Shown: positions 1 to 64,000 of the stretch, piece after piece
Layout of the letters: each line of letters opens with the position of its first letter
Position numbering within the stretch: the first letter of the stretch is position 1
Assembly (NCBI RefSeq): GCF_033954455.1
Contig: NZ_CP121473.1
Location: forward strand, 3,644,501 to 3,708,500
From: Thiorhodovibrio litoralis
GTDB taxonomy: Bacteria > Pseudomonadota > Gammaproteobacteria > Chromatiales > Chromatiaceae
DNA: 64,000 nucleotides
Direction: 5' to 3'
The notes under the pieces: model-generated
Database searches by the model: none
What the model saw: only the letters and a program-made list of their open reading frames with translations
What the model was told of the DNA's origin: nothing
Made by a program: the position numbers and the translations under genes

Positions 1-729
1 ACGCACATGCAGGTGCAAATTGGCGCCGACTGAATCATGTGGCGAAATGCTGTCGCGATCCGTCAGTTCCCAGGCGCGCGCGGTGAACCGATAGGGCTTG
101 GAGGTCAGCGCGCCGACGGGACAGAGGTCGATAATGTTGCCCGAGAGTTCATGGCTGACCGTATGCGCCACAAAGGTGCCGATACGCATATCTTCGCCGC
201 GCCCGGTGGCACCAAGCTCGCGCACACCCGCAATTTCGGCGCCGAAGCGCACGCATCTGGTGCAATGAATACAGCGCGTCATTTCGGTCGCGATCAGCGG
301 GCCGAGGTCTTCGTCCTGCACCACGCGCTTGCGCTCGCTGAAGCGCGAGACGTCCTCACCATAGCCCATGGACACGTCTTGCAACTCGCACTCCCCGCCC
401 TGATCGCAGATCGGGCAGTCGAGCGGATGGTTGATCAGCAGGAACTCCATGGTGCCGCGCTGCGCCTCGAGCGCCTTGTGTGAGCGTGTCAGCACCTTCA
501 TGCCATCGCCCACCGGCGTTGCGCAAGCCGGCACCGGCTTGGGGAAAGCCCGTCCGCCCTGCTCCGCCTCGACCAGGCACATGCGGCAGTTGGCCGCGAT
601 GGACAGCTTGGGGTGATAGCAAAAACGCGGGATGGCGATGCCCTCGCGGTCGGCGACCGCGATGATCATCTCGCCCGGCGTCGCCTCACAGGAGCGACCA
701 TCGATTTCCAGTGTGATCTTCTCGGACAT
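1..729 (-). CDS. nuoG: NADH-quinone oxidoreductase subunit G, N-terminal part (window edge)
   Basis: The first 243 codons of the large iron-sulfur subunit of complex I; the rest lies beyond the left edge. It starts with ATG at 729 and reads MSEKITLEIDG. The 2Fe-2S domain has Cys37, Cys48, Cys51 and Cys69. The HxxxCxxCxxxxxC cluster (His101, Cys105, Cys108, Cys114) binds N5. Cys153, 156, 159 and 203 (CIHCTRC, then CPVGAL) bind N4. The protein carries electrons from NuoE/F towards NuoB in the peripheral arm. It is the last visible gene of the nuoA-G operon and is separated from nuoF by an unusually long spacer of about 200 bp. Confidence 0.95.
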   Translation of the reverse strand, partial: MSEKITLEIDGRSCEATPGEMIIAVADREGIAIPRFCYHPKLSIAANCRMCLVEAEQGGRAFPKPVPACATPVGDGMKVLTRSHKALEAQRGTMEFLLINHPLDCPICDQGGECELQDVSMGYGEDVSRFSERKRVVQDEDLGPLIATEMTRCIHCTRCVRFGAEIAGVRELGATGRGEDMRIGTFVAHTVSHELSGNIIDLCPVGALTSKPYRFTARAWELTDRDSISPHDSVGANLHLHVR

Positions 730-932
730 CGCGCCCTTGCTATCTCGCTCGCTGGTCAGTTAATTCGTTCGCCAGTTGGGTCTGCGACCCGGGTTCGCTG
801 GCCCAATTTGCCAGTTCAAGTCGCTGGCCCAATTCGCTGGCCGGTCTTGTTGGCCGAATCGCCCTTTCCTGCTCGCCCGCGCGCATGAGCCTATGTGCGC
901 GCGGGCAAGACTTTGACGGCCAGCTTGCCGCC
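730..932. repeat. nuoF-nuoG spacer with degenerate short repeats
   Basis: A 203-bp spacer in an otherwise tightly packed operon. On the minus strand it repeats variants of GCCAGCGAATTGG and GCCAGCGACTTG several times between about 760 and 860. I see no start codon with a plausible gene. It could be an expanded repeat or hold an internal promoter for nuoG; nothing decides between these. Confidence 0.4.
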
Positions 933-2222
933 TCAGGCCGCCTCGACCATCGGTGTGCCATGGTCGATCAGATGCTCGAACTCATGGCGATAATGTTTCA
1001 GAAAGCTTTGTACCGGCATGGCGGCTGCATCGCCTAGCGCACAAATGGTGCGCCCGCCGATGCGGCCCGCCACGCTGTCGAGCAGCGCCAGATCCTGCAT
1101 GCGTCCCTGCCCGTGCAGGATGCGATCGAGCACCCGCGCCAGCCAGCCGGTTCCTTCCCGGCAGGGCGTGCATTGACCGCAGGACTCATGGGCATAAAAG
1201 TGCGCCAGATTGGCCAGCACCTTGACCATGCAGGTTCCCTTGGCGATGACAATCACCGCGCCCGAGCCCAGCATGGAGCCGGCCTTGGCGATGGAGTCAT
1301 AGTCCAGGTCGACGCCCATCATGATATGACCGGGCACCACGGGAACAGAGGAGCCACCGGGGATCACCGCTTTTAGCTCGCGCCCGTCTTTCACGCCACC
1401 GGCCAGCGCTAGCAGTTCGCTGAAAGGCGTGCCCAGCGGCACCTCGAAGTTCCCCGGCTTTTCGACATGCCCGGAAACCGAAAACAGTTTGGGTCCGCCA
1501 TTGTTCGGACGCCCCTGCTCGAGAAACCACTTCCCACCCTTCTCGAGGATGACCGGCACCGAGGCCAATGACTCGGTGTTGTTAATCGTGGTCGGCCGCC
1601 CAAACAAGCCGGCCTGGGCCGGGAACGGCGGTTTGTAGCGCGGCTGGCCCTTCTTGCCCTCAATCGACTCGAGCAGCGCAGTCTCCTCGCCGCAGATGTA
1701 GGCCCCGGCGCCGAGATGGCTGTAGAGATCGAAATCCACGCCCGAGTCGAGCACATTCTTGCCGAGCAGCCCGGCGGCATAGGCTTCTTCGAGTGCTCCC
1801 TCGAAGCGCGCGATGGGCTCGTAGAATTCGCCGCGAGTATAGTTGTAGCCAACGGTTGCGCCGATGCAATAGCCGGCGATGGCCATGCCCTCGATCAGCT
1901 GATGCGGGTTGTAGCGCAAAATATCACGGTCCTTGCAGGTACCGGGCTCGCCCTCGTCGGAATTGCACACGATGTATTTCTGCCCGGGCGCCTGGCGCGG
2001 CATGAAGCTCCACTTGAGTCCGGTCGGAAAGCCCGCCCCGCCGCGCCCGCGCAGGGCCGAAAGCTTCAACTCCTCGATCAGGTCGTGCGCACTGATTTTT
2101 TCGCGCAGAATCCGTTCCCACTGCTGATAGCCGCCCAGCGCGCGGTATTCCTCCAAGCGGTAGCGCCGCTCGGCCGGCAGGTGCATGGTGCGGAAGCAGA
2201 CAGTGTTCTGGTTTTCAACCAT
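933..2222 (-). CDS. nuoF: NADH-quinone oxidoreductase subunit F (NADH/FMN subunit)
   Basis: A 429-residue subunit that binds NADH and FMN and passes electrons to the Fe-S chain. The glycine-rich [10 protein letters not shown] (59-68) forms part of the FMN/NADH site, and [12 protein letters not shown] begins at 171. The N3 4Fe-4S cluster ligands are Cys348, Cys351, Cys354 (SCGQCTPC) and Cys394 (TICALGD). Length and all motifs match the family. It lies 82 bp downstream of nuoE on the minus strand. Confidence 0.97.
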
Positions 2223-2304
2223 GTTTTACAACCTTCACCGGATCGATACGTCGTGGTCGCTGCTTTAGGGTTCGCTGCTTTGTTTTGGCTGTTCCAGCGA
2301 TGCC

Positions 2305-2832
2305 CTAGTCGAGGCCATCGATCAGTTTCTCAAGCGTCGAGGGCGTCAGGCACTCGTGGTAGACCTTGTCGACCAGCACGGCGGGCGCATCCTTGCATGC
2401 CCCAAGGCACTCGAATTCTTTCAGGGTGAACTTGCCATCCTCGCTGGTCTGCCCGGGTGCGACGCCAAAACGCTCGCGGACATGTTCAATCAGCTCTTCG
2501 CTGCCGTTGAGCATGCAGGAGATGCTGTTGCACACACAGACCTTATGACGTCCGACCGGCTCGAGATCGTACATGCCATAGAAACTGGCCACCTCGTAGA
2601 CCGCCACCTCGGGCATGTCGAGGTAGGCCGCCACGTCGTCCATCAGCTCGCGCGTCAGCGAGCCGCCGTTGGCATCCTGCACCAGGGTCAGCGCCGGCAT
2701 GACCGCAGATTGTTTCCATTCCGGCGGATACTTGGCGACCTCCCGATCGATCGCGGCGCGAATGTCGTCGGTGAACAGACTGGATTTGTCGCGCTCATGC
2801 ATGACCGCCAGCGGAGCATTGCGAAAGCCCAT
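2305..2832 (-). CDS. nuoE: NADH-quinone oxidoreductase subunit E (24 kDa, 2Fe-2S)
   Basis: A 175-residue thioredoxin-fold subunit with the N1a 2Fe-2S cluster. The ligands are Cys101 and Cys106 (CNSISC) and Cys142 and Cys146 (CLGAC). Its ATG overlaps the nuoD stop by one base (TAATG), which implies translational coupling. It forms the NADH-oxidising module with NuoF and the N-terminus of NuoG. Confidence 0.97.
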   Translation of the reverse strand: MGFRNAPLAVMHERDKSSLFTDDIRAAIDREVAKYPPEWKQSAVMPALTLVQDANGGSLTRELMDDVAAYLDMPEVAVYEVASFYGMYDLEPVGRHKVCVCNSISCMLNGSEELIEHVRERFGVAPGQTSEDGKFTLKEFECLGACKDAPAVLVDKVYHECLTPSTLEKLIDGLD

Positions 2833-4091
2833 TAGCGGTCGACCTCCCCGAAGACGATATCCATGGTACCGATGATGGCCACCACGTCGGCCAGCATGTG
2901 GCCCCGGGACATTTCATCCAACGCCGACAAATGGACGAAGCCGGGCGCGCGCACCTTCAGCCGATAGGGCTTGTTGGCGCCGTCGGCGATGATGTAACAA
3001 CCGAACTCCCCCTTGGGCGCCTCGACCGCGGCATAGACCTCACCCGGCGGCGGACAGTAGCCCTCGGTGAAGAGCTTGAAGTGGTGAATCAGGGCTTCCA
3101 TGTCGTCTTTCATGTCGACACGCGCGGGTGGGGTCACCTTGTGATTTTCCACCATCACTGGGCCGGGATTGGCGCGCAGCCAGTCGATGCACTGCTTGAT
3201 GATGCGATTGGACTGACGCATCTCCTCCACCCGCACCAGATAGCGGTCGTAGCAGTCGCCATTGACGCCGACCGGGATGTCGAAATCCATCTTGTCGTAG
3301 GCCGCATAGGGCTGCTTCTTGCGCAAGTCCCACTCAACCCCGGAGCCGCGCAGCATCGGACCGGTGAAGCCCAGCGCCTGCGCACGCTCGCCGTCCACCA
3401 CGCCGATACCGACGGTGCGCTGCTTCCAGATGCGGTTGTCGGTCAACAGCGTTTCATACTCATCGACCAGCCCTGGGAAGCGCGTTGTGAAATCTTCGAT
3501 GAAGTCCAGCAGCGAGCCCTCGCGCGCCTTGTTCAGGCTGTGAAAATCGCGCTTGCTGTGCCACTTGGTGCTTTCTTCAGAGAACCGCGGCATCTTGCCG
3601 GGCAGATCCCGATAAAGACCACCGGGGCGGTAATAGGTCGCGTGCAGGCGCGCGCCCGAGACTGCCTCGTAGCAGTCCATCAGGTCCTCACGCTCGCGGA
3701 AGCAGTACAGAAACACACTCATGGCGCCGACATCAAGCGCATGGGCGCCAAGCCACATCAGATGATTGAGTATCCGCGTGATCTCATCGAACATGGTGCG
3801 GATGTACTGTGCCCGCTCCGGCGCCTGAATGCCGAGCAGCTTTTCGATGGCGCGCACATAGCCATGCTCGTTGCACATCATGGACACATAATCGAGGCGG
3901 TCCATGTAGCCGATGCTTTGATTGAAAGGCTTGGTCTCGGCCAGTTTTTCAGTGCCACGGTGCAGCAGGCCGATGTGCGGATCAGCCCGCTCGATCACCT
4001 CACCCGACATTTCGAGCACTAGGCGCAGCACGCCATGCGCGGCCGGATGCTGGGGGCCGAAATTCAGCGTGTAATTGCGAATCTCAGGCAT
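2832..4091 (-). CDS. nuoD: NADH-quinone oxidoreductase subunit D (49 kDa)
   Basis: A 419-residue subunit that lines the quinone site next to NuoB. I place the start at 4091 ([20 protein letters not shown]) because family homology begins exactly there. An upstream in-frame start at 4139 lies inside nuoC and adds unrelated residues. [12 protein letters not shown] is the family signature near the N-terminus. It overlaps the 3' end of nuoC by 8 bp and the nuoE start by 1 bp. NuoC and NuoD are separate genes here, not fused as in E. coli. Confidence 0.96.
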
Positions 4092-4830
4092 TGCCGCCTC
4101 CGTTACTGCCCGGGCCCTCAGCAAGGTAGCGGCTGTCATCGCGGATCACGCGCGGCACGAGCACGCGCGGATCGATCTTGACCGGCTCATAGACCACGCG
4201 CTGCTGTTCTGGATCGTAGCGCATCTCCACCTGGCCGCTGAGCGGGAAATCCTTGCGGAACGGATGACCGACGAAGCCGTAGTCGGTCAGAATCCGGCGC
4301 AGATCCGGGTGGCCCTTGAACAGGATGCCGAACAGATCGAACGCCTCGCGTTCGAACCAGTCCGCCACCGGCCAGACTGGCACCACGGAGTCAACCATCG
4401 GCTGTGCTCCGGGCGCGAACACTCGCAGCCGCAATCGACGGTTGTGCGTTAGCGACAGCAGGTGGTAGACCACGGCGAAACGCTGGGGGGAATCCAGTTC
4501 CAAGTCGGGCTCGCGGTCGACGCCGCGACCGAAGCCGTCCGCCGATGCCAGCTCGGTGTCCCACTCCGAGCGACCGAAGGCGGCGTAATCCACCCCGCAC
4601 AGATCAATGATCTGCGCGAAAGCAAACTCGGGGCGATCGCGCAATTCGCCACACACCGCCAGCAGATCGGCGGCAGTGACCACCATGGTCACTTCGCCCG
4701 ATGCAATCAGCACCTCGACAGCGCGCGAGGCGAAAACCTCAGTCAGCGACGCGGCGAGCGCGTCGAGTCGCGCATCACCAGTGCTTGTGCCGGTATGTGT
4801 AGAGGGTGCGGTAACAGCAGGCTGATTCAC
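4084..4830 (-). CDS. nuoC: NADH-quinone oxidoreductase subunit C (30 kDa)
   Basis: The peripheral-arm subunit, with ERE-type family motifs such as [21 protein letters not shown] split across the centre ([11 protein letters not shown]) and [19 protein letters not shown] near the C-terminus. I prefer the GTG at 4830, 17 bp after the nuoB stop, giving 248 residues. Longer starts up to 4932 would run into nuoB. No strong Shine-Dalgarno is visible, so the exact start is uncertain. The first 30 or so residues are low-complexity and poorly conserved. Confidence 0.92.
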
Positions 4831-4847
4831 GGCAAATTCAGGACTGA

Positions 4848-5324
4848 TCAACGAGCGATGGTATTGGTGCGACGGATTTTGTTCTGCAGTTGCAGCACAC
4901 CGTAGAGCAACGCCTCCGCGGTCGGCGGACACCCAGGCACATAGATGTCGACCGGCACGATGCGGTCGCAGCCGCGCACCACAGAATAGGAATAATGGTA
5001 GTAACCGCCACCGTTGGCGCAGGAGCCCATGGAGATGACCCAGCGCGGCTCCGCCATCTGGTCATAGACCTTGCGAAGCGCAGGCGCCATCTTGTTCACC
5101 AGGGTGCCGGCGACGATCATCACATCCGACTGCCGCGGGCTGGGACGGAAAATCACGCCGTAGCGGTCCAGGTCATAGCGCGCGGCACCAGCGTGCATCA
5201 TCTCCACCGCGCAGCAGGCGAGCCCGAATGTCATGGGCCACAAGGAACCTGTACGCGCCCAATTGATGAGCTGATCCGCCGTGGTGGTGACGAAGCCTTC
5301 TTCGAGGAGGCCTTCTATGCTCAT
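4848..5324 (-). CDS. nuoB: NADH-quinone oxidoreductase subunit B (N2 cluster)
   Basis: A 158-residue subunit that carries the terminal N2 4Fe-4S cluster and donates to quinone. Ligands: the adjacent cysteines in LACCAVEMM, the Cys in [10 protein letters not shown] and the Cys in [13 protein letters not shown] chose ATG 5324 ([11 protein letters not shown]), which gives the usual family length. The upstream in-frame start at 5435 would overlap nuoA and adds unrelated sequence. It lies 28 bp after nuoA. Confidence 0.97.
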
Positions 5325-5352
5325 GCCATGCTCCCGTCGTTCAACATCCGGC

Positions 5353-5709
5353 TCATTCCCATTCGAGCGCGCCCTTCTTCCACTCGTAAATGAAGCCGAC
5401 CACCAGAATGCCCAGGAAGATCGCCATGGCGACAAAGCCAGTCATTCCGAGCTGATCAAGCACCACTGCCCAGGGAAACAGGAAGGCAATCTCCAGATCG
5501 AAAACGATGAAGAGAATGGCGACCAGGTAGTAACGCACGTCGAACTTAATGCGCGCGCTTTCGAACGCATCGAAGCCGCACTCGTAGGGAGAATCCTTTT
5601 CAGCATCCGGCTTACGCGGGCCAAGAATACCGCCCAACAGCAACGGACCCACACCGATTGCAAGCGCAACCGCGATAAAGACCAGAATGTGCAGATAGCC
5701 CTCGAGCAT
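5353..5709 (-). CDS. nuoA: NADH-quinone oxidoreductase subunit A
   Basis: A 118-residue membrane subunit with three hydrophobic segments (about 5-27, 60-82 and 88-110). The conserved loop [15 protein letters not shown] between TM1 and TM2 is diagnostic. First gene of the nuo operon. The operon promoter should lie between it and the tRNA-Leu gene (5710-5925), but I cannot name -35/-10 boxes with confidence. Confidence 0.97.
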
Positions 5710-5925
5710 GCGAGTGCTTCCCTCCCCGGCGCGACAGCGGGCACCGTCACGACTGAGCCGATCCGAAACCCGGACCGCCGATCAGCCGCCAGCGCTCAGA
5801 CGCTGAGATGATCGAATAAAGAACAGCCTGGCTGTTCCTCCTGTGATGCACCCGGCAGATGGGCCGCCATTCGGCGTCGCGCCACCTAACTACCCGGTGC
5901 TCTCTGGCAGTGATGTGCCAGGATA

Positions 5926-6010
5926 TGGTGCCGACGGCCGGACTCGAACCGGCACGGCTTGCGCCACTGCCCCCTCAAGACAGCGTGTCTACCAATTCCA
6001 CCACGTCGGC
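5926..6010 (-). tRNA. tRNA-Leu (anticodon GAG)
   Basis: Reading the minus strand from 6010, the gene begins GCCGACGTGGTGG, has the class II D-loop GGTAGACACGC, and an anticodon stem CTGTC/GGCAG around the loop TTGAGGG, so the anticodon is GAG. A long variable arm, GGTTCGAGTCC T-arm, matching acceptor stem and an encoded CCA complete it. The position between secG and nuoA is conserved in many gammaproteobacteria. Confidence 0.95.
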
Positions 6011-6017
6011 GTAACAG

Positions 6018-6602
6018 TTATTGTTCTTTAGTCTCCGAGCCGGTCGCCCCGGATTGACTCTCCGAGCCGCCATCTTCCCCAGTTGTCCCATCGCCGGCAT
6101 CCGCGCTCGCCGGCATATCGCCACCCCCAACATCGCCCATGCTCACAGGCGGCATGTCACCGGCGCCATCGGAGGATTCCGACTCGCCGTTGATCGCGTC
6201 AGTCGGCGGGCCCGCGGGTGGTAGATCGTCGATTGCATTTTGCCCCGCGTGCTGCTCGCCCGCATCGCTGCCGGCACCGCCATCGGGCTCGGCGACAAAG
6301 GGCAGTGCGGAATCGCTCGCAGGCGCATCGGCCGCAGGCAACGAGGCGTCCATCAGTCCAGCGGGCTCCCCAACCTGAGTCGCGTAGTAGGCCAGCGCGA
6401 TACTAGTCAGGAAGAAGGCCGTGGCGAGAATGGCCGTCGAGCGCGACAGGAAATTGCCCGACCCTTGCGCGCCGAACACGGTCGCAGAAGCACCGCTGCC
6501 AAATGCCGCACCGGCATCCGCACCCTTGCCATGCTGGATCAGGACCAGCGCGATCAGCCCGATCGCCAGCAACAGATGAATAATGGTCAGAATCGTTTGC
6601 AT
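6018..6602 (-). CDS. secG: Preprotein translocase subunit SecG, long acidic C-terminus
   Basis: The auxiliary subunit of the SecYEG channel in the inner membrane. Two TM segments (about 3-21 and 55-74) flank the conserved loop [21 protein letters not shown], of which GKGADAG is the signature. Usual SecG is about 110 residues. This one has 194 because residues from about 80 on form an acidic, Ser/Gly/Asp-rich tail of low complexity. It lies between tpiA and tRNA-Leu on the same strand, as in many gammaproteobacteria. Confidence 0.93.
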
Positions 6603-6637
6603 GAAATACTCACGGCCTTGTGCTTATGAAAGGCGTT

Positions 6638-6680
6638 ATCCTTCTGAAAGATTTTATCCTTCTGAAAGATTTGATCCTTC
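6638..6680. repeat. 18-bp tandem repeat between secG and tpiA
   Basis: Two full copies of an 18-bp unit, ATCCTTCTGAAAGATTTK (6638-6655 and 6656-6673), are followed by a third partial copy, ATCCTTC, that runs into the tpiA stop codon. A diverged partial unit lies just upstream. It occupies the whole short spacer. Confidence 0.75.
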
Positions 6681-7440
6681 AGGCGTTCGCCTCAGCGGCC
6701 GCGCAGATGGCAAGGAAATCGCTCGCCTTCAGTGCCGCGCCACCAATCAAGCCACCGTCGATGTCGGCCTGACCGATCAGCTCCATCGCGTTGCCAGGCT
6801 TCATGCTGCCGCCGTAGAGAATGCGCACCGCATCCGCCTGTGCCTGGCTCTTGGCCGCGATCCGCTGGCGCAGAAAGGCGTGAACCTCTTGGGCCTGCTC
6901 CGGGGTGGCTGTCACGCCGGTGCCGATCGCCCAGACCGGCTCATAGGCGATCACACCACGACCGATGGCATCGGCGCCAGCGCCTTCGAGTACGGCGTCG
7001 AGATGGCGCGCCACGACCTCTTCGGTCTTGCCATGCTCGCGCTCTTCCAACGACTCACCCACGCACAGGATGGGGGTGAGCCCGACAGCGAGCGCCTGAG
7101 CGTACTTCTTGGCAATGACGGCGTCGCTCTCGGCATTGAACATGCGCCGCTCCGAGTGGCCGATGATCGCGTAGGTGCAGCCGAAGTCCTTGAGCATGCG
7201 CGCGGAAACCTGCCCGGTGAAGGCGCCATCGGTCTCGTTGGAGACGTCTTGCGAGCCCCAGCGGATGGCTGATCCGGTAAGCAGCTCCTCGGAAATGTGC
7301 AGATAAGGAAATGGCGGGCAGACGGCAATTTCCGCCTTCTGGATATTACTGGCTCCGGCCTTGATGCCGTTAACCAAATCAGCAGCGTCTGCCTTGCTGC
7401 CGTTCATTTTCCAATTACCCGCGACCAGTGGCTGGCGCAT
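6679..7440 (-). CDS. tpiA: Triosephosphate isomerase
   Basis: Interconverts dihydroxyacetone phosphate and glyceraldehyde 3-phosphate in glycolysis and the Calvin cycle. It has 253 residues from ATG 7440 (MRQPLVAGNWKMNG). Substrate-binding Asn9 and Lys11 are present, as are catalytic His95 in GHSERR and catalytic Glu167 in YEPVWAIGTG. Phosphate-binding loop motifs such as YGGSM and GLIGGA are near the end. An upstream in-frame start at 7566 is rejected because homology starts at 7440. Followed by secG. Confidence 0.97.
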   Translation of the reverse strand: MRQPLVAGNWKMNGSKADAADLVNGIKAGASNIQKAEIAVCPPFPYLHISEELLTGSAIRWGSQDVSNETDGAFTGQVSARMLKDFGCTYAIIGHSERRMFNAESDAVIAKKYAQALAVGLTPILCVGESLEEREHGKTEEVVARHLDAVLEGAGADAIGRGVIAYEPVWAIGTGVTATPEQAQEVHAFLRQRIAAKSQAQADAVRILYGGSMKPGNAMELIGQADIDGGLIGGAALKASDFLAICAAAEANA

Positions 7441-7629
7441 GTTCAACCCCTCCAAAAAAGAGCCGTGCATGTTAGCGATATCGCGCGAGCCGCGCAACCC
7501 GGCGCGACACCTGCACCACGATAAAGCCGTAGCGCGCCCGCCGAGCCCAGCCAACGCCCAGATCAATCACAAGCTGATTCAATCATTTGAGCAAGATTAC
7601 CAATGTTTTGCCACAATTGAGATAATCGT

Positions 7630-9399
7630 TTGCCAAACGCGCCGCCGCCCAGGAAGTCCGCTCCAATGACCTCGTCATCGAATGCATCCGCTGACCAATC
7701 CGCCACGCAGCCCGCCTCCCGGTCTGCCGCCCATTCTGACAGCCAGTCCGCCGGCCAGACTCGGATCACCCTGCGACGCAAAGAAGCCGGCAACCAGGTG
7801 CTGGCGCGCGTCATCCCTGGCCAGCAGCCGCTGACCATGGACCAGAGTTGGCTCACGGCCGAGCTTCACCGTGCGCAACTCAGGGGAGCGGTCATCGGCA
7901 AAAGCGGCATTATGCAATTGCAGCGGATGCTCGCAAGCGGCGAAGGCGGCGAGATCGAGATCGGCGAATACCATGATGCCACGGTCGGGCTACAACTGAG
8001 CGACGACCACCTGGTCGCCAAACTGATTCTGAAAACCGCGCGCGGCGGACAGCCCGCATCCATCGAGCACGTAAAGGAAGTGGTTGAGCACGCTAAAATC
8101 GCCGACAATCTTCTCGACCACAAAGCCATCGAGCGGTTGCTCGCCGCGGAGGCCAGCGCCACACCCGGCGCCACGCTGCAAATCGTCATCGCCCGCGGCA
8201 AGCCGGCCGTCGACGGCAAGGACAGTCAGTTCGAACCCATCGTCCAGGTCAGTCAAAGACGCCCGGCCGAGCGCGCCGACGGATCATTGGACTATCGCGA
8301 CCTCGGCGCCATTCCCACCGTCAAGCCCGGCGATATGCTGATGCGTCGCCTTCCACCAACCAAAGGAGTCGATGGCATCAACCTCCAGGGAGAGCCCATC
8401 AAAGCCAGGGAGGGCCGCCAACTGCAGTTCAAGCGCCACAAAGGTGTGGCGGTCTCCGAGACCGACCCCGACGTGCTTGTCGCCACCATCAGTGGCCAAC
8501 CCGTACTGGAGCAGGCGGGCGCATCGGTCGACCCCATCCTCAACGTCAATGAGGTCGACATGCGCTCAGGCCACATCGATTATGACGGTACCCTGGTCGT
8601 CAAAGGCAGCGTCAGCCAAGGCATGCGCATTAAGGTCTCAGGCGATGTTCTGATCATGGGCATGATCGAATGCGCCGATGTGGAGGTGGGCGGTAACCTG
8701 GACGTCAAAATGGGCATCACCGGACCGAACGACGACGCGCGCGACGAAGGGTTGCGCATGCGCGTTCACTGCGGCGGCAACCTGAGCGCCGGGCACATCG
8801 AGAAGGCCGAGCTCGACGTCAAGGGCGACATCACCGTCAAAAGCCAAATCACCCACAGTCAGGTCAGTTGCGACAATCAGGTTATCGTCGGCTCAAGCAA
8901 CCAGCCACGCAGCGGCATCGTCGGTGGCCATGTGCGCGCCACCAAGCTGATTCGCGCCCAGACCCTAGGCGCGCATGCCGGCATCACCACTGAGGCGACG
9001 ATTCAGTGCTCGGAAGATGTTATAAACAACCTGCATGATCACAACGACAACGTGGCCTGCAAACAAGCCGATCTCGGGCGCCTGCTCAAGATGATGGTAG
9101 ATCTGTCCAAATCCAGAGCACCCGACAACGAAGGGCGCCTGAAAAAGATCAACACCACCTGCAACACCTTAAAGGCCGAGCTCAGCACCCTAACCGTCGA
9201 ACGCGATCAGCTCCAAGCGAGCGTCGATGCCATCGCCGAGAGCTTCATCGAAGTCCCCGGCACTGTCTATCCGCGCGTGATCATCGCCATCGGCAACAAA
9301 ACCCAGGAAATCACCCAAGCCGCGCAAGCAATCAGCTTCCAACGCATCGAAGATCGGCTGATTCAGCGACCGCTGCAACAGGACGCCAAGAAAAAATAG
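7630..9399 (+). CDS. FapA family protein (DUF342)
   Basis: A 589-residue member of the FapA/DUF342 family, proteins with a central beta-helix-like region thought to act at the cell envelope or in polar assembly; the molecular role is unsettled. The N-terminal 45 residues are Ser/Gln-rich. Family hallmarks are GDMLMRRLPPTKGVDG at about 235-250, NVNEVDMRSGHIDYDGTLVVKG and the repeated GDV/GNL turns (about 305-430). A coiled-coil-like segment lies near 480-530. A second candidate start at 7666 has AGGAAG nine bases upstream and may be the true one. It is divergent from tpiA, sharing a 190-bp promoter region. Confidence 0.85.
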   Translation: MPNAPPPRKSAPMTSSSNASADQSATQPASRSAAHSDSQSAGQTRITLRRKEAGNQVLARVIPGQQPLTMDQSWLTAELHRAQLRGAVIGKSGIMQLQRMLASGEGGEIEIGEYHDATVGLQLSDDHLVAKLILKTARGGQPASIEHVKEVVEHAKIADNLLDHKAIERLLAAEASATPGATLQIVIARGKPAVDGKDSQFEPIVQVSQRRPAERADGSLDYRDLGAIPTVKPGDMLMRRLPPTKGVDGINLQGEPIKAREGRQLQFKRHKGVAVSETDPDVLVATISGQPVLEQAGASVDPILNVNEVDMRSGHIDYDGTLVVKGSVSQGMRIKVSGDVLIMGMIECADVEVGGNLDVKMGITGPNDDARDEGLRMRVHCGGNLSAGHIEKAELDVKGDITVKSQITHSQVSCDNQVIVGSSNQPRSGIVGGHVRATKLIRAQTLGAHAGITTEATIQCSEDVINNLHDHNDNVACKQADLGRLLKMMVDLSKSRAPDNEGRLKKINTTCNTLKAELSTLTVERDQLQASVDAIAESFIEVPGTVYPRVIIAIGNKTQEITQAAQAISFQRIEDRLIQRPLQQDAKKK

Positions 9400-9482
9400 C
9401 CAAAGACGCCGCATCCGCGCCGGCAGAGCACAAAGAATGCCCCAAACGGCGGCGATCTAACGCGGGCAATCTCTGCTCCTGC

Positions 9483-9854
9483 TCAGGCGGTTGCCTTGAG
9501 CGGATGGACTTCCGCAGTACTGGCGTCGGCGGTATTCGCAGCGGCACTAGCACTTTCTTCCCCCCCGTCTTCATTCGCCGATGCTTGAGTGCCCGTCGAG
9601 CGCCGGGTGCTTGGCTCCGCTTCCTTGCCCTTGAGGATGCGCTCGACCGCGCGCGCATTGCGTGCGAGGTGAATGGTCAGCTCCTCGAGGTCTTCGTCGG
9701 GCAAATTGGGCACCACCTGCTCGTCGCGCAGCCACTGTGAAAGGCGGTCGGCGACTTCCAGCGCCTTGTCATAGGCATCGGCTTCTTTCTTATCAGCGGT
9801 CCGCAAGCGTTCAACCCCCTGGTTATCCTTGACGATGTATTCGATTTCAATCAC
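9483..9854 (-). CDS. yebG: YebG-like protein
   Basis: A 123-residue protein whose N-terminal 75 residues resemble E. coli YebG, a small SOS-induced, DNA-damage-related protein (IEIEYIVKDNQG, KKEADAYDKALEVAD, WLRDEQVV). The C-terminal third is Ala/Ser/Glu-rich and unlike E. coli. It starts with GTG at 9854, with GGGAG eight bases upstream. I looked for a CTGT-N8-ACAG LexA box upstream and found none, so SOS control is not supported here. Convergent with the FapA-family gene. Confidence 0.75.
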   Translation of the reverse strand: MIEIEYIVKDNQGVERLRTADKKEADAYDKALEVADRLSQWLRDEQVVPNLPDEDLEELTIHLARNARAVERILKGKEAEPSTRRSTGTQASANEDGGEESASAAANTADASTAEVHPLKATA

Positions 9855-9896
9855 GTTCGATACTCCCGGTCGATGCTGTTTGGGTGTCGGTTGGCG

Positions 9897-11192
9897 TCAG
9901 CGCTTGGAGATCGGCACATAGTCGCGTACCTGGGGACCGTGATAAATCTGCCGCGGCCGGCCGATGCGCATGCTCGGCTCGCTCATCATCTCGGCCCAGT
10001 GCGAGACCCAGCCGACGGTGCGCGCCAGTGCGAACATCACGGTAAACATGTTGCGCGGAATCCCCAAGGCCTGGTAAATAATACCCGAGTAGAAATCCAC
10101 GTTTGGGTAGAGCTTGCGCTCAACAAAGTATTCATCCTCAAGCGCAATGCGCTCCAGCTCGAGCGCAAGATCGAACAGCGGATTTTTCACGTCCGCCAGT
10201 TCCTCAAGCACCTGATGGCACACCTCGCGAATGATCTTGGCGCGCGGATCGTAGTTCTTATAGACCCGATGTCCGAAGCCCATGAGCCGGAAGGGATCGT
10301 CCTTGTCCTTGGCCTTCTCGATGAATTTGGCTACGTTCTCCACGCTGCCGATCTCGGCGAGCATGTCCAGCACCGCCTCGTTCGCGCCGCCATGAGCCGG
10401 TCCCCACAGAGAGGCGACACCGGCGGCAATACAGGCAAAGGGATTGGCCCCCGAGCTGCCGGCTAGCCGCACGGTCGAGGTGCTCGCGTTTTGCTCGTGA
10501 TCGGCATGCAGGATAAACAGCAGGTTGAGCGCCTTCTCGGCGATCAACCGGGGCTCGTAATCCGCGCAGGGTGTCGCAAACATCATGTAGAGAAAGTTCG
10601 CGCAATAGCGCAGATCATTGCGCGGATACATTATGGGCTCGCCAACATTGTGCTTGTAGGTCGCCGCTGCGATGGACGGGATCTTCGCAATCAGCCGATG
10701 CGCGGAAATCTCGCGATAGCGCGGATCATGCACATCGATAGAGTCATGATAAAAGGCCGACAGTGAGCCAACCACCCCGCAAAGCACCGCCATGGGGTGG
10801 GCGTCGTAGCGGAAGCCGTCGAGAAAGCTCTTGAGGTTTTCATTCAGCATAGTGTGCTGCATGATCACCCCTTCGAATTGATCAAGCTCCTGCTCGCTGG
10901 GCAAGTCGCCGTAAAACAGCAGGTAGGCAACCTCAAGAAAACTCGCCTTGGTTGCCAGTTGCTCGATCGGATAGCCGCGATACAGCAGCACGCCCTCCTC
11001 GCCGTCGATGAAGGTTATGGCGCTGTGGCAACTTGCGGTTGCCATAAATCCAGGGTCGTAAGTAAAAAAACCGGCGTCGCGATAGAGCGAGGAGATATCT
11101 ACTGCGGGCGGCCCGAGTGTGCCCTGCTTGAGCGGATACTCGTGGCTGGTGCCATCGATATTATTGGTGACGGTAATGGTCTCGTTGGTCAT
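9897..11192 (-). CDS. gltA: Citrate synthase (type I/II hexameric-like)
   Basis: Condenses acetyl-CoA and oxaloacetate in the TCA cycle. It has 431 residues from ATG 11192, preceded by AGGAG at 7-bp spacing; longer upstream starts are rejected. Catalytic residues lie in [13 protein letters not shown] (His), [11 protein letters not shown] (His) and the Asp of the DPRAKIIRE region after [11 protein letters not shown]. The N-terminal domain (about 1-50) is the extension typical of the Gram-negative, NADH-regulated enzymes. Confidence 0.96.
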
Positions 11193-11566
11193 GACTGACT
11201 CCTGGGGGCGGTCTGCTCGTGTGCGAAAAACGGGAGGACACAAGAAGGAGACGACGCTGAGGGCGCGGGACCACAGGCGCAGCACCGCACAATATCGGGG
11301 CGCGCTGAGAGGATAGGGCAAGCAAGCAGCACGCACCAGAGCTGGAACGCTCAAGAGCAATGCTAAGCGATAAACGCAATGCTAGGCGATAAACGTATTA
11401 GTCAAATGCCGCGTTGGTCAAACGCGATGAGCCTGCGCTCAAGCGAAAACGGCCCCACTTAGAGCGATAACCTCTGGTGCAGCCTCAAAGCGCAATCTAA
11501 GCTTAGGATGCTCCAGGGGTCGCTCGCCAGGGGCTGCTCGCAAGAACGCAAACTCCGAACGCCGCC
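11193..11566. other. gltA-rpmE intergenic region with a 19-bp tandem duplication
   Basis: About 370 bp upstream of gltA with no gene. It contains two head-to-tail 19-bp units, GCAATGCTARGCGATAAAC, at 11357-11375 and 11376-11394, which could be a regulator-binding duplication in the gltA promoter region. The rest shows nothing recognisable. Confidence 0.5.
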
Positions 11567-11767
11567 TCAGCGACCGTATTTCCGCCGGAACTTATCGACC
11601 CGACCTGCGGTATCAAGGATCTTTTGCTTGCCGGTGTAGAACGGATGACACGCCGAGCAAACCTCGACATGCAATTCCTTGCCGAGAGTCGAGCGCGTGG
11701 CAAACTCGTTCCCACAACTGCAGACAACCTTAATGTCTTGATATTCTGGATGGATTCCCGCCTTCAT
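11567..11767 (-). CDS. rpmE: 50S ribosomal protein L31, zinc-binding form
   Basis: A 66-residue ribosomal protein of the C+ type, with a zinc-binding set Cys16, Cys18, Cys37 and Cys40 ([20 protein letters not shown]). The C-terminus DKFRRKYG is the family signature. The zinc-binding form is normally used under zinc-replete conditions. It is monocistronic and divergent from the carotenoid oxygenase gene across a 270-bp spacer. Confidence 0.95.
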
Positions 11768-12039
11768 GGAGCACCTTAGCTAGAGAGACAATAAAAGACC
11801 ACCGGCCGGCTCATGTGCCGGAAAACCGGTAAGTATAACGGGCCTGCAGCCTGAAGAGAATAGCAAAATTTTTCCCACGGACAACCTGTTCAACAAGCGC
11901 GCAAAAAAAATGTCATCAAGCAGGCCTCTTCGCGACACCACAACAACCGGCGAGGCCGATGCAGAAAACTGCCACCAGGCCCTGCATCAAGGTGCATGAT
12001 TCAACCCAATCCAACCGCAAGCCGCATCCGTAAATCACC

Positions 12040-13500
12040 ATGCCTGAAGCAGACAGCCACGCCATCGCACGGGTGATCGATGAGATCACCAGCACCATAA
12101 CGACGGAGTTCACCAACGAGCCACTTAGCGTCCAAGGCGAGTTGCCTGCGGCGCTCGACGGGGTCTATTTCCGCAACGGTCCCGGGCGCTTCGAGCGCGG
12201 CGGGCGCCGCTACGGGCATCCGTTCGACGGCGATGGTCATATCACCCGCCTGGACATCGGGCCAAACGGGGTTCGCTACAGCAACAGGTTTGTGCACACG
12301 CAGGAGTTTTTAGCCGAGGAACACAGCGGGCGCATGCGCTACCGGGCGTTCGGCACCAATCGGCCTGGCGGTCTGCTGGGTAACTTCATGCGCATGCGGT
12401 TCAAGAACGCGGCCAACACCAGCGTGCGCTGGCACGCAGGGCGCCTGCTCGCGCTTTGGGAAGGCGGCCCGCCCCACCGGCTCAACCCGCGCACGCTCGA
12501 GACCCTGGGCATCGAGACCTTCGACGGCGGGCTGCGTAACCCTCATCCACCACCATGGTCGTGGCTGAGCCCTCACCTGCCCTTCTCGGCGCATCTGCGC
12601 ATTGACCCCGCCACCGGCGCCATGGTGAATTTCGGCGTGGTCGCCGGCTCGCCCAACCGACTGCTGATCTACCATGTCAATGGCGACGGGCGGTTGGCCA
12701 TAGCCCGCGACCTCGCGTTGCCGCGCTTTAGCTTCATTCACGACTTTGCCGTCACCCAGAAATGGTATGCATTCTTGCTGCCGCGGGCGGATTTTCGCCT
12801 GGCGGGCGCCATGCTCGGGTTCACGACACCTGTTGGCTCGCTGCGCATCGACCATCGCCAGCCGATGCAGGCGCTCCTAATCCCGCGCAACCAGAGCACC
12901 AGCCAACCGCTACTCATTGATGTCGACCGCGGCGGCTTTGTGTTTCACGTCGCCCAGGCATTCGACCGCGATGACGGCGCCCTGGTGCTAGATGTAATCC
13001 GTTTTGCCAAGTATCCGGATTTCACCCGCTTCGACGCCCTGTTTGAAAAAAACGATTCGGACATCATGCCACGCATCGAGCGCATGACCATCGACCCCGC
13101 TCGCTCGCGCGCCGAGACCAGTCCTTGGAGCGAACATGCTTTCGAAATGCCGGTCGCTGCCCCAGCTCCGTTCGGGGCACCCAGGCGCTTTCTCTACGGC
13201 ATTGGCGCGCCGCCGCAACGCCAGGTCCCCTTCCTGACTGCCATTCAGCGTCTGGACACCGAAACGGGCGAGTTACGCGTGCGTGACTTCAACCTCGATG
13301 TGCCAAGCGAGCCGATGTGGGTAGCGAACAAAGCCGGCGGCGAAGGCTGGCTGCTGACGCTCGTCGATCGCGCCGGCCAAGCGCACACCGAGTTACTGGT
13401 GCTGCGCGCAGAGGATCTGAGCACAGTGGCCACGGCACGGCTGCCGCATCGGCTCCCAATCGGTTTTCATGGCTGCTGGGTGCCGCGCGCTGAGAGCTGA
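12040..13500 (+). CDS. Carotenoid oxygenase (RPE65/CCD family)
   Basis: A 486-residue seven-bladed propeller non-haem iron(II) dioxygenase that would cleave a carotenoid or related polyene/stilbene double bond. The four iron-binding histidines are visible: His185 (SAHLRIDP), His234 (FIHDFAVT), His303 (VFHVAQAFD) and His477 (GFHGCWVP). N-terminal PSxDG-like LDGVYFRNGP is also typical. The substrate cannot be read from sequence; in a carotenoid-making phototroph a carotenoid turnover role is plausible. No carotenoid genes lie next to it. Confidence 0.9.
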   Translation: MPEADSHAIARVIDEITSTITTEFTNEPLSVQGELPAALDGVYFRNGPGRFERGGRRYGHPFDGDGHITRLDIGPNGVRYSNRFVHTQEFLAEEHSGRMRYRAFGTNRPGGLLGNFMRMRFKNAANTSVRWHAGRLLALWEGGPPHRLNPRTLETLGIETFDGGLRNPHPPPWSWLSPHLPFSAHLRIDPATGAMVNFGVVAGSPNRLLIYHVNGDGRLAIARDLALPRFSFIHDFAVTQKWYAFLLPRADFRLAGAMLGFTTPVGSLRIDHRQPMQALLIPRNQSTSQPLLIDVDRGGFVFHVAQAFDRDDGALVLDVIRFAKYPDFTRFDALFEKNDSDIMPRIERMTIDPARSRAETSPWSEHAFEMPVAAPAPFGAPRRFLYGIGAPPQRQVPFLTAIQRLDTETGELRVRDFNLDVPSEPMWVANKAGGEGWLLTLVDRAGQAHTELLVLRAEDLSTVATARLPHRLPIGFHGCWVPRAES

Positions 13501-13701
13501 TCCGTCGTCCTATTCCCAATGGCGAACAGACAATTGCACCGGCGCTGCTCGAGTGCTCCTCAAGCAGCCTCACCGCGTCTTGACCGACATTCCCGACCTC
13601 GTTACCCTCCATGCAGCCAGCTCGACTTGCACGCACAGGGTCGCTCAGATTCCCTATCCCTCATCGAGCAGACGAAAAGAGGACGTCCTTTGCAATACGT
13701 G

Positions 13702-15129
13702 ATGGAAGAATTCGCGAACCAGATCCGCGACTACTACGAGGACCCTCTCGACCCGCTGGCAGAACAGTTCCTGTTCCGACGTCCGCCCACTGTGGGCGAG
13801 TTGCGTCGCCCGCCGCAGGTCTTGCTCTTGGGCAATCACTCATCTGGGAAGTCCACTTTTGTGAACTATCTCCTGGGCGAAGATGTTCAGAACACCGGGG
13901 TTGCCCCCACGGATGACGGGTTCACGATCATCACGTATGGCGCGACCGCGACCGAGCGAGATGGACCTGCTGTCGTGAGCAATCCGGACTTACCCTATGA
14001 GGGGCTGCGGCACTTTGGTGACCAATTGGTCTCGCATGTGCGCCTCAAGCTGCGCCCCGCTGAACTTTTGCAAACGGTGACGCTGATCGACAGCCCGGGC
14101 ATGATCGATCAGGCCAAAGCCGAGAACGGGCGCGGTTTTGACTTCCCCGGCGTGGTGCGTTGGTTCGCCGAACGCGCCGACCTTGTGATGGTCTTCTTTG
14201 ATCCGGATAAGCCTGGGACGACGGGCGAAACACTTCAAGTCTTCCGCGAGTCCTTGGCAGGCATCGACCATAAGATGTTGATCGTCTTGAACAAGGTGGA
14301 TCAGTTCCAGAGCTTGCACGACTTCGCGCGGGCCTATGGGGCCCTGTGCTGGAACCTCGGCAAGGTTATCCCGCGCAAAGACTTACCGATGATCTATAAC
14401 ACCTTCGTACCGCTGGCCGACAAGCCGAAGTCGCGCCTGCCGATGGAGGACTTTGATAAGGCGCGCAACGATCTGATCGGTGAGTTACGCCGCACACCGA
14501 CCCGACGGATGGACAACCAGATCACACAGATCCAGGCCTATGCCGAGAGGCTCCGGATGCACGCGATGGTGATCGACAAGGCTGCCGACACGTTCAAATC
14601 GATCCGCGCGCGCTGGCGAGGTCTCTGGTTGCTGCTCTTCGGCGGACTGGGCGCTGCCGCCTTTGGCACGGGCATGCTTGTGGCGTTGCCAGTGATTGCA
14701 TTGGCTGCAGTCCTGGCTTTCGTTTTCATCGAGTACGTTATTCTCCCGCGGACCAAACGGCGGCTGATTTCTCGCTTCGACCAGATCTTTGAAAAACTGC
14801 ATGATCGAGAGTTGCTGTTGCGCGATCGGGCCGATGGCTTGCGCATGATGTGGGAAGAGATCAGCCCACGCGCCCGCGAGATTGCTGAAAAGAGCGGCCT
14901 CCAGTCGTTCGAGAAGATGCGTTGGCACAAGCGCGAGCATCTTGACGAACTGACCGGCGAACTGATCCCGCAGCTTCGGAGCAAACTCTACGACGCCATG
15001 CGTGATAGCGACGCGCCCCCACCCGCGTTGGAGCAGGATCGCCCTGCGACCTTCCCTGCATCAGAGCCGCGCCGCCCGCTGGTCGAAGGTGGCAGGCCCG
15101 CGAAACCTAAGCGCAAAACGTTCTTCTGA
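13702..15129 (+). CDS. Dynamin-like GTPase
   Basis: A 475-residue bacterial dynamin/EHD-like GTPase that probably remodels membranes. G1 P-loop GNHSSGKS (44-51), G3 DSPG (130-133) and G4 NKVD (197-200) are intact. A hydrophobic hairpin lies at about 308-348, followed by a charged helical region and a basic tail. I start at ATG 13702 (MEEFANQIRDYYEDPLDPL). The frame is open to 13519, but those 61 residues look non-coding. Stands alone, and is followed by truncated genes. Confidence 0.82.
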   Translation: MEEFANQIRDYYEDPLDPLAEQFLFRRPPTVGELRRPPQVLLLGNHSSGKSTFVNYLLGEDVQNTGVAPTDDGFTIITYGATATERDGPAVVSNPDLPYEGLRHFGDQLVSHVRLKLRPAELLQTVTLIDSPGMIDQAKAENGRGFDFPGVVRWFAERADLVMVFFDPDKPGTTGETLQVFRESLAGIDHKMLIVLNKVDQFQSLHDFARAYGALCWNLGKVIPRKDLPMIYNTFVPLADKPKSRLPMEDFDKARNDLIGELRRTPTRRMDNQITQIQAYAERLRMHAMVIDKAADTFKSIRARWRGLWLLLFGGLGAAAFGTGMLVALPVIALAAVLAFVFIEYVILPRTKRRLISRFDQIFEKLHDRELLLRDRADGLRMMWEEISPRAREIAEKSGLQSFEKMRWHKREHLDELTGELIPQLRSKLYDAMRDSDAPPPALEQDRPATFPASEPRRPLVEGGRPAKPKRKTFF

Positions 15130-15275
15130 TTTGTGTAGGCTGGGGCGGATTGGCCTGGCCCAAGCCGCGAATGCCTGGACGCGCACGTTCAGCCTATACG
15201 CTTGCCAGGCGCATAGCCAATGCAGGGTCGATCCCATAGCGCTCGGCATAGACCGACACCACCGTCTGGGAGCAG
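15130..15275. pseudogene. Short relic of a C_GCAxxG_C_C-type protein (minus strand)
   Basis: The minus strand of 15199-15275 encodes [20 protein letters not shown] before an in-frame stop. This resembles the first helix of the C_GCAxxG_C_C redox family. Only about 25 residues remain, so the assignment is weak. The rest of the spacer is featureless. Confidence 0.3.
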
Positions 15276-15640
15276 TTGCAGCCAGGCACCCGTCATCTGG
15301 ACGCCGACGGCCAGCCCCGCTTCATCAACCGGCTGATCCACGAGGATGCGCCCTACCTGCTGCAGCACGCGCATAACTCGGTGGACTGGTACCCCTGGGG
15401 AGAAGAGGCATTCGCCAAGGCGCGTGCCGAGAACAAACCGGTGTTCCTGTCCATCGGCTATGCCACCTGCCACTGGTGTCATGTGATGGAGCACGAAAGC
15501 TTCGAGGATTTAGGCCTAGCCGAGCGGCTCAACCAGGATTTCGTCGCCATCAAAGTCGACCGCGAGATGCGCCCGGATGTCGATGAGACCTACATGCGCG
15601 CCGTCTTGCTGATTAACAGCCTGAGCGATGGGTGCCCCTC
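15276..15640 (+). pseudogene. DUF255 / YyaL-type thioredoxin-domain protein, N-terminal fragment
   Basis: The first 110 or so residues match the N-terminus of the large DUF255 (spermatogenesis-associated protein 20/YyaL) family: [34 protein letters not shown], the CxxC in [11 protein letters not shown] and [16 protein letters not shown]. Family members are about 650-700 residues. Homology stops at about 15630 and unrelated sequence follows to a stop at 15779. The start (TTG 15276) is also doubtful. A truncated, non-functional remnant. Confidence 0.8.
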
Positions 15641-15861
15641 TGGCAGTCCTCAGTCCGCCGTCGACGCAAGCAGAGAACCACCGGCTGCGAGCAAAAGCGC
15701 GCCAGCGCCCCGTTGGACACCCGTTCGCACTCCTGCGCACTGGATTCTCGCAACCAACTCCTGCGCGGCGAGGGCGTAATGACCAGCGCGACGCTGGTGC
15801 TAGGCAACGCGGCCAGCGCCAGCATTGCCAAGAAGAGGGTCAAGAGGTCGCCAGGGTTCAT
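15641..15861 (-). pseudogene. LysE-family transporter, N-terminal fragment
   Basis: From ATG 15861 the minus strand reads MNPGDLLTLFLAMLALAALP then STSVALVIT, the typical first TM helix of LysE/RhtB-type exporters. After about 30 residues the match ends and arginine-rich, non-membrane sequence follows. It meets the truncated DUF255 gene head-on, so one deletion or insertion event around 15640-15770 probably removed the 3' ends of both genes. Confidence 0.5.
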
Positions 15862-16089
15862 GGCCGGTAGCAAAGCTTTCTGTCGCGTTCAGTCATAGCC
15901 CTCGCAGGCCTGAAACGGGACATCAACTGCCTGAAGATCAGCGCCGAACCGACAAGTGCCCGGACGCTGATGCTCGAAATATCGACCGGTTTCCTCCACT
16001 CCAACAGGCGTGGTGGCCAGCCACACGGGGGTGGCGCCCTGCCCCGAACTCTCGTGCCCGCCGAAGCCGAGTTTTATTGGAGCGACCTG
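15862..16089. other. Unassigned spacer before the cassette remnant
   Basis: No supportable gene. The minus strand just after the methyltransferase stop reads GGCTAACAGG, and CCTGTTGG occurs about 80 bp further on. This could be the outer arms of a degraded attC site, but the inner stem is poor. Confidence 0.25.
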
Positions 16090-16731
16090 TTAGCCGCCAG
16101 TTGGCTTCTCGAAGTGAATGACATAAGCCAATCTGTGGCCATAAAACGCTCGCTCACGAAGGCCAGTGGAAATTGCCAAGCTCGTGACAGAACTTCGGGA
16201 CTGAAAGTGCGGATCGAAAATGACCTCAACGATCGCTAGAAAACCGCCGGGCTTGAGGGCGTCGAATAATTCAGCAAGAGCGGCAGCTCGATGGGGAATC
16301 TCCCCGAGGACGGTGACCAAGACCATACGATCAAAGTGATTCGAGGGAAGCTTACCGTCACCAATCGCCGCAGCGACAAAATCGACGTTTGTGTGACCGG
16401 CGGCATCAGTTTTGGTCTTGGCTCGGGCAAGCATTCCCAGTTGAATATCGACCGCAACAACACGACCAACTGAGCCAACACTCTGGGCCAGCGGGACTGT
16501 TAGACGTCCAGGGCCGCACCCAGCATCTAGGACCGTCATTCCGCGCGTAATTGCAAGAGTCTCGACAATGAACGCAGCTCGGTTTGTCTTCGTGAATGGG
16601 TTGTCTAATTCCACGAGCCAACGCAACCAAACTGGACAGGGAAGGCTGTGGCGACGGGAAGCAAGGCGCCATATGGTTACCACAAGAACAGCCACAACGA
16701 CGGCCATAAGAACGATGATTGATGCAGTCAT
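16090..16731 (-). CDS. Class I SAM-dependent methyltransferase with N-terminal membrane anchor
   Basis: A 213-residue protein. One TM helix spans about 4-24, then a Rossmann methyltransferase fold with motif I VLDAGCGPG (67-75), the acidic VAVDIQ and the post-I motifs. Substrate unknown. The ATG at 16731 is preferred over the TTG at 16740. Its base composition is lower in GC than the backbone. The stop codon TAA sits in GGCTAAC, as in integron cassettes whose stop lies within attC. It lies on the same strand as the cassette genes at 18357-21479 and is separated from them by an IS4 insertion. Confidence 0.75.
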   Translation of the reverse strand: MTASIIVLMAVVVAVLVVTIWRLASRRHSLPCPVWLRWLVELDNPFTKTNRAAFIVETLAITRGMTVLDAGCGPGRLTVPLAQSVGSVGRVVAVDIQLGMLARAKTKTDAAGHTNVDFVAAAIGDGKLPSNHFDRMVLVTVLGEIPHRAAALAELFDALKPGGFLAIVEVIFDPHFQSRSSVTSLAISTGLRERAFYGHRLAYVIHFEKPTGG

Positions 16732-16785
16732 GAGTTCCAAAGGTTGATAGCGCTGCTAATCAGTCGCGCGTCTTTATGCGTCGGC

Positions 16786-18356
16786 CAACGGTGTCCGGTT
16801 CAAATTTCCACCATGACGCATAATTCCACCATACAGAAGCGCCATGCAGTCCTGTGCAAGCGTGTTGCAGTTGGAATGCGTTTTTTGTCTCGTTGGACGG
16901 GGCCGCTGTAGCGGTCCGCGAAATAGAAAACCGCTGGGAAAAACTGAAAAAAAGACTTGACAAGCACATTGAGCGTGCGAAAGACGTGGGTGTCTCAAAG
17001 ATACCACACTGGAGTGCTTGTCATGATCCCCAACCGACTCGATGCCCTGATGAATGGCCTGCTTAATGACACTGTTTTCGCCGACCTGGTGGCGCCCGTG
17101 CAGCACGCACTGGCGTTTGTGCGCCGGGCAGCCTCGGTGGGGCGGGTGTTGAGCATGGAGCGCTTTATTGCCTTGGGCGTGTGGCGCCAGTTGCAGGGGA
17201 TGGGGGTGCTGCGCGAGCAGGTGCAAGCGCTCGATCATCTGCGTGATCAGCTGGCCCCGCAGGCAGAGTCGGTGGTGCCCTTGGCGCGCTCGACCTGGTC
17301 CGATGCCTTGGCCTCCACTGAACGCCGCGCAGTGCTGCAAGCGATGATTCCGGTGCTGATGCGCGAGGTGGGGGCGGTGCTGCCTGATCGTCTGGCGGGA
17401 GTTCCTGGACTGGATGGCCGCCCGGTGCGGGCGATGGATGGCACCTATCAGGAAGAAAGTGCGCATTATCGCCGCTGCACGCCCAAGCAAGGCGGGGAGG
17501 ATAATCCCAAGGGACATGGCGAACTGGTGTTCTACAACCTGCGCCTGGGGTTGGCCGAGGATGCGTTGGTGGAGACGCGTAGCCGCCATGAGATCAACCT
17601 ATTGCGGGACTACGATGCGCGCCCGGGCGCGCTGACACAGGAGGCGCGAACGCTGTGGGTGGTTGATCGCGCCTTCATTGATGCCGCCTTCTGGGACCGG
17701 AAGAAACGCACCCAGGGCAGTACCCTGATCACGCGCATGAAGTCCAATCTGGTGGTGGGCTCGCGTGCCGCCATGCCCATTGCCAAGACGCCGGAGAACG
17801 CCGGGGTGCTGCGCGATGAGCGCATCACCTTGTTGAGTTCCTCCCAGGAGTGGCGGTTGATCACCTTGCGCACCCGCCAGGGCCGGCGCTTGGAGTTTCT
17901 GACCAATGATTTCAGTCTCTTGCCCGGTGTTGTCGCGTTTCTTTATGCCCGCAGATGGGATGAGGAAAAATGCTTTGACACCTGGAAAAATGATTTCGCC
18001 CATGCCAAAGCCTGGGGCAAAAGCCCGGTGGCCATCGACAATCAGGTCTGCCTGGCGATCATCACCCATGCGTTAGTGACGCTGTTGCTGCACCGCCAGT
18101 TCGGTGCCGAGGGCGCGCGTGATCACAAAGCCTTGCGCAAACAGGAGCAACGTCAGCGCAAAGCCCCCAGTGCGCCAGATGGCACCGAGCGACCAGACTG
18201 GACGGTCCCGCTGTTCCGCTATACGTCGAAAATCAGCCGTCAGGTGCTGAGGTTTTTCAAACACTCGCTTCTCTCGCCGGCGTCTCCTGCGCTATATGAG
18301 GCCAAATTGCGGCCATTATTGGAGGCGTACCTCTGAAAATGAGCCGGACACCGTTG
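16786..18356 (+). mobile_element. IS4-family insertion sequence, 1,571 bp
   Basis: The ends carry an inverted repeat: CAACGGTGTCCGG at 16786-16798 and its complement CCGGACACCGTTG at 18344-18356, extended imperfectly inward (GGTTCAAAT against GGCTCATTT). No matching target duplication is seen in the flanks (GCGTCGGC on the left, TCTGAGCC on the right). Either flanking DNA was lost or the element recombined after insertion. It separates the EEP nuclease fragment from the methyltransferase. Confidence 0.8.
17023..18336 (+). CDS. IS4-family DDE transposase
   Basis: A 437-residue transposase if started at ATG 17023 (MIPNRLDALMNGLL); an upstream start at 16957 is less likely. The IS4 signature Y-x2-R-x3-E-x6-K is exact: YARRWDEEKCFDTWK near residue 325. 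The first catalytic Asp is in RAMDGTYQEE and the second in WVVDRAFIDAAFW. The frame is intact, so the element may be active. Confidence 0.92.
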   Translation: MIPNRLDALMNGLLNDTVFADLVAPVQHALAFVRRAASVGRVLSMERFIALGVWRQLQGMGVLREQVQALDHLRDQLAPQAESVVPLARSTWSDALASTERRAVLQAMIPVLMREVGAVLPDRLAGVPGLDGRPVRAMDGTYQEESAHYRRCTPKQGGEDNPKGHGELVFYNLRLGLAEDALVETRSRHEINLLRDYDARPGALTQEARTLWVVDRAFIDAAFWDRKKRTQGSTLITRMKSNLVVGSRAAMPIAKTPENAGVLRDERITLLSSSQEWRLITLRTRQGRRLEFLTNDFSLLPGVVAFLYARRWDEEKCFDTWKNDFAHAKAWGKSPVAIDNQVCLAIITHALVTLLLHRQFGAEGARDHKALRKQEQRQRKAPSAPDGTERPDWTVPLFRYTSKISRQVLRFFKHSLLSPASPALYEAKLRPLLEAYL

Positions 18357-18918
18357 TCTGAGCCTTGGATGCGAAGCTCCACAAACCATCAGGTACCGGA
18401 ATCAACCACCCTTCCTCTCGAAGGGATCGAAGATACCTAGCTGTTGATCTCTTCGGTTGGTCTGGGTCAGTATTCAGGTCTCCCATGAACGCAATTCGTT
18501 GTCCCTTCGTGCTACGGATAATTTGTAGCAGCTTGTTCCAGTAGTCGTGGAGCGCGACTCCGCTGTAGGCCGGCGCACGAACGCCGACAAAGTCGAGGTT
18601 CATTGTTGGAATCTGCACATGGAGAAAGTTTGATGCGCCTCCGTGCCCATCAGTAGCTGTTCCAACGATGGACCCAGGCGCAAGGGAATAGCGACTAGCG
18701 ACAAGTACTTGATTGTGACCATTTAGACGCTGCGATACGGCTAAGTGAGATAGGCCAACACTCTTTAATCGCCCCACCATATTAGCACGCGTTGAGCCGT
18801 GGACATACTCGTTCAACGAGAGTACATCAGGTGAGAGAGCTTCGATTGCCGCAAAGAACGTGTTCGGAATTGAATCTTCGCGACACTGATGCCCGAGATT
18901 CCAGCTAACAAGACGCAT
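18357..18918 (-). pseudogene. Endonuclease/exonuclease/phosphatase (EEP) family gene cassette, 3' end lost
   Basis: 187 codons remain from ATG 18918 (MRLVSWNLGHQCRED). EEP motifs are present: WNLGH, the metal-binding Glu in LSLNEY and MGDLNTDP. The C-terminal catalytic SDH-type motif is missing because the IS4 end begins at 18356; translation then reads 13 residues into the IS. It starts 15 bp after the attC-like site at 18934, which is typical of an integron cassette. Low GC relative to the backbone. Confidence 0.75.
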
Positions 18919-18933
18919 AACGGTACCTGTACT

Positions 18934-18996
18934 GCCTAACGCCCTGCTCAGCCGCGCGCGCCTTTGGCGCGTCGACTGGTTTTGCCTTGTTAGGGC
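18934..18996 (-). repeat. attC-like integron recombination site
   Basis: On the minus strand the site runs from CCCTAAC (R'' arm, complement of 18989-18995) through an imperfect palindrome to GTTAGGC (R' arm, complement of 18934-18940), which fits GTTRRRY exactly. The inner arms CCAGTCGACGCGCC and GGCGCGCGCGGCTGA pair with extra-helical bases. It starts 5 bp after the stop of the HD gene, and the next gene begins 15 bp beyond it. This is the geometry of integron cassettes. No integrase gene lies in the window. Confidence 0.72.
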
Positions 18997-19001
18997 TGGA
19001 A

Positions 19002-19451
19002 TTATAGATATTGCTCATAGTTAGCTATTTTATTAGACAATCTGTCCGCAAGAAATGGACTGGCTTCGCCAAGCCGATCCAAGATGAAACCTGCTTCATT
19101 TTTGTAATTTTCTATCTTGATCTTATCCCAGTGCCTTGGGGGTGGCTGCAAATTTGTGATTCGATCACATAACTTGACCATCCAGACCTCTAATGGCTGA
19201 CTCCGTATTCTTTTAATACTATCTGTCATCTGTTCCAATTTTGATGGTAACATCGTGTTTTTAGTAAGCGACAAGACTCCATCGGCAATTTCTATACCAA
19301 ATAACTCCTCTATATCTTCATAAGTGGTTGTGGTATCTTCAATTGAGTCATGCAGCAATGCACAAGAAACGAGAAGATCTGCGTTATTAACATTCTCATG
19401 AGCTACCGTTGCAGTTGCCTCCATTGCAACTAAGCCAAGATGATTTATGTA
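19002..19451 (-). pseudogene. HD-domain alarmone hydrolase-like gene, 3' part (interrupted by ISNCY-like element)
   Basis: The C-terminal 148 or so residues of a 183-residue protein. The start of the gene lies at 21372-21479 beyond the insertion. This part has the HD motif LLHDSIEDT and the later Asp in KLCDRITN. With the N-terminal part the family is the RelA/SpoT-type HD hydrolase domain (small alarmone hydrolase/MESH1-like), which would hydrolyse (p)ppGpp or a related nucleotide. Low GC. The stop is 5 bp from an attC-like site, so this is an integron cassette gene. Confidence 0.82.
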
Positions 19452-21371
19452 GTGCCTGACCGAAAACTCGATTTTTTGACAATCCCTTGCCGGAGCCAGC
19501 AGCAGAAAGCACGGTTGGTCTACGACTTTTCTTTGCTGGCAGCGGCGCGGACGCGCTTATTGCGAATAATTCGCATAAAGGTCAAGCTCCAGACAGACAA
19601 CCCCTTGGGACCGCTTGGCAGCGCCCCGCGGAATCGCTTCAGGCGGCGCGTTTTAGGCGCTCGCGTTTGCGTCGCTGGCGCTCAGCTTCCGCATCGCGGG
19701 CAATCAGGACGGCCCCAAGGCGATGGATGTTGCGCCCCAGCACCGCAAGAGCGACATAGCGCTCGAAGCCCTCTTCGCCATGGTCGGGACAGCGATCAAG
19801 ACCATGGGCTTCCAAGGCGTTGATCGCCGATTCGACCGCCGAGTGCTGGCGTTTGCGCCGGCGGAATTCGGGATCCTGTTCGCGTTCAAGCTCGGCGGCG
19901 TTGCACTTGCCTTTCTTGGGCAACACCGGGAAGTCGATGACCTCGGCGAGCTGCTTTTGGTTGCTGGGACTGTGGAAGCCTTTGTCGAAACTGAGGCTTT
20001 TGATGCGCGGGTAGCAGGCGCTCAAACGGGTGGCGATGGGCACCGCGACTTGATCGTCGGTTTCGCCGAACATCACCCGATGGTGAAGGATAAAGCCGAA
20101 CTGATCCTCGCTGATGGCCACACGCACGCCGAGCTCCACCGGGGTGCCGGCCTTGCCTTTAGCGATCCATTCGGTATGGGGCTCAAAGATGGAGAAGACT
20201 TTCTCCTCATGAGGAATGCGCTCGCCCTGCAGGACGCGACGCTCGATCTGGTCAATGAGCAGCTCGGCATAGGCGATGCAGTCATCGAGCAGGGTGAATT
20301 GTTCAGCCGGGACATGGCAAAACACCGCGAGCTTGTAGCGGGTGTCCTTGGCGCGCGCGAGGAACTGCTCGGCCTGCTCGAGATACGCACGATAGGCGGC
20401 GTGAATGTCCTCCAGACGCGCGGCGCGCTTGGCTTCATCCTTGGAGGTGGAGCGCTTGAGTTGCTGCAGGCGCCGATATAGCTTTCTCAGACAACGGATG
20501 TTGTAGGCGCTTTGGCGCCAGTCGGTGAGGCCATGGTCTTGGCACAACGATGCCGAGATCTCGATGGCCTTGCGCACGGCGTCCAGCAGCAGATTGATGT
20601 CGGTGGGGAAATGTACGTTGGTCTCGACGACAACGGAGTCGCAGCGCGCTTCCAGCGGGGCGTCAGGATGGGGTTTGACTAAATCATGCCCAGCCTTGAC
20701 CACCACGGCATTGATGCGCTCAAGCACTTCCGGGGTGAACAGGCGCAGGTTGTCTTTGATGGTCTGAAGGCCGTAGCGATACTCATCGGCCCAGTCGCTG
20801 TGCCCCAGCATCTGGCGCACCAGGCGGTGCTGGTTGGCCAGTTCCTGCGCCCGGTCGAAGTCAGCATTCAAGCCCAGGCGCAAGGTGCCCAGCACCAGAA
20901 TGCGCCACTGTGACATGCCAGGACGCCCGGTATCGGCGCTGACGAATTCTTCCCCGTCGGCGCGCACTGGCAGCACATCGGCGAGGATGGCAAAGACCTC
21001 TTCGCGCAGCGCCTCGGTGGTGTAGATGTGTTGCAGGCCCCGAAGCAGCCGGGGGATGTCGTCGCGGGAGAAGCAGTCGAACTCAATGGCGGCGATGTCA
21101 CACTCGCCAAGTTGCATCTGGGCACGGATGATGTCGCGCATGGGAGAAGCTGGAATGAACGAAGTTTGGATTGAACAAGCCCGATGCGCGGAAGGTCCTT
21201 GATCCGGCGCTTTCCGATAGTTGCTGAATGTTCAGTGGGTTACAGGATTCCTGGGAGCGTCTTCCGCACAATCTTGAGACGGGGCGATCACGAAATCCAC
21301 TAAACTTTGGCAATGCCTCTGTATTCTAACGCATTGTCTTTTCAGTTGAAAATCACTTTTCGGCCAGGCAC
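19452..21371 (-). mobile_element. ISNCY-like insertion sequence, 1,920 bp, with 6-bp target duplication
   Basis: The ends are GTGCCTGACCGAAAA (from 19452) and, on the opposite strand, GTGCCTGGCCGAAAA (from 21371). They are flanked by the direct repeat TATGTA at 19446-19451 and 21372-21377. Removing the element and one TATGTA rejoins the HD gene in frame (IPY-INHL). The termini, length and insertion site are therefore well defined. Confidence 0.9.
19639..21141 (-). CDS. ISNCY-family transposase
   Basis: A 500-residue transposase. Recognisable blocks are REEVFAILADVLPVRADGEE-like sequence near residue 45, GRPGMSQWRILVLGTLRLGLN, CDSVVVETNVHFPTDINLLLDA (first Asp/Glu region), GTPVELGVRVAI and SFDKGFHSPSNQ, with an Arg/Lys-rich C-terminus. 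Frame intact. Family assignment rests on these blocks from memory; the DDE residues cannot be fixed without an alignment. Confidence 0.82.
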   Translation of the reverse strand: MRDIIRAQMQLGECDIAAIEFDCFSRDDIPRLLRGLQHIYTTEALREEVFAILADVLPVRADGEEFVSADTGRPGMSQWRILVLGTLRLGLNADFDRAQELANQHRLVRQMLGHSDWADEYRYGLQTIKDNLRLFTPEVLERINAVVVKAGHDLVKPHPDAPLEARCDSVVVETNVHFPTDINLLLDAVRKAIEISASLCQDHGLTDWRQSAYNIRCLRKLYRRLQQLKRSTSKDEAKRAARLEDIHAAYRAYLEQAEQFLARAKDTRYKLAVFCHVPAEQFTLLDDCIAYAELLIDQIERRVLQGERIPHEEKVFSIFEPHTEWIAKGKAGTPVELGVRVAISEDQFGFILHHRVMFGETDDQVAVPIATRLSACYPRIKSLSFDKGFHSPSNQKQLAEVIDFPVLPKKGKCNAAELEREQDPEFRRRKRQHSAVESAINALEAHGLDRCPDHGEEGFERYVALAVLGRNIHRLGAVLIARDAEAERQRRKRERLKRAA

Positions 21372-21479
21372 TATGTAAGGAATGTCGCTTCCTGGCAATT
21401 TCTGACCATTGTGAATTTTGGAAGCAAAATTCCAGGCTTTCAGATATTTATCCTGGTTCCAAATATTCATTTTTCTCAT
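21372..21479 (-). pseudogene. HD-domain alarmone hydrolase-like gene, 5' part
   Basis: Translation from ATG 21479 gives MRKMNIWNQDKYLKAWNFAS then KIHNGQKLPGSDIPYI, the N-terminal helix and the YINH-type motif of RelA/SpoT-like HD hydrolases. It then runs into the ISNCY-like element. The coding continues at 19451. Just upstream on the minus strand is GTTAGGACGTGAAAAC, which looks like the start of an integron cassette (GTTRRR followed closely by ATG). Confidence 0.8.
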
Positions 21480-21643
21480 GTTTTCACGTCCTAACAGCTA
21501 ACTAGAAGAATCTCGGTCCACCTTCTTCTTTGAGCCTTCGGGAGTTTACCCATCCTTGTTCGAGAAAACCTGAGTCTCCGCGCCCAAACGAAGCCAGCAG
21601 GTCGATGCGTCGCCCGTCTCAGCCAGGTCGCTGCCCTTTTCCC
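21480..21643. other. Cassette leader region
   Basis: On the minus strand GTTAGCTGTTAGGACG at about 21488-21503 marks the presumed 5' boundary of the HD cassette. Beyond it, to 21643, I see no attC stem, no attI site and no gene. Confidence 0.3.
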
Positions 21644-21850
21644 TCACGCCGACTGGCTGAAGACTTCGCGGAATGGCCCAAGTGTGGTCCGCTCCGGTGA
21701 CCAGTCAGTGATGGCAAAGACCACCTGGTCGAAGGCGCGGGGAAAGGCTTGCTCCAGATGCGTGCGGAAGGACTGGGCGGTGCGTCGCGGGTCATTGCCG
21801 AAAGCGCCGCAGCCCCAGGCGCCCAGCACCAGGGCATCCGGGTTTTGCAT
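21644..21850 (-). pseudogene. TIGR02452/DUF2263 (microbial PARG-like) protein, C-terminal fragment
   Basis: The 68-residue fragment begins at the family block NPDALVLGAWGCGAFGNDP, followed by VFAITDW. The family is related to bacterial poly(ADP-ribose) glycohydrolases and is usually about 270 residues. The N-terminal catalytic part is absent; the IS110 element starts just upstream at about 21851. A dead remnant. Confidence 0.7.
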
Positions 21851-22007
21851 GCTTGTTTAGCCGTTTCCGGCACTGACGCACTTGGCATCTCACCTCCATC
21901 GGTTTGGCCTTCTCGGATCAACCTTCCTGATAATCCTCTAGCCGCCTCCTGAATCCGGTGGTACACGTTGGTTTCGACCGACCAACCCACCCGACCAGGA
22001 GACGACG

Positions 22008-23021
22008 ATGACACTGTATTGCGGAATCGACCTGCATGCGAACAACAGCGTACTGGCCATCCTTGATGAGCACGATCAGGTGCACTTTGAAAAACGCCTG
22101 CCCAACGACCTTGGCATCCTTGTTGGCGCGCTGGAGCCCTTCCGGGAGGCACTGGCGGGATGCGTGGTGGAATCCACCTACAACTGGTACTGGCTCGTGG
22201 ATGGGTTGATGGAGGCCGGCTTTCGGGTCCATCTGGCGCATACCGGCGGTATCGTCCAGTATGCTGGGCTTAAGCACACCAATGACGAAAGCGATGCGCG
22301 CCATCTGGCGCATCTGTTGCGCTTGGGCATCTTGGCGGAAGGTTACATCATGCCCAAGGAGCCACGAGCACTGCGAGATTTGCTGCGCCGGCGCATGTTG
22401 TTGGTGCACCAGCGCACCCTCAACCTGTTGAGCTTGCAAAGCCTGATCACGCGCCACACCGGCGAACGCTTGTCGGCGAATCAGATCAAGACCTTGGATG
22501 TCGACACCTACCGCGATCGCTTGCCCGAGCCCATTGTCGTTGGTGCACTTGTCACGGCCCAGAGCATGCGCGTGCTCGATCATCTGATCGACCTGCTTGA
22601 GCAGGATGTCCACCGGCGCTTGCATGACCAAGAGGACTTTCGGCTGCTGACCACCATTCCCGGGGTCGGCAAAATCCTCGGCGCGACCATCGCCTTGGAG
22701 ACGGGCACGATCAAACGCTTTCCCGGCCCCGGACAATACGCCTCCTATGCGCGCTGCACCAATACCCAGAAAATCAGCAATGGCAAGACCAAGGGCCGGG
22801 GCAACAAAAAGAACGGCAACAAGTATCTCGCTTGGGCGTTCATGGAGGCCGCCCACCATGCGGCCATTTGGAGCCCACGGATCAAACAGTTCTACCACAA
22901 GCGTCGGGCCAAGCGGCATATCCTGGTGGCCAAGAAGACGGTGGCCAACAAGCTCGCTCGGGCCTGCTATCACATGTTGAGCAAACAGGAGGCGTTCGAC
23001 GTGACACGCGCGTTTGGATAA
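22008..23021 (+). CDS. IS110-family transposase (DEDD recombinase)
   Basis: A 337-residue protein with the N-terminal RuvC-like DEDD domain (CGIDLHANNSV, Asp8; VESTYNWYWLVDGL; DESDARHLAHLL) and the C-terminal transposase_20 domain (TTIPGVGKILGATIALETG) with the serine-region FPGPGQYASYARC. The ATG at 22008 has AGGAG eight bases upstream. The spacer upstream (about 21851-22007) contains GTTGGT-N8-ACCAAC just before the ribosome site. IS110 elements carry a non-coding bridge RNA next to the gene; either flank here could encode it. Confidence 0.92.
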   Translation: MTLYCGIDLHANNSVLAILDEHDQVHFEKRLPNDLGILVGALEPFREALAGCVVESTYNWYWLVDGLMEAGFRVHLAHTGGIVQYAGLKHTNDESDARHLAHLLRLGILAEGYIMPKEPRALRDLLRRRMLLVHQRTLNLLSLQSLITRHTGERLSANQIKTLDVDTYRDRLPEPIVVGALVTAQSMRVLDHLIDLLEQDVHRRLHDQEDFRLLTTIPGVGKILGATIALETGTIKRFPGPGQYASYARCTNTQKISNGKTKGRGNKKNGNKYLAWAFMEAAHHAAIWSPRIKQFYHKRRAKRHILVAKKTVANKLARACYHMLSKQEAFDVTRAFG

Positions 23022-23383
23022 GTTTCGGCCGTGAGCGATGGCGGGAAAGGGGTTGGCGTACAGCCCGGAACGCCTGATTGCTGCGCTCACGGCCACCTGA
23101 GTTCACGACCGAGTTGACTGAAACGCCTGCCACATGAGCCCTAACGAGGTTGGCATCCGTCTTGGATAGCCCGGGTTCTGTACAAATGAACTGGCCATGT
23201 GTCGGCACTGTGGGTTTTCTGGAGCAACAACGCTTGCTTGGGGCGGGCATGCAGTATCGCCACGCCTAGATCCTGATGGGTGACTGGTGCGTTTCATCTT
23301 CCATGAAACAGCACAACCATTGAAGACAACAGGTGCGTATCGGAGCTTGGTGGTTTTTTTTCATGGGCGAGTTGCTCAGAGTC
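23022..23383. other. Non-coding 3' flank of IS110 and unassigned spacer
   Basis: No gene is supportable. The first 100-200 bp probably belong to the IS110 element, whose ends I cannot fix. The inverted pair GCCGTGAGCG and CGCTCACGGC (23029-23038 and 23083-23092) frames a 44-bp segment directly after the transposase stop and could be an RNA stem. Confidence 0.35.
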
Positions 23384-25102
23384 TTACTCGACTGTTGACC
23401 CCGAGGCGGCTAATGAACGCCGCTTACAATCTTGCATACTTGAAGCTCCATTGGATTGCTCCGATGGTTTTTCCGGGGTGCCGTTGTCATCCGGGTCGCC
23501 GATGTTTGGATCGGGATCAACCCGAAAAACCACCAGGATTTCCTCATGGTAAATCTCGATACGCTTGACAAGCGCGCGAATGATGCCGCGCTTGGTCTCG
23601 AAATCCAGGCCGGTTAAACGTTCCTGAATCGCGGCGGCAAATTCCTCCAGCCGATTGATCACCAGAAACAGTTCGGCCTGGCCAGCATCTTGTTGGCGAG
23701 CTGTCTCAATCTGAATGTGAAGTTGCTCGAGTTTACTATTGAGCTGCGCCATTTTGGGGTCGAAGTCGCTTTTATCGATTAACCCCTCGGTATAGCTATC
23801 GATCAGCCGCGATTTCCCTTGTTTCAGGTGCTGGTGCTGTTTTTCCAGCACATCTGTATCGGTGTGCGACGCATGAGCCTGCTGCAGGCGATTGAGGCGC
23901 TGTTCATATTCCTGCTGCAAGCGCTCAGGCTGTTGTAACAACGCCAGGACTTGCTCCCACACCAGGTCATCGAGCCGGCTGGTGCGCACTTGCTTGTTGT
24001 CGCAAATACGCTCACCGCCAAAGCGATAGGCATCGGTGCCGACGCAGCGATAATAGGCATAGCATTGTCCACCTTTGGCCGCGCTTTTGCTGACAGGCTT
24101 GCCATAATACGCATAGCGGCAGTGCCCGCAAACGATGAGCCCTTGCAGGAGATGGCGCGCGCCGCGCCGGCGTTGTCGGGCGAGGCGGCGATTCTCCTCC
24201 AATTGCTCCCCCACGGCGAGAAACAGCGCTTCGCTGACCAACGGCGGGACCGGGATCTCGATCCAGTCCGCGCGCGGGGTGCGCACCACGGAAGTGGCTT
24301 TCTTGGGTGTCTCGGCGCTGTGACGGGCTGGGCGCACGCGCGGGCGGTGTGCCGTCGCTTGGGTCTTGCCGAAGGCGGCACGCCCCATATAGGCCGGATT
24401 CTGCAGCATTCCCCACACCACACTGCGATCCCAATGCGCTTTGCCGGTGGCGGTGGGAATGCCCTCGGCATCGAGCCGGCGAGTCACCTCGCCGATGCTC
24501 AGGCGCTCGACGCCAATCCAATGAAAGATTTGCCGCACGGTGGCGGCTTGGGACAGATCAATCACATACTGCGCCGGTGCGCCATCGAGCTGCTTGCGCT
24601 GATAGCGGTAGCCGTAAGGCGCGCCGCCAAGCACATTGACGCGCCCATGACGCGCGCCATGCAATTTCCCGCGACGGTTGCGCTCCATGATCTTCGCCCG
24701 TTCGTATTCGGCGATCATGCCTTGCATCTGTAATAACAGGTCTTCTTCCGGGCTGACACCGCCGGCATGATTGAGAAAGACAACGGTGACACCGGTTTGC
24801 TGGAACTCTTCCAGCAGCAGGGCCTGATGGGCGTATTTCCGCGCCAGGCGATCCGGGGCCAGCACATAGAGCCGATCAATCAGGCCCATGGCCGCGCGAT
24901 CGCGCAACCGCTCCAGTTGCGGGCGAATGAGGGTCGCGCCGCTGACACCGGCGTCGATGAAACACTGTTCCTCGGGAAGTTGTTCGCCATCACTGGCGAT
25001 GCGTGCTTTCAGCGCGGCAACCTGGCTGTCGATGGTGCCGGCCTTGGCCTGACGCTCGGAGGAGACACGGGCATAGAGGGCGACGTTCAGGGGCTGGCTC
25101 AT
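23384..25102 (-). CDS. Large serine recombinase
   Basis: A 572-residue site-specific recombinase: N-terminal resolvase domain with the catalytic Ser of YARVSSERQ (about Ser14), DRLARKYAHQ and GMIAEYERAKI; the recombinase domain (APYGYRY, GKAHWDRSVVWGMLQNPAYMG) at about 160-240; a zinc ribbon CGHCRYAYYGK with a later YYRC near 330; and a coiled coil at about 390-490. The C-terminal 40 residues are low-complexity. Its ATG overlaps the stop of the small ORF upstream (ATGA). Probably drives its own mobile element; attachment sites not identified. Confidence 0.9.
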   Translation of the reverse strand: MSQPLNVALYARVSSERQAKAGTIDSQVAALKARIASDGEQLPEEQCFIDAGVSGATLIRPQLERLRDRAAMGLIDRLYVLAPDRLARKYAHQALLLEEFQQTGVTVVFLNHAGGVSPEEDLLLQMQGMIAEYERAKIMERNRRGKLHGARHGRVNVLGGAPYGYRYQRKQLDGAPAQYVIDLSQAATVRQIFHWIGVERLSIGEVTRRLDAEGIPTATGKAHWDRSVVWGMLQNPAYMGRAAFGKTQATAHRPRVRPARHSAETPKKATSVVRTPRADWIEIPVPPLVSEALFLAVGEQLEENRRLARQRRRGARHLLQGLIVCGHCRYAYYGKPVSKSAAKGGQCYAYYRCVGTDAYRFGGERICDNKQVRTSRLDDLVWEQVLALLQQPERLQQEYEQRLNRLQQAHASHTDTDVLEKQHQHLKQGKSRLIDSYTEGLIDKSDFDPKMAQLNSKLEQLHIQIETARQQDAGQAELFLVINRLEEFAAAIQERLTGLDFETKRGIIRALVKRIEIYHEEILVVFRVDPDPNIGDPDDNGTPEKPSEQSNGASSMQDCKRRSLAASGSTVE

Positions 25103-25284
25103 CGCGCACCTCGGCGCTGTTTGCGCTGTGGTAGAGCGGTCTTTGCCGCAGCAGGAGCCGTTTCGATTGGGCGTGATTCCGTCGGCTTGAGCTGGGCGTA
25201 GATCTCGCTCAAGCGTTCGGCTGAAAACCGGTTCGGTTCAAAGGCAATGCGCACCGACAACGCCCGCTGTGGTCGCTTCATCAC
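25099..25284 (-). CDS. Small basic protein coupled to the serine recombinase
   Basis: A 61-residue ORF that overlaps the recombinase start by 4 bp (ATGA), which suggests translational coupling. Sequence: MKRPQRALSVRIAFEPNRF, then SAERLSEIYAQL and a basic tail. It could be a small DNA-binding accessory factor. I do not recognise a family. Confidence 0.5.
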   Translation of the reverse strand: MMKRPQRALSVRIAFEPNRFSAERLSEIYAQLKPTESRPIETAPAAAKTALPQRKQRRGAR

Positions 25285-25694
25285 TGAGCCTCCCGCGTCG
25301 TGGGGACGTCAATGACCAGCCGAATCTCGGCATCCACCGTCCCCTGAAAGCCCCACGAGAGACAGGCTCGCGCGACCCGTAGGCCCCATTGTACGCGGGA
25401 GTTTGCTACGTTGTTGGTGGCGTTTGGGTGCTCCCCTTCGCTCACCGCAGTTTTGCTCTCCGCGCCTCTCGTCTGCCCCAGTTTACCCCTCGGCAGGGAA
25501 TCCTCCCCAGTTCTTCGGATGCGCCGCCTCCACCGCATCGGCCCTAGGGTGCCCGCTGACAAACCTGCACTACTATGAGGGCTCTGACTCCTGTCAGCGC
25601 TCACCGGCGCCGACAGGTCTCCCCGCTTCTCTCGCTTCACCTTCTTGTCGTTCAGCCCCCAACCACGTGATATCGCCCTGAAATCGCTTTCCAC
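25281..25694 (-). other. Uncertain ORF upstream of the recombinase unit
   Basis: This frame ends with a 4-bp ATGA overlap with the 61-residue ORF, the same style of coupling as the next pair. The last 40 residues (VARACLSWGFQGTVDAEIRL) could be a real short protein. The first 90 or so residues overlap sequence that looks like the non-coding end of an IS91-type element, so the full ORF is probably not a gene. Confidence 0.25.
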
Positions 25695-26096
25695 GCCGTT
25701 CGCAGCGTTCCAGGTGGGTTTCAGACTTCGCCGTCTCCGTGCAGGCTCGTCGCCATATCCCGCCGAATCGGGTTCGTTATCCTACGGACTGACCTTTCGC
25801 CTCCGGTTGCTCCCCACCCCGCCTCACGGCGACGCAGTTTCCTTTGGCTACGGAGTCTCGGCATACTCCGACACGGACTTTCACCGTGCTGATGAAGCGC
25901 CTTTGCGGGCGCACACGGAGCCGCTTCGCAGAGACCCCGGCGGCGAGTCCCGGCTTAAAATATCACCTCACGCCCTCGCGTTGGAGGGGTTGTCTGTCAA
26001 CAACCATGAGGTGATACCCACATGTCAACAACCTGTCAGGAGCAGTTCACGCGCCAGTACGCGGCGCATCTCAAGCAGTTGCGACTCAAGGGCAGA
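25695..26096 (+). mobile_element. Left-end remnant of an IS91-like element with integrase N-terminus
   Basis: The ORF from ATG 26022 begins MSTTCQEQFTRQYAAHLKQL then RLKG, which resembles the N-terminal SAM-like domain of tyrosine recombinases that accompany IS91-type transposases. Homology ends after about 24 residues at 26093, where decayed dinB begins. The preceding 300 bp has no gene; it contains an inverted pair, CACCTCAC... against ATGAGGTGAT, near 25968-26015. No transposase remains. Confidence 0.45.
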
Positions 26097-26113
26097 TGTA
26101 GTTCGCTGATCGC

Positions 26114-27093
26114 TTACGGATCTCCGGCGAGTGGGTTGAATGCCGGTCCGCGCTGAATGGCCTCGGCACCGAAACGGTGGCGGATGGCGTCGAGTGTCTC
26201 TGTCAAGGTGTTTTCCGCTGGATTTGGTCTAGCATCGGCCGTCTCGAACAGATCAAGCTGCGCAGAGCTGCTGGTTTGCGACCAGCCGGACAGTCCCACG
26301 CCGATTAGGCGCACGGGACGGCCAGCCCAGGTGGCTTCAGCGGCAAGCATTGACCGGGCGACGCGAAACACATCTTGCTCGTCCGCCGTCGGCACCTTCA
26401 GGGAATGCGAGCGGGTATGGGTCTCGAATGGGAAGAAACGCATCTTCAAGGTCACCACCCGCCCAAAGTGACCCGTCTGCCGCGCTGTCCAAGCGACCTC
26501 GCGCGCGGCCCAGTGCTAATGTCGCTTCCAGCACTTGGGGATCAGTCACATCCTCGGGAAAGGTTGTTTCCTTAGAAATAGACTGGCGCGGCCGGTCGGG
26601 ATGAATCTGGTCGTCGGCGATTCCGCGTGCCTGACATTAGCACTGAGTGCCAGCACGCGCGCCGAGCTGACGGCGCAGGGTCTCGAGCGAGAGTTGGCGC
26701 ACATCGCCGATCGTTCTGACACCCATACGCGCCAGCCGGGGCGCGGTCTTGGGGCCGATGCCACGCAAGGCATCAAAGGGCATGGGGGCGAGAAACGCGT
26801 CCACCTGATCATCGAGCACTACAGTCAAGCCATCCGGCTTGCGACAGTCGGAAGCCAGCTTGGCGATGAGCCGGTTCGGTCCGATGCCGACCGAGGCGCC
26901 GCACCGCTTGCGCGATGGGCATGGCCGAATGCACGCCGAACCGACGTGCTTCGTAGGAACAGGTCGCGACCACGCCGCGCCGACCGGGCTGGGCGCCGAC
27001 CACCACCGGGCGAGCGCGCCACTCGGGATGGTCGCGTTGCTCGATGGCCGCGAAGAAGGCATCGAGATCGACATGCAGGATCAGGCGCGACAT
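26114..27093 (-). pseudogene. dinB: Decayed DNA polymerase IV (Y-family)
   Basis: The start at 27093 reads [20 protein letters not shown] with the catalytic DxD-like N-terminus, then [20 protein letters not shown]. About 80 residues that should carry the SLDEAYLD catalytic motif are absent. The next segment, in another frame, resumes at [20 protein letters not shown] and the helix-hairpin-helix GIGPKTAPRLARMG. The little finger is in a third frame (VTLKMRFFPFETHTRSHSL, VRLIGVGLSGW, then QLDLFE). One internal deletion and at least two frameshifts make this a pseudogene. Confidence 0.9.
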
Positions 27094-27192
27094 CGGGCGG
27101 TTGGTCTCTGGTGTTTGGCTGAGCGTTGCGGAGCAAACCATTGGCCTGGCAACTGGAACGACGTTGCCCGCCAGCACCCGTTTCCGAGGAAA

Positions 27193-27747
27193 TTACCAAT
27201 GCCCGGTGCCTGGCTCGCCTTTGAATGGACCCACGACATCGTCGGTGATCCAGCCGCCGTAATAGCCGCCAGCCTGTGGTCGCACCCGTTCACTGCCGAC
27301 AACGCAGTCAAGCCGCGCCGGATAGCAGGAAAAATAGCCGGCGATGACGGCTGCGTCATCCCAGGCATGCGGATAGCGCCAGAGCGCATCGCGGATCAGG
27401 CCCTTGGGGCCTTTGATGTGAAAATACTCAGCCTCGCCTTTCCATTCGCACAGGGTGCGGCGATCAGAGGGCTCCAGCAACGACTGATCGACGGCTTCTG
27501 GCGGCAGGTAGAAACTCGGTGGGCTGCCGGTCTCCAGGGCGCGAATGGCGGATTCGGTGGCAGCAATGCGCAGATCGCCGGCAACAACAGCCACTGGCCG
27601 ATGATCGTGCTGATAGGTTGGTGGGCGCGGGTAATCCCAAACGGATTCTTGATCTGGCCCCGGACTCTGTGCGAAGAGTGGTCGAGTCTGGCCGCGGTAC
27701 TGCCAGGCTTCTCGGGCCGCTTGGAGGTTGGGTCGGTTGCTAGGCAT
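27193..27747 (-). CDS. DUF427 domain-containing protein
   Basis: A 184-residue protein from ATG 27747 (MPSNRPNLQAAREAWQYRG). The DUF427 fold is indicated by GDLRIAATESAIRALETGSP, SFYLPPEAVDQSLLEPSD, the cysteine in TLCEWKGEAEYF, WRYPHAWDDAA and IAGYFSCYPARLDC. Members are small beta-barrel proteins of unknown function. It is divergent from the Nudix gene (120-bp shared promoter region). Intact. Confidence 0.85.
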   Translation of the reverse strand: MPSNRPNLQAAREAWQYRGQTRPLFAQSPGPDQESVWDYPRPPTYQHDHRPVAVVAGDLRIAATESAIRALETGSPPSFYLPPEAVDQSLLEPSDRRTLCEWKGEAEYFHIKGPKGLIRDALWRYPHAWDDAAVIAGYFSCYPARLDCVVGSERVRPQAGGYYGGWITDDVVGPFKGEPGTGHW

Positions 27748-27866
27748 GCTACGGAGAGTTTGCTCTAATTGGTGGCCCACTGCCTGCGGATATTGGGGGG
27801 ATTCTCTGAATGAGCAACACCGAGAGCGAGAAGACTGCACGACCCTGACCAAAGCTGAGGTTCGCG

Positions 27867-28331
27867 ATGGCTAAACCACAAACACCGCTCCTAACAGCGG
27901 ACATTATCATCGAACTGGCCGACCGGCCCCTCCGGCCCATCGTGCTGATTGAAAGGCGCTTCCCCCCGCCGGGCTGGGCCATACCCGGTGGTTTTGTCGA
28001 CATTGGCGAGCACATCGAAGCCGCAGCGGTGCGCGAAGCCTTTGAGGAAACGGCGTTGCGCGTGACACTGCGAGCGCTGCTGGGGCTTTACTCCGACCCA
28101 CAACGCGACCCGCGCGGCCATACCGCCAGCGCGGTCTATGTGGCAGAAGCGAGCGGTGAACCACGGGCGCAAGATGATGCGCGCAATCTGGCAATCTTCC
28201 CACCTGATGCGCTGCCCGCGCCGCTGGCATTCGATCATGCACAGATTCTCGAGGACTATCGGCGCTACCGGGAGACGGGCCAAATCAAACCGCTTTGGTC
28301 GCCGGACGTTCAAGTGTTGCCTGGTGCTTGA
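27867..28331 (+). CDS. Nudix hydrolase
   Basis: A 154-residue Nudix pyrophosphohydrolase. The Nudix box runs from Gly42 to Leu64: G-x5-E48-x7-R56-E57-x2-E60-E61, with Ala63 in place of the usual Gly. The substrate may be a nucleoside diphosphate derivative, but it cannot be read from the sequence. The stop overlaps the ATG of the ankyrin fragment by one base (TGATG). Confidence 0.9.
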   Translation: MAKPQTPLLTADIIIELADRPLRPIVLIERRFPPPGWAIPGGFVDIGEHIEAAAVREAFEETALRVTLRALLGLYSDPQRDPRGHTASAVYVAEASGEPRAQDDARNLAIFPPDALPAPLAFDHAQILEDYRRYRETGQIKPLWSPDVQVLPGA

Positions 28332-28564
28332 TGGCGAAAACGCACATGCGAACTTTGGATGACGTGTTGCAATCGGCTTCGGACGTGTTATTTCCTGCGG
28401 AATTGGGCAAGCGGAAAATCAGCGTAACAAGCACCAATAGCGATGGTGATACGCCTCTGCATGTCATGGTGTGGCGCAAGGACCAACAGGCGATCGTGTT
28501 TCTGATCAACGCCGGCGCGGACGTGAGAAGGATTAGCGCGGGTTCTACCCGCGGGTATCGATGA
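28331..28564 (+). pseudogene. Ankyrin-repeat protein, 5' fragment
   Basis: From ATG 28331, translationally coupled to the Nudix gene, the product reads MAKTHMRTLDDVLQSASDVL and one ankyrin repeat (DGDTPLHVMVWRKDQQAIVF then LINAGADV). It stops at 28564 before a second repeat, where the sequence overlaps the 3' end of the SDR gene. The rest of the ankyrin array is missing. Confidence 0.6.
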
Positions 28565-29396
28565 CCTGCCGCTGGCGGAAGGGTGCTTGCAGCAGTCGCA
28601 TAAGCATGCGTCGCGGCGGCAGCCACTGAATGCGGGCGCCATGGCATTGGTTTTTGAGCACCCGCTCGGCAAGTCCGGGAGCGACGGTCTCGACCCTGTC
28701 GCCGAAGATATTGATGAAACGCCGGATCTGCTTCGCTTGTTCCGGTCGCATGCTGAGCGCGAGCAGGTCGGTCGGCACCACGCCTGGGTTGAGGCTGCTG
28801 AGCTTCACCGGTGTGCCGCGCAGTTCGGCGGCGAGTGACTTGGTGAAATACCGCAGCGCCGCCTTGCTGGTGCCGTAGAGGGTGCTACCGTGGCGGCGCT
28901 CTCCGCTGCTCCCCCAGCCTTCAAGCGTATAGATATGGCCATGGCCCTGCGCCAACATGCCGCGCGCGGCGGTGCGGCAGCCTTGCATGGTGCCGAGCAA
29001 ATTGATGCGGATCAGGGTCTCGATGGTGGCCGGGTCGTGCTGCCAGAAGTCGACTTCATGCGAGCCGATGGCGGCATTGTTGATCCAGATATCGATGCGT
29101 CCGAAATGACCGACGGCCGCGTCCCAGAGCGCCTGGACCATAGTTGCATCGGCGACATCACAAAGCCGTCCATGCAGCCGGCCTTCGGCTGCGGGGATGG
29201 ACGCCATGAACTCGGCCAGGGTCTGATCGAGGCGACCGGCATCCCGACCGCAGATCATCACCCGACACTGGCGTTGCAGAAAGTCGCGCGCGAGCCCGCG
29301 ACCAATGCCACGCGTCCCGCCAGTGATGACGATGACGGATTGATCCAACTCTGACCTCCTGGGTGGTGCCATGTCGGGCTGTAGGCGTGACGCCAA
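28545..29396 (-). CDS. Short-chain dehydrogenase, chlorophyll b reductase (NYC1/NOL)-like
   Basis: A 283-residue SDR. The NAD(P) site is TGGTRGIG (25-32), the NNA motif is 106-108 and the catalytic Tyr174 and Lys178 lie in LYGTSK. The blocks IDIWINNA, TMQGCRTAARGML and LNPGVVPTDLL followed by QAK and VETVAPGLAERVL closely follow those I recall from plant NOL/NYC1 chlorophyll(ide) b reductase. In a bacteriochlorophyll producer a tetrapyrrole substrate is possible, but that is inference. ATG at 29372 is an alternative start. Confidence 0.75.
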   Translation of the reverse strand: MASRLQPDMAPPRRSELDQSVIVITGGTRGIGRGLARDFLQRQCRVMICGRDAGRLDQTLAEFMASIPAAEGRLHGRLCDVADATMVQALWDAAVGHFGRIDIWINNAAIGSHEVDFWQHDPATIETLIRINLLGTMQGCRTAARGMLAQGHGHIYTLEGWGSSGERRHGSTLYGTSKAALRYFTKSLAAELRGTPVKLSSLNPGVVPTDLLALSMRPEQAKQIRRFINIFGDRVETVAPGLAERVLKNQCHGARIQWLPPRRMLMRLLQAPFRQRQVIDTRG

Positions 29397-29490
29397 CAGA
29401 TTGACCCGTTTCAGCTAAGATTTCCAGTGACTTTGCCAGGAACATGGACCGGGACTGTAATTACTCCAAGCCTTCGTCTGCAAATCCTGA

Positions 29491-29724
29491 TCATTGCAGA
29501 TGATCGGTCCCCCGGTCATCCTTCCGGCCGGTCAAGGTCGCCAGCACCACTGGGTAACTCTGCGCCTCCTTGGCCCCCACGCCCTCGGTCAAGCTATCGC
29601 CAAAGGCGAGGATGACCGCGTCGGGCGACAATGGACTCAGCGCCGGTTGATCACTGCAAGCCGCGAGCACCAGCAGCAGGACAGCGCTTAGCAGCGTGCG
29701 AGTGCGATAGCCCATATTTAACAA
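29491..29724 (-). pseudogene. SGNH/GDSL esterase lipoprotein, 5' fragment
   Basis: The product starts [20 protein letters not shown] with the lipobox LAAC, then the GDSL block [12 protein letters not shown] and [12 protein letters not shown]. It then runs out of homology at about 29520. TesA-like arylesterases are about 200 residues, so blocks II-V with the Ser-Asp-His partners are lost. Confidence 0.75.
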
Positions 29725-29819
29725 CTGGTCACAGAATTATCTTGATTTTCAGCAGGATAAGTGTACACAGATATCCGTTACGGCACTACATTTGCGATTT
29801 TGCCGCCGGTGCTGCTCAT

Positions 29820-31631
29820 TCAGATCAAAGTCAGCTGTTGTCCACCCGGGCGATCACTCACGCCCAAGGCATCGTAAATGGCTTGCTGGCGCGGCTCCGC
29901 CCTTGTGGCTTTGCGAATATGCAGGGTGCGCCCATCGTCGCGCTTGAGCTCAACCGTGACGCGATCTTGCCCATCGAGCTCACGGCGGATGCCCTCCCAG
30001 CTCAGATGAATGCCAGCGGCTTTCAGCTGCAAGCGCAGGGTATGAACCAGATGGTAGGCTAGTACCGAGATGAACAGGTGCGCGCTAACCCGGTCGGTTT
30101 TATGGTGATAGACTGGGCGCAGGCCGAGTTCCGACTTCAGGGAGCGAAACACCGCTTCCAGATCGGTGAGCATGACAAAGGTGTGCCATAGGCGCGCTTC
30201 ATCCCATTCGGTTTGATTCGTGCGTAGGCAATAGACACCGGGCAAGGTGTCATCGACCGGGGTGATCCGCGACCATCGGATGGCCTTGGCCTTTTTCCCT
30301 TTCTCATCGGGGTCGACGCTGATCTCGTAGTAGCGCGCGGCACGCGGATATTTCTGCTTCAGCCGCCCGATGCGCTCGATGACTTTCTCAAAGCGCTTGA
30401 CGGTGCCTGGCTTGTGCAACCCATCGGCGAGTTGCTGCAGGGCCTGCTCGAAGCGTTGCGCGAAGCGATCGGCAATGCCGCGATCTTTGAGCTCACGTTG
30501 GCTGGAGTGACAATACAGCTCGACTTCGTTGGTTTCTTTCTTGACTACCCGCTGGGCGCGGATGGTCAGTGGGCCGTCTTCTTTGATCAAACAGGCCGCC
30601 TCGGGATCGAACTGCAGATGTCGCTTTCGGCTGACCACGACATAGCGGTAGCCCTGCGCCACCAGCCAGGCGATGTTCTCCTCGGTGGCAATGCCGGCAT
30701 CGAGCACCACCGTCGGTGGGGTGCGTTGTTGCTCGGGCGTCAAGGCACGCAGCATTTTTGCCAGCGTCTCGGCTTCCACGGCGTTCCCAGCGAACACCTC
30801 GCTGCGTTTGGGAAAGCCACTGGCATCGAGCGTCAGCGCCAGGGTGACCAGCGGGCAGTCGCTGCGCTTTTCTTTCGAACGGCCAAAGGCGGCGTTGGCG
30901 TTATGCTTGGCGCTGCCCTCGAAATAGGTATTGGTCAGGTCGTAGAGCGTAATCACTTCATCAAGTTCGAACAGATCGCGCTCGCGGGCATACAGGAAGG
31001 ACTCCAATGCCGGTTTGTGGGCGAGCAGCCGATCGGTGATGCGGTAGAGCGCCATCAGATCCAGGTCGGCGAAATCAACGTCGATCAACTCGCCCAGGGC
31101 GCTGCGCTGTTGCAACCACTGATGGGTCGCCAACTCGCTACCCGGCACCACCATGCGACCGATCACATTGCCGATGGCCGCCGCGCGTTGCGGGCCGCTG
31201 AAGCCCAAAGCCGTGAGTTTTTCATCCAAGCCCATCTGCCCCCAGGCGGCCAAGGCGACATGCTCGACCGCGACACTGCGCGGGCGCACCACATCGACTG
31301 TCTCGACATCGACCCGTTGGAAGTTGGGCGCGCTCCCCTCGGAGGGATCCTCCCCCGCGCGGGCGCGAATCACCTGCGCCGCCAACTGTTGCGCCAGCGG
31401 CTCCCAACGGGCATCGAGGTCAATGAACAGCTCCGACTGCCCGCCCACCAAGGCCTCAATGCGCCGTGCCAAGGCCGGCCATTGCCCGCGCGGGACCTCG
31501 AAGTGACGGCCGAGATTCAGCACCGTGCGCTGGCGCACCCGCCCGGCTTCGCGCACCGACTCCACCAGCCGATAGGTGAAGTACGGCTGACCAGTGCGTC
31601 GGCTCTTGATGGTGGTGCGGCGAATGTACAT
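29820..31631 (-). CDS. IS1634-family transposase
   Basis: A 603-residue intact transposase of the IS1634/IS4-like DDE group. Landmarks: YIRRTTIKSRRTGQPYFTYR at the N-terminus, LYDLTNTYFEG (first Asp), VVLDAGIATEENIAWL (second Asp) and LEAVFRSLKSELGLRPVYHH (Glu region). 13-bp direct copies of GGCACTACATTTG lie outside the gene near 29783 and 31685, but inverted termini could not be defined. Confidence 0.9.
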   Translation of the reverse strand: MYIRRTTIKSRRTGQPYFTYRLVESVREAGRVRQRTVLNLGRHFEVPRGQWPALARRIEALVGGQSELFIDLDARWEPLAQQLAAQVIRARAGEDPSEGSAPNFQRVDVETVDVVRPRSVAVEHVALAAWGQMGLDEKLTALGFSGPQRAAAIGNVIGRMVVPGSELATHQWLQQRSALGELIDVDFADLDLMALYRITDRLLAHKPALESFLYARERDLFELDEVITLYDLTNTYFEGSAKHNANAAFGRSKEKRSDCPLVTLALTLDASGFPKRSEVFAGNAVEAETLAKMLRALTPEQQRTPPTVVLDAGIATEENIAWLVAQGYRYVVVSRKRHLQFDPEAACLIKEDGPLTIRAQRVVKKETNEVELYCHSSQRELKDRGIADRFAQRFEQALQQLADGLHKPGTVKRFEKVIERIGRLKQKYPRAARYYEISVDPDEKGKKAKAIRWSRITPVDDTLPGVYCLRTNQTEWDEARLWHTFVMLTDLEAVFRSLKSELGLRPVYHHKTDRVSAHLFISVLAYHLVHTLRLQLKAAGIHLSWEGIRRELDGQDRVTVELKRDDGRTLHIRKATRAEPRQQAIYDALGVSDRPGGQQLTLI

Positions 31632-31929
31632 GCACGCATGCTCCGCTGCGCGGGCGCGCGCGTCAATGGGGCTCCGTAATATTATGGCACTACATTTGGG
31701 TCGCCAGTTTCAAGTCACTGATCCGGCGGGATATTATTTTCTCTCCAGAGAAAACTTCAATGACTTACGCCGATTTTCGGCGTGGAAATGTTAAATATGG
31801 GATAGAGGTTCGTATTGCGCATAATTGGCTTCCGCTTCATCCTTTTGGCCCTGATGCGATGAGCATGACACAAGGCAATCGGATCTGCCTGCGTCGGGTT
31901 TCGCAATTCGGGCCTAACGATCCAGGGTT
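31632..31929. other. Spacer after IS1634 element
   Basis: No supportable gene. The low-GC part around 31690-31800 differs from the neighbouring sequence. It includes the palindromic CCGTAATATTATGG at about 31674, possibly part of the IS end. Confidence 0.3.
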
Positions 31930-32388
31930 GCTGGCTATGTTGCCGCCAAGCTGCCGCATCTGCCTTTTCCCGCCGGTCGTTTTGATCTGGCCCTGGTGTC
32001 CCACCTATTGTTCACCTATTCGGAGCACATCGATGCCGCTGCGCATCGCGAGGCGATCACAGAGCTGATGCGCGTCAGTCGCGAGGTTCGCGTCTTTCCC
32101 CTGCTCACGCTCGCAGGCGCGGAATCGGCGCATCTGCCCGCTGTCATCGACCAAGCCGAAGCCAGCGGCTGGATAGCGGAGATCCTGACGGTGGATTATC
32201 AGTTTCAGCGCGGTGGCAATCGGATGCTGCGGCTGTCCGCGCCACCGATGTCCGACCTGATTCCGCCGGAGGAAAGTTTGAGCAGCATGCCAATTGATTT
32301 CCTCCATGGGCTTCTCCGCATTGCTGCTGAGAGCGTCGCTGGAGGATTAACCATCGACGCGGGGGGGGCATGTCATGCCACCCGATGA
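31930..32388 (+). pseudogene. SAM-dependent methyltransferase-like protein, C-terminal fragment
   Basis: The frame reads GYVAAKLPHLPFPAGRFDLA then LVSHLLFTYSEHID, REVRVFPLLTLAG and YQFQRGGNRMLRL. These are the C-terminal blocks of a cytoplasmic methyltransferase-like family of about 230 residues. The N-terminal SAM-binding half is missing upstream. No start codon precedes the homologous part. Confidence 0.65.
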
Positions 32389-32627
32389 TGCGCTGCTCTC
32401 CTGCCATGGTGCTTTAGGTTCCGTTGCGCCTGCTGGTCTCTTGCTTGTGCGACCAGGCGCCTCGTTGCCCCCCAGCAAAAGAGCAGGCCTTCAGCTAAGT
32501 GAACCTAGATGTAGCCTCGCAAACATAGGTTGGAGACGCCGACCTTGTTTCCAGGTTGGGAAGGCCGTTGATTCCGATCCCGGTCCAGTTGCAGGCTTGC
32601 ACCGATCAGCCTGGCCGCCTGACCCGC
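32389..32627. other. Leader region upstream of hcp
   Basis: No gene. At 32370-32395 the sequence ATGTCATGCCACCCGATG is nearly identical to the start of the Crp/Fnr gene at 35035-35060, then diverges at once. The rest is featureless up to the regulatory box at 32628. Confidence 0.4.
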
Positions 32628-32641
32628 TTGACTCGGATCAA
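32628..32641 (+). promoter_or_regulatory. FNR/DNR-type operator upstream of hcp
   Basis: TTGACTCGGATCAA matches the TTGAY-N4-ATCAA consensus of the FNR/DNR family. It lies 120 bp before the hcp start, and a DNR-like regulator is encoded three genes downstream. Activation by NO or low oxygen is a reasonable inference. Confidence 0.7.
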
Positions 32642-32760
32642 GGCCATCTCCCCGAGCCTGGTTGCAGACTGTACTCCGCTGTCGCGCAGCGAAGGCCAAT
32701 TGCTGGCCTGCGCCGCGCGCGATTGTTCCTGTCTCTCCTCACTGCCACCGGAGTGCGTCC

Positions 32761-34053
32761 ATGTTCTGTAATCAATGCGAGCAAACCTTTCGTCAATCTG
32801 CCTGTGTGACCAGCCCCGGCGTCTGCGGCAAGAGCGAAGATGTGCAGTCCTTGCAGGAACTGCTGATTTTCGGCCTCAAAGGCATGGCCGCCTATGCCCA
32901 CCATGCGCGCCGGCTTGGACAGTCCGATGAGACGGTCTCAGCCTTCATCGAAGAAGCCCTGTTCGCGACCATGACCAACGTGAATTTCGATGAAGACACC
33001 CTGCTGCACTATTGTCTGGAATGCGGCGAAAAGAATCTGCGTGTCATGCAACTGCTCGATGAGGGCCATATCGCCACCTTCGGCGCGCCCCGCCCGACCC
33101 GGGTCCGCGAGGGCACCTTAGCCGGCCCGGGCATCCTGATCACCGGCCATGATCTGCTCGATCTGTGGCAACTGCTCGAACAGCTCGAAGACACCGACAT
33201 CAAGGTCTACACCCATGGCGAGATGCTGCCGGCGCACATGTACAGCAAATTTCAGGCGCATCCCAATCTCGCCGGCCACTATGGTGGCGCCTGGCAGGAT
33301 CAGAAAAAAGAATTCGCCGATTTTCCCGGTCCCATCGTCGGCACCACCAATTGCGTGCTGATCCCCCCCGAGAGCTATCGCGAGCGGCTGTTCACCACCA
33401 ATGCGGTGGCGGTCCCGGACGGTCAGCACATCAAAAACGGCGATTTCTCCGCCGTAATCGCCGCTGCGCGTACCTGCCCGCCATGCGAACAGCGACTCGG
33501 CGTGGAGCAGCCGGTGGGCTACCATCGCCAGGTGCTGCTCGAGCAGGCCGGTACGATTCTCGACGCCATCAAAGCCGGACAGATCAGCCATTTCTTCGTC
33601 ATCGGCGGCTGTGACGGTGCCGAGAAGGGGCGCAACTATTTCACCGATTATGCCGCCGCCACGCCAGCCGACTCCTTCATTCTCACACTCGGCTGCGGCA
33701 AGTATCGCATTCGCGATCACGCCTACGGCGAGCATCTCGGCCTACCGCGGTTACTGGACATGGGCCAGTGCAACGATGCCTATGGCGCCATCATGGTGGC
33801 GGTAGCCCTGGCCGAGGCGCTGAAGTGCACGGTCAATGATCTGCCTCTGACTCTGGTCATCAGCTGGTTTGAACAAAAAGCCGTGGCGGTGCTGCTAACG
33901 CTGTTGCATCTGGGCGTGAAAGGCATCAACCTCGGCCCTCAGCCGCCGGCATTCATCACCCCGGGCGTATTTGCCCGTCTGCAAGCCGCTTATGATCTGC
34001 GCTTGACCAATGGCGATCCGCACGCGGATCTCAAACTCGCACTCGCCGCCTGA
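32761..34053 (+). CDS. hcp: Hydroxylamine reductase / hybrid-cluster protein (short class)
   Basis: A 430-residue hybrid-cluster protein, linked to hydroxylamine reduction and NO detoxification/S-nitrosylation. The N-terminal 4Fe-4S cluster is Cys3, Cys6, Cys15 and Cys22 (C-x2-C-x8-C-x6-C). Hybrid-cluster ligand regions are LHYCLECGEKN, TCPPCEQ, GGCDGAEKGRNYF and LGCGKYRIRDHAYGEH. It is about 120 residues shorter than E. coli Hcp, like the class lacking one helical bundle. ATG 32761 is chosen because the Cys cluster follows directly. No hcr reductase gene is adjacent. Confidence 0.95.
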   Translation: MFCNQCEQTFRQSACVTSPGVCGKSEDVQSLQELLIFGLKGMAAYAHHARRLGQSDETVSAFIEEALFATMTNVNFDEDTLLHYCLECGEKNLRVMQLLDEGHIATFGAPRPTRVREGTLAGPGILITGHDLLDLWQLLEQLEDTDIKVYTHGEMLPAHMYSKFQAHPNLAGHYGGAWQDQKKEFADFPGPIVGTTNCVLIPPESYRERLFTTNAVAVPDGQHIKNGDFSAVIAAARTCPPCEQRLGVEQPVGYHRQVLLEQAGTILDAIKAGQISHFFVIGGCDGAEKGRNYFTDYAAATPADSFILTLGCGKYRIRDHAYGEHLGLPRLLDMGQCNDAYGAIMVAVALAEALKCTVNDLPLTLVISWFEQKAVAVLLTLLHLGVKGINLGPQPPAFITPGVFARLQAAYDLRLTNGDPHADLKLALAA

Positions 34054-34075
34054 ACCCAGGCCGAGGAGTTGCCCC

Positions 34076-35014
34076 ATGAACAGCGTCAGCCTGCGCGAAC
34101 AGCTCATTTCCGCACTGGGCGGTGGTGTTGGCATTTTGGCCACGGCGGCGCTTGCGCTTTGGCTGTTCCCGGCGGTTGACCCCGCCCTGCCCTGGCTGAT
34201 TGCCTCCATGGGCTCCTCTGCGGTGCTGTTGTTCGCGGTTCCGCACGGGCCACTCTCCCAACCCTGGCCGCTGCTTGGCGGCCATCTTGTTTCGGCGCTG
34301 ATCGGGGTGGCCTGTGCGCGTTGGCTCGGCACCGATCTCTGGAGCGCGGCCACCGCGGCGGGACTCTCCATCGGCGCCATGCATGCACTGCGCTGTCTTC
34401 ATCCGCCCGGCGGTGCCACCGCGCTGACGGCCGTCATCGGCGGGCCGTCCATCACGTCGCTCGGCTTTGGCTTTGTGCTGATGCCTGTTGCGGTCAATGC
34501 ACTCACCTTGCTGTTGCTCGCCGTGGTCTGGAATGCGCCCTGGCACTGGCGGCGTTATCCAGCCAACTGGCCCGCACGTTGGCGGCGAGACCAGGACAGC
34601 GGCGCCCCAGTTGCAGAGCCGGCCGCGCCCATGCCGCTGGAACATCGGCATCTTGCCGCCGCGCTGCGCGCGATGGACTCCTTCATCGATGTCTCGGAGC
34701 CGGATTTGCAGCGCATTTTTGCTTTGGCGACTGAGGAAGCGCGCCACACCCGCGCCGCAACGCCGCCGATTCGGGTGGGTCAAGCCTACAGTAATGGCAG
34801 CTTTGGCCAAGACTGGGAAATCCGCGAAGTCCTGGCGCTCGAGCAAGCTGCAAACGAACCCGTCACCCAGGTGCGCTTCCGCCGCTTGGCGGGCCAAGGC
34901 CGTCGCTGCGAGGGGGGATGCAGTCTGGAGACGTTTCGCGCTTGGGCGGTCCATGCGGTCGAGCGCGACGAGAACTCCTGGCGACCGATTGATCGCACGG
35001 AGCCGGAAGATTGA
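34076..35014 (+). CDS. HPP-family membrane protein with soluble C-terminal domain
   Basis: A 312-residue protein with four to five TM helices in the first 165 residues, including the HPP signature CLHPPGGATAL. A cytoplasmic domain of about 140 residues with a region similar to other HPP-associated tails (LRAMDSFIDVSEPDLQRIFA) follows. Plant HPP proteins have been tied to nitrite transport across the plastid envelope, which suits its place between hcp and a DNR-like regulator. I start at ATG 34076, preceded by GAGGAG; 34010 would overlap hcp. Confidence 0.85.
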   Translation: MNSVSLREQLISALGGGVGILATAALALWLFPAVDPALPWLIASMGSSAVLLFAVPHGPLSQPWPLLGGHLVSALIGVACARWLGTDLWSAATAAGLSIGAMHALRCLHPPGGATALTAVIGGPSITSLGFGFVLMPVAVNALTLLLLAVVWNAPWHWRRYPANWPARWRRDQDSGAPVAEPAAPMPLEHRHLAAALRAMDSFIDVSEPDLQRIFALATEEARHTRAATPPIRVGQAYSNGSFGQDWEIREVLALEQAANEPVTQVRFRRLAGQGRRCEGGCSLETFRAWAVHAVERDENSWRPIDRTEPED

Positions 35015-35038
35015 GCATCAAGGTGCACGGAGGATGTC

Positions 35039-35752
35039 ATGCCACCCGATGAGGCACTGCGCCAGGCGCCGCTGCTCGCGCAACTGAGCGACCAACAACT
35101 CGAGCGTCTGCGCGCGAAGGCGCAGATTGTCCAGGTGCAGGCCGGGCAGTGGCTGTTTACCCAGGATGATCCGGCCGAATGCTTTTATTTTGTTCATTCG
35201 GGCCAGATCCGACTGTTTCGCCTCTCGGCCGAGGGCGAAGAGAAGATCATCGAACTGATCAGCGCCGGCCAGACCTTTGCCGAGGCGCTGATGTTCATGG
35301 GCACCGGCCGCTACCCTGTCTGCGCGGCCGCGCTGGTGCCGACGGAGCTCGTCGCCATTGACGCGGCGGACTTCACCGCCATGCTGCGCGAGTCGCCCGA
35401 GACCTGCTTTGCCTTGCTCGGCAGCTTGAGCCAACGCCTGCACGCGCTGATCGCCGAGATCGACAATCTGGCGCTGCATTCTGCGAGCGTGCGCTTTGCG
35501 CGCTGGTTGATTGCAGAATTGCCAATAGACACGGATCAGCTGACGCTCGCCTGGCCAAAATCGACGCTTGCCTCGCGCCTGACGATCAAACCTGAGACCT
35601 GGTCGCGCATTACCCGCCGGCTGTCCGAGCAGCAAGTGATCGCGGTCCATGGGCAGGTCATTCGCGTGCTTGATCGCAAGGCCCTGCAGCAACTTGGCGA
35701 TTCGGGTGACCCGGTGCTGATACCAAGGCGTCAGGCCCGCAAAACCGGTTAG
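35039..35752 (+). CDS. Crp/Fnr-family regulator, DNR-like
   Basis: A 237-residue regulator with an N-terminal cyclic-nucleotide-type sensor domain (about 15-130; GQIRLFRLSAEGEEKIIELI) and a C-terminal winged helix (about 165-215; STLASRLTIKPETWSRITRRL). It lacks the N-terminal Cys cluster of oxygen-sensing FNR, as expected of DNR/NNR-type NO sensors. It lies 24 bp after the HPP gene. The likely target is the TTGAC-N4-ATCAA box before hcp. Confidence 0.88.
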   Translation: MPPDEALRQAPLLAQLSDQQLERLRAKAQIVQVQAGQWLFTQDDPAECFYFVHSGQIRLFRLSAEGEEKIIELISAGQTFAEALMFMGTGRYPVCAAALVPTELVAIDAADFTAMLRESPETCFALLGSLSQRLHALIAEIDNLALHSASVRFARWLIAELPIDTDQLTLAWPKSTLASRLTIKPETWSRITRRLSEQQVIAVHGQVIRVLDRKALQQLGDSGDPVLIPRRQARKTG

Positions 35753-35957
35753 CAGCCAAAAATCATCAGCCGATCTCCAGCCTCACTGCCAGCGATGGCA
35801 AGGCAAGCGCCCCCAAACAGGTCAAATTCTGACAATGAATCCGACCGGATACTTGTTCATTCGATTCAACCATCACGGTGATACTCAACCCGCGCATGGC
35901 CGGGTCGAAGATATCAAAGACCCGGATGACTCGGTGGCTTCCAGAAAGCCGCGCAGG

Positions 35958-36911
35958 ATGTCGATCAAACACGGCATACAGGCCATCCTGATGGCCTATT
36001 TGCTGTCAACGGGACCGGTGTTCGCGCAGGATGCGGCCTGCCATTGGATCCGGCTGACCGGTCTTGAGGTCGGGCAGACAGCAGATTTCCTCAGCTGGGG
36101 CGATTACCTGCCACTGATCGCCCTGGAGCCCGGCGAGTTTTACAGTCTGCTGCACGGAACAGAGCCTTCCGTCGAATTGGCGGCCGGACGCCAACACGTC
36201 ATTGATGGCCATTGGTACTACGTTCCAGAGCACCTGATCAATGTCGGGACCATGACGCTAAGATTCATGCTGTTGGATCGTGACCAGGGCACCGATGACG
36301 ATCTGGTGCTACCGATGCGCAGCCATGTGGTCCGACTGGATCAGAGCTTCTCCAAATCGGGACCTTTGCAGTTCGAGATACCAGAACTCTTTGTAGTGGA
36401 TGATCAGCTCAAGAAATCCAACGCAATGCGGTTCCGCTTCGAATTACGGCGCGTGCCGGGCCATTGCGGCAGTGGAGCCGATGCCGCAGCTGAAAACACC
36501 CGGTACCGGCGGGAAAACCGCGTCCATCATCTGCGCACCAGGACTTTCAGCTACTTCGACGATCCAGTGATCGCCGGCCGCGAGACGAAGCTTTTCGTGG
36601 ATGAGAAAACCACGGATGCGGCAGCAGCCTTCGAGATCGCTCGTCGCAATCTGCATGAGTTGCTGACCCTGGGTCGGGAGATCGAGCGGCTGGAAGGGAC
36701 GCAGGGCTTCGATGAGCTGCGTTTTGAGTTCGCTAGACTGATCGCAACACTAAAGGAAAGGCGTCTGCAATTCAGCCGCGTCGAGCAGGACGGCGATGAG
36801 AGGACGACGGTTTGGGTCAGTGTGCCTGCCCTGGCCTCCGAGCCTGAGTGGAAGCAGGTCCTCACGGATGCCGTCATCGAGTCGATCCCCGCGTCATGGC
36901 AAGTCGACTGA
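35958..36911 (+). CDS. Secreted protein of unknown function
   Basis: A 317-residue protein from ATG 35958 (MSIKHGIQAILMAYLLSTGP), with a signal peptide likely cut after VFA (residue 23). The mature part is acidic with mixed alpha/beta character and a helical stretch at about 225-285 (EIARRNLHELLTLGREIERL). I recognise no family. An in-frame start at 35835 would bury the signal peptide and is rejected. It follows the DNR-like gene by 205 bp, so it may or may not be co-regulated. Confidence 0.7.
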   Translation: MSIKHGIQAILMAYLLSTGPVFAQDAACHWIRLTGLEVGQTADFLSWGDYLPLIALEPGEFYSLLHGTEPSVELAAGRQHVIDGHWYYVPEHLINVGTMTLRFMLLDRDQGTDDDLVLPMRSHVVRLDQSFSKSGPLQFEIPELFVVDDQLKKSNAMRFRFELRRVPGHCGSGADAAAENTRYRRENRVHHLRTRTFSYFDDPVIAGRETKLFVDEKTTDAAAAFEIARRNLHELLTLGREIERLEGTQGFDELRFEFARLIATLKERRLQFSRVEQDGDERTTVWVSVPALASEPEWKQVLTDAVIESIPASWQVD

Positions 36912-37192
36912 GCCAGCGATCAGCGGCTAGGCGTTTGCTGCGCTAATCGGCCCACCACGCTTCAGCCAAGGATTTCGGATTCTGAAATTTTCACTGACGA
37001 CCAGAATGAAAGCAATGATAAAGATCGCCAGCAATTCCCGCTGCTCCCCATTCGGTCGCGCGCCCGTCGATTGAGCGAGCGTTGCGAAACCCCTGGGCAG
37101 AGGAAAACCTCACGGGTAAGCCGTGATGGTGCAAGCTGGCTGTTGGTTATCCCCTGAACATCATCACACGAGCGCTCGGTCACGGCGGTCGT
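36912..37192 (-). other. Spacer with a possible membrane-protein relic
   Basis: The minus strand encodes EQRELLAIFIIAFILVVSEN then FRIRNPWLKR before a stop near 36928. This is one hydrophobic helix followed by a basic segment, without a start. It could be the tail of a truncated membrane protein; no family can be named. Confidence 0.25.
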
Positions 37193-38497
37193 CTAGGAAG
37201 TATCCCAGGTCAGGACGAGTTTGGGCGGATCGAAGATGGAGCGATACAGGGCCTCCCAATTTGGGATCAGGCAGAGATTGAAGCGATGGCGTAGCTGATC
37301 CCACAACCGGATCTTGCTCTGCGCCGCTGTCATTGCGGTTTGAAACAGCCGACAACAGCGTTGTTGGATCTGGTCGATGAGAAACGCCAGCATCATCAGA
37401 TGCATCAGCACGGTGCTTAAGTGTTGATCGCCGTGACCGAAGTTGTGCTCGAAGTGATAGCCTTGATTTTTCAGGGTGTTAAAGGTTTCGTTCTCGATTT
37501 TCCAGCGGGCGCGGGCTCCTCGCATCAAAGTCATCAGGTTGGTGTCGTCGATGGGAATGTCGGTGACCCAGGAGAAATGGGTCACCTTGCCATCCGGGGC
37601 GTGCTCCCAGTACTCGAGGAAATTGACCTCCAGGTCAAAATTGGACTCATTCAATGGGGCACCGTTGAGAGAGCGAAAGCGGTGGCGCGTGCCGTCTTCG
37701 TCCTTGTACTCGCGCACGATCGTCGTTGGGGTGTTGGCCACCCAGTCGAACAGAAAGCCATGGTCGCTTTCCTTGGCACCGAGGATGAAGCGCATGTTCA
37801 ACGCCTGAAGATGGCGGATGTGCGGGGCGTTGGACGCCAAGGCATCCTCAATGACGATGAGTTTCAGGTGCGGATGCTCGCGACGCACATCGCTTAACAA
37901 CCGCTTGCTGGCGTTGCGCTCGCAGTCGTTTTTCTTCGCCCCATCGGCGCGCATAATGGGCTCTGGTGCCAAGGGAAAGACCTCGCGCTGATCGGGGTGG
38001 ACCAACACCGCCGCCAGCGCCTGATGGTAGTAGGTGATGGTGCCGTCGCGGTGGTGTTTCTCGGCGCAGTGCTGGCAATGGATGCTCTGTGAGGAGAAGT
38101 ACCCGGTGCCGTCGAGCGAGAGCAGGTAGTGCCCGTGCAGATAGGCAAACCCTTCCAAGCCCTTGCCCCGCTGCAAGGCGGCCAACAACGCCTTGTACAA
38201 GGGGCGCAGATGCTTGGGGTCCATCACATCGAGACGTTGGCGAAACCAGGTATCGCTCGGGGCGCGCTCAATGCCGTAGAGCGTGCGCAGATTCGCTCGC
38301 TTGGTTGCATCCTTGCGGTCTTGGTCGAATTGCAGCAAGGAGGGGTATTTCAGTCCGAACAGCGCCAGACCGGACATCAGGTGATCGACCAGCGGGATGT
38401 CGCTCGCCGCTTCATCCGGGATTTTCCCGAAGACCGATCGCGCGGTGCGCAGCAGTCCGGCGGCACTCAGCGATTGACGACCAAAAGGCGCACTCAT
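37193..38497 (-). CDS. DDE transposase (IS4-like group)
   Basis: A 434-residue intact transposase. Landmarks: DIPLVDHLMSGLALFGLKYP, the metal-binding HCQHCAEKHHRDG, LIVIEDALASNAPHI (Asp) and RARWKIENETFNTLKNQGYH (Glu region). Upstream of the start, CTCGCAA-N8-TTGCGAG forms a hairpin at about 38511-38532. Terminal inverted repeats were not found. Confidence 0.88.
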   Translation of the reverse strand: MSAPFGRQSLSAAGLLRTARSVFGKIPDEAASDIPLVDHLMSGLALFGLKYPSLLQFDQDRKDATKRANLRTLYGIERAPSDTWFRQRLDVMDPKHLRPLYKALLAALQRGKGLEGFAYLHGHYLLSLDGTGYFSSQSIHCQHCAEKHHRDGTITYYHQALAAVLVHPDQREVFPLAPEPIMRADGAKKNDCERNASKRLLSDVRREHPHLKLIVIEDALASNAPHIRHLQALNMRFILGAKESDHGFLFDWVANTPTTIVREYKDEDGTRHRFRSLNGAPLNESNFDLEVNFLEYWEHAPDGKVTHFSWVTDIPIDDTNLMTLMRGARARWKIENETFNTLKNQGYHFEHNFGHGDQHLSTVLMHLMMLAFLIDQIQQRCCRLFQTAMTAAQSKIRLWDQLRHRFNLCLIPNWEALYRSIFDPPKLVLTWDTS

Positions 38498-38866
38498 CAG
38501 TTCTTACCTCGCAACCTGAGCTTTGCGAGATAATACCCTGATTCTGTGAGAAAGTTTACGAAAACATTTTTCCCACAATCATGCAGTGCATTGTTTTTAA
38601 AGCAAATAATTCTTCAACGGGAATTGCTGAAAGATCGCCAGGAATCCCTCCAGGAACCAGCCGGGAGCCCCCTTCTAGCACGCTTCACCACCCTTGATAC
38701 GCCCCTTGCTGAGGTTGAATCGGTCGGTGACACCTTCATCGGCTTCAATTGGTAGTTTGTCACAAGTTTCCAAGATTCCCACCCGATTCCCGGCTAGAAT
38801 TCACCATTGCGATTCAGGCCGAGTTGCGGTGCGAAGATCCGAACCCCTTGCTGATGCCCAAAACTG
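38498..38866. other. Spacer between transposase and chemoreceptor relic
   Basis: No supportable gene. A frame ending at about 38900 ([20 protein letters not shown]) could be the tail of another truncated protein. AT-rich sequence at 38535-38620 may include the IS end. Confidence 0.25.
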
Positions 38867-39460
38867 ATGAAGAATGGCAACAAGCCTGTTCCAGTTTCTA
38901 AGGGTGGAGCTTTGCCGTTGCTGTCCTCAGTCGAGTTGATATCCGACGCTCGCCCTGTGCATGAGTTACGTACCATCGCGGCGATGAGGGCCATCGCCAA
39001 TAAGATCAGCATGATCGAGGAGATTGCGTATAAAACCAACTTGCTGTCACTCAATGCAGCCATTGAGGCCGCACGCGCTGGTGAGCACGGGAAAGGTTTC
39101 TCGGTGGTTGCCGCAGAAGTGCAAAAGCTGGCGGAGAACAGTCGGTTAACCGCGCAAGAGATCAATCAATTAGCGACCAACAGTGTGGGCATCGCAGAAG
39201 AAGCCGGCAGATTACTGGAACAGATGGTGCCCAATATTCAGAAAACAGCCAGTCTGGTGCAAGAGATCACGGCAGCATCCGAGGAACAACACGGCGGAAT
39301 CGGCCAAATTAACGACTCGATGACACAGTTGGAGAAGGCAACCCAGCAGAGCGCCGCATCCTCGGAAGAGTTAGCGGCGACCGCCGAAGAATTGAACGGC
39401 CAGGCAGATCAGCTGCAGCAGGCCGTTGCCTACTTCACCTTATCCGGGCAAGTAAGTTGA
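38867..39460 (+). pseudogene. Methyl-accepting chemotaxis protein, C-terminal signalling fragment
   Basis: Homology begins at about 38960 ([20 protein letters not shown]). It covers the conserved hairpin tip [38 protein letters not shown], and the descending helix to the end ([18 protein letters not shown]). The sensor domain, TM helices and HAMP are absent and the first 30 residues are unrelated. It cannot work as a receptor on its own. Confidence 0.85.
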
Positions 39461-39683
39461 TCAGTTTACAGCTTGGTCGCGGTCAGCAGAATATTGCCGT
39501 GATCAGGCCGCGTTCCCATAGAAGGTGGCTGGAAACGGCAACAAATGATTGCCTGGCCCGAGGGTGACGGCAGAGCAATACCAGACCATGTAATCTCGGG
39601 TTTCACCGGCCAAAGTGCCGCAGCAACGACGCCATTCTGACTGCTCCCAGATGGACGGAAAACCGCACAGATTCTCGAACGCC

Positions 39684-40082
39684 TTACCAGCAGGGGGTTG
39701 CCAGACTAGACGCCAGGCCCATGACGTCCCAGGGCGATGGCATCGGCATCCCGGCCGGGAAGCCACCCGCTTTGAGGCGGATGATCGACTCGGCCCATTG
39801 CAACGGACGCGGCAGGCCGCCATGCATCGCCGCCAGCGCATGCAACTCACCCACAAAGGCTCGATCACACGGGGTATCGGAGCGGGGATCTGCGGTGCAA
39901 AGATCATGACGCATGCAGGCCGCATCAAAGTCGTCGATCGGCGGCGGGAAGTGGCCGGCTTGGGGCCAGTCGATCCCGCACCAGTTGCCGTAAATGGGCA
40001 TGCACTTAAATGCCAGGACGCTCTCGCAGCCGCCGGCAAGGCCCACAGCCATGAGTGCAGCCAGAACCGTCTGTCGGGTCAT
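39684..40082 (-). CDS. Secreted phospholipase A2-like protein
   Basis: A 132-residue protein with an N-terminal signal sequence (MTRQTVLAALMAVGLAGG) and the PLA2 active-site motif CMRHDLC (catalytic His59 and Asp60, flanked by Cys56 and Cys62), preceded by YGNWCGIDWP. It may hydrolyse phospholipids in the periplasm or outside. The overlapping frame continues about 60 residues past the stop with a Cys-containing segment (LVWQPPAGKAFENLCGF), so a frameshift near 39700 may have shortened the protein. Confidence 0.65.
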   Translation of the reverse strand: MTRQTVLAALMAVGLAGGCESVLAFKCMPIYGNWCGIDWPQAGHFPPPIDDFDAACMRHDLCTADPRSDTPCDRAFVGELHALAAMHGGLPRPLQWAESIIRLKAGGFPAGMPMPSPWDVMGLASSLATPCW

Positions 40083-40403
40083 CGAATACCTCCAATCTTT
40101 AACCTAGCCTGCTAGAGAGTGTAGCAGTTGCAAGCATTGAATCCGATGGAAGCGGCCAACCGACAACTCGGGGCAACTCCAGGCTCGCCAGCCGAACCAT
40201 AGCAACCGGCTGCAAATGGCGCATTTCAAAATCGCCCATAGTAACCCGATGCCCAAGGTCATGCAGCGGATGGGGTTCGCCCCAGCAGGGCGGAACCGTT
40301 CCAGGCTAAATTAACTGGCTGTAGAAAAACTTACCCTCGATTCTGGACATTTCCTTCCGTCTGGTTCAAACTGCTGGCCATTGCTAACTGGCGAGGCGGC
40401 GCG
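40083..40403. other. Spacer before the ISAs1 element
   Basis: No gene with a start. A short frame, HSNPMPKVMQRMGFAPAGRN, ends at 40312 and resembles the tail of a small enzyme or acetyltransferase. The left end of the ISAs1 element probably lies between 40313 and 40390. Confidence 0.3.
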
Positions 40404-42202
40404 ATGAACCTGCACGAGATCACCCTGCGTCTGGTCGCCGCGGATGAAGAGCCGCGCTTCAACGCCCTGCTTGAGGAGCATCACTACCTGGGGGCTTCGG
40501 CAAAGATCGGTCACACCCTCTGGTATGTCGCCACCTGGCAGGAGCAGTGGCTGGCGTTGCTGGTGTTCAGCGCGGCCGCATGGAAGTGCGGCGCGCGCGA
40601 TCGCTGGATCGGCTGGGATCGGCGCTATCAATTCGACCGGCTGCATCTGATCGCCAACAACGCCCGTTTTTTGATCCTGCCCGCGTGGCATGTGCCGAAT
40701 CTCGCCTCGCGTGTGCTGGGGCTATGCGAGCGCCGGGTCAGCGCCGATTGGCCGGCGCGCTTCGGCTATCCGCTGTGGTTGCTGGAGACCTTCGTCGATC
40801 CGCGCCGGTTCGCCGGTACCTGCTATCGCGCCGCCAATTGGCTCGAGGTCGGGCAGACACGCGGGTATCGGCGCACCCGCGCCGGCTACAGCAACCGCGC
40901 CGATGGCGCCAAGCGGGTGTTTGTCCGCCCCTTGATCGCGCAGGCTCAAGCACGCTTGTCTCATCCAACACTTGATCCTGTCTATCACCATGGAGTCCCA
41001 AGACTGATGTTAAGTGCACAGCAGATGCGTTCGTTGCCCGAGTTCTTCGCCGATGTCCCGGATCCGCGCCGCAGCCAAGGCCGACGGCATCCGTTGCCGG
41101 TGGTGCTTGCCATCTCGGCCGCGGCGGTCTTGTGCGGGGCGCGCGGCTACAAGGCCATCGCTGAATGGGCGCAGGACCTCAGTCAGACCGCCCGTGCGCG
41201 TTTTGGCTGCCGCTATCGCAATGGCCGCTATGAGGTGCCCAGCCGCACCCGCATCCGCGATGTCCTCACGCGGGCGGACCCCAACGCCGTCGATCGAGCA
41301 CTGCAGGGTTGGAACGCGCAGATGGCCACCGAGGACGAGGGCTTGGCCCTTGATGGCAAGACGATGTGCAACGCCATCGACGCCGAGGGAAACCAGACCC
41401 ACATCCTCGGTGTCGTTGGACATGAGTCCAAGCGCTGTCACACCCAAAAAAAGTCGGCTCTCTGCCCGTCAATGGCAGCGATGAGCTGAAACGCACCCCA
41501 AAAAAACAGTGGGAGATCGGGATGGCGATCCCGGTGCTCGATTCCCTCGACCTTACCGGCAAAACCCTCACCGCCGACGCGCTCCTCACCTAACGCAAGC
41601 TCGCTGCCTACCTGGTCCAACGCGGCGCGCACTACGTTTTTATCGCCAAGGATAACCAACCGACCCTCGCGGCCGATATTCGGTTGAACTTCCAGGATCG
41701 TGGCGAACCGGACTTCCGCGAGCGCCCGGAACTCAAGCACGGGCGCATCGAAAGCCGCGCGATTTGGACCTCCACGAAGCTCAACGCGTATCTCGACTTC
41801 CCCGCTGTCGGTCAGGTCTTCGTCATTGAGCGGACCATCACGAACAAGAAGACCGGCAAGACGACCATCGAAACGGTCTACGGCCTCACTGATCACACCC
41901 CCGAGAGCGCCAGTCCCAAGCGCTTGCTGGCCTTTAACCGTAGCCACTGGGGCGTTGAAGCCCATCACTGGATCCTCGACTGGAACTGGGATGAGGATCG
42001 CTGCACGATCCGCACCGGCCATGGACCGGAAAACATGACCCGCCTGCGCCGGTTCGCCACTGGCCTGATCAAGGCGAAATCCACCGACTCCGTCTCGGCA
42101 ACCATTGATAAACTCGCGCGCAAGGTTCGCCGTGTCTTCGACTATCTGGGGATGACGGCGAACTCAGTGCCACGTGCTGCTCGAGCGGCGCCTGTCAGCT
42201 AG
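40404..42202 (+). pseudogene. ISAs1-family transposase with N-terminal DruA-like (DUF4338) domain, broken
   Basis: Residues 1-185 match the DUF4338/DruA family (EEHHYLGASAKIGHTLWYVA, AAWKCGARDRWIGW, NNARFLILP, GTCYRAANW). From residue 202 (MLSAQQMRSLPEFFADVPDP) it is an ISAs1 transposase. The frame is lost at a run of seven A (41446-41452, A_AAA_AAG). The -1 frame then gives the expected family sequence but meets TAA at 41591 where CAA is expected. Homology goes on to 42202 (SHWGVEAHHWILDWNWDEDR). Both a slip and a nonsense change are needed to explain it. Confidence 0.88.
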
Positions 42203-42552
42203 AACGGATTTGCCGTGTCATCCAACCGATCGGGCGTTGCAATCCGGCGCGTCGCCAGCTCGGTCAGGATCGCCGCCAGATAGTCCACGCACATCACCCC
42301 GGTGGTGGTGTCGTTGATGCTGGGCGACAGGACCTTAACAGCCACGTCAACGATCTGGCGGATACCCAAGGCAACATCCTGCTCCACCGTGCGCTGGCGA
42401 CTGATGACGTAGACCGCGTTGAGTCTGGCCGCCGTCGCTTGGTCCAGGTCACCCGGATCGAGCAGCGAGACCAGGGGGGTGCCCGCGATGACGAAATCCC
42501 CGACGCCGTGCTCCATCCGCCGGAGGGTGTCCTGGGTTCGGGCGATCTCCAG
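42199..42552 (-). pseudogene. DUF2254 membrane protein, C-terminal fragment
   Basis: From the transposon edge the minus strand reads LEIARTQDTLRRMEHGVGDF, RQRTVEQDVALGIRQIVDVA and LSPSINDTTTGVMCVDYL, the soluble C-terminal blocks of DUF2254 proteins. It continues directly from the fragment at 50711-51205 (GYVESLDADVLLE-IARTQD). The 3' end meets the ISAs1 remnant. The gene was split by the 8.2-kb nested transposon. Confidence 0.85.
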
Positions 42553-42616
42553 TGAGCCTGAGCAGACTATTTGCGGGAATCGGCCGCGATTCTGAGCAAA
42601 TTCAGTGAGGGAAAAC

Positions 42617-42660
42617 AAAAAACCCCCTCAAACAACTTGACGCAAGTTGTCCGAGAGGGC
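42617..42660 (-). terminator. Rho-independent terminator facing out of the transposon (outer copy)
   Basis: Read on the minus strand, a stem of CCCTC/GAGGG and CAACTTG/CAAGTTG is followed by TTTTTTGTTTT. It would stop antisense transcripts leaving the element leftwards. The same structure is at 45721-45764 in the inner copy with one base changed. Confidence 0.65.
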
Positions 42661-42693
42661 TGTCTCCGAATTTCGCCAAAAACCAGGAGACAG
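42660..42693 (+). promoter_or_regulatory. Hairpin that sequesters the ribosome-binding site of gene A (outer copy)
   Basis: CTGTCTCC (42660-42667) can pair with GGAGACAG (42686-42693), which contains the AGGAG ribosome site nine bases before the GTG start at 42699. Folding would hide the site and limit translation, a common way for mobile elements to restrain themselves or to ignore read-through transcripts. Conserved at 45764-45797. Confidence 0.6.
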
Positions 42694-42698
42694 TCCCA

Positions 42699-43268
42699 GT
42701 GTGTCACGCCTTTCTTGCCGACACGAACTTTTACCAACTGCTCACCCGGATCGACGAGTCGATTGCCGAGGAAGTCCGCGCGGGCGGCTGTGACTGCGGT
42801 GGTGCGTTGCACAGCGCCCGTTATCCGCGTAAGCCCCGAGGTGTTGTGCGTGGCGTCTTGGATGAGAGCTACCAGAGCCGTCTGAGTTTCTGCTGTGCCG
42901 CGGACGGGTGCCGGCGGCGCAGCACCCCGCCTTCCGTTCGGTTTCTGGGCCGCAAGGTCTATCTCGGGGTCATCGTCGTGCTGATTTCGGCCCTGCATGA
43001 CGGACTGAGCGCATCGCGTCGCCAGCGCTTGATCAAGACGCTCGGTGTCACCGTCCAAACCCTGCGGCGGTGGCAGCACTGGTGGCGTGAGCAGTTTGTG
43101 CAAACCCGCTGCTTTCGATCCTTGGCTGGTCTGTTGATGCCGCCGATCGCCACCGAGCACCTGCCAGGATCCCTGCTGGAAAAATTGAGCGCAAAAGCGT
43201 TGTCCGAGCGCGTCGTGCAACTGCTGATATTGATCGCCCCGAGCACGACAGCGACAGGCTCGCTGTAG
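42699..43268 (+). CDS. Transposon gene A: DUF6431-like zinc-ribbon/HTH protein (outer copy)
   Basis: A 189-residue protein from GTG 42699. N-terminal zinc-ribbon cysteines: Cys31 and Cys33 (CDCGG), then Cys65/66 and Cys71 (FCCAADGCRRR). The signature TPPSVRFLGRKVYLG follows, then a helix-turn-helix (LIKTLGVTVQTLRRWQHWW). It resembles DUF6431 proteins. As the first gene of the element it may bind the ends or regulate expression; that role is inferred. The inner-copy version differs at two residues (Gln13His, Asp/Cys in ALHDGL). Confidence 0.75.
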   Translation: MCHAFLADTNFYQLLTRIDESIAEEVRAGGCDCGGALHSARYPRKPRGVVRGVLDESYQSRLSFCCAADGCRRRSTPPSVRFLGRKVYLGVIVVLISALHDGLSASRRQRLIKTLGVTVQTLRRWQHWWREQFVQTRCFRSLAGLLMPPIATEHLPGSLLEKLSAKALSERVVQLLILIAPSTTATGSL

Positions 43269-43361
43269 GGCAACGCCAACCCGCAGAAGACCTCATCGCG
43301 CCGCTGGGCGGCGCCTTCTAGACTCCCGGTGATGTGTGAAACAACTGGGAGGTGAAGACGA

Positions 43362-44819
43362 ATGTCCGATGACAACGGCCTCGGTGATCCCGATGGTTGG
43401 GCGCGGTTGCGCTTTGCCATTATTGGTCCTTTATTGGCTGATCCTGCGCCGGCGAACGCGCTGGGCGCGCGGCTGAAGGCGCTAGCGGCCAAGTCATGGC
43501 GTCATCCGGTGACTGGGCGGGCGGTCAGTTTTAGCTTTGGGACCTTGGAGCGCTGGTATTACCTCGCACGCGATGCCCAAGACCCGGTGACCGCACTGCG
43601 CCCGCGCCGGCGCAGCGATGCCGGGGAGCAGCGCGCGCTGAGTCCGCGCCTGATGGATGCGGTGCAAGCCCAGTACCGCGACTACCCCGGTTGGACGGTG
43701 CAGCTGCATTACGACAACCTCGCCGCCTTGTGCGCGGGCGATCAGACCCTGGGGCCGCTGCCCTCCTATGCCACCGTGCGCCGCTTCATGAAGCGCGCGG
43801 GCTTGCACCGCCGGCGTGTCCCGGCGCGCAAGACGCCGGGCGCTGAACAGGCCGCGCGGCGCCTGGAGGCCTGCGAGGTGCGCAGCTATGAAGCCCAGTA
43901 TGTCCATGCCTTGTGGCATCTGGACTTTCATCATGGCTCGCGCAAAGTCCTCACCCGGGGTGGCGTCTGGGTCAAGCCCCTGCTGCTGGCGGTCATTGAC
44001 GATCACTCCCGCCTGATCTGCCATCTGCAGTGGTACCTCGATGAGACCACCGAGACCTTGGTCCATGGCCTGGGGCAGGCGTTGCACAAGCGCGGGCTGC
44101 CGCGCGCCTTGATGAGCGATAACGGCGCGGCAATGCAGGCCGAGGAGTTCACCGCCGGATTGCACGCCCTGGGCATCCTCCATGAGCCGACCCTGCCGTA
44201 CAGCCCGTATCAGAACGCCAAGCAGGAGCGCTTCTGGGCCACGCTGGAAGGCCGCCTGATGGCGATGCTCAAGGACATCGCGGAGCTGAGTCTGCCTCAG
44301 CTCAACACCCTCACTCAGGCGTGGGTGGAGCAGGAGTACCACCGCAAGGTCCACAGTGAGACCGCCGCCACGCCGCTTGCGCGTCTTCTCGATGCGCCCA
44401 ACGTGGGGCGCCCCTGTCCGGACAGCGAGCAGGTCCGCGCCGCTTTTCGTTGTCGCGTCCAACGCCGTCAGCGCCGCAGCGATGGGACGCTCAGCCTGGC
44501 GGGCAAGCGCTTCGAGGTGCCGGCGCGCTTGCGTCACCTTGAGCAACTGCATATCGCTTATGCCCGCTGGGATCTGAGTGCTGTGGACGTGGTTGATCCC
44601 CACTCGGGCGCCATCCTCTGCCGCCTCTATCCCCTCGATAAAGCCGCCAATGCCTCCGGGCAGCGTCGGCGCCTTGAGCCCGCCGGCGCACCGCCACCGC
44701 CATCACAACGCGCCACGACGCTGCCACCGTTGCTGCGCGACTTGCTCGCCGAGTATGCCGCCACCGGTCTGCCGCCGGCCTATCTGCCAAAACACGATGA
44801 CCTGGAATCCAGTCGATGA
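43362..44819 (+). CDS. Transposon gene B: DDE integrase-type transposase (outer copy)
   Basis: A 485-residue rve-fold transposase. Catalytic triad Asp188 (ALWHLDFHHG), Asp253 (ALMSDNGAAM) and Glu289 (YQNAKQERFW), a DDx35E spacing. An N-terminal helix-turn-helix region (VSFSFGTLERWYYLARD) and a C-terminal beta-barrel-like segment (LSLAGKRFEVPARL) give the TniA/IS481-like architecture. GGGAGG precedes the ATG. The stop overlaps the start of gene C by 4 bp (ATGA). Confidence 0.92.
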   Translation: MSDDNGLGDPDGWARLRFAIIGPLLADPAPANALGARLKALAAKSWRHPVTGRAVSFSFGTLERWYYLARDAQDPVTALRPRRRSDAGEQRALSPRLMDAVQAQYRDYPGWTVQLHYDNLAALCAGDQTLGPLPSYATVRRFMKRAGLHRRRVPARKTPGAEQAARRLEACEVRSYEAQYVHALWHLDFHHGSRKVLTRGGVWVKPLLLAVIDDHSRLICHLQWYLDETTETLVHGLGQALHKRGLPRALMSDNGAAMQAEEFTAGLHALGILHEPTLPYSPYQNAKQERFWATLEGRLMAMLKDIAELSLPQLNTLTQAWVEQEYHRKVHSETAATPLARLLDAPNVGRPCPDSEQVRAAFRCRVQRRQRRSDGTLSLAGKRFEVPARLRHLEQLHIAYARWDLSAVDVVDPHSGAILCRLYPLDKAANASGQRRRLEPAGAPPPPSQRATTLPPLLRDLLAEYAATGLPPAYLPKHDDLESSR

Positions 44820-45712
44820 ACAAGACCCTGCTGGCCCTCTATGGACTGAAGTTCAATCCGTTCTCCCCGGAGCTGCCGACGGCGGCACTGCATCGCAGCG
44901 CGCCGGTGGAGCAGTTTTGCTGGCGCATCGAGCAGAGCCTGATCCGCGAAGGCGGTTTTGCGCTCATTCAAGGTGATCCGGGTACCGGCAAGAGTGCGGT
45001 ACTGCGCCTGCTCGATGAGCGTCTGCGCCAGCTGCCCGATATCAGCGTTGGGGCGCTCACGCATCCCAGCTCGAAGGTGGCGGACTTCTACCGCGAGATG
45101 GGCGATCTGTTCGCCGTTGACCTCAAGCCCCATAACCGCTGGGGTGGCTTCAAGATCCTGCGCGAGCGCTGGCTGGCGCATCTGGAGACGACGCTGTTGC
45201 GCCCGGTGTTGCTCATCGACGAGGCGCAGGAGATGCATCCGACGGTGCTCAATGAGCTGCGTCTGCTGACCTCCATGCAGTTCGATTCGCGCACGTTGTT
45301 GAGCGTGATCCTGGCCGGCGATGGCCGCCTGGCGACCAAGCTGCGCCGTGAGGAGTTGCTGCCGCTGGGCAGTCGTATCCGTACGCGCCTGAGTATGGAG
45401 TATGCCAGTCGCGAGGCGCTGGTCGCCTGCCTGGAGCATTTACAACACAGTGCCGGCAATGCGAGTCTGATGAGCGCAGGGCTGATGAAGACGCTCGCTG
45501 AGCATGCGTTGGGCAATTATCGCGTGCTCACGACCATGGCGGCAGAATTGCTGGCGCAGGCTGCTCGGCTCGAACGCGCGCAGCTCGATGAACAACTCTA
45601 CCTTGAGGTGTTTGGTTCAGCGGCGGGCAACGCCCGCCAACGCCCGAGTGCCAGGGTGAGCCTGAGCAGACTATTTGCGGGAATCGGCCGCGATTCTGAG
45701 CAAATTCAGTGA
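44816..45712 (+). CDS. Transposon gene C: ExeA/TniB-like AAA+ ATPase, C-terminus altered by nested insertion
   Basis: The intact form has 283 residues; here the last residues are replaced (SARVSLSRLFAGIGRDSEQI) because the inner copy begins at 45657. Walker A GDPGTGKS (53-60) and Walker B VLLIDEAQ (131-138) are intact. The N-terminus LLALYGLKFNPFSPELP is typical of ExeA-like ATPases. By analogy with TniB/TnsC it would choose target DNA and activate the transposase. It may still function, since only the last four residues are lost. Confidence 0.88.
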   Translation: MNKTLLALYGLKFNPFSPELPTAALHRSAPVEQFCWRIEQSLIREGGFALIQGDPGTGKSAVLRLLDERLRQLPDISVGALTHPSSKVADFYREMGDLFAVDLKPHNRWGGFKILRERWLAHLETTLLRPVLLIDEAQEMHPTVLNELRLLTSMQFDSRTLLSVILAGDGRLATKLRREELLPLGSRIRTRLSMEYASREALVACLEHLQHSAGNASLMSAGLMKTLAEHALGNYRVLTTMAAELLAQAARLERAQLDEQLYLEVFGSAAGNARQRPSARVSLSRLFAGIGRDSEQIQ

Positions 45713-45763
45713 GGGAAAACAAAAAACCCCCTCAAACAACTTGACGCAAGTTGCCCGAGAGGG

Positions 45764-45797
45764 CTGTCTCCGAATTTCGCCAAAAACCAGGAGACAG
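45764..45797 (+). promoter_or_regulatory. Hairpin that sequesters the ribosome-binding site of gene A (inner copy)
   Basis: Exact counterpart of the outer-copy structure, with CTGTCTCC pairing with GGAGACAG over the AGGAG site before GTG 45803. The outward terminator lies just upstream (45721-45764). Confidence 0.6.
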
Positions 45798-45802
45798 TCC
45801 CA

Positions 45803-46372
45803 GTGTGTCACGCCTTTCTTGCCGACACGAACTTTTACCACCTGCTCACCCGGATCGACGAGTCGATTGCCGAGGAAGTCCGCGCGGGCGGCTGTGACTG
45901 CGGTGGTGCGTTGCACAGCGCCCGTTATCCGCGTAAGCCCCGAGGTGTTGTGCGTGGCGTCTTGGATGAGAGCTACCAGAGCCGTCTGAGTTTCTGCTGT
46001 GCCGCGGACGGGTGCCGGCGGCGCAGCACCCCGCCTTCCGTTCGGTTTCTGGGCCGCAAGGTCTATCTCGGGGTCATCGTCGTGCTGATTTCCGCCCTGC
46101 ATTGCGGGCTGAGCGCATCGCGTCGCCAGCGCTTGATCAAGACGCTCGGTGTCACCGTCCAAACCCTGCGGCGGTGGCAGCACTGGTGGCGTGAGCAGTT
46201 TGTGCAAACCCGCTGCTTTCGATCCTTGGCTGGTCTGTTGATGCCGCCGATCGCCACCGAGCACCTGCCAGGATCCCTGCTGGAAAAATTGAGCGCAAAA
46301 GCGTTGTCCGAGCGCGTCGTGCAACTGCTGATATTGATCGCCCCGAGCACGACAGCGACAGGCTCGCTGTAG
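45803..46372 (+). CDS. Transposon gene A: DUF6431-like zinc-ribbon/HTH protein (inner copy)
   Basis: A 189-residue near-identical twin of the outer gene A (His for Gln13; ALHCGL for ALHDGL). Same zinc-ribbon cysteines and HTH. Followed by gene B after 93 bp; that gap contains TAGACTCCCGG and a good ribosome site. Confidence 0.75.
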   Translation: MCHAFLADTNFYHLLTRIDESIAEEVRAGGCDCGGALHSARYPRKPRGVVRGVLDESYQSRLSFCCAADGCRRRSTPPSVRFLGRKVYLGVIVVLISALHCGLSASRRQRLIKTLGVTVQTLRRWQHWWREQFVQTRCFRSLAGLLMPPIATEHLPGSLLEKLSAKALSERVVQLLILIAPSTTATGSL

Positions 46373-46465
46373 GGCAACGCCAACCCGCAGAAGACCTCAT
46401 CGCGCCGCTGGGCGGCGCCTTCTAGACTCCCGGTGATGTGTGAAACAACTGGGAGGTGAAGACGA

Positions 46466-47923
46466 ATGTCCGATGACAACGGCCTCGGTGATCCCGATGG
46501 TTGGGCGCGGTTGCGCTTTGCCATTATTGGTCCTTTATTGGCTGATCCTGCGCCGGCGAACGCGCTGGGCGCGCGGCTGAAGGCGCTAGCGGCCAAGTCA
46601 TGGCGTCATCCGGTGACTGGGCGGGCGGTCAGTTTTAGCTTTGGGACCTTGGAGCGCTGGTATTACCTCGCACGCGATGCCCAAGACCCGGTGACCGCAC
46701 TGCGCCCGCGCCGGCGCAGCGATGCCGGGGAGCAGCGCGCGCTGAGCCCGCGCCTGATGGAGGCCGTACAGGCGCAATACCGCGACTACCCCGGTTGGAC
46801 GGTGCAGCTGCATTACGACAACCTCGCCGCCTTGTGCGCGGGCGATGAAACCCTGGGGCCGCTGCCCTCCTATGCCACCGTGCGCCGCTTCATGAAGCGC
46901 GCGGGCCTGCACCGCCGGCGTGTCCCGGCGCGCAAGACACCCGGGGCCGAGCAGGCCGCGCGGCGCCTGGAGGCCTGCGAGGTGCGCAGCTATGAAGCCC
47001 AGTATGTCCATGCCTTGTGGCATCTGGACTTTCATCATGGCTCGCGCAACGTCCTCACCCGGGGTGGCGTCTGGGTCAAGCCCCTGCTGCTGGCGGTCAT
47101 CGACGATCACTCGCGCCTGATCTGCCATCTGCAGTGGTACCTCGATGAGACCACCGAGACCTTGGTGCATGGTCTGGGACAGGCGTTGCACAAGCGCGGG
47201 CTGCCGCGCGCCCTGATGAGCGATAACGGCGCGGCAATGCAGGCCGAGGAATTCACCGCCGGATTGCATGCGCTGGGCATCCTCCACGAGCCGACCCTGC
47301 CGTACAGCCCGTATCAGAACGCCAAGCAGGAGCGCTTCTGGGCCACGCTGGAAGGCCGCCTGATGGCGATGCTTAAGGGGCTGGAGGAGCTGAGCCTGCA
47401 GCGGCTCAACACCCTCACTCAGGCGTGGGTGGAGCAGGAGTACCACCGCAAGGTCCACAGTGAGACCGCCGCCACGCCGCTTGCGCGTCTTCTCGATGCG
47501 CCCAACGTGGGGCGCCCCTGTCCGGACAGCGAGCAGGTCCGCGCCGCTTTTCGTTGTCGCGTCCAACGCCGTCAGCGCCGCAGCGATGGGACGCTCAGCC
47601 TGGCGGGCAAGCGCTTCGAGGTGCCGGCGCGCTTGCGTCACCTTGAGCAACTGCATATCGCTTATGCCCGCTGGGATCTGAGTGCTGTGGACGTGGTTGA
47701 TCCCCACTCGGGCGCCATCCTCTGCCGCCTCTATCCCCTCGATAAAGCCGCCAATGCCTCCGGGCAGCGTCGGCGCCTTGAGCCCGCCGGCGCACCGCCA
47801 CCGCCATCACAACGCGCCACGACGCTGCCACCGTTGCTGCGCGACTTGCTCGCCGAGTATGCCGCCACCGGTCTGCCGCCGGCCTATCTGCCAAAACACG
47901 ATGACCTGGAATCCAGTCGATGA
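46466..47923 (+). CDS. Transposon gene B: DDE transposase (inner copy)
   Basis: 485 residues with the same triad (Asp188, Asp253, Glu289). It differs from the outer copy only in scattered sites between about 46745 and 47410, for example MEAVQ for MDAVQ, DETLG for DQTLG, SRNVL for SRKVL and GLEELSLQR for DIAELSLPQ, with many silent changes there. Outside that patch the two genes are almost identical. Confidence 0.92.
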   Translation: MSDDNGLGDPDGWARLRFAIIGPLLADPAPANALGARLKALAAKSWRHPVTGRAVSFSFGTLERWYYLARDAQDPVTALRPRRRSDAGEQRALSPRLMEAVQAQYRDYPGWTVQLHYDNLAALCAGDETLGPLPSYATVRRFMKRAGLHRRRVPARKTPGAEQAARRLEACEVRSYEAQYVHALWHLDFHHGSRNVLTRGGVWVKPLLLAVIDDHSRLICHLQWYLDETTETLVHGLGQALHKRGLPRALMSDNGAAMQAEEFTAGLHALGILHEPTLPYSPYQNAKQERFWATLEGRLMAMLKGLEELSLQRLNTLTQAWVEQEYHRKVHSETAATPLARLLDAPNVGRPCPDSEQVRAAFRCRVQRRQRRSDGTLSLAGKRFEVPARLRHLEQLHIAYARWDLSAVDVVDPHSGAILCRLYPLDKAANASGQRRRLEPAGAPPPPSQRATTLPPLLRDLLAEYAATGLPPAYLPKHDDLESSR

Positions 47924-48771
47924 ACAAGACCCTGCTGGCCCTCTATGGACTGAAGTTCAATCCGTTCTCCCCGGAGCTGCCGACGGCGGCACTGCATCGC
48001 AGCGCGCCGGTGGAGCAGTTTTGCTGGCGCATCGAGCAGAGCCTGATCCGCGAAGGCGGTTTTGCGCTCATTCAAGGTGATCCGGGTACCGGCAAGAGTG
48101 CGGTACTGCGCCTGCTCGATGAGCGTCTGCGCCAGCTGCCCGATATCAGCGTTGGGGCGCTCACGCATCCCAGCTCGAAGGTGGCGGACTTCTACCGCGA
48201 GATGGGCGATCTGTTCGCCGTTGACCTCAAGCCCCATAACCGCTGGGGTGGCTTCAAGATCCTGCGCGAGCGCTGGCTGGCGCATCTGGAGACGACGCTG
48301 TTGCGCCCGGTGTTGCTCATCGACGAGGCGCAGGAGATGCATCCGACGGTGCTCAATGAGCTGCGTCTGCTGACCTCCATGCAGTTCGATTCGCGCACGT
48401 TGTTGAGCGTGATCCTGGCCGGCGATGGCCGCCTGGCGACCAAGCTGCGCCGTGAGGAGTTGCTGCCGCTGGGCAGTCGTATCCGTACGCGCCTGAGTAT
48501 GGAGTATGCCAGTCGCGAGGCGCTGGTCGCCTGCCTGGAGCATTTACAACACAGTGCCGGCAATGCGAGTCTGATGAGCGCAGGGCTGATGAAGACGCTC
48601 GCTGAGCATGCGTTGGGCAATTATCGCGTGCTTACGACCATGGCGGCAGAATTGCTGGCGCAGGCTGCTCGGCTCGAACGCGCGCAGCTCGATGAACAAC
48701 TCTACCTTGAGGTGTTTGGTTCAGCGGCGGGCAACGCCCGCCAACGCCCGAGTGCCAGGGCGGGCGCCTGA
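47920..48771 (+). CDS. Transposon gene C: ExeA/TniB-like AAA+ ATPase (inner copy, intact)
   Basis: A 283-residue ATPase ending PSARAGA. Walker A (53-60) and Walker B (131-138) as in the outer copy. It overlaps gene B by 4 bp and gene D by 1 bp (TGATG), so B, C and D form one translationally coupled unit. Likely partner of the DDE transposase in target selection. Confidence 0.9.
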   Translation: MNKTLLALYGLKFNPFSPELPTAALHRSAPVEQFCWRIEQSLIREGGFALIQGDPGTGKSAVLRLLDERLRQLPDISVGALTHPSSKVADFYREMGDLFAVDLKPHNRWGGFKILRERWLAHLETTLLRPVLLIDEAQEMHPTVLNELRLLTSMQFDSRTLLSVILAGDGRLATKLRREELLPLGSRIRTRLSMEYASREALVACLEHLQHSAGNASLMSAGLMKTLAEHALGNYRVLTTMAAELLAQAARLERAQLDEQLYLEVFGSAAGNARQRPSARAGA

Positions 48772-49580
48772 TGAGCCGCTTGAGCGCTGAGCGCCCGCAC
48801 CAGGCCATGACAGCGGCAAGACACACCGCCGTGATGCTTGAGGCATGGCACGACGCTGGCATCGTGCGTGCCGATTTGGCGGTGCGCACCGCCAAGGCGA
48901 CGATGCTGTGGTTCCATGATCGCTCTTTGGATCAGCTTCCGTTGGGGCTGGCCAGAGCGCGCAATGTCCAACAGGCCGATATTTATATCCGTCCAGCCCG
49001 CGGCTATCCCTGGCCAATGGTGTTTCTCGATGATGTCGCACGGCCGATGGCGCAGCGCATCGCTCGGCACTATGCGGCCCTGGTGGTGCAGACTTCGACG
49101 CTCGGGGGCTGCCACCTGTGGCTACGGCTGACCCGCGCGCTCGATGAGGCGCAGCGCTGTGATGTGCAGCGTTGGCTGATCCCGCGCGTTGGCGCCGATC
49201 CGGGCTCGGTCTCCGGTGAGCACCTCGGTCGGCTCGCCGGGATGAAGAATGCCAAGCGTGGCGGGGAGTGGGTCAATGTCCTTCGGCGACCAAGCCCGCA
49301 GGAGCGCGTCTGGGATCCAACTCCGGCCTTGCCAACGATGGCTCCGGCTCCGCCGCCAGTCGTCAACTGCGCTCCACGGGCGCGCTTATCCACCGGGGAT
49401 CCGTCCGAATCCGCCCGCGAATGGGGCTGGGTCTGCGGCGCTCTTGAGGCGGGCCTTGCACCGACCACGGTCTACCAGCGCTTGCTCGAGCGCGCGTCCC
49501 CGCGTCGCGGAGCCGATGCCGAGCGCTATGCCCGCTACACCCTCGCTCGCGCCATTCGCCAGAGCGCTAGAGGCAACTGA
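48771..49580 (+). CDS. Transposon gene D: RepB-like primase-domain protein (inner copy)
   Basis: A 269-residue protein resembling the RepB-type archaeo-eukaryotic primase domain. ADIYIRPARGYPWPMV leads to the acidic pair LDD (86-88), then VVQTSTLGGCHLWLRL (114-117 region) and VSGEHLGRLAGMKN (148-160). The C-terminus is a helical domain (EWGWVCGALEAGLAPTTVYQ). A primase in a small DDE transposon is unusual; it could prime repair or replication of transposition intermediates. That function is inferred. Confidence 0.75.
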   Translation: MSRLSAERPHQAMTAARHTAVMLEAWHDAGIVRADLAVRTAKATMLWFHDRSLDQLPLGLARARNVQQADIYIRPARGYPWPMVFLDDVARPMAQRIARHYAALVVQTSTLGGCHLWLRLTRALDEAQRCDVQRWLIPRVGADPGSVSGEHLGRLAGMKNAKRGGEWVNVLRRPSPQERVWDPTPALPTMAPAPPPVVNCAPRARLSTGDPSESAREWGWVCGALEAGLAPTTVYQRLLERASPRRGADAERYARYTLARAIRQSARGN

Positions 49581-49732
49581 ACCCGCTGCGTCTCTCCCCC
49601 CTCAGGGGGGGAGCGTGGTTCACGATTCCGGCTTCCCGCTGTCGGCCAGTAACGGCCCCCGTGATCCCACACGCATTCCATGTCCTTCAAATGGCTTGGA
49701 AATGGGTCCCGCAATTATCGTGATTACGCTCA
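49581..49732 (+). other. Right-end region of the inner transposon copy
   Basis: 152 bp without a gene. A strong stem CTCCCCCC/GGGGGGGAG at about 49596-49614 lies 15 bp after the primase-like stop and may end transcription, though no T-run follows. The rest leads into the right terminal repeat, TCCCGCAATTATCGTG onward. Confidence 0.5.
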
Positions 49733-49748
49733 CCAGGGCGGGCGCCTG

Positions 49749-50558
49749 ATGAGCCGCTTGAGCGCTGAGCGCCCGCACCAGGCCATGACAGCGGCAAGAC
49801 ACACCGCCGTGATGCTTGAGGCATGGCACGACGCTGGCATCGTGCGTGCCGATTTGGCGGTGCGCACCGCCAAGGCGACGATGCTGTGGTTCCATGATCG
49901 CTCTTTGGATCAGCTTCCGTTGGGGCTGGCCAGAGCGCGCAATGTCCAACAGGCCGATATTTATATCCGTCCAGCCCGCGGCTATCCCTGGCCAATGGTG
50001 TTTCTCGATGATGTCGCACGGCCGATGGCGCAGCGCATCGCTCGGCACTATGCGGCCCTGGTGGTGCAGACTTCGACGCTCGGGGGCTGCCACCTGTGGC
50101 TACGGCTGACCCGCGCGCTCGATGAGGCGCAGCGCTGTGATGTGCAGCGTTGGCTGATCCCGCGCGTTGGCGCCGATCCGGGCTCGGTCTCCGGTGAGCA
50201 CCTCGGTCGGCTCGCCGGGATGAAGAATGCCAAGCGTGGCGGGGAGTGGGTCAATGTCCTTCGGCGACCAAGCCCGCAGGAGCGCGTCTGGGATCCAACT
50301 CCGGCCTTGCCAACGATGGCTCCGGCTCCGCCGCCAGTCGTCAACTGCGCTCCACGGGCGCGCTTATCCACCGGGGATCCGTCCGAATCCGCCCGCGAAT
50401 GGGGCTGGGTCTGCGGCGCTCTTGAGGCGGGCCTTGCACCGACCACGGTCTACCAGCGCTTGCTCGAGCGCGCGTCCCCGCGTCGCGGAGCCGATGCCGA
50501 GCGCTATGCCCGCTACACCCTCGCTCGCGCCATTCGCCAGAGCGCTAGAGGCAACTGA
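49749..50558 (+). CDS. Transposon gene D: RepB-like primase-domain protein (outer copy)
   Basis: 269 residues, identical in translation to the inner copy as far as I compared. It is now separated from outer gene C by the nested element, so it loses its translational coupling. The open frame extends upstream into the inner right end (49680), but ATG 49749 is the true start by comparison. Confidence 0.75.
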   Translation: MSRLSAERPHQAMTAARHTAVMLEAWHDAGIVRADLAVRTAKATMLWFHDRSLDQLPLGLARARNVQQADIYIRPARGYPWPMVFLDDVARPMAQRIARHYAALVVQTSTLGGCHLWLRLTRALDEAQRCDVQRWLIPRVGADPGSVSGEHLGRLAGMKNAKRGGEWVNVLRRPSPQERVWDPTPALPTMAPAPPPVVNCAPRARLSTGDPSESAREWGWVCGALEAGLAPTTVYQRLLERASPRRGADAERYARYTLARAIRQSARGN

Positions 50559-50710
50559 ACCCGCTGCGTCTCTCCCCCCTCAGGGGGGAAGCGTGGTTCA
50601 CGATTCCGGCTTCCCGCTGTCGGCCAGTAACGGCCCCCGTGATCCCACACGCATTCCATGTCCTTCAAATGGCTTGGAAATGGGTCCCGCAATTATCGTG
50701 ATTACGCTCA

Positions 50711-51205
50711 CTCCAGCAGCACGTCGGCGTCGAGGCTCTCGACGTAGCCGCTCTTGCTGGCCGCAACAGCCAACCAGGGCAGCGTGGCGAGCGCGCTCGC
50801 CGGGTCGCCGTCGGCGTTCTCATCGTCATCGGCTCCCAAGGCATCGGGAAACAGATGCTCCACGGCCTCGTGGGTCTCCTCTGTAGCCGTGGAAACGATG
50901 CTGGATGCCTGGATGCTGGTGGCAATGTGATGGATGAAGTGGATCAACACCGCGATGCCGAAGAAGGCGAGGATCAGGGCGACCAGGACCGCCAGCGTTG
51001 GGACGAAGACCCCTTCGTCACCCCCACGAATCGTCCGCAGAACCACCAAGCAGTAGGCAAAAATGCCGAGAAAGACGCCGAGTACCCACTGGTCGACGCG
51101 GTCGCGCATGAAGTTGCGAATGACGCGCGAACTGTACTGACTGGAGGTTAGCGAGAGGGCCACGAGGGTGATCGAGAACACCAGCCCGGCCACCGTGATC
51201 ATGGA
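50711..51205 (-). pseudogene. DUF2254 membrane protein, middle fragment
   Basis: The fragment reads [40 protein letters not shown], a TM-rich stretch and VLIHFIHHIATSIQ, then ASKSGYVESLDADVLLE before the transposon supplies a stop (TGA of its terminal repeat). It joins in frame to 42199-42552. The N-terminus beyond 51205 has been replaced by IS21 sequence. Confidence 0.85.
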
Positions 51206-52310
51206 GCTGGCTGCCGGTCAGACGGCAGAGGTGATCGATCGCACCACCGGCGAAATCCGCACCGCCCAGATCTTCGTGGCGGTACTGGGGGCATCGAACG
51301 ACACCTACGCCGAAGCCACCTGGACGCAGAACCTGTCGGATTGGACCGGCTCCCACGTGCGCGCCTTGGCGTTCCTCGGCGGCGTGCCGGAAGTACTGGT
51401 CCCCGACAACCTCGCCAGTGGGGTGAGCAAAGCCCATCGTTACGAGCCCGACATCAACCCCACCTACGCCGAGCTGGCCGCGCATTACGGTGTTGCGGTG
51501 GTCCCGGCCCGGGTGCGCAAGCCTCGGGATAAGGCCAAGGTCGAAGTCGGTGTGCAAGTGGTTGAACGCTGGATACTCGCCGCCCTGCGCCGGCGCACGT
51601 TTTTCTCCCTGCGCGAGCTCAATGACGCCATCGCCGAACGCCTGGCTTGGCTCAACCAGCGCCCGTTCAAAAAGCTCCCCGGCTCGCGCAAAGAGGCGTT
51701 TGAGGCCATCGACCGCCCGGCACTGCGTCCCTTACCCGCCGAGCCCTACGTCTTCGCCACCTGGAAGACAGCGCGGGTGAACATCGACTACCACGTCGAG
51801 GTTGAGGGGCATTACTACTCCGTGCCCTACGCCCTGGTGAAGAAGACCCTGGATGTGCGCTTGAGCGAGCGCACCATCGAGTGCTTCCACCGCAACCAGC
51901 GCGTCGCCAGCCATGCGCGCTCCTCCCTCAAAGGCCGTCATACCACGGTGACCGCGCACATGCCCAAGGCGCATCAGAAGTACGCCGAATGGACGCCTGA
52001 ACGCCTGATTCGTTGGGCCGAGGAGACCGGACCGGCAACCGCCGCGGTAGTGGCCAACATCCTCGCCTCCCGTGCCCACCCCCAGCAGGGCTTTCGCTCC
52101 TGTTTGGGCTTGCTGCGCCTAGCCGAGCGCTACAGCCCCAAGCGCCTGGAAGCGGCCTGTGAACGCGCTCTGCGCCTGAATGCCTGCCGCTACAAACACA
52201 TCGCCTCGATGCTCGAGCGCGGTCTGGATCGCCACAACCCGCCCGTTCAACAGTCCCTCGATCTGCCCAGCGCGCATGAGCATCTGCGCGGGGCGGAGTA
52301 TTTCCACTAA
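51206..52310 (+). pseudogene. istA: IS21 transposase IstA, 5' truncated
   Basis: Homology begins at [20 protein letters not shown], in the middle of the catalytic domain just after the first Asp. The second Asp ([11 protein letters not shown]) and Glu ([16 protein letters not shown]) are present, and the C-terminus is complete. The N-terminal HTH and first catalytic Asp are lost, so it cannot transpose by itself. The ORF upstream of 51206 belongs to DUF2254 antisense. Confidence 0.88.
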
Positions 52311-52338
52311 TCCCTTCCATCAACAGGAGTGATCACTC

Positions 52339-53013
52339 ATGCTGCATCATCCAACCCTGGATAAACTCCAGCAACTGCGCCTGCATGGCATGCTCGCGGC
52401 CTTGCGCGAGCAGCGCCGGCTACAAACCCGTCTGCGCCAGGCCAAGCTCAAGCAACAGGCTTGCCTGGAGGATCTGGACCGCCACAGCCCGCGCGGGCTC
52501 GATGCGGCGCTGATGACCCAACTGGGTACCGGGCAGTGGATTCGCGAGGGGCTCAATTGCCTGATCCTCGGCCCCACCGGGGTGGGTAAGACGTGGATTG
52601 CTTGTGCCCTGGCGCAGCAGGCGTGCCGCCAGGGCTTCACCACCCGCTATCTGCGCACCCCGCGATTGTTCGAGGAGCTGCGCCTGGCGCATGCCGATGG
52701 CACCTTCCCAAAACTCATGCGTTCCCTGGCCAAGACGGATCTGATTGTGCTCGACGACTGGGGGCTGATGAGCCTGGAGGCCGAGGCCCGACGCGATTTG
52801 CTTGAACTACTCGATGACCGCCACGGCCAGCGCTCCACGCTGATCACCAGCCAGGTGCCGGTGGAGCATTGGCATGGACTGATCGGTGATCCGACGCTGG
52901 CTGACGCGATCCTTGACCGCTTACTGCATAGCGCCTATCGCCAGACCTTGAAGGGGGAGTCGCTGCGCAAACGCCGCGCACCGAACTTGACCCCTGAGAC
53001 GGTGAGCGAGTAA
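52339..53013 (+). CDS. istB: IS21 helper ATPase IstB with internal deletion
   Basis: A 224-residue AAA+ ATPase with Walker A GPTGVGKT and Walker B LIVLDDWG, and VTSQVPVEHWH-like sensor sequence. Usual IstB is about 250-260 residues. Here MLAALREQ runs straight into RRLQTRLRQAKLKQQACLED, so some 30-35 N-terminal-domain residues are missing in frame. Probably impaired, and its istA partner is broken. Confidence 0.88.
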   Translation: MLHHPTLDKLQQLRLHGMLAALREQRRLQTRLRQAKLKQQACLEDLDRHSPRGLDAALMTQLGTGQWIREGLNCLILGPTGVGKTWIACALAQQACRQGFTTRYLRTPRLFEELRLAHADGTFPKLMRSLAKTDLIVLDDWGLMSLEAEARRDLLELLDDRHGQRSTLITSQVPVEHWHGLIGDPTLADAILDRLLHSAYRQTLKGESLRKRRAPNLTPETVSE

Positions 53014-53118
53014 CAATAAAACCCCTGCGTCGCTTCGCTCCGACTGCCCGGCCGGATGGGCCTGGAATCGGTGGCCGGATGACGGTGGAATAGGTGGCCG
53101 GATGCTCTGGAATGCGCA

Positions 53119-53251
53119 TGATCTGCGCTTCGCCGGGCGCCTGCACATTGCCGACCAGGGCGAGCGCAGCCGTTGAGCAAAGCGCTAAAAGTCCGACGAA
53201 GAAGAGTGCGGACCGGAAACGATTGTGGAAACAGGGTTGGAGCTTGGTCAT
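53119..53251 (-). pseudogene. Secreted protein, signal-peptide fragment
   Basis: From ATG 53251: MTKLQPCFHNRFRSALFFVG then LLALCSTAALALVGNVQ and APGEAQIM, a clear signal peptide and first mature residues. It is cut by the IS21 right end. The rest of the gene is not in the window. Confidence 0.5.
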
Positions 53252-53602
53252 AACATGTTGCCTTTCATAGGTCAGCACCATGTCCTTCTCGGCTCGTGTG
53301 TATTAGGGGGGGAAGCTGGCCTTGGGCCTAGGACGCACTACGATGAATAGATGATAGCATCTGTCCGGACCGGTCAATTGACTGAGCGTCCCATTTCGCT
53401 TGACTCAGCGTCCCATTTCGCTTGACTTAGCGTCCCCGCGGCATCGTTCTTCTGGTATCAACCTGTCCCTGCGATCAGGATCAGCCTGTGCGTTGTCCGC
53501 GGGCGGTATTCGTCTTTATAGGTCTTGGTCGATCGACGCACCGCCTGTGTCTGATCGGCGCGTCGAGAAGGGGCAAGGGCGGACCCTAGCTGCAAGATCA
53601 GC
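53252..53602. repeat. Spacer with three 22-bp tandem units
   Basis: Units starting TGACTGAGCGTCCCATTTCG at 53379, TGACTCAGCGTCCCATTTCG at 53401 and TGACTTAGCGTCCC at 53423 (the third one partial). They resemble terminal repeat arrays of another IS21-type element whose body is gone. Otherwise no gene. Confidence 0.55.
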
Positions 53603-54631
53603 TTAACGTTGCGCTTGCAGAGCGCGTTCGCCTGATCTGAAACTTGAGCTGGAGCTGGATAGGCCTTGGATCAGGCGGCGAATATCGGTCGGATAGTCAT
53701 TCGAATGGTCTTCCGATCGGCCGCCCGTGCTCACCTCAGCTGCCTCGCTGCGCGCCTGGCCCGGGGTCAAGCCAAAGCGCGCGCGGAATGCGCGGTTGAA
53801 ATGGGACTCACTGTTGAAGCCGGTCTCGAAGGCAATTGCCCCAATAGAGTGACTACGAAGCAGCCGTGACATCAGCATCTCTCGGCTACGCAACAGCCTT
53901 CGCTCTCTGAGATAGCTTGCAATGCCGTTCCAGGGTGCGAAGACACGATAGAGTTGGGTTCGGGAGATCCGAAACTGTTGCGTCAGCTGATCGACGTCAA
54001 GCGGCTCGGCCAGATGGCGCTCGATATAGCGGCGGATCACCTCTCCAACCGCGTGATTCGCCGCCGGCTCAAGCGCTTCGGTGACGCTACCATCGACGGA
54101 TAGCCAGCTATGAAACAAGCCCATGGCCCCGTGAATGGTTGCTTCCGCTTGGACGAGGTTCATCTCGGGCAGCTTCCGCCACAGGGCGACGAGATGCTCT
54201 CCGAAGAGGCTCACTAGGGGATCGTCGCCGCTGATCCTTTTCGCGTGCAGTTTCTCCAGACAGGGCAATAGCTTGTCCTTGACGGTGTGCGGGATGACGA
54301 GCGTTAGGTTTGAGAAATCGGTGAGCTTGCTATGGATCGGCTGTTCCGTATCGATGATCAGCATATCGCCAGGCACTAATTGAGCCTGTTCGTTGATCAG
54401 GCCGCCACCGGAATGAAAGTATTGGATCAAGATCAGGCCGAGCTGGTCCTCGGTGATGCGCCGCTGCGAACGGGAGAAGACCTGGGATTGCGCTTGAGTC
54501 AGCCCCAGCGCGGTACCGCTCAGGTCAGAGGCGGCCATGAATGCCTGATGGTCGTTTTCCAGGGGGGAGCTATTGTGCGGTGAAACCTCGAACAGGACGC
54601 TGATATTTTCGCGCCAGGCTTGGTAGCGCAA
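53603..54631 (-). CDS. AraC-family transcriptional regulator
   Basis: A 342-residue regulator with an N-terminal cupin-like sensor domain (about 60-140; LVPGDMLIIDTEQPIHSK) and a C-terminal double HTH (about 205-300; VDQLTQQFRISRTQLYRVF; IAFETGFNSESHFNRAFRAR then FGLTPGQAR). The C-terminal 45 residues are low-complexity. The only start in this frame is TTG 54631. Family-like sequence continues upstream (QQVSLAHFDTRALAPD) to a TAA, while an ATG at 54723 lies in another frame. A 5' frameshift is therefore possible. Confidence 0.8.
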   Translation of the reverse strand: MRYQAWRENISVLFEVSPHNSSPLENDHQAFMAASDLSGTALGLTQAQSQVFSRSQRRITEDQLGLILIQYFHSGGGLINEQAQLVPGDMLIIDTEQPIHSKLTDFSNLTLVIPHTVKDKLLPCLEKLHAKRISGDDPLVSLFGEHLVALWRKLPEMNLVQAEATIHGAMGLFHSWLSVDGSVTEALEPAANHAVGEVIRRYIERHLAEPLDVDQLTQQFRISRTQLYRVFAPWNGIASYLRERRLLRSREMLMSRLLRSHSIGAIAFETGFNSESHFNRAFRARFGLTPGQARSEAAEVSTGGRSEDHSNDYPTDIRRLIQGLSSSSSSFRSGERALQAQR

Positions 54632-55399
54632 ATCGGGGGCAAGCGCTCTGGTATCAAAGTGGGCGAGGGAGACCTGCTGATCTTGATCTGATGCGGGCTC
54701 TTAAGTCTGTCGCGCATGCACATTTGCCAGGATGGACATCACGCCTCCCTGCTAAGGCTCGTGTTCTATTAGGCTCCGCGTCAGTATAGGTTCCATTTGC
54801 GCAGCTTATAAACCTCGGATTTTGTATGTATCGCTTGATTTCATCTTGTAGGCGATCGCCTGCTGTGAGCGATCTGAATGCTTTTGTCGTGGGTGTGCAG
54901 CACGTTCTAAGCGGCGGAAACCGTGACGGCGGCGTGGCTTGTCTTCGAAAGCGCTTGCGCCTGCCGCAGCTGAGTTCATAATGCCCGGCTTTTTGCGGAA
55001 CGGATAGGAAATCCAAGCCACCCTGAGCGTCCAGGTTGGCCCGAGGAAGGAGGTAAGCGGGGGTGGGGTGCGCGGTCAAAGTCCAACTGCGGTGCTGACG
55101 GCCGTCGCGAGCGGGTGCGGTCGATGACATCAGTGATGAAGAAGACGGCTCTTGCAATGCCCGCTGTGTGGTGGATTGCCGCGGCCCTTGTTCGCAGCGC
55201 CGACGTCTCCAACGGGTCGTTACCAGCTGTATCGTCGCCGGTTGCTGTTCGAGCGATTAAGTCCGCTCTGCCCGGTTCGCGAGTGAGGTCGAGTTGACTC
55301 TCAACCCATCCTCATTCTTGCTTGCTCTTATAGTTCAATTTCGTGCGCACTGTTGAGCGGTCTTGCAGGGCCTCCTGCTCGCGCACCGGGCGCGGGTGT
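54632..55399. other. Long spacer, mostly without genes
   Basis: No convincing intact gene. A plus-strand start at 55124-55136 gives MTSVMKKTALAMPAVWWIAA then ALVRSADV, a signal-peptide-like N-terminus that stops at 55297 without a recognisable mature domain. It may be the remnant of a secreted or outer-membrane protein. The rest looks like eroded sequence. Confidence 0.35.
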
Positions 55400-55596
55400 G
55401 GGCGATGGACGGCCTCTTTGCCCGCTGCTGAATCAACCGCGCTTTCAGATAGACCGCCTGTGGGACCAGATTCTGGAAGCTGGTCGCATGCAGCAGCACA
55501 CCGAGGCCATTGTCATACGGGTGCAGATCGCGGTCGTGCCGGTAGAGCCAGTGGACAATGGCCTCGAGCGTAAAGCGGGCATGAAAGCAGGCTGCG
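55400..55596 (-). pseudogene. DUF4145-like N-terminal fragment (HsdR/DEAD-box-associated)
   Basis: The minus strand encodes ACFHARFTLEAIVHWLYRHD then RDLHPYDNGLGVLLHATSF and VYLKARLIQQRA. This follows the DUF4145 pattern (FYxRRxLExxVxWLYxHD, LxxLIHxxxF, KARxI) found at the N-termini of type I restriction subunits and related helicases. Only about 65 residues remain, without start or downstream domains. Confidence 0.5.
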
Positions 55597-55611
55597 CGTG
55601 GGTCGAGCCCC

Positions 55612-56352
55612 TCAGGCGCTAAACACCCAGCGCAACACCAGGGGCAGAATGACGCTGGAGGTCAGTGCCATCAGCCCCATGCCCAAGGCAGCGAAGGCTC
55701 CGGCCTCTCCGCTGATTTGCAATGCCCGCGCGGTCCCGATCCCATGGGCGCTGACGCCCATTGCCAAACCGCGCGCGCGATCATCGCGCACCCGCACCGC
55801 GCTCAGCACGGCGGGGCCGATCACGGCGCCCAGCACGCCGGTTAACACGACCAACGCCGCGGTCAGTGAGGGCAAACCGCCGACTTTCTCGGCGATACCC
55901 ATCGCCACGGGCGTGGTGACGGATTTGGGTGCCAGGGAGACCAATGTCTGCTGCGACGCGCCAAGCCCATCGGCGATCAGCACGGCACTGGTGGCTGAGA
56001 CCAGGGCTCCGGCTGCGATCGCGATCAGGATCGGCAGCCACAGACGTCGGATCAGCCCCAGGTGTCGGTAAAGCGGGACGGCCAGGGCCACGGTCGCGGG
56101 CCCAAGGAGAAAGTGGATGAACTGCGCCCCATCGAAATAGGTGTGGTAATCGGTGCCTGTTGCCATCAACAGGCCGACCAGGGTCAGGATGGACACCAGC
56201 ACCGGGTTGAGCAGGGCTTTGCGCCCGCTGCGTTGAAACAAGGCATCGGCAATCAGATAGACCAAGAGGGTGAGTGTCAGATGCAGCAGCGGACTGGTCG
56301 ACAGGTACACCCAGAGCGCGTCCAGGCCACCAAGGGGAAGCTTGGAGTCCAT
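55612..56352 (-). CDS. lrgB: LrgB-family protein
   Basis: A 246-residue inner-membrane protein with about seven hydrophobic segments. The family blocks LLNPVLVSILTLVGLL, FLLGPATVALAVPLY, APKSVTTPVAMGIAEKVGG and GVSAHGIGTARALQ are clear. LrgB works with LrgA (CidA-like) in a two-part membrane system linked to murein hydrolase control or export of small carboxylates. Starts 3 bp after the lrgA stop. Confidence 0.93.
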   Translation of the reverse strand: MDSKLPLGGLDALWVYLSTSPLLHLTLTLLVYLIADALFQRSGRKALLNPVLVSILTLVGLLMATGTDYHTYFDGAQFIHFLLGPATVALAVPLYRHLGLIRRLWLPILIAIAAGALVSATSAVLIADGLGASQQTLVSLAPKSVTTPVAMGIAEKVGGLPSLTAALVVLTGVLGAVIGPAVLSAVRVRDDRARGLAMGVSAHGIGTARALQISGEAGAFAALGMGLMALTSSVILPLVLRWVFSA

Positions 56353-56355
56353 GGC

Positions 56356-56721
56356 TTAGCGCTCCTCCTGTCGGCTGCCTTCCAGCCAGCGGATGAGCGC
56401 AGTCATCAGCAAGCCTGTCGTTGCCAGTGTCAGCAGCGTACTCACCACTAGCGCCACAGTGACCGCCAGCAATTCCTCGCGCAGCATGGCCAGATGCACC
56501 ATAACGCCAACGCCGGCAGGAACAAACAGCAGCGAAAGATGCGCCAGCAGACCATCGGCGACATGACCCAGACCATCGGGAATCCCGCCGCGCAGTACCA
56601 GGCCAATAAACAGCAGCGCCATGCCAATGACCGGTCCGGGCACGGGCGCGCCGGTCACCACTACCAGCGCCTCCCCGACCAGCTGGCAAAGCAGAAGCAA
56701 AGCAAGAAATCGAAGCATCAT
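56356..56721 (-). CDS. lrgA: LrgA/CidA-family protein
   Basis: A 121-residue holin-like membrane protein with four TM helices. Motifs: GAPVPGPVIGMALLFIGLVL and LLFVPAGVGVM. ATG 56721 (MMLRFLALLLL) is preferred; 56751 adds 10 residues and cannot be excluded. Co-transcribed with lrgB on the minus strand. Confidence 0.9.
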   Translation of the reverse strand: MMLRFLALLLLCQLVGEALVVVTGAPVPGPVIGMALLFIGLVLRGGIPDGLGHVADGLLAHLSLLFVPAGVGVMVHLAMLREELLAVTVALVVSTLLTLATTGLLMTALIRWLEGSRQEER

Positions 56722-56858
56722 GACAGATACGGGAAACGTGAAGCCCATCAATTCGTTCAGGCAGGTTTCACCGCATCATACCTTGAAAACAACCACCAGC
56801 TCGTTGAATCGCCCCGATGCGTTCCAAATCGAGATGACAATTGGTGTTGCTGAAAATG

Positions 56859-56884
56859 GTGATGCCGGCGCTGGCCGGCATCAC
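56859..56884 (-). terminator. Perfect 11-bp stem downstream of the DsrC-like gene
   Basis: GTGATGCCGGC (56859-56869) and GCCGGCATCAC (56874-56884) form a perfect stem with a 4-base loop. On the minus strand it is followed by CATTTTC, so it may end transcription of the DsrC-like gene before lrgA. Confidence 0.55.
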
Positions 56885-56928
56885 GCGAGGCAGGTTAGGA
56901 GATCAGGAGATCAGGCAGGCAGGGCAGG

Positions 56929-57270
56929 TCAGCAGGAATGGCAGTAGTAATCCGGCAGACCGGCAATCTGGCAGGCCTGTTTGCAGCCGCCCTCCGGGAA
57001 CAGGCCCTCAAGCTTGCGCTTGGTGCAGGGGGTGTGAGGTGAGAGCCGCTGGCCAAGCTCGCGAAGGATGACCTTGGGCGTCGGCGGCATTTCATGAAAC
57101 TCGTAGTATTCGCGCAAAAACTCGATCACCGCCCAGTGGCAGTCGCTGAGCTCCAGCCCCTGCTCGGCCGCCAGCCGGGTGGCGACATCGTGGCTCCAGT
57201 GATCGAAATCGGCCATGAAGCCTTTCTTGTTGAACCTGACACCGACTTCAGTTGCGTGAGCGGCATGCAT
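56929..57270 (-). CDS. DsrC/TusE-family protein with altered C-terminal cysteines
   Basis: A 113-residue sulfur-carrier family protein. Family blocks: NKKGFMADFDHWSHDVA, LSDCHWAVIEFLREYYEFHE and LFPEGGCKQACQIAGLP. In DsrC two conserved Cys in the flexible arm lie 11 residues apart, the last one penultimate. Here Cys100 matches the inner Cys, but the arm ends DYYCHSC, with Cys110 (+10) and Cys113 (+13) and extra Cys82 and Cys96. It is therefore a paralogue with a different thiol set. It stands alone, not in a dsr or tus operon. Confidence 0.88.
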   Translation of the reverse strand: MHAAHATEVGVRFNKKGFMADFDHWSHDVATRLAAEQGLELSDCHWAVIEFLREYYEFHEMPPTPKVILRELGQRLSPHTPCTKRKLEGLFPEGGCKQACQIAGLPDYYCHSC

Positions 57271-57578
57271 GAGTGAATCCTCCTTTGCTAGTTATTTTCA
57301 TCTGGCCTCTTGTCTTGAACCACGCGCGGCCCAAGAGATCGGCTCGAAGGCGTCTGTTAGATTATTCGAAAATAACCAAATAGCTGATTAAACAATAGTT
57401 TCGCCCTCGCAACCAGCATAGCGCAGGTAACTGAGAAATGCCCGCACAAATCGAATGGATCGAAAAAAAACAGCGCCGGCGTTGCCCTGCGATGACCACA
57501 CTGGCTTGCGCCTGTGCCAAGCCACCCCAAGTAATTGAGCCGTTAGACGAATGATTGCATCAGCAGGTAGGGACCAAC
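57271..57578. other. Spacer between the DsrC-like and BolA-like genes
   Basis: A divergent promoter region of 308 bp. It is AT-rich at 57290-57400, as expected for promoters reading leftward into the DsrC-like gene. AGGAGGATTC at about 57277 (minus: GAATCCTCCT on the plus strand) is close to its ribosome site. No gene seen. Confidence 0.35.
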
Positions 57579-57935
57579 ATGCCACGCAAAGAACGTATTG
57601 AGGAGATCTTGAGCCAGCAGACCGCGCCCGAGCACCTGGCAGTGATCGACGAGAGCCACATGCACGCTGTGCCGGCGGGGGCGGAGTCGCACTTTAAGCT
57701 GGTGGTGGTCAGCGAGGCCTTTGCCGGCGAGTCGCTGATCAAGCGCCATCGCCGCATCAATGGCCTGTTGCGGGAGGAATTCGACCAGGGTCTGCATGCG
57801 CTGGCCATCCACGCCTTCACGCCGGCTGAGTGGCGTGAGCGTGGGCAGGACGCGCCAGCGTCACCCAAATGCCGCGGCGGTTCCAAGGCGAAGGTTGCGA
57901 CTGCAACTCAGGCCGAAGCGGAAGCTCCGGCCTGA
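57579..57935 (+). CDS. BolA-family protein
   Basis: A 118-residue BolA-like protein that would pair with a monothiol glutaredoxin in Fe-S or stress functions. Motifs: HMHAVPAGAESHFKLVVVSE, the RHR in LIKRHRRINGLL and GLHALAIHAFTPAEW (His73 and His78 region). The last 25 residues are an Ala/Lys-rich tail. ATG 57579 is chosen; 57555 adds eight residues. Monocistronic. Confidence 0.9.
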   Translation: MPRKERIEEILSQQTAPEHLAVIDESHMHAVPAGAESHFKLVVVSEAFAGESLIKRHRRINGLLREEFDQGLHALAIHAFTPAEWRERGQDAPASPKCRGGSKAKVATATQAEAEAPA

Positions 57936-58005
57936 GCGCTGCGACCTTACTCCAAAGACTGCAGAGCGTTACCCGGACCCATGGTCGGGGCGCAATCGCA
58001 CAGAC

Positions 58006-59376
58006 TCAGCCCTCCCCGGTCTCCGCTGGAGCACTGGCTGCTGCATTGGCGAAATACTCCCGCGTGAGCTTGAACACCACTGGGCTCAGCAGTAAGAGCG
58101 CGACCAGATTGGGCACCGCCATCAGGGCGTTTAGGGTATCTGCCACCAGCCAGATAAAATCCAGGCTGAGAAAGGCGCCGGCCGGGATGGCCGCGACCCA
58201 GAGCACGCGGAACGGCAGAATCGCGCGCACGCCAAATAGATACTCGACACAGCGCTCGCCATAGACGCTCCAGCCAAGCACTGTGGTGAAGGCGAACAGT
58301 GCGAGCCCCAGGCTGACGATATAGGCGCCGGCGCCGGGCAACTCGTTGCCAAAAGCGACAGCCGACAGCTCGGCACCGCTATCGCCGCTGGTCCAGGCCC
58401 CGGAGGTCACGATGACCAGGCCGGTGATGGTGCAAATGATGATGGTGTCGATGAAGGTCCCGAGCATGGCGACGGTGCCTTGACGCACGGGATTGTCGGT
58501 CTGAGCCGCGGCATGCGCGATAGGCGCACTGCCCAGGCCCGCCTCATTGGAGAAGATACCGCGCGCCACGCCCATCTGTATCGCCAGCATCACCGAGGCG
58601 CCCGCGAAACCGCCCACACCGGCGGTCGGGGTGAAAGCCTCGCGCACAATGGTCACGAAAGCCGCCGGAATCTCCGTCGCATTCAGCGCAAGCACAATCA
58701 GCCCGCACAGCACGTAGGCAATGGCCATGAATGGCACCAGTTTTCCGGCCACCTGCGCAATCCAGCGGATACCGCCGATCAGCACCAGCCCGACCAGTGC
58801 GGCCATAACGATGCCGGTCCACAGCGGTGGCACGTTGAATTTGGCCTCGAGCGCATGAGCGACGGAATTGGCCTGCACGGTGTTACCGATGCCGAAGCCC
58901 GCAAGGGCGCCGAAAATCGCGAAAGCCACCGCCAGCCAAATCCAGCGCCTTCCGAGGCCGTTGCGGATGTAGTACATGGGCCCGCCGACGTGGTTGTTAT
59001 TCTCGTCGACCTCGCGATAGCGCACTGCGAGCACCGCCTCGGCATACTTGGTGGCCATGCCGACCAAGGCGGTCATCCACATCCAGAACAGGGCACCGGG
59101 ACCACCGACTGCGATCGCGGTGCCAACGCCAGCGATGTTGCCGGTGCCGATGGTGGCAGAGAGCGATGTCATCAGCGCATTGAATGAGCTGATGTCGCCC
59201 TGCCCGTCGCCCTTGCGCCCGCGCCAAAGCATGCGAAAGCCATAGCCAAGGCGCCGAATTGGCATCGCCCGCAGGCCAACCGAGAGATAAAGTCCGGTGC
59301 CGAGAATCAGCACCAGCATTGGCGGCCCCCAGAGCAGACCGTTAACGACGCCGATCCATTCCTGTACTTGTTCCAT
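58006..59376 (-). CDS. AGCS-family alanine/glycine:cation symporter
   Basis: A 456-residue inner-membrane carrier with about 11 TM helices, which imports alanine or glycine with sodium or protons. Family signatures: FNALMTSLSATIGTGNIAGV, GGPGALFWMWMTALVGMATK, YAEAVLAVRYRE, GGPMYYIRNGLG and NEAGLGSAPIAHAAAQTDNP. Intact length. Downstream of rarA on the same strand with a 61-bp gap. Confidence 0.93.
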   Translation of the reverse strand: MEQVQEWIGVVNGLLWGPPMLVLILGTGLYLSVGLRAMPIRRLGYGFRMLWRGRKGDGQGDISSFNALMTSLSATIGTGNIAGVGTAIAVGGPGALFWMWMTALVGMATKYAEAVLAVRYREVDENNNHVGGPMYYIRNGLGRRWIWLAVAFAIFGALAGFGIGNTVQANSVAHALEAKFNVPPLWTGIVMAALVGLVLIGGIRWIAQVAGKLVPFMAIAYVLCGLIVLALNATEIPAAFVTIVREAFTPTAGVGGFAGASVMLAIQMGVARGIFSNEAGLGSAPIAHAAAQTDNPVRQGTVAMLGTFIDTIIICTITGLVIVTSGAWTSGDSGAELSAVAFGNELPGAGAYIVSLGLALFAFTTVLGWSVYGERCVEYLFGVRAILPFRVLWVAAIPAGAFLSLDFIWLVADTLNALMAVPNLVALLLLSPVVFKLTREYFANAAASAPAETGEG

Positions 59377-59437
59377 CTGCGCTTCCCCCGTCTTACAGCA
59401 GAAAGCGCGCTAGTCTAGCCGCACAGCTTGCGACTTG

Positions 59438-60763
59438 TCATGGCCCGTTCGCTTTCTGGTCGCGTTCGGCGAGCTGCGCGAGCTTCTCGCCAATACGCGT
59501 CTCGAGCCCACGCGGGACCGGCCGATAATAGCCGCGCCGGGGGAGTTGGTCGGGAAAATACGATTCGCCAGCGGCGTAGGCGTCGGGTTCGTCGTGGGCG
59601 TAGCGGTAGCCTTTACCCTTGCCGATGGATTGCATCAGCGCGGTGGGGGCGTTGCACAGGTGGGCTGGGACCGGCAGCGAGCCTTGCTCGCGGGCATCGG
59701 CCTGGGCCTGCTTCCAGGCCCGGTAGACGGCGTTGCTCTTGGCCGCGCAGGCGAGATACACCGTTGCCTGCGCCAGCGCCAGCTCACCCTCGGGGCTGCC
59801 GAGGCGCTGCATGGTATCCCAGGCGTTGAGGGCCAACTCCAGCGCGCGTGGGTCGGCATTGCCGATATCTTCGCTCGCGATACGCACCAGGCGGCGCGCC
59901 AGATAGAGCGGGTCGCAACCGCCATCAATCATACGTGCGAGCCAGTAGAGCGCGGCATCCGGCGCCGAGCCGCGCACCGACTTGTGCAGCGCGGAGATTT
60001 GGTCGTAGAAGGCATCGCCACCCTTGTCGAAGCGGCGCGCCTGGGTATCGAGCACCAGGTCGACAACGCTGGTCGTGATTTGCAGTTGGGCGCCCTGCCC
60101 TGCCGATTCGGTCCGCTGGGCCGCCAACTCGAGCAGGCTGAGAGCGCGGCGAGCGTCACCATCCGCCACCCGCGCGAGCTGCTGACAGGCATCGGGCGCG
60201 ATGCTCATGCCAAGCGCACCCAGCCCCCGGTCGGGATCGGCCAGAGCACGCTGGATGAGGGCTTCGAGCGCATCGCTGTCGAGTGGCTCGAGCACATAGA
60301 CGCGGGCGCGTGAGAGCAGCGCGCTATTGAGGGCGAAGGACGGATTTTCTGTGGTCGCGCCGATGAATGTCAGGGTGCCATCCTCGACATGCGGCAGAAA
60401 GGCATCCTGCTGGGCTTTGTTGAAGCGATGCACCTCGTCGATGAACAACAAGGTGGCTTGCGGCGTCAGCCCCTGGCGCAACCGCTTAGCCTCGGCCACG
60501 GCCTCGCGGACGTCCTTCACGCCAGCCAGCACGGCCGAGAGCTGAATAAAGTGGGCATCGCCCGCATGGGCGACCAGGCGTGCCAGCGTGGTCTTACCGG
60601 TGCCGGGCGGCCCCCAGAGAATCATTGAATGCAGCCGCCCCGAAGCCAGCGCCTGATGCAAGGGCTGGCCGGGTGCGAGCAAATGCGGCTGGCCGACGCA
60701 GTCTTCCAGCCGCTGCGGGCGCATGCGCTCGGCGAGGGGAACGTTCGCGGCCAGGCTTGTCAT
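59438..60763 (-). CDS. rarA: Replication-associated recombination protein A (MgsA/RarA)
   Basis: A 441-residue AAA+ clamp-loader-like ATPase acting at stalled replication forks. Walker A GPPGTGKT (51-58), Walker [17 protein letters not shown] (from 106), sensor [18 protein letters not shown]. The C-terminal tetramer domain ends in [18 protein letters not shown] and [11 protein letters not shown]. Lies 50 bp after lolA in the ftsK-lolA-rarA operon. Confidence 0.96.
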
Positions 60764-60813
60764 GGCCGAACCCGATCATCTGGCACAAAGAAACGCAAGA
60801 CGCTTGGCAAGCG

Positions 60814-61461
60814 TCAATCTATCTGCAGAAAATCGCCACCGGTCGGGCGATCGAACTCAAATAATGCATCGGACAGCTTCGGATTGCGCTCGATTCCAGT
60901 GAACATGAAGCGAGTCAGCTGACCGAATCGGTCCTCCATCAGCAGGGTGTCGAGCTGGCCATCAATGAAGGCGATCTGCAGGCGCACGACCTGAGAATCT
61001 TCCGCCTTGGGCTCAAGCTCCACCCAGACGCGCCCATCATCGCGCTGCAGTGGTTTTAGCGTGAAGAACTCCTCGACCGGCCGGTCGCTGGCCAGCAGCT
61101 GGGCCGGGGTGCCCTCGAGCGCGGACTCCTGCGAGCGGTGGCTGACCTGATCAAGCTCGGTATCCTGCAGATAGACGCGTTTGCCATCAGCGACGATCAG
61201 CTGCTCGGAGGGCGTGTCGTATTCCCAGCGAAAGAGTCCCGGCCGGCGCAGAAAGAGCCTTCCTTGGGATTCAAACGCTTGCTCGTCGCCCGATCCGGGC
61301 ACCAGGGTAACCTGGCGGAAATCGGCGCTCAGGCTGTTTAGGCCCTTGAGGTAGTCTTTCAGGGTCGCAACTGCGTCGGCCCCGGCGGCAATGCTCGCTT
61401 GGGGCAACAACACAGCGATCAGCCCCAGCAAGGCGGCGATGCGAAGGGTCCGAAGTGTCAT
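60814..61461 (-). CDS. lolA: Outer-membrane lipoprotein carrier LolA
   Basis: A 215-residue periplasmic chaperone that ferries lipoproteins from LolCDE to LolB. The signal peptide ends about residue 25 (LLPQASIAAGAD), and the fold signature LSADFRQVTLV and GRLFLRRPGLFRWEYDTPSE follow. ATG 61461 has AAGGA at good spacing; upstream starts overlap ftsK. It lies 19 bp after the ftsK stop. Confidence 0.95.
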   Translation of the reverse strand: MTLRTLRIAALLGLIAVLLPQASIAAGADAVATLKDYLKGLNSLSADFRQVTLVPGSGDEQAFESQGRLFLRRPGLFRWEYDTPSEQLIVADGKRVYLQDTELDQVSHRSQESALEGTPAQLLASDRPVEEFFTLKPLQRDDGRVWVELEPKAEDSQVVRLQIAFIDGQLDTLLMEDRFGQLTRFMFTGIERNPKLSDALFEFDRPTGGDFLQID

Positions 61462-61480
61462 AAGGTGTCCTTTGTTCAAT

Positions 61481-64000
61481 TCATTCATCAACCGGCGGCG
61501 GGGCGAGCACGTCACGGTTGCCATTGGTCTCTGCCGGACCAACGACGCCGATGCGCTCCATTTCCTCGATCATGCGCGCGGCACGGTTATAGCCGATTTT
61601 CAGGCGCCGCTGCACGCCGGAGATCGAGGCCCGACGGGTTTCGACGACAATCTGCACCGCCTCGTCGAACAAGGCGTCCTGATCCTCGACATCGCCACCG
61701 CCGCGAGGTTCCGGATCGATGCCGGTCAAAAATTCTGACGGCTCCTGCACCACGGTGTCGATGAACTCGGCCGGCCCGAACTGCTTGAGATAATCCACCA
61801 CCTTATGGACCTCATGATCATCAACAAAGGCGCCATGCACGCGCCGCGGGATGCTGCTGCCAGGCGGCTGATAGAGCATATCGCCATGGCCCAGCAGCTG
61901 CTCGGCGCCCATCTGATCCAGAATGGTGCGTGAGTCCACTCGCGACGACACCTTAAACGCCAGACGCGTCGGCACATTGGCCTTGATCAGCCCGGTCAGC
62001 ACATCCACCGAGGGGCGCTGAGTAGCAAGTAGCAGATGAATGCCGGAGGCCCGCGCCTTTTGGGCCAGGCGCACGATCAGCTCCTCGACCTTTTTGCCCA
62101 CGACCATCATCATGTCCGCCAGCTCGTCGATGATGACGACGATATAGGGCAGATGGCTGAGGGTCGGCGGCTCGATGTCCGGGTCGAATTCCCCGCCGGC
62201 CGCGGCCAGGGCGACCGGGTCGATGATGGCCTCGCCAGCATCGGCGGCCTGCTTGATCAGCTTGTTGTAGCCGCGAATGTTGCGCACCTTCAGCTCCGCC
62301 ATCAGCCGATAGCGCCGCTCCATCTCGGCCACGCACCAACGCAGGGCATTGGCGGCTTCCTTCATGTCTGTCACGACTGGGGTGAGCAGATGCGGGATGC
62401 CGTCATAGACCGACAGCTCGAGCATTTTCGGATCGACCATGATCAGACGCACATCCTTGGGCTCGGCCTTGTACAGCAGGCTCAGGATCATGGCATTGAT
62501 GGCCACCGACTTGCCCGAACCGGTGGTACCGGCGATGAGCGCATGCGGCATGGCACCGAGATCCGCCACCACGGGCTGCCCGCCAATGTCGGTACCCAGG
62601 CCGATGGTCAGCGCGGAGTCCTCCTGGCGATAGGCCTCGGAGTTCAGCACTTCGCTCAACACCACCATGTCACGGCTGTCATTAGGGATTTCGAGTCCGA
62701 TCACCGATTTGCCGGGAATGATCTCGACCACGCGCACGCTCATTTTCGACATCGCACGGGCTATATCCTTGGCCAGACCGGTGATCTTGGCCGCTTTGAC
62801 GCCAGGCGCCAGTTCAATCTCAAACAGCGCCACCACGGGGCCAGGATGGACCTCGACCACCTGCGCCGCGACGCCGTAGTCGGCCAGACGGGCTTCGAGC
62901 TCGCGCGACAGGGCCTCAAGCTGGTCTTTGGTATAACCCCGCCGGCCCGGCCGGGCTGGATCGAGGAGTTCAAACGGCGGGCGCATCGGATCGCCCGGCT
63001 TGACTTTCGGCCCCGCGCCGGACGATTCCGGCGAGGCCGAGCGGTAGACCGGACGGGGTGCCTTGGATTTCCCGGCAGCGGGAGGCTCCGCGCGCGCGCC
63101 GCCGCGGTCAATCGCAGAAGCAGTCGTCGAGTCGGCTGCTGAATCAGCCTCCCCGTCAGCCTCATCGCCTTGTGCGGAATCAGTCCAGGGCGGGCGGGCT
63201 TGGGCATCCGCCAAGCCGTCAGGATCTGCTTCCCATCCCGCGGCTGTCCGCACCATCGAGATGTTTTCCGCCTCGCCGTCAATCGCATCCAAGTCACCGA
63301 AGACAGGGTCATGGTCATCGTGCGACCGCGCCCGTTGCAACCGCCGATAAAAGCGGCTGAAGGCACCGTCTGAGGCGGCGGGCAGGTTATCATCACGCTC
63401 GTCGGCGTCGAATTCATCGAGCGCAGCCCCGGTCTCCAGGGATGCCCCAGCCGCGTCGCGCTCGCGCCAAGCCGCCAAGGTCACGCCGGTCAGCCAGATC
63501 GTCAACTCGCCGACGGAATCGACAATTGCCAGCGGCGACATGCCGGTCATCAGCGAGACGCCAATTAGCAGCATGGCGACCAGGAAAAAAATCCGCCCCG
63601 TCGACCCAAACAGGCTCTGCGTCCAGTCCGCACCCAAGCGCCCGAGCCCGCCGCCCAGACCGGTCGGCAACCAGCCGAGCAAGGCATCGAACTGTGCGCT
63701 GGCCAGCGCGGTTGCAGCGACCAGGGTCAAGGCCACGCCCAGCCAGTGCAGCGCTAGACGCAGCAGCTTGGTTTCCGGCTCCAGGTCGCGGCAGTGGAAC
63801 AACAAAAGCGCGCTTGCCACCAGCACCAAGGGGATCAGGTAAGCAAAGATGCCGAACAGAAAAAACGCAATGTCCGCAAACCAGGCTCCGGTGCGCCCGG
63901 CAGCATTGCTGACGCTGGACTCAGGCCCTACATAAGACCAGCCCGGGTCGCCGGGTGCATAACTGGCAAGCGACAGGGCCAGAAAGGCAGCGACTGCCAC
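61481..64000 (-). CDS. ftsK: DNA translocase FtsK, N-terminus cut by window edge
   Basis: 839 codons are visible. The frame stays open at the right edge, and the GTG at 63998-64000 is probably internal. TM helices fill about residues 1-170, then an acidic linker and the motor: Walker A AGTTGSGKSVAIN, Walker B YIVVIIDELADMMM, LLLATQRPSVDVLTGLIKAN and LGHGDMLY. The gamma winged-helix ends the protein (SGVQRRLKIGYNRAARMIEE). It pumps chromosome ends to dif during division. First visible gene of ftsK-lolA-rarA. Confidence 0.96.
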   Translation of the reverse strand: MAVAAFLALSLASYAPGDPGWSYVGPESSVSNAAGRTGAWFADIAFFLFGIFAYLIPLVLVASALLLFHCRDLEPETKLLRLALHWLGVALTLVAATALASAQFDALLGWLPTGLGGGLGRLGADWTQSLFGSTGRIFFLVAMLLIGVSLMTGMSPLAIVDSVGELTIWLTGVTLAAWRERDAAGASLETGAALDEFDADERDDNLPAASDGAFSRFYRRLQRARSHDDHDPVFGDLDAIDGEAENISMVRTAAGWEADPDGLADAQARPPWTDSAQGDEADGEADSAADSTTASAIDRGGARAEPPAAGKSKAPRPVYRSASPESSGAGPKVKPGDPMRPPFELLDPARPGRRGYTKDQLEALSRELEARLADYGVAAQVVEVHPGPVVALFEIELAPGVKAAKITGLAKDIARAMSKMSVRVVEIIPGKSVIGLEIPNDSRDMVVLSEVLNSEAYRQEDSALTIGLGTDIGGQPVVADLGAMPHALIAGTTGSGKSVAINAMILSLLYKAEPKDVRLIMVDPKMLELSVYDGIPHLLTPVVTDMKEAANALRWCVAEMERRYRLMAELKVRNIRGYNKLIKQAADAGEAIIDPVALAAAGGEFDPDIEPPTLSHLPYIVVIIDELADMMMVVGKKVEELIVRLAQKARASGIHLLLATQRPSVDVLTGLIKANVPTRLAFKVSSRVDSRTILDQMGAEQLLGHGDMLYQPPGSSIPRRVHGAFVDDHEVHKVVDYLKQFGPAEFIDTVVQEPSEFLTGIDPEPRGGGDVEDQDALFDEAVQIVVETRRASISGVQRRLKIGYNRAARMIEEMERIGVVGPAETNGNRDVLAPPPVDE

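Follow-up and report, generated by a model that had tools for sequence, protein, structure and literature searches.

Which element has inserted into itself within a 64,000-nucleotide stretch of the Thiorhodovibrio litoralis chromosome (hereafter the window), and why does it carry a gene resembling a plasmid primase behind its transposase and ATPase genes?

Two nested copies among 27 in the chromosome

The self-insertion was confirmed: two copies of 4,076 bp each, both with TGAGC...GCTCA ends, lie one inside the other (Table 1). The outer copy regains this length when its two parts are joined, that is, after subtraction of the inner copy and one CCAGGG. The CTCCAG and CCAGGG target duplications are both exact at these two copies, and the two 26-bp ends, taken as inverted repeats, match imperfectly, at 19/26 positions of an alignment. 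An assembly echo or a tandem duplication was ruled out, as the inner and outer copies differ at 44 of 4,076 positions and each has its own duplication. The outer insertion interrupts a DUF2254 gene, the flanks of which match profile positions 56-212 and 216-326. When the 300-bp flanks are joined through a single CTCCAG, they align gap-free over 600 bp (81.5% identity) with the uninterrupted gene of a genome from the same genus, G002; the outer copy therefore arrived by true insertion and duplicated 6 bp.

The predicted gene set also held: a DUF6431-like zinc-ribbon/HTH protein (P1), a DD35E transposase (P2), an ExeA-type ATPase (P3), and a RepB-type primase (P4). Genes 2 and 3 overlap by ATGA and genes 3 and 4 by TGATG. 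In the outer copy, the final codons of P3 are replaced by sequence reading into the inner copy. The region 45700-45820, which contains a hairpin, folds with a z score of -3.15 (0/200 shuffles equally stable). For G002 the prediction gives this same stem (z -3.38), and for the nearest relative found, L066, a similar one (z -2.17, 6/200 shuffles equally stable). Placed before gene 1, this hairpin might block read-through translation.

Table 1 Features of the nested copies (window coordinates)
Feature	Position	Strand	Remark
Left CTCCAG target duplication, outer copy	42547..42552		Empty site in G002
Outer copy, left part, 3,104 bp	42553..45656	+	
Outer copy gene 1 (P1, 189 aa, zinc-ribbon/HTH)	42699..43268	+	Copies compared
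Outer copy gene 2 (P2, 485 aa, DD35E transposase)	43362..44819	+	
Outer copy gene 3 (P3, ATPase), 298-aa frame	44816..45712	+	
Left CCAGGG target duplication, inner copy	45651..45656		
Inner copy, complete, 4,076 bp, ends TGAGC...GCTCA	45657..49732	+	
Hairpin GGGCTGTCTCC...GGAGACAGTCCC	45761..45801	+	Directly upstream of inner gene 1 start
Inner gene 1 (P1, 189 aa, zinc-ribbon/HTH)	45803..46372	+	
Inner gene 2 (P2, 485 aa, transposase)	46466..47923	+	
Inner gene 3 (P3, 283 aa, ExeA/AAA_22-type ATPase)	47920..48771	+	
Inner gene 4 (P4, 269 aa, RepB'-type primase)	48771..49580	+	
Right CCAGGG target duplication, inner copy	49733..49738		
Outer copy, right part, 972 bp	49739..50710	+	
Outer copy gene 4 (P4), intact	49749..50558	+	Separated from gene 3 by inner copy
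Right CTCCAG target duplication, outer copy	50711..50716		

The host chromosome harbors 27 nearly identical copies, 26 of them full and one split, and all four frames are open in every one (the outer copy being read with its halves joined). Collecting their flanks showed that the uniform 6-bp duplication expected in the original prediction is only the modal length: 6 bp was found in 16 of the 27 copies, 7 bp in three, 5 bp in two, 4 bp in three, and at most 3 bp in three. The duplicated bases follow a weak N-Y-N-N-R-N pattern. The three copies with at most 3 bp could not be paired among themselves as recombination products. A 5-bp coincidence was seen once among the flanks, between the left side of L023 and the right side of L002.

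The original prediction had also read the nesting as a lack of strict target immunity, and close pairs lend this indirect support. Besides the nested pair, copies lie 227 bp and 1.6 kb apart, and three start-to-start distances fall below 6 kb where 0.77 would be expected (P 0.04, with a limit chosen after the data were seen). Together, the nested copy and the close pairs argue against strict immunity, and with its loose target choice the element can land in or beside itself.

Relation to Tn6049 and other transposons

The original prediction could match the element to no named transposon family. A new, unnamed family was rejected, since genes 1-3 are homologous to those of Tn6049 from Cupriavidus metallidurans and ordered like them; the named family covers three of the four genes and not the fourth. 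Sequence comparison places the element among the Tn6049-type transposons, a known but little-studied family, as a high-copy member in which only the fourth gene departs from Tn6049. Both C. metallidurans pMOL30 and Pseudomonas aeruginosa pHS87a show the order P1-P2-P3-small ORF, and identity to Tn6049 reaches ~60% for P2 (over 94% of its length) and ~45% for P1. P1, P2, and P3 occur together in 76/80 named genome loci, and a tree that left out L200 and L201 places Tn6049 and the window element in one clade of 87 rows (support 100). According to PMC6210171, the transposition module of Tn6049 "could not be categorized".

Beyond the common order of zinc-ribbon/HTH protein, DDE transposase, ExeA/"gspA" ATPase, and fourth gene, the two elements share a high copy number and short target duplications, and their ends can be written as one TG(A/T)GC type. 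Reports on Tn6049 give 12 copies in strain CH34 (PMC2864759) and a 4-bp duplication on pHS87a (PMC4739549); our end search found a 6-bp duplication at the pMOL30 copy. Tn6049 differs in being 3.5 kb long with a 90-aa ORF4, whereas the window element measures 4.08 kb and encodes a 269-aa RepB'-type primase. The imperfect inverted ends also vary across the family: they begin with TGAGC in the window element and in a relative present in five copies in G025, which lacks P4, and with TGTGC in Tn6049.

Relatives of P1 are annotated as "transposase" or hypothetical and its distant relatives as DUF6431, to which its own HTH/zinc ribbon has distant similarity. P2 has the catalytic triad D188, D253, and E289, with 35 residues between the last two. 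Over the catalytic region it matches the IS481 family model NF033577 (1.8e-39), scoring 136 bits where the curated cut-off is 224. The element differs from IS481 in being multi-gene with an ATPase, in a transposase below that family cut-off, and in its TGAGC ends, where TGT is usual for IS481. Its duplications, variable in length and mostly 6 bp, are IS481-like, the reported range for that family being 2-15 bp, mostly 6 (PMC10045372). PHROG phage transposase models match P2 (1.1e-43), and a "DNA transposition protein" model matches P3 (3e-16).

P3 had been called ExeA/TniB-like. It is indeed an ExeA/AAA_22-type ATPase, but the TniB half of the call did not stand, as neither TniB nor IstB Pfam models matched at E up to 1. 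The element thus shares with Mu, Tn7, Tn5053, and IS21 the two-component logic of a DDE transposase with an AAA+ partner. It differs from them in lacking these P3 matches and in the absence of TnsA, TniQ, and resolvase Pfam matches among the four ORFs at E up to 1; strict target immunity also appears to be lacking.

It should be noted that the searches sampled only part of the diversity of Tn6049-type and DUF6431-type elements. In relatives, the transposase search covered 92 genomes, 16 of which gave a match at E 0.001, and the P3 search covered 398 genomes of the phylum, three of which matched at E 1e-50 (both counts include the element's own genome). The contig of G699 stops shortly past P3. 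Pattern scans of viral contigs returned two distant transposase relatives and no P4 or RepA relative.

The fourth gene and its slot

The P4 profile matches the RepB' structures PDB 3h25 and 3h20 (E 4e-12 and 9e-12). Residues D87, D88, and D143 of P4 align with D77, D78, and D134 of RepB', which are its catalytic residues (PMC4434180), and are invariant in 6/6 aligned sequences, IncQ1 RepB among them. At the level of sequence, P4 is established as homologous to RepB', the primase of IncQ/RSF1010, with the catalytic residues kept, and primase activity is predicted. Its score against Pfam RepB_primase (22.6 bits) is slightly below the gathering score of 24.3, and its motif II has His in place of the Gln found in RepB' proteins (PMC5862659). 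The P4 structure models were poor (pLDDT 46 and 54); a Foldseek search with the second, low-confidence model placed 3h25 first (1.7e-4) and 3h20 next (1.2e-3), to which we give little weight.

The dN/dS ratio of P4 against G002 was 0.22, with P1 close at 0.18 (calculated from residue 13 of P4 and from the first 371 codons of P2). Both G002 copies retain P4 while their P2 is broken by a deletion, a finding that does not call for a partnership of P4 with the transposase. P4 is rare. It was found in 3/210 genomes of the family and 3/369 of the class, its own included in each count; in the class, the other two are at most 35-36% identical and lie away from P1-P3 genes. None of the 80 named loci encodes it, nor do any of 235 Myxococcota genomes in a search run without a positive control. 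The Tn6049-type family therefore does not need P4. A RepB_primase family search of the class gave 11 places in 10/339 genomes, none adjoining P1-P3 genes except for a weak, 35-residue P3 match in L212 (0.003); at its E limit this search did not list P4 itself, so that P4-like genes would be missed. No ssi-like priming site was found. Defence cargo was also considered and rejected, PADLOC giving a single weak match, of P3 to mad8 (2.1e-5, part of the ATPase domain).

In most relatives, the slot behind the ATPase gene is filled by a small ORF, neither primase nor helicase. An HMM detected it in 65 of 76 assessable relatives, a count from which L075, L086, and L141 (contig ends <150 bp past P3) and L137 (no P3) were dropped. 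The 90-aa ORF of Tn6049 is of similar size and is unmatched by this HMM. In many loci, the slot gene starts in overlap with the end of P3 or closely after it. In the tree, the window element and G002 (99) are sister to L066 (100). L066 aligns with the inner copy over positions 53-3060 (79%; the L066 contig begins at this point) and, at the right end, over 4039-4076 (82%), with a 59-aa ORF between the two alignments. Tn6049 can now be seen within a family whose core of three genes is widespread and whose fourth gene is exchangeable.

A second type of replication protein occupies the slot elsewhere. The slot-4 protein of L078 matches AAA_25 (2.2e-34), and in the PDB it matches a single entry at E up to 0.01, RepA of RSF1010 (1.4e-8). 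Among 235 genomes of the Myxococcota, the phylum of L131's genome, 10 of 13 RepA-type places lie directly behind the ATPase gene. No tblastn match of the RepA-type protein to plasmids was obtained at E 1e-5. In IncQ/RSF1010, RepB' and RepA replicate plasmids with RepC, whereas the homologues here occur singly behind a transposase-ATPase pair, and P4 differs further in its motif II.

A proposed replication-start function and its alternatives

We tentatively propose, with a probability of about 45%, that replicative transposition obtains a replication-start function from the slot and that P4 primes copying of the element. P2 would work with P3, in the part of MuB, TnsC, or IstB, and with P1. An ancestor of the window lineage would have exchanged its small fourth gene for P4. 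Once P2 and P3 had joined the element's ends to a target, the strand-transfer intermediates would be forked, and P4 would place primers on their exposed single strands, so that copying relies less on the host to load a primosome. A RepA-type helicase filling the slot, as in other lineages, would contribute to this step by unwinding. Phage Mu, for which loading requires host PriA, is the main case in which the handover of a strand-transfer product to the replisome has been worked out. A broader version, that a dedicated replication-start slot, holding RepB' in the window lineage or RepA in Rokubacteriota and Myxococcota, exists behind the ATPase gene of Tn6049-type and related transposase-ATPase transposons, is rather doubtful. 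If true, these elements would provide some replisome components themselves at the strand-transfer intermediate, whereas Mu leaves primosome loading wholly to the host.

Chance recombination might instead have placed P4, taken from an IncQ-like plasmid, between the ATPase gene and the right end, with no role in transposition. The rarity of P4, its retention in the G002 copies with a broken transposase, and the multi-copy relatives lacking it (Tn6049, with its 12 reported CH34 copies, and the five G025 copies) are consistent with such a passenger. We nevertheless consider it somewhat unlikely: P4 overlaps P3 and occupies the place of ORF4 with the right end kept, it is open in 27/27 copies and under purifying constraint, and chance carriage would not predict a second RSF1010-type enzyme in the same slot. 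The slot could also serve partner or target selection, P4 and RepA-type proteins binding replicating or single-stranded DNA and directing the ATPase, like TnsE in Tn7, towards plasmids or replication forks. Tn7-like elements keep selectors behind their AAA+ gene, which the slot likewise adjoins, and single-stranded DNA is what RepA and RepB' alike act on. The copies also lie farther from dnaA than a uniform distribution would place them (mean relative distance 0.63; simulation with copies treated as independent, one-sided P 0.008), but this may reflect selection against insertions near the origin. As only 14/27 copies are co-oriented with replication, that is, without bias (dnaA lies at the record start, and the terminus was assumed opposite), TnsE-like fork targeting was rejected as the main reading and selection by the slot protein in general appears unlikely.

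An excised circle replicating through P4 or RepA, as IncQ plasmids do, seems less probable again. The homology of both proteins to IncQ replication enzymes fits this idea, as do GGGAAC/GGAAC repeats noticed by eye behind the RepA gene at several Myxococcota loci; against it, neither a RepC-like initiator nor a relaxase was found among the four genes, and the window element itself contains no tandem repeat. We give very little credence to the view that enzyme activity is irrelevant here and that the small ORF4, P4, and the RepA-type proteins act interchangeably to regulate P3 or as anti-host factors. Their common position at the end of P3 would suit it, but the catalytic aspartates of P4 are invariant, and neither P4 nor the L078 RepA-type protein matched PADLOC anti-phage models at E up to 1e-3. 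For the proposed replication-start function, a small transposon of high copy number that encodes a primase, together with sisters carrying a RepA-type helicase in the same slot, would offer natural test cases of element-encoded replication start.

Family assignment of the element

The element encodes a zinc-ribbon/HTH protein (P1), a DD35E transposase (P2), an ExeA/AAA_22-type ATPase (P3) and a RepB'-type primase (P4). It is almost certainly (probability about 0.95) a Tn6049-type transposon with the primase in slot 4, the gene position directly behind P3. P2 matched rve (3.8e-11) and IS481 (1.8e-39, yet with a score of 136 bits where the cut-off is 224), and D188, D253 and E289, invariant in the three sequences compared, thus form its DD35E triad. 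P3 matched AAA_22 (2.4e-20). The PHROG matches were a phage transposase for P2 (1.1e-43) and a DNA transposition protein for P3 (3e-16).

The best plasmid relatives of P2 came from Paraburkholderia, Cupriavidus metallidurans and related species, and P. aeruginosa pHS87a. The order P1-P2-P3 followed by a short ORF also occurs at the pMOL30 and pHS87a places. The name Tn6049 is absent from both sequence records; we identify these places as Tn6049 because papers put it on both replicons and the ends at the pMOL30 place match the published 12-bp end. Published work describes Tn6049 as a 3.5-kb transposon with 12 copies and an ATPase gene named gspA (PMC2864759), with 12-bp ends and a 4-bp duplication (PMC4739549), and with a transposition module that "could not be categorized" (PMC6210171). 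Our end search gave 3,517 bp at both places, with duplications of 6 bp (pMOL30) and 4 bp (pHS87a). Of the 240 relatives, the best 80, all named genome loci, were compared: P1, P2 and P3 occurred together in 76, P2 and P3 in three, and P2 only in one.

In more distant transposase-ATPase elements, the first gene is annotated as DUF6431. The original prediction had called P1 DUF6431-like; in keeping with this, P1 does align with the DUF6431 group (hhalign probability 90.6%, E 1.3e-6), although it has no match to the DUF6431 Pfam model itself. Tandem Tn6049-like fragments in one genome (G018; spacings of 789, 838 and 1006 bp) may be an assembly artefact or real tandem growth.

Coordinates of the features discussed in the text
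Feature	Sequence	Position	Remark
Inner copy, complete	window	45657-49732	4,076 bp
Outer copy, split	window	42553-45656 and 49739-50710	4,076 bp, not counting inner copy and one 6-bp repeat
Hairpin before gene 1	window	42657-42697 and 45761-45801	hides Shine-Dalgarno-like GGAGA
3' tail after gene 4	window	49590-49732	
Transposase near outer copy	window	51168-52310	Mu-transpos_C_2 and rve domains
Group II intron D1-D4-3 match (Rfam)	window, minus strand	25678-25833	32.4 bits, gathering score 32
First close pair	host chromosome	3212504-3216579 and 3216807-3220882	227 bp between copies
Second close pair	host chromosome	3252401-3256476 and 3258059-3262134	1.6 kb apart
RepB_primase domains	host chromosome (G000:C1)	1228835 and 4199659	within 937-aa open frames
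Tandem fragments L058, L063, L064	G018: C155, C116, C158	54666-58409, 17977-19958, 3579-5827	Tn6049-like
118-aa slot-4 protein	L145 (Binatia element)	3640-3993	no Pfam match above cut-off

The gene behind the ATPase

A P4 profile built from three sequences matched the RepB' primase of the IncQ plasmid RSF1010 (PDB 3h25 and 3h20; 4.2e-12 and 8.9e-12). A tblastn search of plasmids with P4 found 149 records, with 30 listed matches at 32% over half of P4; one of these, when examined, proved to be IncQ1 RepB. Residues D87, D88 and D143, invariant in a six-sequence alignment, correspond by profile-match position to D77, D78 and D134 of RepB', which are named catalytic in a figure legend of PMC4434180. 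The C-terminal helices (211-268), the best modelled part of otherwise poor models, take the position of the RepB helix bundle. Three points count against the assignment: P4 scores under the Pfam cut-off, its models are of low quality, and its motif II carries His, whereas RepB'-like enzymes have Gln (PMC5862659). Judged by dN/dS against G002, a genome of the same genus (0.22 for P4; 0.18, 0.11 and 0.08 for P1, P2 and P3), P4 is constrained. The same deletion disrupts the transposase frame of both G002 copies (L056 and L057), in which P4 is still open. Two RepB_primase domains elsewhere in the host chromosome (see table) score much like each other, and their examined flanks contained no P1-P3 matches.

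A small ORF, recognized with an HMM built in this analysis, lies behind the ATPase in 65 of the 76 relatives with sequence beyond P3 (45-96 aa, median 76, for 66 ORFs with that of G025 included). The remaining 11 carry a RepA-type helicase (L078 and L131), an unrelated 118-aa protein (L145) or nothing recognizable (eight, although two of these, L074 and L118, contain an ORF about as long). The HMM did not match Tn6049's own ORF4 (90 aa). The protein of L145 is possibly another replacement of the small ORF.

P4 occupies slot 4 both in the element studied here and in that of G002, and a degraded copy in another genus (G538) retains P4 with pieces of P1 and P2 and no P3 match. The nearest relative found, L066, aligns with the inner copy over positions 53-3060 (79%) and 4039-4076 (82%), with a 59-aa ORF between; it is a single metagenome contig that starts within the element. 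In a quick transposase tree (102 rows, SH-aLRT support), the window and G002 form a clade (99) that is sister to L066 (100), and the swap to P4 would therefore be best placed after that split, as far as this one contig allows.

In L078 (Rokuibacteriota) and L131 (Myxococcales), an AAA_25 protein fills slot 4, its start overlapping with the P3 end. The sole solved-structure match of the L078 protein at E up to 0.01 was the RSF1010 RepA helicase (1g8y, 1.4e-8). A search for L078-type RepA (E 1e-30 or better) in 235 genomes of Myxococcota, the phylum of the L131 genome, returned 13 places in 9 genomes. In ten of these, including the L131 place itself (as L159), the gene immediately follows a P3-type ATPase and a partial P2-type transposase; this is not so in L179, L181 and L185. 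Among the RepA-carrying elements, L191 is Tn6049-like (P2 51%), and others are more distant, with P2 at about 30% or below. On the transposase tree, whose branches are long and whose root is arbitrary, the RepA label would have to change at least twice on well-supported branches. The genome of L145 has four RepA-type relatives in long frames, beside which no P2 or P3 matches were found. By eye, GGGAAC/GGAAC-like inverted repeats, possibly binding sites, directly follow the helicase gene in the Myxococcota loci L191, L194, L197 and L200, while L199 has TTATGTGACC repeats instead.

Proposed role of the primase

An IncQ-type replication enzyme behind the AAA+ gene in several lineages suggests a role in replication start. 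The Mu/Tn7-like transposase-ATPase pair, with no recognized resolvase, makes replicative transposition with host-dependent resolution plausible. P4 would then prime synthesis at strand-transfer forks, a tentative reading of the replication-start function that we place a little below even odds.

The 3' tail, as a single strand, is more stable than shuffles (z -3.30 for the plus and -2.50 for the minus strand); no priming site was identified in it. The hairpin just before gene 1, predicted to be stable, is also predicted in G002 and is weaker in L066; it may block translation of read-through transcripts.

What is new here is the primase-bearing variant, the Tn6049 type itself being already known. 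No transposase-ATPase transposon with RepB' or RepA was found among the matches listed from open PMC full texts, which is weak evidence of absence; subscription journals lie mostly outside these texts. "Transposon-encoded primase" had no match in the same texts, and the main text of a survey of mobile-element primases (PMC5862659) does not contain the word "transposon".

Copies, targets and the nested pair

The predicted nesting of equal-length copies was borne out: both measure 4,076 bp, start with TGAGC, end with GCTCA and have an exact 6-bp duplication. They differ at 44 positions. The outer copy interrupts a DUF2254 membrane-protein gene, and its flanks, with a single CTCCAG kept, align without gaps over 600 bp to the uninterrupted G002 gene. 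The inner copy inserted at the extreme end of the outer ATPase gene, altering the last codons and detaching gene 4. The transposase near the outer copy is presumably IS21-like.

The host chromosome, a single contig of 5.47 Mb, holds 27 copies, 26 uninterrupted and full-length plus the split outer copy. All 27 have four open frames when the outer halves are joined for the count, the actual ATPase tail of that copy being altered. The 6-bp duplication of the original prediction was found in 16 of the 27 copies; other lengths occur in the remaining 11 (7 bp in three, 5 in two, 4 in three, 3 or fewer in three). Five copies of a relative in G025 (P2 identity 65%) have duplications of 5, 5, 4, 5 and 5 bp, with flanks judged by eye. 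A pyrimidine stands at base 2 in 14 and a purine at base 5 in 15 of the 16 six-base duplications, a weak, symmetrical target preference of N-Y-N-N-R-N.

TnsE-like targeting of replication forks is spoken against by the lack of replication-orientation bias (14/27 copies co-oriented, with dnaA across the record start and the terminus assumed opposite). Close pairs, including the nested one, exceed chance (mean 0.77 expected, P(3 or more) 0.04, for a start-to-start limit of under 6 kb chosen after the data were seen). Strict or long-range target immunity is therefore unlikely, in line with the original prediction.

The 27 copies comprise 22 distinct sequences, with 97 variable columns arranged as a block mosaic of haplotypes (alignment columns 98-3955). 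The four-gamete test was failed by 1,648 of 3,160 pairs of 80 two-state sites, with at least eight exchange intervals; dispersed copies therefore recombine or convert one another, the mosaic pointing to frequent events of this kind.
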